Assembly: GCA_030062745.1 (NCBI GenBank) | Contig: CP099842.1 | Coordinates: 20,617,822-20,681,821 of the forward strand | DNA length: 64,000 nucleotides | Origin: Capitulum mitella | Taxonomy: Eukaryota > Arthropoda > Thecostraca > Pollicipedomorpha > Pollicipedidae | Direction of reading: 5' to 3' | Shown: one piece after another, positions 1 to 64,000 of the stretch | Position numbering within the stretch: position 1 is the stretch's first letter | Layout of the letters: each line of letters starts with the position of its first letter | The notes under the pieces: generated by a model | Told to the model about the DNA's origin: nothing | Seen by the model: the letters and a program-made list of their open reading frames with translations, nothing else | The model's database searches: none | Position numbers and translations under genes: made by a program

Positions 1-656
1 CGGGCTTCCACGTCTGGCGGCAGACAGCGGCCACGTCAGCCCAGTTTCAGTCGGCTGGTCAGTGGAGTTTAGCGGCGGGGTTATGACCAGTAACACGTCC
101 AGGGAAATTGATTCCGGTAGAGACAAGAAAATACCACTTATCTGAAATCCACCTAAGGGGAGACGCAATGCCTTCCCGCGTAAGCGTATTTACATGCTCT
201 TCCGAGGACGAGACATCTCATTACATGAAACCACTTTACTCGTCGTTTCCTCTACCACGTTGACAGAAAGTTTATCTTCTTATTGCGGGTCCTGACGCAA
301 AAAAACAGGCCAGTGTTCTTTTATGAAGTAGCAATGAAACTGTGTTGAGCGTATATAAATGAAATGCCAACAGGAGATTAAACTGCGCGCTTGTATCTTT
401 CCATCACAAAACATGCTGCCGGGAGCGTACCTCGGGGAGACAGTACGTGGGAAAACAAAAATTATTTCAAAGGTATCAAACATTTTGCAGTTTAACTGTC
501 GTTTCACGGACGCGTCCTGAGGTTAGAAGTTAAGACTCAGTGTCATGCGTTTTCCTAAACATGGCTTTCTGAAAGACACAAAGATATCAACAAATCAACA
601 AGACACGAAGTTAATTCCTATCGCGGCCAACACCAAATGTTGAGTTCAATGCTTAC
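1..656 (-). other. STRIP last visible intron, left window edge
   Basis: Lies after the donor of the last visible STRIP exon. No ORF resembling the missing STRIP C-terminus, no RNA gene and no clear repeat was seen. Confidence 0.6.
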
Positions 657-861
657 CGTTGCCAAAGGCCCAGTCGTCGTTGATGCGATGGCGCACTTTC
701 TGGTATATGGCCGATATGGTTTTCATGTTGGACTTCCTCCACTGGCGGCCCAGATACTTGGTCTGCATCTTCAGCAGCTTGAGGGTGTACACCTGCATCA
801 TGGCCTGCTTCACCTTCAGCGCCCGCTTCAGAATCGGCGCCGACTTGAACACGACCAGCAT
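657..861 (-). CDS. Strip: STRIP coding exon 13, last in window
   Basis: MLVVFKSAPILKRALKVKQA then YLGRQWRKSNMKTISAIYQK and VRHRINDDWAFGN. Ends phase 1 at GTAAGC. No continuation of the C-terminus is found between 1 and 656, which reads as intron. Confidence 0.94.
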
Positions 862-2953
862 CTGAAAGGGAATGTTATGTTATGTTAGTCATGTTAGTCA
901 ATAACTGTGCACGTGGATTGTGGAATAAGTAAAATGAAATCCAAATCCGGATGCCTTTTCACTAGGTCCGGCAATTTCTACAGGACAGACACATCGTGCC
1001 TCGGACTGACTTCTTTCTCGTCCCAGCCATGACAAAGAACTTGCGAGAAAGCGGCCGGGTCAGGCAGCGTTATGCCAGTCTGAAGTAACAGCCTGTCCAG
1101 GCGGGACCGGAGGTGCGCCAGGACTGGAGCGAACGCCCGTCAGCCGCCCAAAAGATCGTACTGTGGTTCCAGCACGTGGCCTAAGCTGCTCGCATATGGC
1201 CTCTTTGCACGACGCCATGACTGAGGGAGAACACACGGCACTGACCAAGCGCTCTCCTTCCGTCCCCCAATGCGGCAGTGGATCTGCGCATCGAGTTTCG
1301 TGCGACGAAGCGCAGCCCGGCGGCGAGTATTCTGACGCTTGTTGGGCGCCCCGCCGCGGACGGGGGGGGGGGGGCGCAGAAACGCGTCAGTAGGCGGCTG
1401 TGAGCGCGCCGCGACAGCGTTGAGTACTGGCTGGTCTGCAGGCCTTCGTATTTGCATGCCTTCTTCGCTAGCGTTTGAGACAATCTGGTAAGAGCGCCTC
1501 GATTCTGTCGCCCTACCATGCAATTTTGCTCGTGAACGAGAATCGGAGAGTGAAGTTCGAGCCACAGTTTTCAGCTTACATTGCGATAAAGCTCGCAGCC
1601 TTATGTTGGGACTGACATTAAAATTTTACCAAGCTGAATTTGCGAGTCACGCATCGTTTTGAAACGCACGGGCGAGGACGCGGGCCGCGGGGGGAAGGGG
1701 AGTGGGGAAAAGGGGCAGCTTCCCCCAACTTTTTTTAAATCCAATCGCCCCTATGGGCGACGATAGCAAAGAACTGACCCAAAATGCTTCCTGACCTCCC
1801 CCAACTGTGGGAAAGTTTCCGTACCCCTGCATGTAGGTTACTCCTCCCTTTCATCACTGATTTTATCACATTTCAGCTCGTCTGTGGCATCCGAATTTAA
1901 TATGCGTACGTTTAGTTTCATCTTATTACACCAATGGCAAGAACCCACAGCACACAAGCTCAAGTCTGCAACCATAAAACGAAACCAAACTATGGAGACA
2001 ATTATGACAAGAGTATTTCGCTGCCCTAATAATTCGTTATCGCCATTCCTCGTCAGGCCGAATGCCGAGCGAAAAAACTCATAAGCAACAGAAATTCCTC
2101 TCAAGTTCAGAGCCAAGGTCAACGCTTTCCGAGGTGGTAACCTAGGATTCACGCGAACTCTGTACGAAGGACAAACACCTCAAAAGGTCCGACGTATCCC
2201 TAAACCCATAACCGGTGGTAGCCCAATGCTGTCCAATATGCAGCGACCCCATTGAAACGTGCTGAGGCCTACAGACGAGTCTCAACACACTCTCTCGTAT
2301 AAACAGGGTGTAACGTGAGAGACGGCACATCCGCCGACAGCGGCGCAAACGCGCCTTTAGACGCAACCTGACACGCCACACTGGCCCGTCACACCTTACG
2401 GGCCACAACTCACCGGGGGGAGGGGGGTCATACCAAGGACTCTCACTCTACTCCACTATTTCGCGTGGAGTAACCCATTAACCCGCATGGCCACATTTGG
2501 GTCTGCCCAGGTCAGCTGCCGCTCTGTGTGTCAACGCCCAACATGCCACCCACTGCTGACAACGGTACCTTCCCATCCCGCCCCACCGTCACGTGTTTTC
2601 TGGGAGGGGAAGTGTGGCATACGTCCGACGCCATATGTTACGGAATGGGATAGCGTGATATCACGCGTTCTTTGCGTGGCTGAGCGACCGTACCTTTCGT
2701 TTCTAGTAACCTGTCATATCCGCACATCCCAAATGGCGGGTGAGGCATGTGTGAACTGAAATCCAACTTGGGGCACTTAAATGCGACCCTCTGAGTACGA
2801 TTTCCATCTTTGCTACCAATGGTCTGAAGCGCCATGGCCAGTAGTGTAGTCAGCATGCCCCCTCCTTTTAATGGTATCATGAAAAGACGATCCGTTCCGC
2901 GACGGCTTCGTTCAAACCTTAAACGCGAAAAAGCCTCGCCCCCGGGTGGGCTC

Positions 2954-2998
<45 letters not shown>

Positions 2999-5900
2999 TG
3001 CCACGGAGGCAGGACGCCCAACGAGCCCTAGATGTTGTTCGGAACCCTAGCGTCCTGGTGTAAAGCTCCGCTACGAATAAATGGATTATTACTCCGTAAC
3101 TAATGGACAATGGTTTCGCACTACTGATAACATCTCAACCCAGGCACGAAGCCAGGATTTTCCTGGGGGGGGGGGGCAATGCTAAATTTTGTCATATGCC
3201 ACTGGCATATCATGAAATTTACAAGAAAAAACATATTTTACGTAATTTACCTAATACTTATCGCACGGAAAACATATACCGTTTGCTTTTGAAAAACACA
3301 TGAGCATTATTACGTATTCCTGCGAAATCGCCATATATATATACTGTAGACCGCTTGGCTCAGGGGGGGGGGCATGGCCCCCATGCCCCCCCTTGGCTAT
3401 GTCAATGTCTCAACCCATCACATAGTCCGGCCAGCCGCAATACTGGAACTGGACTGGAATGTCATCTGGTCATCTGGTCTGGAATGTCATCAAGGTCATC
3501 AAGCCAGAAAAACTCATCTCAAGACACACACAACTAGACTACACAAGAATGCAGTCTTGCAGAAGAATGACTACACCACGAATGTAGCCAGGGTTTCACC
3601 AAGGGTGGAGCCAGGACACCTAACACCCCGCAAAACGGAAAACTTCTTGGACTTCGGCCACTCTGTTTTTGGGTTTTGGTTGTGCAAAAAACCTGCATTT
3701 TCAGCCGTCAAAGGAACGGGCCATGTCCCCCTTACCCCCGCCCTCCGGCTATGCCTGTAGCCTACTTAGGCTTGGCATATCAAATGCCCAACAAACAACA
3801 ATCATAACAAATGGTCATCAGGATCAGACATTTCTGAATTGGTGCAACTACCGAAAGGGAAATGCATGCCGCGAAGACGTGGTAGCAGGGACAAGCAAAC
3901 AACACCCAATTATCCTCTAACTTCAGAAACAAATTCACACTGGCATGATAGCTAAAGATAAAGGAAAAACGGTTCAAATCCGTCATTACGCATAGCCTAT
4001 AGATGACTGTCTCGATATTTCAGGTTTGACTCATACAATAACTTATTCACATTACTCACAGGGCATCCAGGACAGGTCTTAAACTGTTTCACACCTACCT
4101 GAAAGACTAGGCTGCCTGCATACAGCAGGGACGAAAACAAGGAATAATCCCAACATGGCCTAAAGATCTGCCTTCTATATGGACCCCTGCCTCAACCAAG
4201 CCATCCTATCACCACAGCATGCACTGGACAGGTGATGATAAAGCACGAACAGTCAGCCCAGTAAGCCGAGACAAGCGGCCGTGGTCCTTACAGGGACGAG
4301 GAGGGCCGGTCGAGCCGTTCAGACCGCTGGCCGCCAGCCAGCCCTCCGCAGCCAACTGACCATGATGCGCGAGTGTTTCCACTTGCAGAGCTTGTTGAGC
4401 ATGCGCAGCAGGTTGATGCTGGCGAAGAGGTTGCGCCAGCAGAAGGGCTGGTCGCCGATCTCCAGACTTTCGCCGGTCAGCTCCGGCTGCTCGCCGATCA
4501 CGCACGACGGAAAGTCGATCACGGCGATACTGCGGCAACAGCGCGGACACCGGTCAGACAGGGCTCTGACACACAGAGCTCACAAACGGACACAGCTCAG
4601 ACACCGCAGGAATCAGACACGGGCAGGGCTCACACACAGACACAGCACATACACGGCAGGGCTCAGGCACGGGCTGGGGTCACACACGGACACAGCAGAG
4701 ACAGAGCAGGGCTCACACACAGACAAGACTCACGCATGGAAACACCCCAGACAAGACGGGGCTCAGGCACACACAGAGCTCGCACGCGGACACTGCGCGG
4801 ACAGGACAGGGCTCGCACACGGTCACAGCCCAGATACGACAGGGCTCAGACACAGACAGGGCTCACACACGGACAAAGCCCAGACACCAAGAGGCTTGGA
4901 CACAGACAGCGCTCACACACGGACATCGCCCAGTCACGGCAAGACTAAGACACGGACCGCTTGCACACGACTAACGTACCGAGGAGCCATGCATTACCGA
5001 ATTTGTCATGAGGACGATGAAAAACAGAAGCCGGCAAGGTGACAAACGGAGAACGTCGAACGATAAGGTGGGTCAAGCAGGAGGAGAGGAGCCCAGAACC
5101 AGACCACGGTCAACGGGCGTCGTCCTGACTCACGTGTTCTTGGATGTGATGTACGCCATGATGTCTTGGTTGAAGAACTTGAGCACTAGCGGGATGCAGT
5201 TGGCAAACACCAGGTGCTGGCTGACGAACTCGAACTGATAGACGTGGTTCAGCTTCAGGTGCTTCAGCAGCAGCAGCAGGATGGCCGACACCGCCTTCAC
5301 GATGATCTCCTTCTGTCGGTTCAGGTCGATGCCCAGACGCATGGACTTCACCACCGTCATCCTGTCGACGAGAACAAATTCTAATTCACATCGCAATACC
5401 GATAACACATCAAGCCAATGTTTGTCCAATAGGGAGTCCACGGTGTGAAAGACAGACGTACCACAACACCACTCACAGCGCTTGTTCAACAGGAAGCATT
5501 TCACGTTTCTAATGTGTCGACAAGACAGCGCTCGCCAATGAGGAAGTCTAATCATGATCGGAAAGTCAAAAGCAATGATGACCCCAGCGACTTTCAAATT
5601 GACTGTCGCATACTTCGACGCCCCTGCAAGTTATAATCCTGGCTGAACAAACACAACACTTTCAAGCATTGTACTTCCCACTAAAACGGTAAGCTAACGG
5701 CATGTACTGCTGTAATGGCACTGTTAAACAGCACTCCAGCTATTTAATTACTTGCCAAAATACAGCTTAGTTACGGTCGCCTTTTTGAAGTGGTTTCAGC
5801 ACATCCGTCGTAAGCCCCCACCCCAGCGTAAATTATCCAAAACCTACGGCATCTCTTCTGGCAGCGCGTCGGCCAGGATGTTGATGGAGTCTGTCTTGGT

Positions 5901-8900
5901 CTTGGAGGTCGGCGCAGCAGCTAGCAGCACCTTCAGCAGCGCGATCATGTACTGCGGCAAGTTCGGCAGCGTGCCCTGCAAACAACCGGTCACGCACGGA
6001 CTTCATCAAGAGTCGACATCAGGCCGACACCGAAGCTGATGTAATGCGAATTCGGCCACCGACAACGACTGCTTTCATGATAAGTAATCAGTTGCTATTC
6101 GTATATCTGCGTGGAGGCGTTCTTCTGGGACTCAGGCAGCTTGAAGCAGCAGCAACACTGCGGTGCGCGCCGTCCACCACGGACTGAAACAGCCGCTCAG
6201 TCCGGCTCCGTGCCGGAGCCGGCCGGCTGCCGGCGGGCCGGCACGTTCAGCCGGCGGTACGTACGGCGTACAGCAGCTCCACCGGTGTCTGCGGCACGTC
6301 TGTCTCGGGCCGGCTGAACGGGCTGCGGTCGATCTCCTCCTCCCGCTCGATCTGCACCTCCGACAACGACTTGTAGACGTGCTGCGGCCGCAGATCAGAC
6401 GGTCAGTCCAGGCGGTGGCGCCCGCGACACACGGAGGGGTGACAAGCGGGGAACCTCGAAATACGCTCATGACGAGGGACAGGATTTCTTTTATGGGGCC
6501 AAGTAAATGACGACGGTACATCATTGAGCTTTTCCTAACAGTTTCAACAGAAGGCGTGATCATTCAGGACGTGTAAATGTTGCATGACACTTCAGAGGCT
6601 AAAAGCAATGAAACACGACAACCGACAAAAACTCCCCGAAGCTTAGTCAGGGCAGCTAACCCATCCCAGCTGCAGTCTGAGAACAGACTGCGTCACATAC
6701 CCGTTCGAGGACTTTGGCGCCCTCCTTAATGGGCGACGGCAGGCCGGCGGTGGAAGTCAGGTCGTTGTCCAGGTCGTAGCCGACAAACTTGCGCCGGGAG
6801 GAGTCCAGGAACGACACCACGTCCTTGGTGCGCACCTTGGGCGTCCACGGCAGTCCTGCACGACGCAACACAAACGACACGCGTCAAAGCCCCATCGCAC
6901 CCACAGGCCAGCGGCGGCGATTTGGCCATCTGGAGCGGGCCGCGCGTGGCCACAAGTCGGAAAATTAAACGTCACGTCTGCATCAAACGCCACCCCGCTG
7001 TGGCCCCGTGGTTGAGAAGTCAGACAACAAAACCCAGTGCCTGAAAGACACTGGATGCGAGCTCCAAAACAGGGAATGATCAAACATTTAGCGTTTTTGG
7101 TATTTTGCCCGACCGAAAGCGTCAGTCAACCACCAGGCGGTTGTATCTTGGAGCTGCACGGCACGATAAAAATCCTCCAGCGACATCTGATTCGACGCAT
7201 GACGAAAGTTACTCCATATTCAGAAACGCTTGGGTGGCGGGGAAGAGTCGAGCGACAAGCTCGGCTTACCACGAACCCTGATCCCAAAGCTACCCATTTC
7301 AACGCATTTGGGACAAATTTGTTCAAAGGGCTAATTAACGGCATCAGATGACTGATTAAACCAGAGGAGACGGGCGTGCATGCTCTTTCGTCTGTCTGGC
7401 GGTTGGTCGGCAGCGTGAGTCAGCCAGCCGCGGTCCGGCCCGGCCCGGGCTGGGACGGCGCACCTTTGCTGGGCGGCTGGAGCGGCGTCTCGGGCCGAGG
7501 CGAGTCGGGCCGCTGCGAGTCGCCGTCCGTCTCGGCCTTGACCGCGCCGTCGCTCGAGTCCAGTTCCGACTCGGCGTCCTCGTCCAGCGACGACTGCTTC
7601 ATCAGGCCCTGCAGCCGCACAAACATCACGTCAACTCCTTTTAACGGACAGTCGGATCACGACCGTGCCGTCAGTCGCTGTAGGCCCCAAGCTATCTTAA
7701 AAGAGCAGACGAAGTGTCAGTCTCATCACGACCATTATATCAGACTCTGAATGTAGACCGTCATACTATCTCCAACCCTGACAAAGTGTTTTATTACCCT
7801 ATGCAAACATATCGAAAGTCGCAACCTCGCCAACATAAGAAAATCGGCAACAATCGTCCGATAGTTCATGGCTGCAGGCAGATATGCAGAGACCATTCTG
7901 CTTAGCTGTTGCAAGGATCACGAGGTACCATCAACAGACAAATCACAGCAGCTTTGCAAGTGTACCCTGTTCCACTCAGCCATGGTGTCGCGACGGCTAC
8001 ACACAACGAACGAGACGGCACCTGACACCTACAAAAGTTGACACGCGCTGAATAAGTTCAGTTGAGGAGCATATTGTGCAAACAATGCATCCAAACAACT
8101 CAACACCCAGTCTCACTGGCGCTGACTACAGCTCAGCAGAGCGGGCCCCGGCGGCCCACCGGGCTACGTCCCAGCGCTCCCCAGCCCACTGACCCGTCTC
8201 ATGAGTCGCAGCGACTGGGCGCGGTGCTGCGAGTCGACCATCTCGACGGCGCTGAGCGGCGGGCTGCTGCAGCGCATGGTGCGCGTCCGCTCGGCCGTGT
8301 CCTCCGGCACGGGCGGCAGGGCGGCGGCGGCGCGCCGCTGCGCGCGCAGCCGGCGCAGCTCCGCCGAGCCGCCCAGCGTCACCAGCAGCACCTTCCAGAC
8401 CAGCAGCAGCACCTTCTTCATGGGGAAGTGGGGCGCGGCGCCGCTGCAGAAGCGCGCCACCATGCCCAGCAGGGTGACGGCCACCAGTTCGCCGTTGTCC
8501 TGCGGGTACACTGCGGCCGCCGGCCGGTCAGCGGACGGACGGGGCGCGGCGCCGGCCGCCGAGCGGGCTGGAGGGTCACGGCACGGACCGGGCACGTGGG
8601 GAACAGCACCTCGCCACGTCAAAACGACGGACGTCTGTCGCAGGCCCAGGACTGCAACTTCAGCAGACACCACGCGTTTACAGAAGTTTACCGAAAGTTT
8701 GTTCCAAAGGCTCTTTAGCACACGGTACATGGTTCCAGACTCTTCAGTCTTTCCTCTTTCATCTCGTTCTCCAGAAACATTCCTCAACCCCGCAGCGGAG
8801 CTGAAATACATTCTCTGGGTATTTTTTCGCAAATCAACAAACCTAAAAAAGACTGCATTACCTCAAGCACGAACGCAAGTAAATCACAATGACCGAACAG

Positions 8901-11757
8901 CAGACCAAGCACGCCATCCGCTGACCACTCACTCAGGTCGGCTTTGAAGTTCTCCCTCAGCTGCCTGACGTCATCTGGGTCGCACTCGTCGTCGACCCGC
9001 ATCACCTCCACCATGATGTACAGCAGGCTGAGCACCACGCGCAGGTCGGTCGAGTCGGCCAGCGAGACGGCCAGCTTGCGCAGCGCCGCGCTGGCCGTGG
9101 TGCCGTTCCTGCACAACATAAGGGGCGCGGTGGAACGTTATGTTGCGCTCTGTAGGCTCGTGGCGCCTCGGCACAAACAAAAAACCAATGGCCGGGAGGA
9201 GACTGTTCGGTAGTTACGGTAGTAACATCAGCATGACCTGTTTCGGACGGGATTTTCACCTGTCGACCATCTCATTCACTTTCACGCTGCAACCATCGAC
9301 GCTAAGACTTTCATGGAACTCAGACAGCACAAGACAAATGAACAGAGACCACTTTGGTAGTCTCGCGCGGACAACAGAGGCCAACAACAAACACGACCAG
9401 ATGATCAGACAAGCCATTTCCGCCAGTGCCAAATATTCCCCGAACACTCGCATTTTTTTAGCGGAGACGTCCCTAGTGCAGTGACAGGGCCACTCACTCG
9501 ATCTCGAGATAGAGCAGCTCCAGGAACGCCGAGAACACGCCGCACTTGTACAGCAGCATGACGTTAGTGCGCGCCCAGCTGGCCTGCTCCTCGTCCGACT
9601 GCACCTCGGCCCAGCAGCCCTGGGCCACGTACAGCAGGGCCCGCATCGCTGCAGCACAGAGACGGGCCAAGTGACCGCGGCCCGCCACACGGCCCGCAGG
9701 CCGCGCACCGGCCGCACGGCGACCACAAAGGACTCCAAACAGAGGCCGATAACTCTCCGCCTCAACCGCGACCAAAAACAACTACCGGTGATCAGAATCA
9801 ATCGTACCATTGGCAAATTAAAACAAGTAACACAGCACAAAGACACTACACGATTTACACAAAACGCGCTGAACAACCGTTCAGGCTTCGAAACAGAAAC
9901 CTGACACATTTCACACCACTCGTTGGTCTCCCGCGAACAATGACCTTTCATGCGGGCGTCCCTCTTGGAGAGTTCCAGTCGGTCCATTAGTTTGAGCACC
10001 ACCGCCCTGCGCCGCTCGTCGCGCATGCTCTGCCAGCACCTCCCGAAACCGTGCTCGCTCATCAGCTCGTCAAAACACTGAAACGGGGAGCAACAAGTTT
10101 GTTACGGCCCGTGTTTGGGTCCAGGTGCGGCCCATTCCCATTGCAGCTACTGCTCCATGTATCATAATGATAGCCTCTGAATGGTGTCTGAAGAGAAAGA
10201 ATTTACAGCTAACCCTGCCACAGGACAATTCAGAGATTTTGCAAAAAAAAATACTTGCTTGTATGATTTAATCATTTACTGGTCAAGTCCAATTTGCATT
10301 GTGGATATGAACTGCATTTGGAACCAATGGCATGGGTTATATGAAATCTAGCTGAAGGGAATACACCAAAAAGAAGTAGCTCACAGCAGGCAAAAGGACT
10401 TTTTATTAAAATATTTTGGCTAAACTGATTGCATCTGCAGAGTGTAATACCATGTCAGTACTCCAAAGTAAAAACACTTACTTTCAGGTTGGTCTGGAAC
10501 TCAGGTACTTCTGTATAGCTGTAAAGCTCAGCTATTTCATTCATGTGAGATTCTGTGTCCTCATACTGGAACTCGAGTTCTGGAAACTCGTCACCACACT
10601 GAAGGGGAAAGGGATAAAACCATCAACCATCAACCACATAGAACAGAATGTACACAGTTCTACCACTTTTCAAGCAGTCAGGAGGGTGATTCAACTCACA
10701 TGGAATTTAAAGTGACAAACCAAGACATTAGCGCCATTAAGCTGCAAATTCCTGACTTCATACATCATCATGCTGAAAATTCATTTTAAATTTCATTCTA
10801 TTACATGATGAACAGGGATGTCTGAGCATGATGTGTAAACATATCATACCAGTTTGCAGTATTCCCCAACAAATACAGATCAGACTGGCCCAAAGCTATT
10901 CAGTGAGGCCCAATAGATAATTTGTTAATAAGAAGGGATGCACTCAGGAGCTGCACACCTGCAGAACAAATAACAACATTTGGCAATAACTTTTTTCCTG
11001 TTTTGAGACCCTGAAAGAGTCACTTACCCCAAATGCCCCAAACAAACTAAGCCTTCAAAATCAAGATGCATCAATCCTGGCAATAAACTAGAAATGCAAA
11101 TAACACCTAAATAAGGCAATACCATTCCTCTAATGCAAAAGAAACCGGCATTTGGATCCCTTAGACCCTTGTGTATTTCCTTTGCAGAATACACAAAGGG
11201 AACTACTGAGTTTCCTTCTGAAGACTTGTGCTCAGATTGCACACACTAGCTTACTCTTGGCTTGAGAAATATTTATGCCTTGAAACCTCTTGATGATGGG
11301 AAGGGGGCAACAGTCACCCCTGCATCCATTCCCAGAACAAAAAACACTACAGGTAGCAAAGCTTAACAAAAGAGTTGTTGTTTGCTAAGTTGAGTTTTAA
11401 TCTTGGAGCAACTGCAGATCATAATGAAAATCAGTGATGGTAGTGAATGACAAGTCTGTCCCTGCCATGCTCAGTAAATGTGCCTCAAGACTGGTGCCAT
11501 TACATGGAACAGCTTAGTGATGGTAAAGCAGCACAAAGAAATGTAAGTTAAAAGATCACATAGCAACTTGATCATTGCTATCCCAATAAGAGGATTACAA
11601 TGGCCATCAGTGACAAAAAAGTCATCAATATTCAATTTAAAGGAATGAAATGGTACACCACTTACCTCTGATTCTTCTTTATTTCTTAGCATAAGCTCAC
11701 GCAGCTTCTCAAACCCCCTTTTACCTCCATTTGTGTTGCCATTGGGATCCATTGTTC
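657..11757 (-). CDS. Strip: Striatin-interacting protein STRIP (FAM40 family), 13 coding exons in window, 3' end missing
   Basis: STRIP proteins are core subunits of the STRIPAK complex, which joins PP2A, striatin and GCK kinases and acts in Hippo signalling, endosome organisation and cytoskeleton control. Thirteen exons join with matching phases into about 709 codons. Recognisable stretches are LADSTDLRVVLSLLYIMVEV, HFPMKKVLLLVWKVLL, GLPWTPKVRTKDVVSFLDSS, LPQYMIALLKVLLAAAPTSK, LNHVYQFEFVSQHLVFANCI and YLGRQWRKSNMKTISAIYQK. They occur in the family order, N-terminal FAM40 domain first and C-terminal domain last. The final exon of about 100 residues, expected after NDDWAFGN, is not in the window, so the gene runs off the left edge. 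The first coding exons are CpG-poor and the later ones GC-rich. Identity is from family memory, without alignment. Confidence 0.95.
2937..3010 (-). tRNA. tRNA-Asn (anticodon GTT)
   Basis: The minus-strand 74-mer folds as a complete cloverleaf. The acceptor arm GCCTCCG pairs with CGGGGGC, with discriminator G. The D arm contains GGTTAGCGCG, the anticodon arm reads TTCGGCTGTTAACCGAA with GTT, and the T arm has GGTTCGAGCC (box B). No tRNA intron is present and CCA is not encoded. A T-run just downstream (AGGCTTTTTCG) suits RNA polymerase III termination. It lies in a STRIP intron on the host strand. Confidence 0.95.
3141..3407. mobile_element. hAT-type MITE, copy A
   Basis: A 267-bp non-coding element begins CAGGCACGAAGCCAGGATTT and ends GGCTATGTCAATG. 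Both ends are rich in G or C runs. It is flanked by a perfect 8-bp target-site duplication TCTCAACC (3133-3140 and 3408-3415), as made by hAT transposases. The interior is shared in reverse orientation with copies at 31919 and 43009. Confidence 0.85.
4361..4529 (-). CDS. Strip: STRIP coding exon 12
   Basis: Codes IAVIDFPSCVIGEQPELTGE then FCWRNLFASINLLRMLNKLC and KWKHSRIM. Ends phase 0 at GTCAGT. Its acceptor is embedded in the edge of a minisatellite. Confidence 0.93.
4552..4945. repeat. Minisatellite in STRIP intron 11
   Basis: An imperfect array of GGGCTCACACACGGACACAG-like units, mixed about 17 and 33 bp, roughly 390 bp. It abuts the acceptor of STRIP exon 12. The open frames through it are by-products of the repeat. 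Confidence 0.8.
5134..5361 (-). CDS. Strip: STRIP coding exon 11
   Basis: Codes MTVVKSMRLGIDLNRQKEII then LLLLLKHLKLNHVYQFEFVS, HLVFANCIPLVLKFFNQDIM and AYITSKNT. Ends phase 2 at GTGAGT. Confidence 0.94.
5848..5975 (-). CDS. Strip: STRIP coding exon 10
   Basis: GTLPNLPQYMIALLKVLLAA then APTSKTKTDSINILADALPE, one of the best conserved STRIP segments. Phase 0 in, phase 2 out at GTAGGT. Confidence 0.94.
6265..6381 (-). CDS. Strip: STRIP coding exon 9
   Basis: 39 codons, HVYKSLSEVQIEREEEIDRS then PFSRPETDVPQTPVELLYA, phase 0 both ends. It matches the conserved Q/K-Y..IAEVQxQxEEE and P.E.LY region. Confidence 0.9.
6701..6855 (-). CDS. Strip: STRIP coding exon 8
   Basis: The split Gly plus LPWTPKVRTKDVVSFLDSS and FVGYDLDNDLTSTAGLPSPI form the start of the C-terminal domain. 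Ends phase 0 at GTATGT. Confidence 0.92.
7464..7608 (-). CDS. Strip: STRIP coding exon 7 (acidic/serine linker)
   Basis: GLMKQSSLDEDAESELDSSD followed by a Ser/Pro-rich tail. This is the low-complexity linker between the two STRIP halves. Phase 0 in, phase 1 out at GTGCGC. Confidence 0.82.
8194..8510 (-). CDS. Strip: STRIP coding exon 6
   Basis: 105 codons after the split codon. Contains TLLGMVARFCSGAAPHFPMK, a hallmark STRIP block, then a GC-rich alanine/arginine segment and SAVEMVDSQHRAQSLRLMRR. Ends phase 0 at GTCAGT. Confidence 0.92.
8933..9108 (-). CDS. Strip: STRIP coding exon 5
   Basis: Codes NGTTASAALRKLAVSLADST then DLRVVLSLLYIMVEV and LRENFKADL. Ends phase 1 at GTGAGT. SLADSTDLRV is nearly invariant in STRIP proteins. 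Confidence 0.92.
9498..9648 (-). CDS. Strip: STRIP coding exon 4
   Basis: Codes AMRALLYVAQGCWAEVQSDE and ends LYLEIE across the phase-2 donor GTGAGT. It aligns by eye to the family segment AxLYVAQGxFxE. Confidence 0.9.
9945..10077 (-). CDS. Strip: STRIP coding exon 3
   Basis: Begins CFDELMSEHGFGRCW and runs to RDARMK, leaving phase 1 at GTCATT. It matches the family pattern LMxxHGFG...DGLE. Confidence 0.88.
10482..10598 (-). CDS. Strip: STRIP coding exon 2
   Basis: 39 codons, CGDEFPELEFQYEDTES...FQTNLK, phase 0 at both ends, acceptor TTCAG, donor GTAAGT. It matches the acidic FEFxYED segment of STRIP proteins. Confidence 0.88.
11666..11757 (-). CDS. Strip: STRIP coding exon 1
   Basis: The acceptor TTACAG precedes a short 5'UTR stretch and ATG at 11752 in the context GAACAATGG. 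The exon codes 29 residues (MDPNGNTNGG...NKEESE) and ends phase 0 at GTAAGT. The acceptor just upstream implies at least one untranslated 5' exon. Confidence 0.85.
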
Positions 11758-14700
11758 CTGTAAGATGAAAATGTGACAAGATTAAACTGATGAAAAAATG
11801 ACATCAGCAAACCAACTTAACATTTGCTGGTAAAAAAACATCCCACCAGCTGTAGGCAAAACATATCATGACATGAGACATCAGATGTCCTCACAGAGAT
11901 CCTGACTTTTCACAAGGACTGGATGTTTACATGCTCTGAAGTCACACTAAAAACCACAGCAGCCATGAATTGGATCTTGTAGGTGTAGCACCAATCATTG
12001 TAGTACAGTTTAAGTCACTAATTTGTAGCTGATGACAACCTACAGAACTGTGCACAAAAAGTGGCATGCAATGCCAGAACAGCAAGACTGACTGGACATG
12101 GAAAAATGCTCCAAAAGCCCAAGCAACTTATTACTGATACCTTAAAAATGCAGCACCATTTGCCAGAAACACCTTCAGAGGAAACCAACAAAAAGTATGG
12201 AAAGCTAACAATTTATTTTGACTGTCCATCATATATGAAGTATTCAAGGAAACCAATTAAAAGTAAGGAAAACAAACAATTTATTCTGACTATCACACAT
12301 TCAGTCTTAAGTCTCTCCCAGTCAACCTCTGCATTGCACCATTGCAGCATGACTATAATAAGATTTTGCACCATAGAATCTTGGAGCTCTGGTAAGATTC
12401 CACACAACAACCAGTGTGTTCTACTTTGATCTGAGGTGGTCCAAGTTATCCACTCAGTTATTTCCTGCCCATTCTTCATGAATGTTATGTCCATCAGTGG
12501 AAGCACCACGAGAAGGGTAGGGGGCAATTGCCTGCTAGCTCAGAAAATTTTAACATTACAACCCTGATAATCACAGATTGATTAACTAAAAAATAAAGAC
12601 AAACAAAAAGATAGATTAACAGAAAGGACTCAGAAACACTAGCCCTATGTCCATGGCTATGTCCATGTCCATGGATCGCATTTCCCTCCAGAGGCAAATC
12701 AGGATTTCAGGTGTTTCCAAGACCATACACAGCAAATCTGGATTACATTCCAGATTTCAGAATCTGCATTACCTTGTAAAATCTCAGATTAGCCACCAAT
12801 TACAGTGTGCGCAAAATTTCCCTTCAGAGTGTATGGGACTCTATTTCATAGTAGATTACTGAATGCACAAATTTCTGTGACAGACTGGTGTTACGTAAGG
12901 TTTGAGAATATTCTGCCGATTTGTGATTTTTTCTTGTCTGCAAGCAGCCAACAGACACAAAGGCCTGCTTAACCAATACTGTTAGTTTCAAAGTTAGCTC
13001 CCCTTAACAGAACAACAAAACAAATGCAGCACATAATGCTGCCATATGCTTTCAATTCACAGATAATCCAGATTTCCTCACAAAATCTTCATTCCAATCA
13101 GGATTCACAAATCTGATCCAGTTTGTCAAAGAGATGTTCCCATGACCTCTGAAATTGGGACTTGAAGAGAAATCCGGATCTGCTGGTGCCATGAAAATGG
13201 GGCTACTGTCATTGTTATCCTGAACACGTTTCCTCTACCATCCCATATCCAGCATTTTCTATTACATCAGAAAACATAAATGATAAACCACATTCATTTC
13301 TTAAATGGCTTGGGTCAATGATGAACAAGATCAGCTGTATTTTGCAGACATGTAGAGCTTAGGAATTCCTTTTCAAAATCGCCCAGCCCTCCCAAGTAAA
13401 CTTAACATTTGAATCGGAATTCAGTGCACGAGGGTTAGGCATAAAGGCAAAAAGCATGACCCACGCTTAAAGAAGAAGCAGAGGCCGGGCCTACAGAGAA
13501 ATGCCCGGCACGTACACGCGACTCCGTGTACAGTGTCTTAAACGGCCTTGGACGCTACGCAACACAACCTTCGATACAACACGCGAGAGTACGGGGGCGG
13601 TGAGGGCGGCCACAACAATGCGCAGTGGAACGCGCTGAACTCGTCTCACAAATGAACTGGTGTATATTTTACTCGCACTCGTTTTTTAGCAAGGTTTCCT
13701 TTTCAAACACACGCTGTCTGTGATTAACCCAAACGCCATTTGATGCCCAAGGATAGATTGTATTTATTTATAGCATACGTTTATAAAAAGTACTTGTCTT
13801 GTTACAATTTCATTTTTAAACTGCTCCAGACACCCATAATTTTGTAGAGCGAACCTTTTTGGAGCGAACTATTATTGCTTGCAAGAGCTACCATATTACT
13901 TAGCTGTTGTTCCGCTTTGAGATGTGAGCATAGCTGGCGCAGTAAGGACCGAATTTCTCGTCCTGCGCACGAGATTGGGTTGATCGCTGCAGTGGTTAAA
14001 CGCTGTGTTGTTGACGCGTGTTTCTTATTTGTTATGTTAAATATAAACTAGCCTAATGCGTTTCTAGTAAAGTGGGAATCAACACTCCAAGGGAAAGAAC
14101 GACGTCTGCGCATCGAGGCAAGTAGACATGTGGCATTGGGTTTGTTTGTGAGTGGGGACACACAGCCTCATGGGCTGACGCCCATATACTGCGTTGGGCT
14201 GAGATGTCCATTGTCTTGTCAAGCCTTGTGTCTTGTGAGGCATCAGCTAACCATCTGAGCATTGGGCTGGTGGTGGATAAGCAATTCGTTTTGTACATTA
14301 TTTGAAATCTCATGATCTCTAGGTCTGACCACCATTCTGAAGTTATCAGAAAATTATTGGTTATACTGGAGCATGGCACCTCTGATGTAACAATCATGAA
14401 AGTTGTCTATAAATTGCTAACTGAAAGAAGTGGGAGCCTCCTGAAGCAATCTATGACATATTATGACTGATCAGAGTTTTTGCAATTAAGATATGTTTCA
14501 GTCTCTGGTGCATTGGGCATGCTGTGGAAAATGGTGATTTGTTAATGATTTGAATGAGTAATTACACATGACAGTCTCCATTGCCATGGTATTTCTCATG
14601 GGGTAGTCATTGTCATGCAGCAGGGTAATAGATAATTATATATCTATTATTATCTATTCTATATATCTATATATATATATACAATAAATAGAATGTAATT

Positions 14701-15591
14701 ATAAGGCTAAAAATTAATGTAAATGTAACTGATAAAGTAGCAGAGTAACATGCTTCAATCCCAGAGCACCCTGTCATGTTGTGCCATCCACGGTGGAAAC
14801 TGGCAATATCTTTGCAGGTGCTAGTATGCAGTTGTAGACCAGTTTTGGATGCCATTTCATATGTATGTGGTAGTTGAAGTCATGTATCAGATTCTCCATT
14901 CACTTCATACAGCAGTGGACTTCACACAGAATTCACTTCACACAGCAGCAAACTACTTGTGCATGTGACGTGACCACCGCTCAAGAGCAGTCAGCTGGGG
15001 ATGTTAGCAGCGATGGGCCAGTGAAGATTGACATGCCGTCGTACAGTCATGATTTTATCTAGGTATATTGCAGTTACCTATTGCTGTACTGGTCATCATT
15101 GACCGATCAGAAGATTCACTTTTGACCCATAGTATGTTTGAGTGGAAAATCACCTGAGTTAGGTGTAGGTCTCCATTATCACATATATATCAGATCATCT
15201 TAGGGTACACACTCATTTCATGCATCCGATGTGCCATTTCTTTCATTTTTTGTTTCATCCTAAATGTGTGATATGGATGTACATAAATGTATACATGAAT
15301 TACTGACTAGTCTTTGGCTTGCTTAAAAGAATGTCATGCATAAAAACCTTTCCTCCATTGTGTGCCATCATCATCATATATTGTATACTTGGACAGTGGA
15401 AGCAGCCATGTTGTATCATTGTCTTGCTAGTCATGACATAACAGTTTTTATGGTTTTATTCATTGCTGCATGTATTCTGTCTGATTGTTGCATTTTTTAC
15501 CTGCCCTGCATGTTCATATGCAGAGTATTTTTCTAATAAAACCGTGATTTGTTGCAGCAAGAAACTGGGTAAAGCTGAAGCAATCCACAAG
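11758..15591. promoter_or_regulatory. Divergent STRIP / mRpL22 upstream region
   Basis: STRIP (minus) and mRpL22 (plus) are head to head, with 3.8 kb between their start codons. Both first coding exons follow splice acceptors, so untranslated first exons should lie here. The only CpG-rich, non-AT-rich stretch is about 13430-14150, the best candidate for a shared bidirectional promoter. It is flanked on both sides by AT-rich, CpG-poor sequence. No TATA box is evident. This is inference from layout and composition. Confidence 0.5.
14630..14700. repeat. AT-rich simple repeat
   Basis: Irregular TATATATCTAT / TATTATCTAT tract upstream of mRpL22. Confidence 0.8.
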
Positions 15592-15634
15592 ATGTCTGCA
15601 GTATGTCTAATGCAGAGGCTTTTTGCCAGTCAAG
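15592..15634 (+). CDS. mRpL22: mRpL22 coding exon 1 (leader)
   Basis: ATG at 15592 codes [14 protein letters not shown] and leaves phase 1 at GTGATT. An acceptor TTGCAG near 15555 suggests a preceding 5'UTR exon. I chose this start because its phase matches exon 2 exactly and it reads as a mitochondrial leader. Confidence 0.65.
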
Positions 15635-18147
15635 GTGATTTTGTACATTTGATTTATTTACCTATAATAAAATTAATTGCTTTTTGAAATCTGAAGTACT
15701 TGTCATCCCTGTTTCCAATGACTTTCAAATTTTACAAAGTTTTCAACTCTGAGCTTCTGTACCTCACTGCATGTTTGCATATGGTCTTTCAGAAAATGTC
15801 AGCAGTCCCATTTTGCTTTTATGCCATTGTTATGTTGTTGTTGTTTTATTTGATATTTGTGGCTGGTGTAGCCATGTTAACTGTTCTCCCAATGTGGTCA
15901 TCTTTCTGCCACTTCTGAAACAGCAGGCTATGCCTTTCTTTTGTTTGCAGATCCAGTCAACTATTTTTGCTTAACATATTGGGGAAAAGTTTAAGTGGTG
16001 GATGGCGCTGTGAATTTCAATTTTTGTGTAAAACATGCTGATTACCATGTATTCTGGGGCTTGAACCATTGTCAGACCCCTTTTGATCACAATGAGGCTG
16101 CCTGTATTATGTTTATTGCACTGAAATATGTCTTGGTCACATTGAAGGGGGAAGGGGGGAGGCAGAGGATGACGCTGCCTGGCTGTGCTATATTCTCAAC
16201 TGTATTCTGTAATGACCCAACCATGCTGTTGTTCACCACCAGTGGTGCGTAGCACGGCTCCGGCCGTGGGTCGCCTGCTGGCGGCGCCGGCGGCCGTCGC
16301 GCCGCCGGCCGTCTCCCTGCTGCACGTGGACCGGGCCCGGCCGGCCCCGTACCTACCACCGACCGGGCCGCGCCGCTGGCCGCTCTACAACGAGAAGGTT
16401 TTCCCTCCGACGGCGGCCGACGAGCCGCCGCGGCCGGCCGTGAGTGGACGCGCCGTCCGGCCGCGCTTCCGGCAGCGGCGCCGCTGCTCGGCTGCGGTGG
16501 ACCGGGCTTTCGAGGGGGCTGTGGTACTGTGCGAAGGCTCTAAATCATGGGACGTGGAAGAGGAACTCGGTGTGGTGAATGACGTATGAACTTGAATACC
16601 ACATCACACTGCTTAGGGAAACCCGCGCAGGTCTGTTTCACCACAGCAGCGCCGTGAAATATGTCGCTACTCTTAGCTGTACACATGTATGCAAACTGTA
16701 TACTGGAGTGCATGTGCTGTGGCCGCTGGTGGGTATTACGTAGCAGGAAACGTTCTGGCAGCAGTAGAGCCATAATTCCAAACAATCTTTGATGGCGACG
16801 AGCGGGGTGGGGTACACTCCTCGTCTTTGGGCTCCAACGTCACTTGGCTTCCTCTTGCTCATGTCTGGATAGTTGCAGTTGGCACCCGGTGGTTCTTTTC
16901 AGAGAGTTAACACTTGTTTTGTGTACATCTTCACTTTGTTTGCATTGCTGTGGGACCTGTTATGTAATGTACCGATTTCTATGGTTTTAAATTGATGTGG
17001 CTGCCCAAAACCATAGTTCCATTTTTTTCAGTTCGTTAACTCACTAATTCCGAACTTTTAAATGAGGTAACAGTCTTGAGACAAAGGTGTATAGTGGTTG
17101 AGCATATTTTCAATTTTTTATGTTTGTATTTTGATTTTTTGGCCCTTAATGACATGTCGTCGTGGTCACTTCCTGGTCTGGTAAAAAGGAGGTGTTGTAA
17201 AAAGGCTAAGGCATATTTTGGTACAGACGTCCTGGCAAACAAGTCTAACCCTCTGACATGCTGCATTCCTCAACAGTATGTTTGTCACGTGAAGACCAAC
17301 ATCAAGTACAGCAAGAAGAAGATGTGGTACATTGTCCTCCATGATCCGTGGCATGAGCATTGAAGAGGCGCTGAAGCAGTTGAAATTTGTGAACAAGAAG
17401 GGCGCCAAAATCGCCACTGAGGCCCTGCTGGAGGCGCAGGAAATGGCCGTCAGGGACCACAACGTTGAGTTCAAAAACAACCTCTGGGTCGGTGCGTAAC
17501 AGTTGCCTGTTCCTTATGGTTGCTGAGGCGGCGTGTTGTTATGCAGACTTTACTGGCTGTTACGCCTTTTAGAAACGTGACGTCTCGTGGCACTCATCTT
17601 CTTGTCTGCTTGGACCGAAATGTTCCAGTTTGTGACCGCCAGGGACCGCCGAGAAGGCAGCGTTAGTCGACGTCCAGTAATACAGTGGAATTTCCGCCAA
17701 ATCATCCGGTTTATGCATTGGCACCTCGAGTTCGGCAGCGTATGTCTGACGCAACGTTTCTGTTGCGTCAGTTGAATCATTATTGGCCCTTTAATATAAA
17801 GGTCTGCTCAGGTGCCGTCCTTCATTGTAACCATGTGGTGGCTGCGTGTGTCTCTTGCGGGTCGCCAACGCGGAGGCTGCAGTGCCCGATTTCCCTAGCC
17901 GTGACCGTTGTCCGCCTCTGCCACAGCCGAGTCGTTCGCCACCAAGGCCAAGGTGCTGAAGGGAGTGCGCCGGCACGCGCGCGCCCGCATGGGCATCGTG
18001 CACTACCGCTACCTGCACTACTTCGTGCGACTGGAGGAGGGCGAGCCGCCGGCCGAGTACTACACGGACGCGCCGCTGCCGCCCGAGGAGATGCTCCGCC
18101 AGTGGCTCGAGCAGCGCCGCAGGAGGACCATTGTGCACTCGCTCTGA
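15592..18147 (+). CDS. mRpL22: Mitochondrial ribosomal protein uL22m, four coding exons, apparent frameshift
   Basis: uL22m is a large-subunit mitoribosomal protein that lines the exit tunnel. Four exons give about 224 residues, close to the usual 200-235. Exon 1 is a basic-hydrophobic leader ([14 protein letters not shown]) suited to mitochondrial import. Later blocks are [100 protein letters not shown] and [12 protein letters not shown]. All are typical of animal mRpL22. Intron phases (1, 0, 1) close only if one base is removed near 17334-17341. As written, exon 3 shifts frame and meets TGA, so either the assembly has an extra C or the gene is damaged. STRIP is its divergent neighbour and TH its convergent one. 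Confidence 0.9.
16243..16439 (+). CDS. mRpL22: mRpL22 coding exon 2
   Basis: Acceptor ACCACCAG, phase 1 in and phase 0 out at GTGAGT. An Ala/Pro-rich start is followed by [20 protein letters not shown]. Confidence 0.85.
17277..17491 (+). CDS. mRpL22: mRpL22 coding exon 3, with one-base frameshift
   Basis: Acceptor CTCAACAG, donor [26 protein letters not shown] opens in frame 0. After VL the homology continues in the next frame as [14 protein letters not shown]. Length is 215 nt; phase closure with exon 4 needs 214. In the literal frame a TGA follows HDPWHEH. Confidence 0.9.
17927..18147 (+). CDS. mRpL22: mRpL22 coding exon 4
   Basis: Acceptor [27 protein letters not shown] begins the most conserved uL22 hook region. 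The protein ends [10 protein letters not shown] and stops at 18145-18147. Confidence 0.93.
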
Positions 18148-18982
18148 GCGGGACCACGGCGCCGGAGCGCGGCGCGCGCTTCTCTTTTCATGTGTGGGTG
18201 TGGAGCGCGGTGAAGTCTTATGTCTGGGATGGGGCGGGGGGGGGGGGAGGGCGTGCATGCGCTGCGCCGGACTGCGCGAGGACGCGGCAGACAACGGCGA
18301 GTTATGATTAGTTTGTATTTGTAACAGTGAACGGGAATACAGTCACGGACAGACGACACTCACATTTGGTCCCTGGTTAACCAGCTGCTGTTGGTCCCTA
18401 TGCCTACATAGGACGGGCGACCGGCGCGCGGCGGCCGCGGCGCCCGGCCGCGCCGTCCAGGCGTCGGCGCGTCATCGGCGGCGCCCCCAGAGCCGGCCCC
18501 TGTGTCGCGTGGAGGCGGCCGCCGACCAGGCGCCGACGGGCTGAGGCATGCGATGGATTCGTCATTGCTATCTCTTAACTGCTTCTTAGGCCGGAAAATC
18601 GCAGTCGTAATAACGGGCAAGACAGGTCTTCCGCTGCTTCTGAAACCGCGTTTTCAATCGGGCGATTCACGCCCGTACAGTTCTTCAGCGCATCCCACCG
18701 TTTCGTGGACGGCAGACGTCACTTCACGTCTGTCGTTACGAAATCGCTACAGGAATCGCCATCACGTGTCTGTATCGTGCCTATTTAAATCATGTACCTT
18801 GACTCGAAGCTTTCAGCCACACCTTCTGGTGAATTCTTCCGTGAACTGTGTCGAACAGTTCACGGGTTTGGGTTGGTTCAAAACATTTTCAGCGAATTAC
18901 TTTGCGAAAAATCGAGTTGTGGTCTTTTCCGACGTCCAAGAAGCGAGATTCGATTTTCATCCGGTAAGTCGTCCTTGCTTTG
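18148..18982. other. Convergent 3' region between mRpL22 and TH
   Basis: Holds the mRpL22 3'UTR, with a poly(G) run around 18236-18247, and then a GC-rich stretch to 18540. I saw no canonical AATAAA for mRpL22 and no further gene. Confidence 0.5.
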
Positions 18983-19140
18983 CCAGCTCAGGACCCCGGT
19001 GGTCCCAGCCTGGTCGTGGACCAGCCAGCTCAGGACGCCGGTGGTCCCAGCCTGGTCCTGGACCAGCCAACTCAGGACCCCGGTGGTCCCAGCCTGGTCC
19101 CTGACCATCCGGCTTAGGACCCCAGTGGTGCCGGGCCGCG
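18983..19140. repeat. 42-bp minisatellite in TH 3'UTR
   Basis: Nearly four copies starting at 18983, 19025, 19067 and 19109, with core CTCAGGACCCCGGTGGTCCC. The first three are close to identical and the fourth diverged. The array ends about 10 bp from the TH stop codon. Confidence 0.9.
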
Positions 19141-19148
19141 CCTGGACC

Positions 19149-19314
19149 TCAGAACTTCATCTTCTGCACGGCGCTGTTGAGTCGGATCAGCTGGCCGTGC
19201 AGCAGGGAGACCATGGCGCCCACCTTGTCCACGTCGTCGACCTGCTCCACGGTCTGCGTGTGCGGGTTGTACCACACCTCGTACGGTCGACTAAGGGAAC
19301 TGGCCACCCAGCGC
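19149..19314 (-). CDS. ple: TH coding exon 10 (C-terminal)
   Basis: [20 protein letters not shown] then the helix [15 protein letters not shown]. Stop at 19149-19151. Confidence 0.94.
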
Positions 19315-22300
19315 CTGCCGGCATCAACCGGGCACGGAACTGTCAGCACGGAGGGATCAGGGACGTCATGAGCAACAAAATATTTGCGGCATACTTGTGA
19401 GATGGTGGCAATTATTTGTTGTGATTTCGTGTCTAAGAAAACGTTTGTGCTATACTGATATGCATTAGAGTGTCGTTCATGTTGGCAGTGGTGCCGATCT
19501 CACTGATCTTTTTGTCGGTCAAGGATTGCGTTTATTATACAATAAACGTAACCCTGGGGACCTTCGGGCTGTTCAACTCTGTTGTTTTACCTCGTCGTCC
19601 GGCTCCGTTAATAATTTATCGTGACCATTCGTCATTTCCAGGAGCCAAAAACTGAATATCCATCAACCCAGTCCTTTCCGCATCACAGTCTCCAAACCAC
19701 GGTCCCGTCCAACCTCCACCGCGCGCTTTCGTTGCCCGGTTTGGCAGTCGGGCCGCGTCGCACCTGAACTTGTCCTGGGCGTCCTGCAGACTTTCGGCCA
19801 CGAAGTACGTGTCCTGGTAGTCCTGGTCCTGGTACGGCTGTACGCACGTGGTACTCGGCTCGAACGGCAGGTGCTGCGGCCGCTCCGACAATGAATGCTC
19901 CAGTTCACCGTACGAGGAGAGCAGGCCGGCGCCGTACGCCCGCAGCTGACCATCCTCCCGGCACAGGCCAAACTCCACCGTGAACCAGTACATCTGCCGG
20001 CACAGGCCAAACTCCACCGTGAACCAGTACATCTGCCGGCACAGGACAAACTCCACCGTGAACCAGTACATCTGCCAGCACAGGACAAACTCCATAGTGA
20101 ACCAGGACATCTGCTGGCACAGGCCAGACTCCGTGATGTACACGTGAAAATGTACATCTGCCGGCACTGGCCAAACTACAGCGTGAACCAGTGCATCTGC
20201 CGGCGCTGGCCAAAATTTACGGTAAACTAGTGCCTTTGCTAGGATGTGACGGATTAACGCAGCGTGCGATGATGCAACATTGAATATCCATCGTTTACAA
20301 GCGACACTCATCCCGTTCTTTTCGCGGACAGCTATAGCTGTATAACATTGGCAATGAAACTGTTTGTTCTTGTGCTTGAACGTCGGCACCATTTCATAGC
20401 CTTTACCGTTGCAAACTTCTCGATCTCCTCGTCACTGGCTCCCAAGGAAGCCAGACCGAGCTCTTGTGAGAATTCGGCAAAGAAAGGATCCGCCAGCAGG
20501 GGTGCGTGGCCTAGAAGCTCGTGAATGCAATCTCTGTAACAAACACGGAAGCTGTTGGTTACATCTTAAGGATGGCAGAGCCAGACTGAGGAATCTAACC
20601 ATTTACGAATCATTTCGGCTTATGTTCACCGTTTTTACGAAGCATGTCAAGGTTTTCTTCTGATCAGAAGCTGGAATTGAAATGATCTGCTGCATTTCCT
20701 GGAGGGCTGTAAAGTTCAGGCTGGTGGAAACTTGTGCACATGATTGATACAGAGACGTTCTTGTTCTTGTCGTGCAAGAGTGTCATCTATATCGACTTCA
20801 TGTTATAGGTGGCGTTGGCTACCGCGACGCGTCATCGGAGCCCGAGCAGTTCGTCTCAGATGCGCCATAGGCGAGACGGGGGAAGGATCATTAACGGGAA
20901 GACTGCGCGCGACTGTGTTATTGCATGCTGGCGAGAGCTCGCAAAGCTGACAAGCTACCGTTGAATCGGAGCGGAACCAGCTAAGCGGGTATGTGCTGTC
21001 TTATGATATATCTTATGGTTAGATTTTTGAACAGACTTGTCATAATTTGTTTGCCATAAGAAAGCGGCTTTCGCAGTACCAATATTCGTGCCCTGTAATG
21101 ACTTTCTCTCATTAATGCGAATTTTGGTAAAACAACTGGCTTTTCTGTATCCGTGAATTTTCCAGGAAGTCGCATTATCCTATATTAAACTTGCTGTTAA
21201 CAAATGTGTATTGAGTGACATTTCACTAGCATTGCCACAGGAGGTGTTTGGGTTGCAGGTTTGCATAATTGAAGAGTAAGTGAAATGAGCAAGATAAAGC
21301 CTCTTATAGTCGGAAAGTTAGACTTTTGCTGTTTTTGTCCCACATGTAGGTCTGGACAATATGTCGCATTCCTACCCTTTCACAGACCACTTTTGTTGTA
21401 TACATTATATGGAAGAGCTGGTAAACTTTCCTCCAAAAGAAACGGTGATGCTACCAGCACCATTTTCAAAGGAAATAGTGTTACATGTCACCTTAACAAA
21501 CATGACTGGGAGTTGTGGCTTCATCTTGTTTGCACTGCTTTTGCTCCAAGGATTGTTTGCTCCTGTTTATTGCATAACATTTGATGGAGTCATCAGTATA
21601 TGATAGTAATGATATTAGAGGCTGCAGGCTGATGGTTAGGTTAGATTAGGTATCATGCTATTCTTATATATTATCTGTTAAGCTAGAATATATTGATGAT
21701 GTATGTTCCAAAATAACTTGTTACCAGAGAGTCTTAGCAGAAACCAAACAGAAGTAGTGCACTATCAGTGGTGAATAGAGTGACAATATTCTTTGGCAAT
21801 TTTTTGAGATTCCTCATCTTGGAATGGTATTAAGTAGCTCTGTAACACAAATATTTGCCTTTTTTGCTGTGAATTAAGCATGTGGTGGGAATGTGTTGCA
21901 TGACCTAGATCTGGCATGCTTTAAATTTTTTCTATGACCATTATTCAGTTATTGTATGAATGTTAAGTCACTCTGAAACATCCCCATATATTTTTATTAC
22001 TGTAAAACCCTCTCCAGTATAAATGTAATGACTGGGTATGAAAGACTTAACAAATTCAGTATGTCTGAGCATTGTCCATGGGCTCCATGGCATAGGGACA
22101 GATGTATTCCCCCTCAAATTTTCATTAGTGAGGATAAGTCTTTCCCAGCCTTTGAGGGAAATTTTCATCATCTGTGCAACTTGGTGAACAAAACCGGATT
22201 AATTATTTCCTCCAGGATAGGGTATGCTAGTTGGTATAGATTGATTCCATCCTGGTGGTAGGAAAGCTGTGCAGAAATATACAAAAAGAAATATACATGA

Positions 22301-25300
22301 TTCCCAGCACTGTGGTGCACTATTTTTGATAAGATTTCATACCATTTTGCTTCAGGAAGCCATGGCACCTGCTCAGGGAGACTCTGAACAAGGTGACAGA
22401 TCCACTTCAAACCCTCTGGCAAACAAAATACAGAAGATTCTTTCAAAACAGCTAGAAGATGACAAGGTATGACTGCATTTTCAGAGGACTTCATTGGATT
22501 TTCGGGCAGTTAAGCTCATCCCTCATGCCAGCCACAGAAATAACCCTCTTCTTTGTTGGTTCTCTTTAAAGCATGTCATTTTACTAGCACTATACATTGC
22601 AGAGCTTTCAGAGCAAGTGAAGTGTTTGGAGTGACCAATGTAGCCATTTAACTCCTCTGCCATTGAATCAGAGTTATTTAGTCACCTGGAACATGACACA
22701 TCACAGCCATTTCATCTGTTACTGCCTGCTGCACTGTGTGACCGTCCGTCCGTGCTGACCACTGTCGCAGGAGCTGCTGGACGCGCTGAAGGACGTCTCG
22801 ACGCTGGTCAAGGAGAATACGCTGCTGGCGCGGCGGAACCTGCGCGGCACGATCGAGCGGCGCAGCCTGGCCGTCAACGCGGAGTTCTTGGCGTCGTTCG
22901 GCCGCGTGCGCCAGTCGCTGGCGGCCGTGCACGCGGACGTGAGCCGGATGGCGGCCGACTGCGGCCGGCTGGCGGCGCGCCTGGCCGACACGCGCCGCCG
23001 CAGCCGCCACCTGCTGGACGAGACGGCCCAGCTGCGCGCCGAGGCCAGCCGGCTGGGCGGCCAGCGCCGGCTGCTGGCCGCCTTCACGGCCGCGTTCCAG
23101 CTGGCGCCGGCCGAGCTGGCCGCTTTGCGCGCGCCCGACGTGACTCCGGCTTTCTTCCCGGCGCTGGAGCGGGTCGGCCGCATCCACGGCGACGTCCAGC
23201 TGCTGCTGCAGTCGGGCCACCAGCAGACCGCGCTCGAGGTCATGGAGCAGATGTCCATCTACCAGGTGCGGGGAGCGGCGACAGGTGTGCTTCGATGTGC
23301 TTCTTGTGCGAGATGGGGAAAAGACCCAGGTTGTTTTATTTGTAGTAATGGAGGAGAAATTTGTTGTGTACATGGTTCCATGCTTGTGGTGGATTCCATG
23401 TTTCCCAGTTTTTCACTCTCATTTACCAGAGTGTGGCATTTGACAGACACTTGAAGGCTGATAATGTCTGTTTTATCATTGTTTCCTAGAAACTGGTATA
23501 ATCAAAATGTCACTATATGTGTGAATTAAATGGCTGAACTCCTTGCTGGTTGATCGGTGCGTCGAAAACTGTCGCTCGCTTTACACACCGATGCTGGAGT
23601 AAACATCAGGTTTTTTTCTTGCGGCATCTCGGGGAGTTCACGGAATTACCGTCAGAAGTGGTTTGCGTCTGGTGTTATGGACCGTGTGGTCGTTATTTCA
23701 GGAGGGCGCGTATGAGCGGCTGTACAAGTGGGCCCAGTCGCGTGTTCGCTGCTCCGAGACCGACATTAACGCCTGCCTGACCAAGGCCATGGCCTGCCTT
23801 CAGGACCGCCCAGTGCTGTTCCAGTAAGTAACAACTAGCCCCCGCGTACGGGGTCTAGTGGGGTTTCGTCATTGGTCGGTACTGTTTCGTTGGGGCACTC
23901 GGGAAACTGGTGTGCACTGCTGTCTGCGTAAAAGGTAGATGACTCTGCATGCCCCGAATCGAGCGAGTATGTGGTGTCGAACTGGGTAAGTTGTGTCATG
24001 TCATGTCATGTGTCAGAATAACCAATGGTCCCAGTTAGCTGCACGTCCTGCGAATCTCCCTGATCTCCAGTGGGGACAGCGGTACAGAAGGCATGTGGTT
24101 AAGCACAGGTGTTCAACGTTAGGTATGCATTACACCCTGGATTACACCCTCGATATTTCCGGTTGACCTGAGCGGACATAGTGCTCTGTTACCCAGGCCG
24201 TTGTCTGTCCAGACCCTGGCTCTGTACTGCTTATGCCATTCTGTCCCATCCTGTGGGCTGAATGTGGAGACCATACAGTCCAGCTGGCCCTGAAGCCCTG
24301 CGCCAGCCTCTGTGCCATGATGTGTGCTGCGTGTGCGGAACTGCGTGCCACCTTTCTCCCGTAATGGCCAGCCTGTCTACTGCCTGCACTGCCATGTGTG
24401 TACAGCCTGTGCCGGTCCTGCGACCTGTCCCAGCCTGTGTGCCGCCTGTGACGGCCCTGCAGCCCGCGTCTGACTGTGCTTTGCAGGTACGTAATGGACG
24501 AGTACTGCGGCGTGCGGCGCCAGCTGCTGGTGCGCGCCTTCATCGACGCGCTGACGTCGGGCGGCCGGGGCGGCACGCCGCGGCCCATCGAGCTGCACGC
24601 GCACGACCCGCTCCGCTACGTGGGCGACATGCTGGCCTGGCTGCACCAGGCGACGCCGTCCGAGCGCGAGGCGCTGCAGGCGCTGCTGCGCGACTGCCGG
24701 CCGGCGCAGACGCCGGCGCGCGTCGAGGCGGCGCTGGCCACCGTGTGCGAGGCCGTGTGCCGGCCGCTGCGCGCGCGGCTCGAGCAGGTGCTGCTGGGCG
24801 CGCCCGGCGCCGCCGTGCTGCACAAGCTGAGCGGGCTGATCCAGTTTTACCGGGCGGCCATCGGCCAGGTGGTGCCGGGCGGCGCGCTGCCGGCCACGCT
24901 GGACGAGCTGCAGGCGCTGAGCCGGCGCGCCGCGCTGCAGGCGCTGCAGGCGCAGGCGGCGCGCCTGTGCGAGCGGCTCGGCCCGCCGGCGGCCGACCTG
25001 GCGCCGGGCCCCGCGCTGCTCTCGGCGCTGTCGCTGCTGCGCGACGCGCTGGACGGCGGCGGCGTGGTGGAGTCGCGCCGCCAGCAGGTGGAGCAGACGG
25101 CCGCCTGCCTGCTGGACCCGGTGACGGCCGCCGTGCAGGAGTCGGCGGCCGCGCTGCCGGCCCGCGACGCCGCCGTCTACCTGCTCAACTGCCTGCACCG
25201 GCTGCACGAGACGCTGGCGCTATACGAGTTCATGGAGGCGCGCCTGGAGACGCTGCAGGCGCAGCTGGACGCCCAGCTGGAGACGCTGACCTCGGAGCAG

Positions 25301-28300
25301 GCCAGCAGCGTGGTGCAGTCGCTCGGCCTGACGCACATCTACGCCGGCCTGGAGTCGGCGGAGCCGGCTGGCCCGCTCAGCCGCCAGCCCGGCATGGGCG
25401 AGGCGGCCGTGCGCCAGTTCCTGCAGCGGCTCGACGTGTTCCTGGCCAGCCCGGACATGCTGATGCTGCCGCAGCTGCGGCTGCTGGCCAGCTCGGCGCA
25501 CCGGCTGGCCGTGCAGCGGCGTGCCGCCGAGGTGGTCGGCGTCATCTACGAGAAGCTGTATGCGGCCGTGCACGACCCGGCCAACGGTTACGCCGAGCCC
25601 GAGCGACTGATGCCGCGGCCGCCCGACCAGATGAAGGCCCTGCTGGTGGTGTAGCCGGCTCGCTGGTTGGACGGAAGGTTCTGAACACCGTGCTGGTGAT
25701 TCCAGGGCCAGGCAAGGAGACATGCTGCTGACGAGAGTGTTACGTGGTTTCCGAGAGGTGTGGTAACGGAATGATATGTAGGTACCCACGAGGACCTTGT
25801 TGCGAAATTGGTTTGCGAAAATTGGAGTAGAGTTACTGCGCCATAAGCGTGCGGTTGGTCTATGAACGAGGATTTCCATGTGTCAGAATTGGGTTGATGG
25901 GGTGCAGGTCTGTCACACCGTTTCTCCTCCGAGAACTTCGCGGTTAGAGGGAGTGTTAACCGTTGTGATTACAATATGTGTTTATCTTATGTGCCCTGTT
26001 TCTGGCAGTGGTACTGCTTTCCATAAATGAATGTAGAGGCGGTGTTGTTGCAGGTGCAGGTGTGTGGTAGCCCGTTACACCTTTTCATTTGCTTGAAGAG
26101 GACGTAAATATATTTCATTGAGCCCCATGTTTTTTCACGGTCGCGGCAGATGCCACTACACCACGACAAATACCAAACTCATGGCTCCAGAGTGGTGAAA
26201 CGAACATGGTTAACAGCGAAAGACACCATACTCACCGTTCGTGAGTGCGTTCAGGGTGGGCTATGGTGCTTGACAGTACACACTGTTAGACGCCATACTT
26301 ACGGCTTGGGTGCGTGGTGAGGCCAGCTATCGTTGGCCATGGGTGTAGAAATAGGACAAATTCTTGTGTGGGAAAATAAATGCATCGGGCCCTTAAATGC
26401 GACACTGATGATGTATTTACATAGCTTTGTTTTATAAAACACAAAAGAGATGAATTGGCCAGAATATTGGCATGGAATTCCAAACCAATAATTTCCTTTG
26501 GTATGGAACGCTCAACATCAAAGGTACACAAAGTTACACCCCTTTTGCTGGTAGTGCACAGCGAGAAACACTTCATTCACGGTTCGGAAAAGTGGTCAGA
26601 CTTGAGCTGTGGTGGAGTGAGCATGGCACACAGTGACAGACATTATATGGACGGTACAGGTAGTGATGAGGTGAGCCGAGGCGGACAAAACACGGTGAGA
26701 GACGCCATACTCACGGCTCAGGAGAGTGGTGCGGTGAGCTGTGGTGGCGGACGTACTGGGTGCACTGGAACACCCGGAACGCCAGCGACGCCAGGAAGTC
26801 CCTGGCCGTCAGCAGGCCAGCCACGGGACGCAGCGTGAATCCAGTGCGGCCTGATCACGCCGTGGACAGGTGAAGCGCCGCGTTAGCAACCGTCGGCGCT
26901 GCGCTCCGCTACGAGCTTCGTGTTTAGGTGCAGTGTGGGTAGATTATGGTGTAGATGTGGTAGAATATTATACATTTTGCCACATCTACCACACATTTTA
27001 TGTTCTGTAAATAAGTAGACACCGTACGTTCAAAAAAGTAAGTCCCGCTGAGGCTGCGCTCCCTCAATAGAACACGCTAGTATTTCAGTCAGCCCCAGAC
27101 ATGAGCTAGATGATAAACTATGATATAAAAAATGAAAAAATGCCTTATCGGGACGTGACAGCTGTTCCGCCGTCGCAGGCTCGCCCCGGCCGGCCGCACT
27201 CACGCTGCATGAACCGGGAGACGTCCTCCAGCTGGGGGATGCTGTCGGCCGAGTAGCCGCACTCGCGCTGCAGCAGCTGCATGACGGCGCGGTAGGCGGC
27301 GCACGCGCCGCGCGGCACGCAGCGCATCAGCTCGGTGTACACCTGGCGCCAGGTGTCCAGCTCCTCGGCCGTGTACTGGACGCGCGGGATCGGCTCGCCC
27401 CTGCCCGCCGGGCGACCGTCAGTCGGCGCCCCACCGCCCAGTGGGGGGCGGCCGCACACTGTGAGACGGTACACCGCGGACGTCCAAGGGGTCTGTTTCG
27501 GAGTCGAAATGCCCGTCTAGGCTATTACTGGCCTGGTATATCTTAGTGAAGTCATTGTAGGGGAAATTAATAATGTGTAGGCTATTTCGGTAGAGTTCGG
27601 TATTAGGACGTCTTTGTTACATTGTTATAGTCTCAGTAATACCTATTAACCATCTTGAACGAGACCGACAGGCGCGGTGGGCCCAGACTGAGGGCATCAT
27701 CGGTCACGTCATGGGCCGCAGGCGGTGCCGGCTGGCTCACTGTTTGTAGTTGAAGGCGATGTTGGCGATAGCGTGGCGGCGGGCGCGGTACGCCTTGTCG
27801 GAGAAGCCCGGGTGGTCCATGTCCAGGTCCGGCTCGTATTTAGTCATCAGGTGATTGCACAGGTCCAGCTCGCTGATGTGTCGCGGGTACCACGGCTCTG
27901 CCAGACAGTCCAGGTAAGGTCAGGTCAGGTTAAGGCCAGGATCGGATCACGGTCAGGTTACGGTTAGGCCAGGGCCAGGTCAGGGCTTGGTCAGGGTCGG
28001 GTTAGGAGCAATTAAGGGTCAGGCAAAGGCAGCACCAGGTCAGGGCAAGGTCAAGTCGGGGTCAAGTTAAGGCTATGATCAGTCAGAATAGGGTCAACTG
28101 AAGGTCGACTGCAAGGCCAAGGTCAGGCCAGGGTCAGGGTCGGAACCAGATCAGGGTTTATCAGTAGAAGAAATAAACCCGATACTGGCCGTCGAGTTGC
28201 CTGTTGGTATTGGTTGTCCCAACATGAACTCGGTGTTTCGGTGAAATCGGCGTGTTTTAACGCTGGCTTCTCTCGATATGAACGTTTTGTAGTCGTTACG

Positions 28301-31300
28301 CCTTACCCCATTTAGCAAAGCGTGGACGTCGTCATTTGCAGGTTCGAGATCCTTGCCGTATCTGACTCCTAAGGTGCCAGTGCCCGTCACTGCTGGTGTT
28401 CATCGTACCCACCGCCCGCCACTGATGCCGTCCCCCGTACTCCTGTACTGTGACGGGTGGGCGCATCACCTTTGATGCTGGCCGATCCCTGGTTGAGGAT
28501 CTCGGAGGCGGCCACGGCACTGCTCTGCCTGAGCGACCTCATCAGCTGGCGCAGGTCGTCCGCGGAGAGGGTGACGCGCAGCAGCACCTGGTGGGTGGTG
28601 TCCGGCCGGCGCGACACCCGCGACTCCACGTGCTGCAGACTGCCGCGGTGGCTCTGCCGGCACCGGCCGCAGTCAGAGTCCAATGGTTCCCCCAGTTTCC
28701 CATGGGACAGCACGAACCAGTCGGATCGGGAACATTCTACCTCGCTGTTATTGACAAAAAATATCCTGAATAGCTGCACCCCGGAAAGGCTGCTTAAATA
28801 CACCAACGAACGAACAAATGGACCTTCACTGGGTGCGGACCGGGGTGCGTGGGCAGGGGTCAGCGTCCCCACCTCGATGGTTTTGATGATGCGGCCGAGA
28901 CTGTTCATGCCGGACTTGATGGAGAGCACGAGCACGATGTTGAGCGGCCCGGAGACGGTCTCGTCCGTGGGTGATGAGGCCGCCAGCAGCACCTCCTCCT
29001 CGGACAGGTCGTCATCTGGAGGCGAGCACAGACTCTAAAACCGCGCCGTCCCGCTGTCAGCGGGAGGCCCCAGCTCGGTCTGGGTGAAGACAGTCACAGG
29101 AGTGGCGTCACAGGCACAGGAGTGACGTCAGACAGTTAGTCACAGGCGCGAGAGACGGTGCCCTCTACAGCGGAACGATACGGGCATATGGCGTGGGGCC
29201 ATATGACACACGCCTTGCACTAAATGTGATTTGAATGAGGAGCAAATTTTGCTCCGGCAGCACATTGCAACATCGGGCCAGGGCAAAGTGCATTTTAAAA
29301 GGAGGAATTCCCAAACCACTAAATGAATGACGTAACGCGAATAAGCTTGCGGATCGCACCAACAGATGTAAAAAGCGGGAAGACTTTTGGTGTACGGAAA
29401 TGATGCTGCAGTGCAACCAGAACGATTAACGTGACTGCACGATGCGTCTCATTTGCAACGTATTCATCCTGGTGAGGGAATACAAAAATGGAAAGACTGT
29501 GGTTTCGAAATAATCGTTTTAAATGATTTTGAAGGCTAATGAACACATGTTTAATGACATTCACAATAAACATGTCACCGTTCGCCACCCGTTCTCCTAG
29601 GTTGTGAAAACGTAATGATCACCGAATATAAACGTGCCATGACCAGGCTGAACAACAAGAGGAAAGCCACAAAGGCAGAAAGATCCAAAACCAGAATGGA
29701 ATTAATTTTGAAAGCTTTTCCCTTTTCTCATTTATCTCACTCACTCTCTAGGTTTTCTACTTTTGCCCATTCTCTCTCCGACCGTCTTTTTCTCTCCCTT
29801 TCATTGCTCCGCCGTCACAGCTGATTCCTCCTTTCGGCACACGACCACACAGCAGACGTATAGCACCAGTCACAAGCACCACTCCACCGACACCCCTCCG
29901 CGACGGACGATCCCTGACGGCGGGGTACCCGGGGTCACGTCGTTTGGATGTCGTTACCAGTCTCACGTTATCATCCGACAACCTTGGATCTCTCATTTCC
30001 GCGCCAGTCAGGAAATCCGCTGGCAGATATGTGCCTGGAGGCCTTTTACTGGCAGGACACGGAAAACAACATTTTGGGAAAAATGTGCAGACTCAGTCGC
30101 AATGATGAAAACTTCTCAAACGGTACAACTGTTTTACGGCGGACTTATTGCTTTCTCGACAGGGAATTGTCACAATACACAGAGTTCCTGCGAACATATT
30201 GCAAGTAAGTCGACGGTACGCCAAACCAATGAAGGCGTACCAATGGTCCACATCTTGTGACGAACAACGGTTCAATGAATCTCAGTGAAGAAAGACCCTG
30301 GAACAATGCGGAGAGACGTGGGTCTGTCACACTCGAATCAGATCGAGCAATTTTTCGACCCCTTTGAGCGACCTGATTTTTTACTAAAGACGGGAGCGGA
30401 TCCAGGATTTCGCCAGGGTGGGGGAGGGGACGGCGAATGATTAACGCGGGGCCTCCTTCCGGCCTGAGCCCCCATTTTTTGCTATTCATCTATGAAAAAC
30501 GTTGATTTGTTCGGGTCCAGGCTGAAATATTTGATGAAATTTTGCGTTTTTTTGCCGTATTTATAACCAAAAAAATTTGAGCGCGTCACCTAATTTAAGA
30601 AAATTTTGTGTTTTGTTCCCCTACAACTTGGCCAAAATGTGACAACAATGGCGAGATTTTAGACAGCTGAGTCCCTTCCTCTACTTCAAATATCGTGTCT
30701 GAATCTAGTCCAGAAGTCCTTCTGCCCCTCGTAGCTCCTGGAGACTCGGGCAGTGTCATGGACCCATTTAGCAGCTTCAGGAACACTTAAGCCATCCGCG
30801 TTCCTTCCTGTCGTACCTGATGAATTTTCGCCGTCTTAGAAACCCCTCAGGAAGTAACAAGGGCCCTCTATAAGACTCTCTGCCGTGACAGTGGTGCCTC
30901 CGGCAATGCTCTAGGTCCTTTGGCCGTTTCAGGAGCTGTCTGGACGTCTCAACGCTTAGTAGTTCCGGGGTCCATCTGGTCATCTCATTGGACGTGATGT
31001 CTTAGGTGCTCTTCTTGTCGTCTCTAGGGGACATTTTTGTCGTCTCAAGAGCCCTCTGGAAGTTACAAAAGACCTTTTGGCGATTTCAGGGCCCTTGTGC
31101 AGTGTCATGGACCCTATGAACGTCTCCGGTAGTCTCCATGGCTATAACAGGGGTCTTCCTCTGTTACATGGGGTATGTCTGGCAGTCTTAAGGCCGCTCT
31201 AACCGTATCAGAGGCCTTCGTTAGCGTTTCAGTCTGAAACGCTAACGAAGTCTTAGGGGGACCTTTTCTGTGCCAGAAGCTGGCCTAACACACTCGGGGG

Positions 31301-34300
31301 CAGGGGCGCAGCCGACCAAGAACTTTGGGGGAGGGGCCCTCGCCCAGCGGTGGGCCCCCTCACTTCATGTGGACCCCCTGAGCAAAAACATTAATACAAC
31401 ATTTCACAAGAGGATCGCAGGGGTAGCCCCCACAGGCCAGAGGGATCGGTGGCCCGAAATTTCCGGGGGTACGTGGCCAATGGTGAGCCGTGTCCTATGA
31501 GTGGGCCTCCTGAATAAAAGCAACTAATGAAAATTTTACGACAATGGGCGCTTGCCTTTGCTAAACTTTATTAACTGTAATCATCTAGCTCTTATTTGGT
31601 TGTCGATGATCACGCCAAAAACAGTTTTTACCGGAGGCCTCCACAGATGCCAGGGGTCCCCTCTGAAGGCCGTCAGGGGCTCCTGTACACACCAGGTGGC
31701 TTCTCAACAGGCCGTAAACGAGCCCCACCACAGACTGGCAAGGGGCCCTACAGGCGGCGACAAGGTTCCCTTCATGCCAACAGGGAGCCAACTACAGGCA
31801 AACAGGGGCCCCTTCCGACTGGTAAGGGGCCCTTACAGGCCGGTAGGGCCCCATAGAACAGAAGGGATCCCTCCACAAGTCAGCATTGGCCCCTGCAGGC
31901 GGCGGCAGGGCCCATGCACAGGGACTTAGCCACGGATGCCATGGGGGCCATGCGCCCCCTCCCTGAGCCAAGAGGTCTACACTGGATATTTAGCGATTTC
32001 GAAGAAATACTTAATAGTGACCATACGTATGTTGCAAAAGCAAACATGATATGTTTTCCTGTGCGTTCAACGTGAGGCAAATTGCATAAAATTGTTGCTT
32101 TTTCCTATGAGTTTCACCATGTATCAGTGGCATATGACAAAATTTGACATTTGTCCCCCCCCTGCCCCGAGGAAAATTCTGGCTACGTACTTCCCTGCCG
32201 ACAGGGGCAGCTGCAGGCAAGCAGGGGGCCCTTTCTGACCGGCAAGGCGTCCTTGCAGGCCGGCAGGGGCCAACAGAACGACAGGGGTCCCTCCACAAGC
32301 CAGCAGGGGCCCCGAAGGCTGGCAGGGGCCCACAGGCCGACAGGCCGGGAGGGAGTCCTACAGACCGGCAAGTGGCCCCTACAGGCCAGTAGCGGCCAAA
32401 AGACCGGCAGGAGACCCCCGAACAGGCCGGCAGGGGGTTCGTGCAGGCCGGCAGGAGGCCCCTGCAGGCCGGCAGAGGGCCCCCTGTAGGCCAGCAGGAG
32501 CCCTACACTCTGGCAGGTAGTCCTACACGTCGGCATGAGCCCCTACAGGCCGGCAAAGGCCCCCTACAGGCTGGCAGGGGGCCGCACAGGCTGGCAAGGG
32601 GCACTACAGACCGGCAAGGGGCCCCCTTCAGACCATTAGGGGCCCCTCTATAGGCTTGGATCTCTTTAAGTTTCGCCGTGCTGGGTCTTTTGCGGTCCCG
32701 GGGACCCTTGAAGGGTTTCAGAAGCCCTGCTATCCAATTCAGGGGCCATTTTGCCATCTCAGGGTCTCATTAGTCCAACCGGAGGCCCTCTTGCTGCATC
32801 AGGAGCGTTCAGCTTTTCAAATTGGCCCGTGAGACCCATTGGGGCACCTATGCCATTCCAGGGGCACCTATGCCGTCCTAAGGACTCAGTCCTCATCTTG
32901 GCCGTCTCAATGGCCCTGTGACCCTTCTGGCGGTCTCAGGGGCGATCTGCCGTGTTGAGGCCCTGTTGTGGTCTCAAAGGGCATTTGGGAGCTTCAAGAG
33001 CCCTTCTACGCATCTCAGGGGTCATCCAACCCTCCCAGAAGCCCCCTGACTGCATCAAGAACCCGTAACGTTTTCACTGAGACCCCGTGAAGCTCATAGG
33101 GGCCCCTTCGGGGCTTCTTGTGAGTTTGGGAGAGGCCCCTTCGGGGCCTCTTTCGTGAGCCCTTTTTTCAAGCCTCAGGGGAGGAGGACGATCGCCCCAT
33201 CGCCCCTCTTGGATCCGCGCCTGACTGAAGAAGTAAAAAACATACTTACTCATCACATTTCACTGCAAAGGTCGCAAACAAAAGTCATCTATTTGAGTGA
33301 AGAATAAGTTTTTTTCCAAGCATCTGTCATATATGACAGGTGTGGCAAGATTTATCATTGGATCTGTAGATGCATTGTTAAATCTTCGCGCAACTGGTGG
33401 AATAGCAGTCGGCTATTGTATCACACAATTCTTCACGAACATAACCTTTGTCAAAATGATACTGATTTTCAGCTTTTCGGCGACACTGAAGTGCTCTATG
33501 GTGAAAAATGGCTCATTCACACCGTTCCCAGGATAACACTCCATTCGGACACGCCAGCTTCGAACGCCTTTTCGGCCTGTCTCTGCTCGACCCGCTGCAG
33601 TGCTGCAAAACCGATCGCAATATGAATGGGTCAGATTAGGAACAACGGTTCGGAGAGCATCGCTGTTTTAGCGTTGGGTCGCCGCCATCAGTCAGCGGCG
33701 CTTTTAGCGCTGCTCTGACGAAATCAATGCCAATTACACGTCGAGTGTGAAAAACGTCGTCGGCCGGAGTCCTGCGCCAGAAGACGTCTTTTCTGGCGCA
33801 GTTCAGCGGAAAGCGGTGCGGAAAATCTGAGGCGGGCTTCGCTGCAGGACAATGGGTGACGATGTACGGCAGCCGGGGACCGGACGACGGCACGTGGCTG
33901 GTGCCGGTCGGTAGGAGGTAACATTACGGGCGGTGTCCCAGTGGGCAGAAGCGAAAAACCTCTATCATGGTGCGTCTTGGATGCCATTCAATATGAATAG
34001 CATAATCCTGCCGTTTTATTTTGGAAGCCCCAACAAAATAAAGCGCGGACCTGATAGCGGCAGATACTGAGATATTGTTTTAAGAATCAAGATATACTGC
34101 ATATTAGTTTTGAACGCAGGTTGTTCCCGTCCCTTACAGGTCCTAATTTCCTCCGTTAACGGATCCAATGGATGGAAAATCAGCTCAACTGAGCGGCCGC
34201 GACGGAACCTGGAATTCAGCCCCAGCTTAGCACCGGCCGTGTGCCTGATGTCTGGAGTGGCACGAACGAATGTCTTGAAACTAGATAACCTTACACCTTT

Positions 34301-37300
34301 AACCCTATTCCCGGAGGGCTAGACGGTATGGCCGATTCCCGGCAGGGGGGTGGATTCGGCCCCCCCCCTGAGATCTCGAGAACTACTTGTCCGATTTCAT
34401 CGCAACAAACGGCAATCGATTTGCCGTGACGTGAACTACATTTTTACAAAAAAGAAATTTTCAAAATTTTGAAATTTGTGGATACAGGGGGCAAAAATGT
34501 CAAAATCAGGGGTATTTTTGGACTTCTTATAACTCCATTGTTTATGGACCGATTTCGATGAAACTGGCATGAATCGAGAGATTATGGATAGGGCTTTTAC
34601 CATGGGTCCGCAAATCTGAAATTTTCAGAAAATTCATGGGCGTTCACAGGGTTTCAAAAACAGGGGGATTAGTTTTCTAACAACTGGATGAACAAAAGAG
34701 GCAAACACCCTTTTTTGGCTTCTGCTAGTCATGTTATACTAAAGAAGTACAAACTACATTACAATGTTTGTGTAATGTTAGCATAGGCGGTGCCAGGGAC
34801 ATGAAAAAGGGGGAACTGTCATGGTCACACGTTTCTCAGATCAACTTGGGACCTTTGACCTTAAATGACCTCCAGTAACCTTGGGGTCACTTGGAATGAT
34901 CTCCTGTGCATTTAACATTATCTGTCAACGTTTTTAATTATTTGAATTCACTCTATTTCAAAAATTTCGTTTTATGGCTATTGAGATATAGGGTACGCGC
35001 ACTGATATTTTAGGTCATAGCTCCGTGACCCGACCTGATATCAAGCTGAAACTTGGTACACAAGTAGAAGGCACCCTTCTACGTCATATATATTCCGGGT
35101 TTGGCATTTGAAAAAAGGGCCCGAAATTATAGCGAAAAAAAAATTTGACTTTTAACCTTGACCTGACTTTGTAAAATGACCTCAGGAAAACAAAACTATA
35201 TCTGCACATTGCCCAACTATTTAGCTATACATCCATATAAAGTTTTAAGTTCTTTCTTAAAAACTCTGTTTTTGGCAGACATTTTCATTTTACCCTTAAC
35301 ATGGCCAAAAATGGCATGAGGTGCCTCCCAAAAACGTTGTCTGACTCCGCCCCTGTGCAAAATATAATTTTGAAATTTTGTCACGGCACGTAGAAAGAAT
35401 AGCTAGAAAAAGTCACCAAGTTTCGTGAAGCTGCGTTAAAAAGCCTAGAATTGGCAAGCAAAAAACCTGGGGGGGGGCGGATTCCGCCCCCCCTGCCGGG
35501 AATAGGGTTAAGTAGGAATTGCATAACAACGAATTTTCGTCATAATTTATGAAGACCAATTCGAAAATTATCCATGTCTGTTACTGTTTGAGTATCAGTC
35601 GTTTGCAAGCGTCCATATCATTTAATGCCCGTCAGATACAATAGGCTGCAGCTTCTCTTTTTCATAGATAAACGCGACCGGACTGCGGGATCCTCCAGTG
35701 AAAGCGGCTCGGTCAGACCGGCAGATGGGACGCGTTCCGCCGGTCCAGCCGCCGTGTGCCGGGATCCTCCGGAGCCGGCGGCTCTGACGGATTCTGTTGC
35801 ACTCATTCAGGATAGGAGGGCGACGTCTTGTTTGAACAGTCAAAACTCACCATTCGAGGTGCAGCTGCGGTGCCCGCATATTCACGTTTAATTAGGGCGG
35901 CCTGTTTTGCCACATACCGCTCCGCGCCAGTACTCGTCCAAATACCCACTTGTTTAGGTAGCTCGTGACGTTTTGTCGCTGCGCTTCGGTATTACGTCCA
36001 GGTCAGCCAGCCAGTATGGCTGTGACGGAATGGCCTGGTTAGCACGTGGACCGTTCTGACGGCAGACCAGCCTGCACTTACCATTCTGTCGGCCGGTTAG
36101 CTTAGTATGCGCCGTTCTGACCGCAGAACAGTCCGTGCGTACCGTTCTGGCTCTGGCGGATGTGGCTGAGCCACTCCTGCCTGCTCTCCTTGTTGACGCT
36201 CGTCTCGAACTTGGCATCATCGACCAGAGAGCGCCGCCGAGCCGGATAGCCGTTCTGAAATAGGCACGTCGTCAGCAGCCGCTCCGCTCGGAGATGTGAC
36301 GTCACGGAACAGGCCATGATACACTGCAAACCTGATTTTTTTTTGTGGTTATGCTTTTTCGCAAAGTCCGGGATCAGACAACGTTAGGTCCGTGGCACAA
36401 CGATGTGAGGTCTCTGGCATGTAACCTAGCAAACGAAGATCAGGTCTCGCATGACTACCGGTGGTAAAACCTGGTAAAACGGATACCCACACCAAGAATG
36501 AAATCATTCGGAATCATACAGTCAGAAATTACCAATGAAATGCTTGGCAGGCGCAAAAAGCCATCCTTGAACATCTAATTTACATACCTCTGAGACATGA
36601 ACAATTGTTCTACAGGGCATCTTGATATTTTAAATGATCTGTGTGGTATTTCCGGAGTCTCACTGGATTGAGAAAAAATATCCACTTACAGATCATCAGG
36701 CAGGGTCCCATTATTTTCGATACAATGCTGAACCACATGCCGAACGTCACTTATAAACGAAAAAACTCGTCGAACGACATTACTTTGAGTCGCAGTCGCG
36801 TTTAGTCTAGCTTTTAACGGCACACATTCGTGCAATGCCACACACACGGCAGCCATCACCGCAAGCGTCGTGTCGTCCAGTACAATGTCCGCGCTTTAAC
36901 CCGCGCACGACCATCGGTCGGTTTCGAACATGCGTGACTAGGGGGGGGGGGCAGCTGGCCGTCCCCTCTAACTGACGAACGGTTGGTCGCACGACAAAAA
37001 TAAGCACACTATTGGAAAACTTGTTACGAGTAGAGCTCGAAACTGGTCTCATTTTTAGTTTCAGTTAACAGGTAAGCAATTTACACCCTATATATGTTTC
37101 TTATGGCCGACTGCATGAGACCGAGAAATGGCCTGAATCTCAAGGGCTGTGACTAATAACGCATAGGTAAGGCACCAGCGCACAAGTAAAGGTCCGCGGA
37201 TGCCGATACACGTTTAATTTTCCAGATTTGTTCAATATATACGCCGAAACGTTGAGTTAAAGACACGGCAATTCTCGCGCTAGCTCTAGGCGTGCGCCGC

Positions 37301-40300
37301 TGCCGTGTGCAGTAACAAATTGACGGGAACTAATTTTAGCGTTCCTTTGTTTTCGCAAAAAAGACAATCTATGTAAATTTTATTGATCTTAGTGGCTCTT
37401 GTGATGGTTTTTCATGCTTAAATTCTGGAAAATTCATTAATTACCAATCTATACCATTGGCAGAGCTTTATTCGCGAGAGCCTGTTCATTTTCAAAATAT
37501 ACTATTTTTCAGACTTGTTGAGGTTCCTGGCATTACTTCCGTCTGTGCAAGCTAATTCTGCCATTTTCCACCCATTCTGAGTAATTCATCGATGATTTTG
37601 ACGGTGGTACATCTTGGCCCACTACAGTTATTCGTGACATGACCTCAGGTCAATGGCTGGAAGTCATTGATACTTTGCCCAATGACGATAATTAGATGTA
37701 TGCTTGACTCCACACTAAAAATGTTATGAAATATTCCGTCAATTTCCGAAAAAAACGACGACATGTGTTAAAAATGGGTTTGACCTTAGGTCAATGACCC
37801 GGAAAATTCCGAAAAACCTGAGATAGGAGATTTGTTGCATCTATCACGACCACTAATCCCGGAGAGTATTATTGAGATATCTTGTTTTGCGAAAAAGTTA
37901 GAGGGCGCTAAACTACATAGGTCCGTTTGAACTGACCTAGGTCAGGCACCTGACCTGATCTGAGGTCCAAATTTTGACACGAGATGTAAAATTGATGAAG
38001 CAAAAGGTACACAAAGTTTCGTGACTCTGTGTTTGTTGGTTCTCTCGCAATGCCAGGAAAACCTCAGGGGGGACAGTCAACTGCCCCCTAGTCTGGCACG
38101 GGTTAATTCTGGCCCAGTTGACGTGTATCACCCCTTGTTCATCTCCTGTCTCTGTCGGTCTCAATTTCCTGTTGTCCAACAAACCACGAAAGTCTTCACT
38201 AAAATCGCACTGTTTTTCGCTGTTACGTAACTGGTCGCGGATGTTATTTAACACCAGCGCGGCATCAGATGCGTGAGACGTAAGTAACGCCGCCTCGCCG
38301 TATGGTTTCATCGACTCCCGCCGCCGTGTTTCGTCCGGGTCTCCAGCTCGAGAATTTTTGCGCCGGAGCGAACAAAGGCCTTTCTAGGGCGACAGGGAAC
38401 CGCCATAAGTGGGACTGACTTATCGGACGTGCTCGGGGAGTTAATGGCCGATAATGCCAGTCGGCGTGAATATTAATAAATCTCCTGAATAAGCTATAGT
38501 GCCATACCACCATCCTTCAGCCACTTTTTGGGTCCTTTACGTCTTTTTTGCCCTGGGCACTCCTCAGACGACCATATGGCAACGCACGGGTTAAAAAGTA
38601 GGCCCGATCTGAAGTAATAATCCTCCCTGGTTGGCACGAGATATTGAATGACGCTCTGCAGGAATGACCAGAAGAAAATTTAAAGACTGATCACCAGTTC
38701 ACGAGAGAAAAATAAAACTGCATTGCCAATAAAACTGCACTGCAATGCCATTAATGCAGCTACCTCTGATATGTGATGAAGTTGACCGGCTTAACTTCGT
38801 CACATATCAGACGTACGGTCCATCATTGTTATTATAATTGCCTTTTTAGAAGCGTCAGGTGTCATTATGCACCGAATCGTCCGGAGTAGTACATACTAGC
38901 ATACTATGGACCTAGAGCTCTGCCAATAGTCTAGATCAGAGACAGTAGCGTAGAAGCATAAAAATATATAAATAAACAAAAGTGAACGACCAGATACGTT
39001 TTTCTTATAGGGTTAACGTCAAATTTCCAAAACGGAGGGTGTCATAGACCTCTCCCCGTTGCTAAGCCTATGACCAAAGAGGTTCTGTATTCCGAAGGCC
39101 GGCAGTGGTCCCGTATTGCTGCAGACCGGGGCGGCTCCGGACGGCCATGAGTCGGAAAGGAGCGTGACCCCGAGGACCGGAACAGCCCGGTATTACCCCA
39201 GGCCGGACAGGCTCTGTAACACGGCGGGCAAGGCGGACCGAGCCGCGCGCCCCGGCCGGCCGAGTAATCATCCCGCGGCGGCCGAGTCAACATGGCGGCG
39301 GCGGCGGCAGCAAACATCTCGACGACTCGGATCGGCAACAGGACCCGGCCGGCCCACGCCGCCGGAAAACAATAGGATCGACCGTATGTGATATCCGGCG
39401 GCCGACGCGGAAGTGGATGCTGGTCTCGCCGAATGGAGCTGAGCGTCCGAGGGAGGAGCAAGCTGAGAGCTGAGCTGAGCTGGAGCTGAGCCGAACTGAA
39501 CTGAGACATGCGATGTATGGATGCTCTCTGTCTGTCCTGAACATCTTCAACACGCGGCCTTATATGTAATTCATTACATTTAAGTTGGTCCTGGACACTG
39601 ACTTTTGCAGTAGGCATGCCGTCGTCCCAACAACAGGAATGTGTATGCGTATTCTCCAGCGATAGACTGAGTGAACTGCTGACATTCAAACGCCTTCGAA
39701 CTGGGGTGATGTTGCATTGCAGCGTTTCACGTCGGTTGTCGCAGCAAAAAGGGAATTCCAGCTATTAGCCAGGTTTCAATCGGGATTCTTCCGGTTCGAA
39801 ACAGAACATCATCTCCCTCTCCAGTCGTACATAGATGGCCAGAATATGTCACCTGCCAACGCATTTGTGTGACGATGGCTGGTCAGTAATTTTCCAGTCG
39901 CTCCATTACTCCTTACGGGTTGCCCGTAAGAAGGAGTTCACGTGGGAGAAGGAGTTCACGTAACCCGGAGTTCACGTATTCACGTAAAGAGGAGTCAATG
40001 CAGCTGGCCATTTAGAGAGGTGAACTTTTTAACCCTTTAAAAACTTAAAACAATGCCGTGATGCTAAACACTGCTCAGATCTCGATCCCTTAACATTTCG
40101 ACCCCTTAACAGAAGTCAGCTGTGAGAAAACATATATAGGACGCAAAAGTTTTAGATATTGACCAAACCAAGAATAAGACTAGTTTCGAGCTCTTCTTGT
40201 CACGAGCTTTCCAACGGTGTGCTTATTGTTATCGTGCGGCCAGCAATTCGTGAGTTGGAGGGGCGGTCAAACTCCCCCCCCACTTCGAGCGTGATCGGCG

Positions 40301-43300
40301 CCGACTGCTAGTCGATCACTGGTTAACCGAGAAACGGCCTGAATCTCAAGGGCCGTGATTAGTAAAGTCTATGTAAAGGCAACAATGAACAAGTAAAAGC
40401 CCGTAGATGTCGATACACGCCTAATTTTTCTGATTTATTTGATATATACGCTGAACGTTGGGTTAAAGACACGGCGATTTTCGCGCCGACTGCCGGCGGG
40501 GATCGTGGCCGAACGCGGTATAGAATTAACGGTAACTAATTTTAGCGTTTCTTTGTTTTCGCGACATAGGCCTTTCCATGTCACATTTCTTTATCCTAGT
40601 GGTTTATGTGATGGTTCCTCATGTTTAAGTTTTGGGACAATTCAGTAGTTATCAATCTACACGATTGGCAGGGGCTTTATTCCCGAGTGTCTATTTCCAA
40701 AATTATGCAATTTCTTGAAGCTGTTTGAGCTTTTCGGTATTGCTCGCAACTGTGTGAGCCAGTTCAACCTCGACGGCAGTGAATTCTGGCTCATGACGGT
40801 TATTCGTGACCTGACCTCAGGTCAATGGCTGGAAGTCGTTGTTACTTTGTCCTTTGACGTTAAATAGATGTCTGCATTGCTCCACACCAAAAATGCTATC
40901 GAAAATTTCGTCAAATTCCGAAGGAAACCGACATGTGTTAAAAATGGGGTTTACCTAAGGTCAATGACCCGGAAAATTATGGATAATCTGAGAAATCAGA
41001 TTTGTTGCATTTATTACAATCTCTAGCTTCCAAAAGTTTTATTGTGATATCTTGTCCCCGAAAAATGTACAGGGCGCAAAACATTTTTCGGGATAGGTCC
41101 ACTTGACCCAATCTACGTTAGACATCTGACTTGATCTTAGGGCAAAACTTTGACGTAAGGTGTGAAAATGATTGAACAAAATGTGTACAAAGTTACGTGG
41201 CGCTGCGTTCGTTCGTTCTCTCGCAATCTTGGAGAAACCTCAGGGGGCCGGTCAAACCCCCAGTCGGGGGCGGGTTAGGACGCCAGGAATACGTTTTAGT
41301 TGCTTTCCATCGCTGCTCTATCATTGATAGGAATTTAGAAAATTTCTGCTGCTCTCGCTCCGCCACGGGCCATCTGTCACCAAATGCACTCTAATCCATT
41401 ACTGTCCTTTCGTTCTGTCATTGGTGGTGTGCTTCACGGAACACGTGGGTCGCACGTGCCACTTCCCACGGTGCCAGAAATCGTCGGTAGCCGGGAGCTG
41501 ACGTGATGCATCACCAGACGCAAACTCTTGCCCCTGGACTCACCCACACGTCGCAGCTCTGCTGCCCTAGCTAATGCCACAAATTGTATAGCTATGCCAC
41601 AGAAATAGCGTGCCTGGACGACAGCATTCCTCATCAATGCGAACTATTATGCCACCAACATTACCACCGTCAACTGTTTACAGGAGCATATATGTAATTT
41701 TAGAACAATGAGTACAGTTGGGATCACCAACCTTCCAACCTATTGCTGAAACAACTGATGCCATTAAATCAATAAAGAAAAGTTGTTTGGCTCAAATCCG
41801 CAGCATCTGTGGGGTGCGACGTAAATCACGCTGACCATAGTCTGCTTATGACGCAATGTCTGAGCTGACACATAGGCTGCTCGTTCACAAGGACGACCCG
41901 CTGTCGTCATATTTGTTGCTCTTTAGCTCAGCATGCGATATTGATAAGGGTGGTAAACTTGAATGAAAATCCGGAATGAAAACTGCAGGGGTATCACGAA
42001 GCGTTCCAAACTGAAACCTTGCGTGGTTCGTTTCCATGTGTTGCAGCTTATCAAATTCGGCCAGCATCGCAAAGCAATTCCTACCCAAAAGAAGAAAGTT
42101 AAGCTCCGTTTTCATTTCTCCTTAATTGGTTGACTGAATCCTAAGGAGCCAAGGAAGAAGCCAATTAAAACCAATCAGACGAAACCGATTAAACCAAAAG
42201 AGACCGCTGCAATTTTAATTCACCATTTCGTTTGCAGACTCGTGTCTCTTCCTCACCACATAACCAATGTGTCTTCATCGTCGAGTACCTCTTCATCTTA
42301 TGTATCATCGGCTAGTGAAATGAGAAATTTAAACTGCAGAGCTCTCCGTCTGTACCATAACCGGTTTCAGTTGGACTTTCTTTGACCTCTGAGGATTCTG
42401 TCCAGCAAGAAAGGAAAAATAAAAATAGCACCCAACCTTTTTCTTCTGGGTAGGTATTGTTTTACGACGTTCGTCGTATTCGACAGGTTACAACATAAAC
42501 AAACTAACCACGCCAGGTTCCAGCTTGGAACGCTTTGTGACACTCCTGCAGTTTTCATTTCGTATCTTCATTCAAGCTTATGATCCTTATCAATATTGCA
42601 TCCTGAGCGAAGCGGACTTCGCAAAACGTGAAATATTCCCTAAAAATGTACTGCCCTGAATCCATTTAATTTGCTGGAGGAGATTTGACGACATTGCTGT
42701 TAAATCCCCCTTTTTCAACTCGGAATGCTAGCCAGGCAACGTTGCTAGCCTCGCCGGCTTTCTCCAGAACCAGGGAGGACAGATGAGGGAGTGGTGTGCC
42801 AGACCGACTCCTTCCTTTGCTTGCGACTAAGGCGTCACCAGCGGTGGTAGTGGCACTGACGTGTGGGGTTAGCGGTGTGTGTGATTTTCAGCCCCTGGAT
42901 AGTCTTTAGCCCCAGTGGAATATTTCACGCGTGAAGGTCTGTGTTGTATGTACACATCTGTATGTTGGGCTAACCCTCCCCAGCGGCTTTGTCAGCTCCC
43001 ATCGATTCCAGGGACGTAGCCGGGGGGGGGGACACGGGGGCCATGCCCCCCCTTGAGCCAAGCGATCTACACTAGATATATGGCGGTTCCGCACGAATAC
43101 GTAGATGTTGTAAAAGCAAACATTATTTGCATTCCTGTGGGTTAAATATGAGGTCAGTTGCATAAAATTGCTGCTTTTTCCTCTAAATTTCGCCAAATGG
43201 CAGTGGCCTGTGACAAAATTTGGCATTTGGCCCCCTCCCCCTGAGAAAAACACTGGTTACGTGCCTGATCGATTCTGACAGCCGTGGGTAGTAAGTACCT

Positions 43301-46300
43301 ACGACACCGTGTTGACGGCTTTGCCTGGGACAGTTTAATGCTACAGCGCGCTGTAAAGTCACAGCCGGCGCGCTGGTGAGTACGATAGCGCCTGCCTCTC
43401 TAAATGACCGGAGTGGCGATGCCGCCTTTCCTCGGCTGGCGCGCGGTCCCCGCCGCACCGCATTTGCCCCGCTGCGGTCTGAACTGTGTGATTCGCTTGG
43501 ATAGAATTACTACCAATCCCCGTTATCCCATGTAAACCTAATGCTAGATATCCTAAACGATTTACGCTCTGTAGATTCAATATCTATCATTCTTGAAATC
43601 TGGTGACTCCGAAATATGGACGCCGCCACCGAGGGATACAGGGGAAGAAGCAAATATTGCCATTTTACGACCTAAAGTAAAAAATACGACTTTTGTCGCC
43701 ACTTAGATCACTCACTGTAATCAATGAAGAGTAAAAATACGGTGTCAGACGTTCATTTAGACCTTCCCGGCGTCGGCAATGCTTTTGACTGCCGTTGACA
43801 GCCATATTTTTATCTTATTTTTATTTTAATTTGTATTTCTAATCTCGCCTCTACTTCTCGGCAAGTTTACACCCCGACTCAGAAAACAATGGGGGCGCCT
43901 GTGCGCCGAAGCATCCACTTTTTACTGTACATTGTTTATGCTATCTGAAAAAATTGTTAACATGGATAACAGGGACTTTTCAGTAAATTCATCACTACCA
44001 AAAATCGGAGACACCTGCAGTTTTTTTCATTTGATCTGTTTTTTCCGCTTTTCCGCTTTGCTGACAAGCCCTTCCTGATTCGGCGGAATTAATGCGGGAT
44101 TTGTCCCAGCCTGATCGTCCCGCTAACAAGCGATGCCATCTTGAGATCTCAAGATGTCTGTGATTACTGGCTCGGCCTCACTGCCACAAGCATGTTAGCG
44201 CGATTAGCGTTTGACGACGAGGTAGCAGGCTATTCAGACCGAACATCGAGCGTCGGTGCATCGAAATGAATGGAACGTGTTTTGCCCGGGGGGGGGGGGA
44301 GACCAGAGTTCCAACCAGCTGAGGCGCTACTGACATGACTGACAGGACGCAAAAGTCTTAGTGATGATGTTTGTAATCCACAGACTGCGCCATATCCCCG
44401 CAATTCGGCGGCACGGGCGTCATCTTTGTGCCTCTTCCATTCAATGACGATCTTCGAACAACTGCAGACAAAGGCGGTGGTCGTGTCATCGTGCAATCCT
44501 TTGAATCGAGCACTTCGGGGCGCGGGCTCCATCACGGACTGCAGTTAGGGAAGCGGCGTTATCCTGTATTCTTCCGCTGAGGCCTAGCCCTTATGCCGAT
44601 TTGGGGCGTCCCGAAGTTCAGTTAACCCCTGCATTATCGATGAGGGGCACAAATAGACTGTGCTCAATGACATGGCTGTAATCTCTGCGGGGGCTGCGGA
44701 GGTCACGTCCCACGCAGTTTCCCAGAAGTGGTGATCTGCCTTCCTATTTTTAAAGGTATCAAAAAAGTACTTCCCATTGGCGACATCATGTGATTTTTAG
44801 AATCTAACAAAAAGGATCTCAACCATGTTTGCCATGCAACGCCCGAGAAAAGTGATTTTTGTCCCCGCCCTGTCTATTCTTGGTGGATTACAGCCAGTGT
44901 ATCCCACCCAATGAATTTCTGAATCGTGGCTACATCCATGAGTTATAGGCTTTCAAAATCCCCCTCAAGGAACTTTCCAAGTGTCTGTGACATTCATGAG
45001 GGCTCCTAAGACAGATGGTGTACTGGTGGGCTATATTCTGGAAAACCCTACAAAGCAATTCAGGAGCTCTGTACGCCTTTCTGCGGTGTTTAATTTTCCC
45101 AGTATACACTCAGACAAGAATCATAAAAGTCCAGCACCTTATGATGGCCATTCATTATTGTATCATAACGCCCTCTCGCACACCTTTTATGAGCTGACCA
45201 GATCTTTATCTAGAGGTTCCCATCACAAATCTTCGCGACCGTAGACCGTGTGCCGTACCAGCCCAAACGGCAGGTCCGCCGACGGCCCTCGGAGCCTGTC
45301 GCGGTCCTGCCAGCCTCGGGTAATTTCATCATTAGCTCTTTGGTGATGAATGGAAAGAAGTTGGCTAAAAATAGCTCTGGCCGTGTTTACTTTGAAGACG
45401 CTTCAACAATGATGTGAACATGGTTGGAGATGCTAGGGGGAGGGTCTGCAAACCATCCCACTTTTCAGAGATTTGACAACAGGCCTGCAGCCTTACCGCG
45501 GTCGATAGCTCATCCGGTAGGTTGTTGATCTCCGCGTCCGAACAGGACGGCTCGGGTCACCTCGGGCCTCGGCTTTTGGTCGGTGGGTCGGCTGGCAACC
45601 GACCAGTAATGAACGGAGGCCAGAAGGTCGTGCTGACAGCAACACAATCGTGGCGTATCTTGAACGGCACGTTGAGCTTTCGCCATGGAATCTGCCGTTA
45701 CCCAGGATTGTATAATTGGGTGTCGGGTTCAGCGTCAGCACAACAGTCCGTTGCTAGCTCTTATTCAAAACTCCGGACCACGTTTACAAAAATGGCAGTA
45801 TCTGAAAGGTAGTTTAAATCCCTTGACACTACTCTCGATAATTTTCAGGATACCTAGAAATGTTCACGAGGACCTTTATTTTTCTTTCTGTTTGTTTTTA
45901 GGGCCATTAGAGTTGCTTTGAGCAATGCTTTGGCCATTGCAGTTACAGGTGTGTCTACAAGATCCTCAAGACGACTCCGCAGATAGTGGAGAACCGTCGA
46001 TCTTCTTTGGGGTCTTAACATCTTTCTGAGGGCTCCTTTAGCCTTTAAAAGACCTCTTAGAATTTTCTGAGGTTCCTCGGAGAGGAGGATGCGTTCTCCG
46101 GGGGCGGTGCCCGTGCTTCAATCCTCAAGCAAGTCATTATTCTTTTCATCTTCGTACCTAAAATAGCATGGCCACGAAGGGATGTATTTTTACGGTCTTA
46201 ATGCACTTTCATGTGCATTTTCTCCGTTACATTTTTTTCCGTATATCTTGCTGGCGGACAAATGCTCTATCAGGCGGGGTTTGGACTGTTCCACTGTGAA

Positions 46301-49300
46301 ATCTGCCAAAGCTGCCATCGCTCATTTGTCTCGACTTTATATTGGCGAAGGTATGGAAATGCGGTACATCTTCAACACATACGGTAAATGGTCCCGCCTT
46401 TCCTTGGGGTTTGCGCCATCATTCGACGCTAAGCCGCAATACATCGCCGTGTGGCGGTGCAGTATCAACCCCGGAGGTCAAAGGCGCACCGCTGTGCTCA
46501 GCGCTTCCCTGAGGGTTGGTTGGGTTTTGAATTGAGCTCCTTTGATCAGTACCGATCATTGCAGAGCTATGGGATAAGAAAAAAAAGTTAGGACGATATA
46601 TGAACTGTGCCGGAAAGACGGATGGTTGTTTTTGTTAACAGGATGTCCCCAAAAATGTGACACTAAACTTTGGCAAATTTTGGAAAAAATGGAAAATGGC
46701 GGAAAAACGGCAAAAGACTTAATTTTATTTGTCTATTAAGTTAAGAACGTAATATTTTCATTTCTAATGCTTTTCGTAATTAGTCTACCAAATTTTATAA
46801 CGATAAGACGGTTAGTGTTGATTCTATCACTGATATCACTGTTACTAAGTTGCCTGTTTTATTACAATGATGGTCTCGGCGGCTCAAACACATCCAAATG
46901 CGTTTGGCAAACTTATTCACTACGATCAAGCACTGAACCATGGGAATCGCTCGGATTTTGTTTTCTGCTGCTGCTTTGAGCTCAGCGATTGTCTGCGGGC
47001 TACCTTCACAGACATGGCCCCTCAGGTACCCCTACAGAGAACAAGCGAGGGTTGACAGGACCGCCCACTCCACGTGGAGTCGGTGAGTGGTCACTTTATC
47101 ACCGAAATGAATCTGGAGCCACTCTGATGATTCGTGGGAACAGTGAGATGTGGCCCCATCCTGTGGGAACCATTGATTGACACGCCTTTACACGAGTGCT
47201 CTTCCAATGTGCTCCCAGAACTTCCCCAAGACTTCAATGTACTGGTGCGTATTCACTGCAACCGCGCAGCCGTCGTCTTCCTCGAGCCAGAATGGTCCGA
47301 CAAGACCATGCACGGACATCACCACCCATGCGGTACATTTCAGTGAATGCAGGGGTCGCTGGAGTACGATGTCGAGCTTGCCTTCTCCCTAGCACACATT
47401 AATCTTGAGTGGCCGCTGAGCAAAAAATGTGCCTCATATGTAAACCAGAGATCATCAAGAAGGTTTGGTTCTTCATCGCGGTTGTCAGTGAACCACTGAC
47501 ACATCGACATTCGTTTTTCTATGTCTTGAGGTTCGAGTTTATGGAGCACACCTATATGGTCTGGGTGTAGTTTCAAGCCCTTTTTCAGAATGTTTGAAAA
47601 TTCATTCCTGAACAGCTCGAGCTTTTGGCAGCGACGGCGAAAGGATTTTGTCGGGCGCCCTGATGTTGGGACGGCAGCGATGTTGGCTGGAGCTCTTTGA
47701 GAGTTTGGTCTTCCCGAGTGAGCAGCTTTGTTCGGGGCTGAAGCGCTCATATTATGTACTGTTCCATGAACTCCGAATCTGTGCATCCAACGACAAAATG
47801 ATTATCTGTTAGGGGTGTCGCGTCTTCCAAGACTGAAACGGTGTGCAGACTTCAAGTGGGTCTGCTGGACAGATTTGGTTGTTCCCCACATTTCAGCACA
47901 GAATGGGTTTTCCCCAATTGTAAACCCCATCTTGATCGAGCCATAATTCCGGTATTAAAGAACATTTCGGGAAAATAAAAATATCGTGGCACGTGCAATG
48001 CATACTTATTATTACGTGGAGAGATCGCATGGCTATCTTGAAAACTGCGGCCGTTATTAAAAAAGCAAGGCCCACAATTTTGGGAGACCGCTCTTGTTCG
48101 TTCATTAAAAGTTTAACATTCACATGCAGCCATCCTAGTTACGGATATCGCAGTGGGAACAAGGACCAGAGTTAACGAAGATGAAAAGAATAATGACTTG
48201 CTTGAGGATTGAAGCACGGGCACCGCCACCGGAGAACGCATCCTGCTCTCCGAGGAACCTCAGAAAATTCTAAGAGGTCTTTTAAAGGCTAAAGGAGCCC
48301 TCAGAAAAATGCACATCTAACATTTTTTTTTTTTTACTTTTCGCAACATGGATGGAGGGAAAATTCCTGATGGTTTTATACATGCAAAATAGCATGCGGA
48401 TGAAAATATTCACCGTCAACAAACTCTGGCTGCGCAATGTGCTTGCTAAACGCCAATCAGTGACAGTGAAAAAATACATGATTGTATGATGGGGCTGCAA
48501 GCAAATCAATTCAAAGCCACCAAAAACTTTAATTCCCGCAGCCACGCTAATGAGCTCAGTTTTCCGCCACCTCCATCGTAAACTGTCACGGGTTAACGGA
48601 GCCTACTGCAACATGTGCATTCGTCTACCGGGACCAGGAGTCCGGTCCGCAGCAGGAGCGCACCAGGTCCGGTTCGCACAGGACCGACTGGCCGTCCCTC
48701 TCTGCGGTCAACTCCGGCCAGATCAAAACGTCAGGAGACGGGCCTCACGGCCGGCCGGGATTAGTTTCCAGCGCTGCTAATCACGCTGTCTCCAGGCGCC
48801 CAGCGGTCCGCCAGTCTGATGTCAGATACGCTCAGCTGATGAGGCCCGACCGGGCGGACAGTGACAGCCAATGATTAGGGTTTAGCAGCCAGTGACGATC
48901 GGTAACCCGGCTCGGGCGGCCAGTGAACGGGCTCCGCGGACAGTGACGGCCAGTCAGCATACCGGGATGGAAAGTGACGGGTCAGTGAACAGAATGGAAA
49001 GGCCGCACAGGTGCAGCCAAGGGGCTCGGGCGCTCCGGCGCCCCCTTAAGCCCGCATTTTTGTGAAAACCATTACAAATCGTCTTCTCAGCAGGCGGTTT
49101 TCTTGTGACTTCAGTTCACACTGAGCTCCGGGCCCTCCACCCCTTTAGAAAGTCCTGGCAGCGCCCCTGAAGGTCAGTGATGGCCAGTGACCAGGCTACG
49201 ACGGACAATGACGATCAGTGGCTAGTGCCAATGCCGTCGCACCAGCCAGTGGTCAGATACAGTGAGCTGACCGCGCCGTCAGAGCCGCAGATGGCACTAA

Positions 49301-49743
49301 CGTCATGGTCGGAGCCACCGAACTACCTGTCAGCCATCGCCACCTCTCTTGGTCCACAACAGTCAGTCTTCCATCTGACGAGTCTCAGAAACCGGGCCAC
49401 CTCCTCGCCCACCGCAAGATTTCCTTGCTACATTCAACGTCCTATCCCATTCCCCCTTCCACTCAACAAACCCACCTTCCGTTCACGGAACCGTTACGTT
49501 CGCATCAGATCACCTGGCTCATCCACCAAACTCACCTCTTCTCCCTACAGACCTCCACCACGCCCAGCGCAGCCTCCCCCAGTCAGCGCGGCCCCTCCCG
49601 CCAGCGGACCGCTCCGTCGACCGACCCACCTCGATGCTGTAGCTCTTCTTGATGGCGAACCTCTCGCGGCTGACGGCGCCGATGGTGGCCGAGGCGGCGG
49701 TCGGGGTGGCGGCCGCCGAAGCCGCCGGCTGCGAGCCGCCCAT
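19149..49743 (-). CDS. ple: Tyrosine 3-monooxygenase (tyrosine hydroxylase, pale), 10 coding exons, complete
   Basis: TH converts L-tyrosine to L-DOPA using tetrahydrobiopterin, O2 and Fe(II). It is rate-limiting for dopamine and, in arthropods, for cuticle tanning. Ten exons with matching phases give about 521 residues, near the shorter fly isoform. Order: N-terminal [10 protein letters not shown]; the PKA-type site RRRSL; acidic linker [11 protein letters not shown]-like regulatory domain; catalytic domain with [45 protein letters not shown] and HELLGH (two Fe-ligand His); WFTVEFG (Fe-ligand Glu); and C-terminal tetramerisation helix [23 protein letters not shown] distinguishes TH from phenylalanine and tryptophan hydroxylases. 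Introns 1 and 2 (13.4 and 7.1 kb) are full of mobile DNA, and intron 7 contains COG6. No extra acidic exon, as in the longer fly isoform, was found. Confidence 0.96.
19764..19993 (-). CDS. ple: TH coding exon 9 (iron-ligand glutamate)
   Basis: [20 protein letters not shown] then [20 protein letters not shown] and [20 protein letters not shown], phase 2 at GTGCGA. The start at 19993 is the copy giving the standard [11 protein letters not shown] join. Six upstream repeats of its first 39 bp offer competing acceptors, most of them in frame. Confidence 0.88.
19955..20240 (-). repeat. 39-bp minisatellite derived from TH exon 9 and its acceptor
   Basis: Units of 39 bp read TACTGGTTCACGGTGGAGTT...CGGCAGATG on the minus strand. 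CAG-ATG junctions fall at 19993, 20032, 20071, 20110, 20157, 20196 and about 20235. Spacing is 39 bp throughout except one 8-bp insertion. Copies nearest the exon are near-identical; those farther upstream decay. Each of the nearer units codes [17 protein letters not shown] residues without a stop. Confidence 0.92.
20407..20533 (-). CDS. ple: TH coding exon 8 (iron-ligand histidines)
   Basis: [20 protein letters not shown] then [20 protein letters not shown], phase 0 at GTAAAG. The two His of HELLGH are iron ligands in this family. Confidence 0.96.
20700..22361 (+). promoter_or_regulatory. COG6 5' region inside TH intron 7
   Basis: The COG6 first coding exon follows a CTTCAG acceptor, so an untranslated exon should lie upstream. 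A short CpG-rich patch at about 20820-20980 is the best promoter candidate. From about 21180 onward the sequence is AT-rich and nearly without CpG. No TATA box is clear. Confidence 0.35.
22362..22466 (+). CDS. Cog6: COG6 coding exon 1
   Basis: ATG at 22362 shortly after acceptor CTTCAG, 35 codons ending KQLEDDK, phase 0 at GTATGA. Low CpG, unlike the later exons. Confidence 0.9.
22362..25654 (+). CDS. Cog6: Conserved oligomeric Golgi complex subunit 6, complete, four coding exons
   Basis: COG6 is a lobe-B subunit of the COG tether, which recycles Golgi glycosylation enzymes by capturing intra-Golgi vesicles. The exons give about 629 residues (human COG6 is about 657). The N-terminus [19 protein letters not shown] is followed by a coiled-coil helical region ([20 protein letters not shown]). 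Then come [41 protein letters not shown] and the signature [28 protein letters not shown] (written in two parts). Phases are 0, 0, 2. The last exon (388 residues) is about 75% GC. The gene lies wholly in TH intron 7 on the opposite strand. Confidence 0.96.
22771..23265 (+). CDS. Cog6: COG6 coding exon 2
   Basis: 165 codons, [20 protein letters not shown] to [12 protein letters not shown], acceptor GTCGCAG, donor GTGCGG, phase 0 both ends. Heptad-rich helical segment. Confidence 0.94.
23702..23823 (+). CDS. Cog6: COG6 coding exon 3
   Basis: [20 protein letters not shown] then [12 protein letters not shown], acceptor TTTCAG, phase 2 at GTAAGT. Confidence 0.94.
24487..25654 (+). CDS. Cog6: COG6 coding exon 4 (C-terminal)
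   Basis: [20 protein letters not shown], then the [20 protein letters not shown] signature, to QMKALLVV and TAG at 25652-25654. The large open frames on other strands here are GC-rich shadows. Confidence 0.95.
25655..26714. other. COG6 3'UTR and rest of TH intron 7
   Basis: No gene recognised. No AATAAA close to the COG6 stop; the first candidate on the plus strand is near 26366. GACGCCATACTCACGG / GACGCCATACTTACGG phrases recur at about 26290 and 26701, suggesting a degenerate repeat that includes the donor of TH exon 7. Confidence 0.4.
26715..26850 (-). CDS. ple: TH coding exon 7
   Basis: [20 protein letters not shown] then [15 protein letters not shown] and [10 protein letters not shown], phase 2 at GTGAGT. 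Carries pterin-binding loop residues. It has no internal Met on this strand, so a Met-start ORF search misses it. Confidence 0.95.
27204..27400 (-). CDS. ple: TH coding exon 6
   Basis: [20 protein letters not shown] to [16 protein letters not shown], phase 1 at GTGAGT. Confidence 0.95.
27741..27897 (-). CDS. ple: TH coding exon 5
   Basis: [20 protein letters not shown] then [20 protein letters not shown], phase 2 at GTGAGC. Start of the catalytic domain. Confidence 0.95.
27913..28150. repeat. GGTCA-rich array in TH intron 4
   Basis: Irregular repeats of AGGTCAGGTCAGGTTA / GGCCAGGGTCAGG over about 235 bp, directly upstream (in minus sense) of TH exon 5. Contains many AGGTCA hexamers. Confidence 0.8.
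28470..28653 (-). CDS. ple: TH coding exon 4 (ACT domain)
   Basis: [20 protein letters not shown] then [20 protein letters not shown], phase 1 at GTGATG. VQHVESR-like and LIRSLRQS-like motifs are diagnostic. Confidence 0.93.
28873..29015 (-). CDS. ple: TH coding exon 3 (acidic linker and start of ACT domain)
   Basis: Split Asp, then [19 protein letters not shown] and [14 protein letters not shown], phase 0 at GTGGGG. Matches the insect TH segment with SLGRILKxIE. Confidence 0.92.
31216..31250. repeat. Perfect 17-bp inverted repeat
   Basis: CTTCGTTAGCGTTTCAG, one T, then its exact complement CTGAAACGCTAACGAAG, within the hAT-like element. Confidence 0.95.
31630..32650. repeat. GGCCGGCAGGGGCCC minisatellite
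   Basis: Degenerate 20-35-bp units around ACAGGCCGGCAGGGGCCC, interrupted at 31919-32197 by a MITE. Long open frames on both strands here are repeat by-products. Confidence 0.85.
31919..32197. mobile_element. hAT-type MITE, copy B
   Basis: Begins CAGGGACTTAGCC and ends GGCTACGTACTTCCCTG. The interior matches copies A and C. It sits within the minisatellite, and no target duplication can be recognised. Confidence 0.75.
34303..35507. mobile_element. piggyBac-type non-autonomous element (1.2 kb)
   Basis: Flanked by TTAA on both sides (34299-34302 and 35508-35511), with inverted ends CCCTATTCCCGG. TTAA duplication plus CCCT ends is characteristic of the piggyBac superfamily. The 3' terminus also has a palindromic GGGGGGCGG/CCGCCCCCC block with a counterpart near the 5' end after a short insertion. 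No transposase coding capacity. Confidence 0.8.
36143..36254 (-). CDS. ple: TH coding exon 2 (PKA site)
   Basis: Acceptor [23 protein letters not shown] then [12 protein letters not shown], phase 1 at GTACGC. The Ser in RRRSL is equivalent to the regulatory Ser phosphorylated in animal TH. Confidence 0.93.
37106..38106. repeat. Dispersed 1-kb repeat, copy 1
   Basis: Runs parallel to the sequence at 40300-41278: GCCTGAATCTCAAGGG near the start, TGACCTCAGGTCAATGGCTG at 37640, and CTCTCGCAATG...AACCTCAGGGG near the end. Ends CACGGGTTAA. Non-coding, superfamily unknown. Confidence 0.8.
38766..38810. repeat. Hairpin with 18-bp stem
   Basis: CTGATATGTGATGAAGTT, a 9-nt loop, then AACTTCGTCACATATCAG. 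All 18 positions pair, with one G-T wobble. Confidence 0.9.
40300..41278. repeat. Dispersed 1-kb repeat, copy 2
   Basis: Same orientation as copy 1, about 2.2 kb away, clearly homologous along its length but with indels. Ends GCGGGTTAGG. Confidence 0.8.
43009..43267. mobile_element. hAT-type MITE, copy C
   Basis: Begins CAGGGACGTAGCCGG and ends GGTTACGTGCCTG, flanked by a perfect 8-bp duplication ATCGATTC (43001-43008 and 43268-43275). Same orientation as copy B, opposite to copy A. Confidence 0.9.
44137..44156. repeat. Perfect 20-bp palindrome
   Basis: CATCTTGAGATCTCAAGATG, centred on a BglII-type AGATCT. No function evident. Confidence 0.9.
46023..48307. mobile_element. Decayed Tc1/mariner-type transposon with long inverted repeats
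   Basis: About 133-bp near-identical inverted repeats (46023-46155 and 48175-48307), reading TTTCTGAGGGCTCC inward to TTTTCATCTTCGT, bracket a 2.3-kb element. The interior carries broken transposase coding on the minus strand. The exact outer ends and a TA duplication could not be fixed. Confidence 0.8.
46930..47786 (-). pseudogene. Transposase remnant, Tc1/mariner-IS630 class
   Basis: Three pieces in shifted frames. First: an RRRC...[14 protein letters not shown]-type segment ending [15 protein letters not shown], where the family normally has FTDEAHF, so the first catalytic Asp is Tyr here. Second: [20 protein letters not shown], stopping at TAA. Third: [13 protein letters not shown] with the second catalytic Asp, then a stop before [20 protein letters not shown]. 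The motif usually between these last two is damaged. Not functional as written. Confidence 0.8.
49630..49743 (-). CDS. ple: TH coding exon 1
   Basis: From [15 protein letters not shown] to [10 protein letters not shown], phase 0 at GTGGGT. The frame stays open to another ATG at 49812. A TATATAG box at 49825-49831 would place the cap site near 49800, downstream of that ATG, so I prefer 49743. Confidence 0.75.
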
Positions 49744-49824
49744 GCCGGAGGAGGGCGCCGCCGCCGCGCCCCGCCACTGGTACCGCAGCACGCCGAGCCG
49801 GCCAAAGTCCATCGCCGCCGGCCG

Positions 49825-49831
49825 CTATATA
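49825..49831 (-). promoter_or_regulatory. Putative TATA box of TH
   Basis: TATATAG on the minus strand in an otherwise very GC-rich stretch, about 85 bp before the preferred TH start codon. Expected cap site near 49800. Confidence 0.55.
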
Positions 49832-49917
49832 GCCGACTGCGCGCGGCCGCGGCGACCCGCCCACGCGCGCTGCCGGCCCGCCCCCGGGCGCCGGCTCGCC
49901 ACGCCCCGCAGCCGGCG

Positions 49918-50095
49918 GCGACCCACTGCCGGCGACGGGCCGGTCTGCCCTGCGGCGACCCACTGCCGGCGGCGGGCCGGTCTGTCCTGCGGCGACCCAC
50001 TGCCGGCGGCGGGCCGGTCTGCCCTCGGCGGCAGGCCGGTCTGCCCTGCGGCGACCCACTGCCGGCGGCGGGCCGGTCTGCCCTGCGGAGAGGCC
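49918..50095. repeat. 37-bp minisatellite upstream of TH
   Basis: GCGACCCACTGCCGGCGGCG units start at 49918, 49955, 49992 and 50051, with a partial copy between the last two. It lies 90-270 bp upstream of the putative TH TATA box. Confidence 0.9.
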
Positions 50096-50339
50096 GCGGC
50101 CTCCGGTGGCGGGGACCGCGCTCATCTGGTCCATGATCGACCGCGACGGTCGTATCGGTCTCAGCGCCTTCAGTATCGACAGTGGCGGCGGATCGTATTT
50201 TCAGATGAGGGGCAAGCAACTCTCTGGGCCCCTCAAACGGTGTGGGCCCCCTTTGGCAGCCCCATCACCAGCAAAATTGGTCGTATGCATGGAGGGCTCA
50301 AAAACCAAAATATTTGGAACGACATGAACTAAAAAAAAA

Positions 50340-51440
50340 AAAAAAAACACGGGCCTGCCAGACACTGAATTAAGATCCCAACCTTAAAAGGGCTCCGAAT
50401 AAAAAATCAGAGCCCCCTATGCCACGAATAGGCTTCTTTGGCTGGAGGAGCCTCCCTTAAACCGACCTGAATCCCTCCTGAACACGAAATCTTGGACAGG
50501 CCACTGCAGGGCCCTAGTGCATCTGAGGGTACAGTGGAAGTCAGGGGTCCCTTGGTACACTGGCGCCCCTGTCTTTTAAATGACTCCTGCATACACCGAG
50601 GGCCCTTGGCCCTCTCCAGAATACCTTATACGTGTCTGGAGGGTCTTTGGGCTTAACCAGGAGTTTTGGGTGTATTTGGGACATTTGAAGGTGGTCAGGG
50701 CCTCTGGCCGGGCGTAGCAGCCCTACGTATTTGGGTTATTACTGAAATTCAGGAGCCCTTCCGGCTCCTGACTTCCCGCTTTCCTCCTAATTAAGAGCCC
50801 ATTGGGGTAACTAACATTCAAAGGACCCTGAGCACACCAAGGGCCTCCAGCTCCGTTCAGGTCCAGACTCAAGGTATGTACAGGGTGTTCTGGAAAGGGT
50901 TTGGGACATCGTGTAGTCGGGTGCCAATTGGAAGGACGGTGTTAAAGGACGGTGTGGCTGTTAAATGTAAATTGGGCCCCCGACTTGCGAAGGGTTCACA
51001 GGTACACCAAGGGTCCCTGTCCCCCTCCAGAACACCCTTTACACATCTGAAGTCTTCGGACCTGATCAGGGGCTCTCTGTGCATTTGGGGATACATTGGG
51101 AGTCAGGCGCTTCTGTGGCTGTTCGGGGCCCGTCGGGGCCCCAGAATTTCAAGACACACCGAGGGACCTGGCCCTTTTTGGAATGCCCTTTCAATATCTG
51201 GGGGTCTTTGGTCTTGAACCAGGGGCACTCGGTGTGTTTAGAGCCCTATTAAAGTCAGGGTTGCCGGCCAGACCCAGGGGCCTGATATATTCGGGGGCCA
51301 CTGGGAGCTAGGGAGCCATGTGACTGCTATAAAGTTGAGCTGAGGCCCGTGACTTTTCAAGAGCTCCGAGCATATAAAGGGCCTCTGGTCAGCAGTCAGG
51401 TCCAGCGATCCTCCAGGTATGCAAACGAGTTTCTGGGGGG
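50340..51440. repeat. Degenerate long repeats upstream of TH
   Basis: Phrases such as CACACCGAGGGCCCTTGGCC ... TCCAGAATACC ... TTTGGG.TTAACCAGG recur at about 50594, 51003 and 51155 in diverged form. Starts after an A18 run at about 50331. No coding capacity accepted. Confidence 0.5.
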
Positions 51441-51468
51441 TGGAGAGAGGCTGGGGCGCCTTGGTCAC

Positions 51469-51622
51469 TAGGGGCGGAACGTGTTCCGGCAAGGGGGGGG
51501 GGGGCACCGGCTAGTTTTCGAGTCATTTCTTTCCCATGCAGCGCCATGGGGTTAATGTTAAATTTCGCCAATTAAAGGGGGCATGGTGACCCCGTGCATC
51601 CCCCGTTCCGCCGCCTATGGAT
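51469..51622. mobile_element. Short hAT-type MITE (154 bp)
   Basis: Flanked by a perfect 8-bp duplication TTGGTCAC (51461-51468 and 51623-51630). The ends carry GGGGCGGAACG and its inverse CGTTCCGCCGCC. Includes a poly(G) run. Confidence 0.8.
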
Positions 51623-51630
51623 TTGGTCAC

Positions 51631-53049
51631 CGTTTATGTAATATGCATGCCAACGCGATGATTTCTTCGTTAGTTTTTGAGGGGGGGGGGGGCGGCCTTA
51701 GCGTACTCGGGGCCCACCAGGATTTTTTTTGTTGGGGAGGCAAAATAATGTTTGCTCTAGTTTTTCAGAGGGAAAGGCAGCTGCTCCCGCCCCGCCCCCT
51801 TATCCGCCGCCCTTGTATCGACCGAGGACCCTGCCAGCACATGCACAGATCTGGAGCACGAGGGACAGGACCGCCGGGACGGCGTCAGCTGATCACGGCC
51901 CGACATATCCAGCCGGACTGGACACACCGAGCCGGACATCAGCCGTGACCAGCCGGTCTCGTAACTGCGACCTGCCAGCGGCGAGGACGATTAAACAACC
52001 GCAGAAAGATTCAGCGACAGAATGTGTGATGATTTTAAGTGTTCTACGTGCGTGTTCCGTTGCTGTCTATGGAGCCCGTTGGAACAGGGTTCCCCGAGTG
52101 GGGAGCCATTCATCGCCGCTCGGTTCCACACTACAGGGTTTAAGTTCCTCGGCTCAGATGATCATGTCCTTTTTGACAAGACCAACGCGAAACCCATTTA
52201 CAAATAAACATATAACGTGATACACAACACACCGGAGGCTTCCGCAGACTTGACAAAAGTAACTGCGCACAAGTGACACAAATAACCGTGCTTTACAACT
52301 GTGCTCGTGACTGTTGATGAAAATCTCTGGCATCTTCCCTGAATGGGTGACCGAGGAGACCGTGCCGTAGCCACTGGCTTCGATAATCCGTCAGCGGCCC
52401 TCTCTTCCGCTATCGTCCGCCATTGACTCTGCATAAGTCAGTTCAGCAACCTCTCTGCAGTGGCGCTTTGCCGTCTCATCAAACGTCCACTGTCAGCCAC
52501 TGTCCCATCCTACCTCTCAGTAATCACAAGAGAACCTTGGGCCAAACAAAAGCTATGCGTGGTCAAACGATTTATTGGACTGTCATCGTCAGGTTGATTG
52601 GACGATAGCCGCAGTCGGCCGGCTCATAAGAATGCACCACATTAAGGCCGGTGGGAACAGGCAGACGACGCCGGAACTGAATCTCCATTCAGTACACCAC
52701 CGTGCACGTCACAAGACGACACAGGTTATAAAACGACCAGACGGTGCAACCAACTCCCTCCGTTACGGTCCGGTGAAGTGGTCTGGACATGGTCAACACA
52801 GCCACGCCATTTTATCCATGGGTAACAACAGTCACTTCAAAGCACGTCAAAGGCGGCCGTGAACCGCATGTGGCAACACTGGAAGGACACTGTAATACCA
52901 CACGGTCCGCACGAAACAATCCCGGCCGGTTTCGACGGGGCAGGGAGACATGACCAGACACGGGGCGGCCGGACACAGACACAGCTGACTTCATTGCCGG
53001 GTCTCCAGCCACCGCGACGTCATCGCGGCGCCAGCACGCCGCGATGACG
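51631..53049. other. Gene-free interval between TH promoter and DEAF-1 3' end
   Basis: Poly(G) tract near 51680. Otherwise mixed sequence with no ORF I can assign; the DEAF-1 3'UTR must start at its right end. Confidence 0.5.
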
Positions 53050-53244
53050 TCACTCGGTCTGCGAGACGGTGATGAGGCGGTCCGATCCGTCGGCCAGGAG
53101 GAACATGACGCTGGTGGTGGGGCTGGCGCGCGCGCAGCCGGTCCGGTGGCTGGGCCAGTCCTTGCGGCAGCAGAAGCGGGAGCAGTAGGTGACGCCCCTG
53201 CAGTGGCCGCACTCCAGCAGCGGGGTCCGGTTACAGTTGGCACA
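53050..53244 (-). CDS. Deaf1: DEAF-1 coding exon 9 (MYND zinc finger)
   Basis: [20 protein letters not shown] then [17 protein letters not shown] gives the full MYND set of seven Cys and one His. The tail [19 protein letters not shown] ends at a stop at 53050-53052. Acceptor TTCCAG, phase 0. Confidence 0.92.
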   Translation of the reverse strand, partial: CANCNRTPLLECGHCRGVTYCSRFCCRKDWPSHRTGCARASPTTSVMFLLADGSDRLITVSQTE

Positions 53245-56200
53245 CTGGAACAGACGCCCGGACGCCGTCAGAGCGGCCAACCACACGGATCACTGCTGTC
53301 ACGAGCCAGAGAGAACAGCGCAGCACTGTCACTGACAAAGACGGAACGAAACGGGGCTGTCACTGACAGCACGGTAATGTCACCCACCTGGAGACGACAA
53401 TTAAGCATCATCACCCACGGTCATATCAGTGCTTCGAAGACTTCACACCGGGAAATGGCCGTTTGAAGGCCCTGACTCTTCGGACGTTGGGGTAGGTTAC
53501 TGAAGTTTCGTTCAATGGTATACAGAAATGGTACTGAAAAACGGCCCTTACGGCAAAAGCAGCTATGAAATCGCTGAGACAACAACAAAATGACAATGAC
53601 GACGACTTTTTCAACGGCCCCGTAAGGTATCTAATGTACCAGGCAACAAGATGACATTCGCAGAAACGTCTAGACAATGGTATGGCACTTGAAGTTACAC
53701 GCGGAACAGTATATAGTACTACTGTACCGTGTGTGTGCCAAATGATATCTGTGTGGAAGCGATGAGATTAAAGACAACATTCCGCCCGATTATGATTTAC
53801 GTCGTGATTTCTACCTCGGATTTGCCCACTGCATATCAACATGACAAACAAAAGGCGATATCGGACAGACGAAACATAATACCAGGTACAATGCACCTCA
53901 CGAGACGGAAAACTTATCGAAGAGACTGACGTTACCTCTTCCCTGTACAAACGGCATAGAGCACAAAATCAACACACCAGCCCCACGATATTGTTGGCAT
54001 GTAAACATGTCTATTTAATAGCCTACGCATCAAACGACTGCCGTATCAACTGCCGGTTGAAACGCACGCGCCACAAAACAGCCGGTATAACAAGATGACG
54101 ACCTCCATCAAAGTTCCATCGTTCCCCAACCTTACACAATACGATGTGGGGATGGAATGAGTCTTCACTCAGCTGACATCGAGGCGCACGCCATACATGT
54201 TTTACGCGATCTTCTTCACCACCTATGCCAATCAGCCCACTAAAGTGCGACGCTCTGAGCGCTACCATTAAGCCTGCAGTGATATACCTTTTACGTAACA
54301 ACATCCCCGGCCATCCTATCTTCACGACAGCGCTGGCTGAGCTTGCAGTGCATCACTTGCCAGAGCTGCTCGGTTTTGGCAACTGAAAACCTCTTAATAA
54401 CATTTCGGACACAGTGCGCCGTGAATCACGCCGGAAGTGGCGGCACTGCCCGTGAGGGGAGGAACACGGCCGCCTCCCCCCCGCCCCGCCGTCGGCGAGG
54501 CGCCACGCGTCGCCGCCAGAGATTGGCGTCCGGCGGCGGGCCGCGGCCGAGACTATCGAGCGCCGGCCGAGGCCCGTGACCGCACCTACGTCGCCCGTTA
54601 ATGCGATCACCGGGAGAGGAAATCTATACCGGACGGAAAGCCGGCGCACCGACGCACACCGGGCCACGACGCTGCGAGGACCGGCTCTGGCGCTCGACAA
54701 CAGCCGTCCGACCCGGAGCCGACCGCAGTCCAGTATCAGAGGGGGTTCCCGTGCTCCGCTGACTCCAAGTGTGCCGTCCCGTGTTCTCGATTGCAGAACT
54801 GCATGCCGACCGCCGCCGACTGGCCGCCAGAATGAGCAAGCTGAGATGGGATGCACAAGACGGTTTACGACAAAACGTAAATCCGTTTCTATGACAAAAA
54901 GCAGCTTTAGAACACAAAATAAATCCGGATCACACACAGCAGCGTCCCACTGTAGCGCTTACATTCAAAACAACAAAGGATCACTGCTGAGCCCCTGTCA
55001 CCCTAAATTTCCAGCGTCGGCGACTACCAACCAAAATCTAAAGCACAGATCCCACCGAAATAAACAGATCGCAGGCTAGACCGCACAGTGAACACATCCT
55101 GGGTTCCACAGCAGGAGCGGAGTTTCTCTTCTTTCATCTTTGTGTACTGCGCCTCGGAAATTGTTTTGATGACATCGATCACGACCTTCTTGATAAACTG
55201 CCTTAGTATGATTTTCCGTTTCGATGCTTCGTCTTCTTATCCCAACTGGCATTCCCTTTTCAACTGGAAAGTGTTCACTTTTCGTCCGCCTATCTCATCC
55301 AAAAATCATCGCCACGCCGAAGGCCCCTCTGGTTCCTCTAAGCCAACCGTTTCAAATCTGCACCATCGAAGATGACGGAAAGACCGGATTTATCGTGCTG
55401 GGGAATCAGCCTATAAAAAAAAAACTACGGCCGGTTGATGCCCCAGTGGGTGACGACCAGCTCACAATATGCTCCAAAGCATAAACGGTGCACGCCGTCC
55501 TGCACAGTATACGTTCTGGTGCCGTCAGCGTTTAGGTATTCTCTACCACCTCCTCTTCTTCGACTATACATCCTCCAACGAGCGACCACTCCAAGTCACA
55601 TTGGTTCGACTGGTGCTAGTCCTTCGTTCCCAAGATCTTGTGACGACTCAAGAAGAGCTTGGCTCAACTACTTCTGCACGCCCAGGGGAAGCGCCTTAGG
55701 CCGACCGATCGCGCCCGCGGGCGCTATCCCGGGGCCACTCAACACCTGCGTGTCGTCCGCGTACCTCACAGGCACAACCACTCTGAGTTCCATCATAAAG
55801 TTAGGAACTAGACCACGAAGTGGAGATGACGTGAATCTACTTTTACGGCCGAAACTGGCACCGCAGCAGTTGCCGTCGAGTGACCAGATTCAACCACGCC
55901 CCGCTCGATAGCTTAGCTGGTAGACCGCTGATCTCCCCAGGACGATTTCGAGTCACTTGACAGTTCGGATTACAGCCCCGGGCCAACTGGCAAGTGGCTA
56001 GGAGGGTCCAATGACCCGCACACGGCAGGCTGTGTCGTTCATGTTGGACGTTTAATCTTCGGCACACGCGCCTGCAAACTGGAACAGCGCCATCGATATA
56101 CAGTTCAGGTTCCTTGTTCCGTGTGGATTTCAGGGCACAAATTCAGCCTACCGCAGACTTTGATCCCAAAGACAATTGCAATAAACGCACGAATCACTCC

Positions 56201-59200
56201 AATCTTATAAACAACGGAAATCGCGCAACTCGGACACACCCTTGAGGTTAATATCCAGTGTCCGGTTGGCGGATACCAACAAGAAAAGGCTCCTTACGCC
56301 ACTGGAGAAGCTACGGACCCGGGATTACGAAAAATAGGGGACTCGGAAAAGGACAATCAGCGGTTGATGATATGGAGTCAAACGCACCTGGTCGCATGGA
56401 AGTTTGCCTCCACTATCACCTCACAAACCAGTCTACCACTATCACCGATCGCCTGAACGTACCAATCAGTTGGCGCCTTGGAGTGACTAGGTTAACTGGC
56501 AAGAGGACGGTACATCCAGGAAGCTGCTTCTCTGAAGAGGACAGCCCAGAACAGTACCGGCCCGCGTGGACGAGATATTCGCTGAGCCGTTCAGTCGACA
56601 CAGATGGCAGCACCTGCTGACTCAACTTCTCGCTACCCACCACATTCCGCCAGCGCAGCCAAATGCGGGCCAGTCCCTGCTCCTCGATCCGTTTGCAGAG
56701 TACTCCCGTGCGTTCCCGTGCGTAGAGGAGTGAACAGCGTGATTCAGAGTCCCCATATTCAGACGACCCGTGAGCCTGACTGGTGGCGCGCGCCGAACAA
56801 GAAGCGGGGGAGGGGGGAGTCGGTTGGTGATGCCACACAACTAAGCACGGGAGTCAAGAATGGCGCAAAAAATGGCGTAAACTGCCGCTAAGCTCTGTTC
56901 AGACTTTGCAACTGCGGAGCGCCCGCCCGTTTCAGTACTGCAGATTGCGATGGAACGCGTGCATGCCAACAACACTAGAGCTGCTCAATGGCAGCAGGTT
57001 TACGACGCCGCCTAGTCAGCAAGCCCGCCCGTCTGCAGAGGAGCGCGGACAGAGTCCGACACAGTCTGGACAGGCAGCGGGGCTACCTTGAGAGCGCTGT
57101 TGACCGGACGGACCGGGCTGGGGTCCGGAGGCTCGGGCGGGCCGGTCCTCTCGCCGTCACCCGGCTCCGCGTCTCCCCTGGAACAGAGGCACCGGTCGCA
57201 ACCAATATCGCAACGGAGACGTGCACCGCGCATTACAACGTGATGGTCGTTTGCACATGGTCAACTCAACAAAGTGTAAACTGTTCAAATCACTTCTCGT
57301 CGAATCAGGAGCCACAACAGGGGAGTGTCGCGGATCAGCTGCTCTCAGCGGGAGGGTGCCGTACCTGGTGACGCCGCCGGAGCTCTTCTCCCGGCAGGCC
57401 CGGACCACCTGCGTCAGCGTGAGCGCCTGTCGCAGCAGGGAGCGAGACATCTGGAACCGGACGAGCGGCGTAACGGAGACCGTCCGGCCCTCGTCCGGGC
57501 AAATATCCCGACATAGGCCAACAGGCGAGCGGAAACAAAAGAGAGGAGAACGGCAGGATGGAGGCAGGGAAGGGATGATGAGAGACGGCAGAACGCAGCA
57601 AGATAAAAACCACCTTAAGCGTAACTGAAACACGGTTACTGTTGTCAGACCTCGGATTCTTGAACTAGAGCAGTGCATCATTCAGGAAAGAGTCAGAACA
57701 ACCACGGCCACTCATGCCATTCCAACGTACCTCCTCGAGCCTGGTCCACATCAGGTCAGAGGGGAGGGAGCTGATTTCAGCTGACAGCTCGCTCTCCTCC
57801 GGCGACGACGGCAGACAATTCTGCTCGGAGCCGCCATCTGGCAGACAAAGGCGAGAAAACATTGGCATCAGTACCAACGAACAGTCATACCACGCCATGT
57901 ACTGCCTTTCAAATAAACGACAGTGCAGACAGTTACTGCTAAAAATAAAACAGTGACTCAAACCAAACAGCAAAATGGTAATTAGGGATGTGAGACAATT
58001 ACGCAACATGTAACTTGGCAGCTCTGCTGAACAACAAACGTTGACGAACATAAATCAGCCCCAGAAAGTCTTGCGGCACTGCTGTCAACCCCGTCCGAAC
58101 CCAAAGCGAGCTCACGGCAGCAACGCGACAGTGCGACCAGCGATACCGCAAGCAATTCACGCCAGACAGCGCCGCCGGGCACCTTCTGGCAGGCTAACCA
58201 GCCTCCGACACAGCAGCCCACCGCCCGGCGGCCTGCGCGTCACAGGGCTCCTGACTCCGGACTGGCCACAGCCCGACCGGCCCCGGCTCAGGCGCGGCCG
58301 GCCGGCTACCGTCCTTGGCCGGTACCTGGTCCGGCCTCGACCGGTGGCGGCGACGCGGGCGACTGGCCCGCCGCCTGGCGGAACTTCCTCTTCCGGTACG
58401 GCGTGAACAGCTTAACGGGCGCCGCCTGCCGCACGGACGGCTCACGTCAGGTCACTGCAGCCGCGAAAACGGCCACGCGTACCAAACAAAAGCGCACTCC
58501 AGGCTTTTCAGACAGGACATTTGCCAACGTTGCTCACTGGCATCTGTCGATGGCTCAGTAGGTAGCACGTGCATGAACAACGTTAAAAGACACGTCAAGG
58601 GGAGGAAGATGGTTGTCCAACGACTACCTACCACGGACGGGTCATCCGAGCAGTTGGCGCACATGCAGTTGGCGGCGTGAGGAAGCAACAGGCCGGCGTC
58701 GATCACAGCCTGGAGACTCTTGCCGCCGAAACTGGCAGAACGTCGGGAAAACACGACTGAATGCAAGTGAAAACACGAAATAAATGACACAAGAATACAC
58801 CAAAACCGGCAGCAAGACCTACCGAATACTCTGTACTCGTTGCAGTAACACATTTCGGTATCTTGAAATCGTGACTTTACGGTGAATGCCGTAAAGTCAC
58901 GGCAGCCCATACGATGTGTCGCACTAGTTTTATGTGATCCAGGTTACACAAAAACGTCATCGTCGACATCCTTTCCCACCTGTTCATGGCTTCCTAAAAC
59001 ACACAATGCAATCAGGAGCCGACACACAGGTAGCTTACCGAATGCTGCGCTTCCAATCCTTGCTCTGGGCGCGGCCGCTCAGCGCCTCAAACTCGGTGGG
59101 CGTCAGCCATTTGCCCTGGCGTAGGATGCAGCGGCCGCGGCCGCCAGAGCCCAGCCGCGTCTTGTGCAGCTGACCAGTCACAGTCTGTGACCAAGTGAAC

Positions 59201-60838
59201 AAGATGGTCAGAAGATGGACCATCTCCCCAGCTGGACAGACTGTCTGGGACCGAGACTGGCTGTCGTCTGGGCGAACCCTGTCTGGGAAAGGCCTGAATG
59301 TCCGGGAAAGACCCTGTCTCAGAAAGCTCTGAATATCTGCAGGGGACCCTCACTGTCAAGGAGAGGCACTGACTGTCTAGGAAAGACTGTATACACATGA
59401 AGCATACCTTGTCAAGCTGTGTTAATAATCTCCAAAACCAGTTTTCCCATGATAAAAAGGATATTCTGTAATTGTATTCAATAAGAAGCCTGGGAGTCCA
59501 CAAGACTATTTATAATTTTAGCAAGCATTTGCTGCCATTGTTTTTTCACCTTGCAGCGAACATCCAGGATGTCAGCCTGAGCTGCTGTGGTCCAGTTATG
59601 TTGGTTGATGCTTCTTCTGGTGTTTGTCTGAAACATGAAAGCTGGTAAAAACAATGTAAGGTGGAAAAAGGTGGAAATATGATCATTATCAGTTTGCTGC
59701 AGTGTTCCAAGTGGTTAGGAGGTCTCCCACAAATTATATAAAAGGAACACAAACTACACCTCTCAAATTTTGGTTGGGAGGTGTGTAAAATTACAGGAAA
59801 AATATACTACATAATATACCAAATGGCCACTAACTGATGCCCATTAAAGAGGGAACATAAATATCACTAGCAAAGTTTTGTAGTCTATGGCAACTTTGAT
59901 TTGACAGACTGCAATAGAAACAGACAAATAAAGGTCATTTCCTGTTTTGAAGATGTTGTATTAATAATTTAAGCTCTCATACTCTGCAAAAAACATGAAT
60001 TAAAGAAATACCTCTGCACAAAGAGGAATCACAAAGGATGATGCCATATTTTTGTCTCAGGCCATCTTCATGATAGCAAAATCTACAGCAAGATATACAT
60101 TTTTTTACAATCATGTTCAATACCATACATGTACAATGTATGCACAATCAACTGAGTAATCCAGTACATGTACATCTCCAATGTGCATACAGCCAATGCA
60201 AAATGTATGTGTAAAATGCATGTGTGTGCAATACATGTACAACCATGTACCTTCATAATGGATCAAGTGATAAGACATACCAGCATTTAACTCTGCCTAG
60301 GTGTTCAAGGTGTTATAGGTGCATAGGTGTACACTGCAATGCATTTCAGCAGTTTGGCAAAATCCTATCCATCCTGGTTTCTTGATTTTGATTATCTTGA
60401 TGGGGACTACCTTGGTAATGATACTCAAATGACTGCAAAATGTAAAAGCAAGGAAAACACAGAAATAGGCGTAATAGTGATGAACACACACTTATACATC
60501 AAAAACACACGTATGTCATGAACATCATACACAACTTACGAGCGCATGACTCCATGTACTTGCATACATGCTTTCCAGTATCTCACCTCCCACTGTGCCT
60601 CATCTCCATCATCTTCCCCAAGGGCAATGTCTTCGCACCCAAAGTGTTCGTGTTCCTCCCCTTGTCCATCACCAGGCGTATCCAAGGCCCTGGGCGTATC
60701 TGCACTTGACGGACCCGCTTTTACGCCTGCCGGCCGCTGGACGCACGATCCGCCAGCTTCGGGCCCACCCGAACCAGGTTCGGGAGTTTCCGTGGTTATC
60801 ACGATAGTGCGAGACTTGTTAGCTCTTTCCATGACCAC
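53050..60838 (-). CDS. Deaf1: Deformed epidermal autoregulatory factor 1 (DEAF-1), nine coding exons
   Basis: DEAF-1 is a nuclear DNA-binding transcription factor recognising TTCG-type sites. Nine exons with compatible phases give about 384 residues, shorter than fly or human DEAF-1 (about 570). Order: an acidic Gly/Pro-rich N-terminus; [24 protein letters not shown] domain across exons 3-5 ([78 protein letters not shown], written in parts); a linker ending in a helix ([19 protein letters not shown]); and a C-terminal MYND zinc finger. SKDWKRSIR with the CMCANC cysteines is diagnostic. The short length comes mainly from compact linkers; a missed exon in the 3.8-kb intron 8 cannot be excluded. 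Confidence 0.92.
53245..57086 (-). other. DEAF-1 intron 8 (3.8 kb)
   Basis: No gene, RNA or obvious transposon recognised. Sections at 54440-54800 are GC-rich and open in several frames but have no family resemblance. Confidence 0.45.
57087..57177 (-). CDS. Deaf1: DEAF-1 coding exon 8
   Basis: [20 protein letters not shown] then [10 protein letters not shown], a Pro-rich linker. Included because phases 2 in and 0 out fit both neighbours. Confidence 0.65.
57365..57450 (-). CDS. Deaf1: DEAF-1 coding exon 7
   Basis: [20 protein letters not shown] then EKSSGGVT, phase 2 at GTACGG. Amphipathic helix corresponding to the LLNTAQQLKTLF-type region of DEAF1. Confidence 0.78.
57731..57837 (-). CDS. 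Deaf1: DEAF-1 coding exon 6
   Basis: [20 protein letters not shown] then [11 protein letters not shown], acidic/Ser-rich, phase 0 at GTACGT. Confidence 0.8.
58326..58425 (-). CDS. Deaf1: DEAF-1 coding exon 5
   Basis: [20 protein letters not shown] followed by a Pro/Ala-rich linker. The basic RKRK is a likely nuclear localisation signal. Phase 1 at GTACCG. Confidence 0.88.
58632..58731 (-). CDS. Deaf1: DEAF-1 coding exon 4 (SAND)
   Basis: [20 protein letters not shown] then [13 protein letters not shown], phase 0 at GTAGGT. Zinc-associated cysteines at the SAND end. Confidence 0.94.
58871..58900. repeat. Hairpin with perfect 12-bp stem
   Basis: GTGACTTTACGG, loop TGAATG, CCGTAAAGTCAC, within DEAF-1 intron 3. 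Confidence 0.95.
59039..59184 (-). CDS. Deaf1: DEAF-1 coding exon 3 (SAND)
   Basis: [20 protein letters not shown] then [19 protein letters not shown], phase 2 at GTAAGC. The KDWK motif is the SAND DNA-contact region. Confidence 0.95.
59550..59627 (-). CDS. Deaf1: DEAF-1 coding exon 2
   Basis: 26 codons, [20 protein letters not shown] then LDVRCK, phase 0 both ends. Arginine is mostly AGA here, in a CpG-poor setting. Confidence 0.85.
60090..60260. repeat. ACATGTAC-rich tract in DEAF-1 intron 1
   Basis: Scattered ACATGTAC, CATGTACA and ATGTATGTGT words in AT-rich intron sequence. Confidence 0.6.
60587..60838 (-). CDS. Deaf1: DEAF-1 coding exon 1
   Basis: 84 codons from [20 protein letters not shown] to [16 protein letters not shown], phase 0 at GTGAGA. 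A second Met two codons in is an equally possible start. Low-complexity acidic N-terminus. Confidence 0.75.
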
Positions 60839-62511
60839 TCACGAACATGAACCTTGAGTACTTGAGAACGATCCGCTTTGTTTCCGGCTATCGTTGAATC
60901 GCCCCGCAAAACGCGTCGTGTGCCAGTACCTCCGTTCCGCCGGCATGGTAGTTTCGTTCGCGACGCAGCGTGGTCAGTATAGCTTCCGTAACGGGGGTTG
61001 GGGAGACCAAAGATACAACTCCCGAAATCAAAACACCGTGCGTTTAGGGCGTTCCGGTGCGCGGGCCTGTCACCCATTACGCAGCGGTTTTCTGACCAGC
61101 CGACATGGCCCGCGAAAAAATGTCACCTCAGGCGAGAGCCAGGGACAAAAACGTGTTGTTGACGGATATATTTTACATCTGAAAAGCACACCACGTGAAG
61201 TCCATGCTCTCCCGTTGCCAGGTTCCCCCACAATGGGAACACTCGGTTCTCGGGGAGCTCATGAGAAGGCGGGCTGTCGGCTGCGAGAGCTGCAGGGGCC
61301 TATCCCAGATGTCTGCGTGTCGATGGGATCGCACCAAACGCGTAGTTGGTTACCACGAGTGTAATCGACAGTTGATAGCTGTCTATTACAGTGCAGTGTA
61401 AGCGGCGTTTTGTATGCACTGACTGAGGCAGTCAATAAAAACATATAACGTAATGATGAGGTAAAGTCATCAAACCACAGAATGCGCACACATGTACAAA
61501 CGAAGCCGGCAATGCCCAATAAAACCGACTCCGATATTTACCTGCTGTTATATTTGCTGAAGCGCTCAAAGAAGGCAAAATGTAGACACTTGGAACAAAC
61601 GCCACAGGCTAAAAGGTCCCAAAACACAAAACACACTGGATTGCTTAGTGTTTAGTCAGATGGCATCAACGACACCGGCGGGCTGCACAAAGTTGCCGCC
61701 GGCCATTATTTCCGGCCGCGCCGCCGGCGTCTCCCAGACGGAGGCGGCGTCACAGCGCCAGGCCAGCGCACGGCCGCACAGCGCACTCCGGCCGGAACAG
61801 CACGATTATTCACTCCGGCCGCGTCCGGCCCTCGCAGTTCGGCACCGCAGCGAGCGTCCAATCGCCGGCCGCCGCCCGACTGACGTCACCGACTGCCACC
61901 AGCCGGGCCGCGCCCCCAGGTGACGTCACCTGCCGCGCGCGCCGACCGGGCGGCCGGCGACAGCGCTATCACAATGAACAGATCTGCAGTTGCAAGAGCA
62001 GCTATGGGAAAATGACTTGACAGTTTGTACGAAGAGATACACGCGAGTATGAGTACTGAGATCGGGTGGAGGGTGGCGCCGAAACAGCAGCACCCCCGGC
62101 CTGCCAACTTCGGCTCGCCACGCTCATCGCCCCGTTCAGCTGCAAAGGAAACCGAGCAATAGAGACAGGTCACCTCCCCGTCACCAGCGCAAAACAGGCC
62201 AGGTTTGACACAATTTCAGCGCGAAACGCCCGCTGCGTTATATTTGTTTATTCACTGCACATGTGTCAATGTGCGACGAAAACCAAGATACAACAGTCCA
62301 CGCGTGAAACTTCGACGTCAAAGAGCACCTGATAACACACAAGCGGCGTAGCAAGTACAAACAGGCCGTGAAAGGCATCACGAAGTTCGACGAACAAACA
62401 ATACCATGTTAGCGGCGTCACATAAACAACTAAATCCGCTTTTTCACGAACGCCTCATCATTTACAGTTTTATCTACACAAGGCAAGGCCTAACAGTTCC
62501 CTCCTACCTGA
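60839..62511. promoter_or_regulatory. Region between DEAF-1 and the right-edge gene
   Basis: Holds the DEAF-1 upstream region (normal CpG from 60700 on), the 3'UTR of the right-edge gene, and a CpG-dense segment at 61650-61960 with two perfect CRE palindromes. Several ORFs of 60-156 codons on the plus strand were judged chance. Confidence 0.45.
61881..61928. promoter_or_regulatory. Pair of perfect CRE sites
   Basis: TGACGTCA at 61881-61888 and 61921-61928. The second sits inside the 16-bp palindrome CAGGTGACGTCACCTG (61917-61932). It lies in a GC-rich, promoter-like stretch about 1.05 kb upstream of the DEAF-1 start codon. Confidence 0.55.
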
Positions 62512-64000
62512 CTACTGCTGGTGCGCCCTGGCGGCGTTGAAGTCGGACGCCCAGCTGCGCTCGAACGGGTCCTGCTTGAACGGGTCGCTCTGGATGCCCT
62601 GCGGCGACTGGAAGAACTCGTCGTCGGCGAACGGGTCGCCGGCGACGGCCGGGAACTCGGCGGCGGCCGGCGGCGGCGTCGGCTCGGGCCGCCGCGCCGC
62701 CGCCCACGGGTCCGTCTGGCCGAACACGTCGTCGGCGAGCGGCGAGCGCCGCCGCTCGTCGAACGACACCTCGTCGGCCAGGCTGCCGCGCTCGTCCGCC
62801 AGCACGAAGTCGTCATCGAACTGGCCGGTGGGCGACGACTCGCGCTCGTGCCGGCGCCAGCCGACGCCGCCGGACGACTCGAAACGGTCGGCGTTCGCTC
62901 CGAGACGGTCCCAGCCGGCGTCGGCGTCAGCATCAGCGTCAGCGTCGGCGTCAGCGTCCGGCTCCGGCTCGGCCGACTCGGTCGACGACGGCGGGCCGGC
63001 GGCGGGTCGCGGCCGCTCCCAGACCGGTTCGCCGGCCCGCTCCGGCGGCCGTTCCCAGCCGGCGAGGCCAGCCGACCCGAACTGGCTGGCCTCGGCCGCC
63101 GGCGGGCCGGCCTCCGGCTGCGGCCGGTCCCAGCCGGGCGCCGCCTCCCCCCGGTCCCAGGCGCCGTCCGGACCCGGGCTGCCGCCGCCCGCCGCCGGCC
63201 CGAACTCGCACTCGAAGCGGGCGAAGTCCTGCTCGGCGACCGGCTCGCCGGCGGCGCCGAAGTTGTCGTCGAACGCGTCGCGGCGCCGGTGGAAGGCGTC
63301 GGCGCCGGCCGGCGAGTCGGTACGCCACGGGTCGGCGTCGTCGGCGCTGTCTGAGCCGGCGCCGCTGGCCGGCCGCCGCTCGCCGGTCAGTTCGGCCTCC
63401 AGCTCCCGGAACACGGCGTACTTGTCCGCCGGCTGCTGTGCCGCCGACGCCGACATCGCTGCTGCCGCCGCCGCCGCCGCCGCCGTCGGCGGCGCCGGTG
63501 CCGCCGGCTCGGGAAAATCGCAGTGGAAGTCGTCCGGCGAGTTGGGCGTGTCGACAGGGCTGCGCGGGAACTTGGCGTCGAAGCGCGCGAACACGTCCTC
63601 GTCGACGGCCTGCAGCGGCGCTGGCACTGGCGACGGCGTGGCGGCCGGCGAGGCGGCGGCCAGCCGGCGGCCGGGCGCCGGCGGCGAGCGGGCGGCCGCG
63701 CCCGGCTCCAGGTCGCGCCGGCGCAGCTGCGGGCTCTTGTAGATGGACACCTCCGGGCTGGAGATGGGCGACAGCGACTTGAACTCCTCGCTGGGCGACT
63801 CCTCCTGAGACTCCTCCTCGACGGGCGGCGGCGGCGGCGGCGGCTCGGCGGCCGGCGGCGCCGCAGTGCCCGACGCCACCAGACAGGCGGCCAGCTCTAT
63901 CACAGACATCTGCGCCAGCCGCTCCACAGAGATGTGCAGCTTGGCGGCTAGCTCCGTCAGGCTCATGCTCTGCAGCTGCAGCAGCATGTCAGCGGACGGC
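62512..64000 (-). CDS. C-terminal exon of a DPF/FxxxF-motif acidic protein, possible endocytic adaptor (partial)
   Basis: One open frame of about 495 codons continues past the right edge and stops at 62512-62514. It starts with a helical segment (LTELAAKLHISVERLAQMSV IELAACL, written in two parts), then a proline run, Ser/Glu-rich text, an alanine run, and a long Asp/Ala/Pro-rich tail with a (DA)n stretch. Repeated FARFDAKF, AFDDNFG, FARFECEFG and, near the end, GDPFADDEF, SDPFKQDPFERSW resemble the FxDxF and DPF motifs that bind the AP-2 alpha ear in clathrin adaptors such as Disabled/Dab2 and Ced-6. I do not recognise the exact gene. Extreme GC gives long shadow frames on the other strand. 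Confidence 0.6.
   Translation of the reverse strand, partial: PSADMLLQLQSMSLTELAAKLHISVERLAQMSVIELAACLVASGTAAPPAAEPPPPPPPVEEESQEESPSEEFKSLSPISSPEVSIYKSPQLRRRDLEPGAAARSPPAPGRRLAAASPAATPSPVPAPLQAVDEDVFARFDAKFPRSPVDTPNSPDDFHCDFPEPAAPAPPTAAAAAAAAAMSASAAQQPADKYAVFRELEAELTGERRPASGAGSDSADDADPWRTDSPAGADAFHRRRDAFDDNFGAAGEPVAEQDFARFECEFGPAAGGGSPGPDGAWDRGEAAPGWDRPQPEAGPPAAEASQFGSAGLAGWERPPERAGEPVWERPRPAAGPPSSTESAEPEPDADADADADADADAGWDRLGANADRFESSGGVGWRRHERESSPTGQFDDDFVLADERGSLADEVSFDERRRSPLADDVFGQTDPWAAARRPEPTPPPAAAEFPAVAGDPFADDEFFQSPQGIQSDPFKQDPFERSWASDFNAARAHQQ

Follow-up and report, generated by a model that had tools for sequence, protein, structure and literature searches.

The window, a stretch of 64,000 nucleotides of Capitulum mitella DNA, contains a tyrosine hydroxylase (TH) gene on its minus strand (19149–49812), modelled with 10 exons whose 544-residue product is free of inner stop codons; the exon numbers used here depend on this present 10-exon model. 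The identity of the gene, proposed in the preliminary description, is borne out by two comparisons. Among the seven models listed, TIGR01269 (tyrosine 3-monooxygenase) fits best, its 633.9 bits falling just short of the cut-off of 654.65. The gene model also aligns with a solved TH chain (6zvp_D) with an E value of 5.1e-147; in this alignment the junction of exons 8 and 9 is gapless if the copy designated U1 below is used. The N-terminal motifs are, we take it, of the arthropod TH type. Exon 8 (20407–20533) ends at the donor ACG/GTAAAGG (here and below, the slash marks the exon border) and is followed by an intron of 413 nt and by the 230-nt exon 9 (19764–19993), whose start holds the Glu iron-ligand motif. 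Exon 10 (19149–19314) includes the stop codon.

The border between intron 8 and exon 9 is occupied by seven tandem copies on the minus strand (19955–20235), six of them 39 bp long and one, U5, 47 bp. Six copies make up the last 242 nt of the intron, and exon 9 itself begins with the seventh. The array was returned by TRF at 19958–20214 with a period of 39, 6.4 copies and a score of 323, together with an overlapping row at 20155–20233. About seven 39-bp units had been described within the intron; the count of seven stands, with the amendments that one unit has 47 nt and another is exon 9 itself. Read on the minus strand from ATG to CAG, each intronic 39-bp copy comprises 12 exon-type codons followed by CAG, the latter forming the acceptor for the next copy. 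The unit had been given as 13 exon codons plus CAG, which was incorrect: codon 13 of the exon, in U1, is GAG, and the copies have CAG in its place. A CAG precedes six of the seven units. The earlier view that the exon start was duplicated together with its acceptor is supported.

U1 (19955–19993) is the first 39 nt of exon 9 with the Glu motif, and its acceptor CAG ends at 19994. U2 (19994–20032), whose terminal CAG is this same acceptor, is identical to U1 over 36 nt. Over that length U3 (20033–20071) has 1 difference, which turns a Gly codon into Val, and U4 (20072–20110) has 5, with the Gly to Val change in common; both are in frame. U5 (20111–20157) carries 8 additional nucleotides that break the frame, and it was left out of the difference counts owing to this indel. 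U6 (20158–20196) has 4 differences, and its Glu codon has become a stop; two of its changes recur in U7 (20197–20235), the most decayed of the 39-bp units, which has 10 differences, a stop at the Trp codon and an upstream acceptor that has become CAA. The preliminary description of the nearer units as in frame and free of stops therefore holds for U2–U4, beyond which U5 shifts the frame and U6 and U7 carry stops. A decay with distance from the exon is likewise apparent from U2 through U3 to U7, but the counts for U4 and U6 mean that it is not strictly monotonic.

An nhmmer profile made from the six 39-bp units themselves recovered these units with E values between 2.7e-13 and 2.2e-10; U5 was recovered in part, at 0.0039, and the next match in the 64 kb has an E value of 2.2. 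Exact searching of the 477-Mb assembly with a 32-mer from the unit gave two sites, each within the array. The whole array has one match in the assembly (E ≤ 0.001); besides it there are two pieces of 35 bp, which fall on the homologous exon in paralogues. The same genome has four aromatic amino acid hydroxylase paralogues, which we name tryptophan-hydroxylase-like or phenylalanine-hydroxylase-like after their motifs, and in all four the homologous exon begins at the identical codon border, CAG/TG[CT]T[AT]CT. TRF listed no array at any of these four exon starts. The same intron position without an array in four paralogues shows, by sequence comparison, that U2–U7 are derived copies.

Across U2, U3, U4, U6 and U7 there are 17 distinct changes, of which 4 are synonymous, 11 are replacements and 2 create stops. 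The random expectation is 3.9 synonymous changes, so that no coding selection is seen on these copies; they lack coding constraint and drift as neutral sequence. The identity of U1 and U2 over 36 nt indicates that the latest duplication or homogenisation was probably recent. Neighbouring units have changes in common (one in the pair U3 and U4, two others in the pair U6 and U7), as block-wise tandem duplication predicts.

The ends of the unit offer a possible starting point for this duplication. The acceptor 9-mer TGCCGGCAG agrees at 8 of 9 positions with TGCCGGGAG, which lies 39 bp into exon 9, and this confirms the microhomology noticed earlier; near-identical 9-mers at this spacing would suit slippage or unequal exchange. 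The ancestral border of intron 8 and exon 9 would have read ..CAG/ATGTACTGG..TGCCGGGAGG.., and slippage or unequal exchange between TGCCGGCAG and TGCCGGGAG would have duplicated it in tandem, with more rounds of duplication leading to seven copies. The exon-side copy would stay under coding selection and the remaining copies would become a new 3' end of the intron, subject to neutral drift. Exon 8 would most likely still be spliced mainly to U1, giving normal TH.

Tandem repeats across exon–intron borders, named mirages, are described in the amphioxus genes Adh3, globin (BflGb6 and BflGb9), TnC and PGBD5, with units of 10–160 bp and, for one globin array, haplotypes of 6 and 3 units (PMC3087553, PMC3902484). 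In the accounts given there many units copy a splice signal, either border may be affected, and inner units are homogenised while boundary units are diverged (PMC3087553, PMC3902484); the arrays are reported not to disturb regular splicing (PMC3087553). The TH array resembles them in its tandem units across an intron–exon border with the splice signal included, and in having the authentic exon edge at one end of the array, which according to the gene model still encodes the normal protein. Its gradient from the identical U1 and U2 to the outermost U7 is like that of mirages in turnover, and Capitulum mitella, like amphioxus, has arrays at both acceptors and donors (see below). It is unlike them in that the exon-side boundary is not diverged and the decay is not strictly monotonic; it also comes from another animal group, and its 39-bp unit is a whole number of codons. 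Judged by sequence, the TH array is a structure with the anatomy, exon edge, turnover and border types that define mirages. Word-matching searches of the open-access literature found mirage-type structures in amphioxus papers only, and reports elsewhere may exist.

Other known systems are less close. Intron gain or sliding through tandem duplication of proto-splice sites, with copies that can turn intronic, is described in Drosophila (PMC2891723), and the TH array is similar in that a tandem duplication adjoins a splice site. Intron gain by tandem duplication was rejected for TH, since the position is not novel and is found in all four paralogues. New introns of Daphnia are reported to contain internal direct repeats ascribed to staggered-break repair (PMC4202315); these too are repeats within crustacean introns, but they lie in newly gained introns, whereas the TH intron position is common to the paralogues and what is repeated there is the exon edge, in a multi-copy array. 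The array also does not correspond to NAGNAG tandem acceptors, its acceptors being 39 or 47 nt apart and only that of U4 being preceded, at a distance of 3 nt, by another CAG (20113), or to duplicated alternative exons, as the units copy the exon start and acceptor alone and the donor of exon 9 at 19764 lies outside the array.

Our preferred reading is that the TH array is a mirage-type minisatellite, a neutral by-product of growth across an exon edge, with U1 mainly used. We give it a probability of roughly 0.78; within it, the slippage mechanism, the use of U1 and the absence of function are what we infer.

The choice of acceptor was evaluated with a simple, crude scoring matrix whose frequencies are not fitted to Capitulum mitella. 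The unit acceptors score 3.44 (U1), 5.56 (U2), 6.24 (U3), 3.44 (U4), 1.31 (U5), 0.64 (U6) and -4.4 (U7), and other AGs of intron 8 score 4.03 (20337, upstream of the array), 3.62 (20113), 3.53 (20205) and 3.23 (20238). On the same matrix the remaining eight acceptors of the TH gene score between 0.99 and 7.72, and those of the paralogues 3.42, 3.42, 3.42 and 6.99. The acceptors of U3 and U2 are thus the top scorers among the intron 8 AGs scanned and exceed the exon's own, and that U1 is not the strongest acceptor counts against the reading that it is used. Products were predicted for the acceptors of U1–U6 and for the AGs at 20113, 20166, 20205, 20238 and 20337, U7 being left out as it has no AG. 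Splicing to U1, U2, U3 or U4 is predicted to give full-length in-frame TH lengthened by 0, 13, 26 or 39 residues; use of the CAG at 20113 would add 40, again in frame and at full length. A frameshift is predicted for the U5 acceptor and the AG at 20166, where a stop would be met only in the last exon. For the U6 acceptor and for the AGs at 20205, 20238 and 20337 the predicted stops come earlier, 415 to 571 nt upstream of the last junction.

The copied acceptors could accordingly be used, with U2, U3 or U4 giving TH isoforms that carry 13-residue blocks directly before the Glu iron-ligand segment, possibly tuning or disabling the enzyme. Besides the in-frame products and the high scores of U3 and U2, this would be favoured by the G-to-T change common to U3 and U4, which improves the pyrimidine tract before them. 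The distribution of TGCCGGCAG points the same way. Counting both strands, the window has 5 occurrences against 0.97 expected from shuffles: three sites are in the array (19994–20002, which is the exon 9 acceptor, 20033–20041 and 20158–20166), and the other two, 19315–19323 and 28654–28662, are the acceptors of TH exons 10 and 4. It is therefore present at three of the nine TH acceptors and elsewhere in the 64 kb only in two array copies, the chance that both non-array sites fall on acceptors being ~7e-6 in what is a post-hoc test. Against the use of copied acceptors stand the lack of coding constraint on the copies and the Gly to Val change of U3 and U4, which alters EFG of the motif. Insertions in the catalytic core would also be likely to harm the enzyme, and amphioxus mirages of like layout reportedly leave splicing undisturbed (PMC3087553). 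We consider this alternative unlikely, and live use of the copied TH acceptors would be a surprising outcome.

All four in-frame unit acceptors (3.44–6.24) score above the three out-of-frame ones (-4.4 to 1.31), as might be expected if selection favoured in-frame acceptors that can be used; against this, the age of the units predicts an identical order, there are only seven of them, and out-of-frame AGs outside the units reach 4.03. By eye, TTCAC, a branch-point-like motif, is found in all units (as TTTAC in U7) about 26 nt before the CAG, or 34 nt in U5, so that the duplicated exon sequence may itself provide the 3' splice-site context. Against the use of U1, the sequence just upstream of it would be exon-derived, and the original branch point and pyrimidine tract, if any, would now be about 240 nt away.

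A second alternative is a length-variable decoy, in which out-of-frame acceptors send part of the transcripts to decay and the copy number sets TH output. The early stops predicted for U6 and for the AGs at 20205, 20238 and 20337 would be suited to this. The out-of-frame unit acceptors are nevertheless the weakest of the array, though these three AGs score 3.23–4.03, and U5 and the AG at 20166 lead to a stop only in the last exon; we regard such a decoy as very unlikely. A regulatory RNA structure in the array was rejected on its unremarkable folding, as the array with its flanks folds no better than shuffled sequence (z -0.22; equalled or bettered by 43 of 100 shuffles). Rfam at gathering thresholds found one tRNA across the window and nothing else.

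That the copies were made by read misassembly can hardly be credited: U1 and U2 do not differ over 36 nt and one aberrantly assembled mirage is noted for the amphioxus draft (PMC3087553), but U3–U7 differ by substitutions and an indel, which misassembly does not create, the array occurs once in the assembly, and comparable arrays are present in other genes. The copy number in the assembly could be wrong even if the array is real.

Three further arrays of this kind, all at donors, were found in the genome, alongside the acceptor array of TH. In the gene on C14 that we take to be tryptophan-hydroxylase-like from its motif, a 57-bp unit with 5.2 copies and 97% matches repeats the exon end with a GTGAGT donor (L032:6772-7064; G000:C14:9676772-9677064). 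The other two are in two of six myosin-head loci. One is a 45-bp array that repeats the exon end GGATACCCGTCCAG/GTGGGC (L065:5317-5500), and the other consists of three 79-bp copies of exon end and donor that run from L066:7683 into L069, with GC instead of GT in the two outer donors. The donors at all three places were deduced from the ends of homology matches and a GT. A 19-bp array beside a myosin exon (L068:1988-2052) was rejected as edge-spanning, being purely intronic. Elsewhere, clustered matches to one stretch of the myosin head model (about 377–436) were observed at G000:C16:5450234-5453643 and G000:C15:16425920-16428593; muscle myosin genes with alternative exons show similar clusters.

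A survey of exon edges returned near copies within 800 nt at 4 of 124 exon-match edges (TH included), at none of 62 exon middles and at 2 of 95 intron points, one of the latter sitting within the TH array itself. Neither difference reaches significance (Fisher P 0.70 for edges against introns and 0.30 for edges against exon middles), so the survey does not show that mirages favour edges over introns or avoid exon middles. The edges were taken from 62 homology matches (9 TH exons, 19 paralogue matches and 34 of 86 myosin matches), whose ends approximate splice sites and form a small sample chosen by homology. The 18 TH edges, one of them the stop codon, were chosen because of the array, and without TH the count is 3 of 106; the paralogues L030 and L031 are near-identical and not independent. 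At 30 kinase loci, which are outside the 124 and many of whose matches are long open frames containing few edges, no listed array (period at least 15, score at least 60) crosses a match end, and two lie inside the L059 match.

The genome is rich in minisatellites. With a TRF score of at least 100 and a period of at least 20, five arrays cover 2.16% of the window, and the cover is 0.71% in 67 kb around the paralogues and 2.26% in 108 kb around the 30 kinase matches. Arrays with a period of at least 15 number 16 in the real window and 1 in a mononucleotide shuffle. In the literature, mirages figure as a trait of lancelet genes and as something that might give rise to new introns. Their presence at 4 of 124 exon-match edges in an arthropod genome suggests that genomes rich in minisatellites may generally produce such structures as a by-product. 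The near-identical tandem copies provide a natural test of how the spliceosome chooses one acceptor or donor. If mirages occur at a few per cent of the genome's exon edges and the copied TH acceptors are live, the animal could make TH proteins in which the iron-ligand segment is repeated in 13-residue blocks, the number of blocks varying from one individual to another and perhaps also among cells; we regard this combination as distinctly unlikely.

Further repeats were observed around the TH gene. A second array lies near its 3' end, with TRF rows at 18982–19129 (42 bp, 3.5 copies) and 18982–19148 (84 bp, 2.0 copies), and the 84-bp row ends beside the stop codon on its 3' side. Overlapping rows with periods of 17 to 59 are found at 49911–50084, about 100 nt upstream of the exon 1 start codon in the model. 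Finally, GATGGATATTCA is present at 19653–19664 and 20281–20292, once in each of the introns that flank exon 9 and the array; in a search that allowed up to 1 mismatch, at least two matches were seen in 2 of 100 shuffles.
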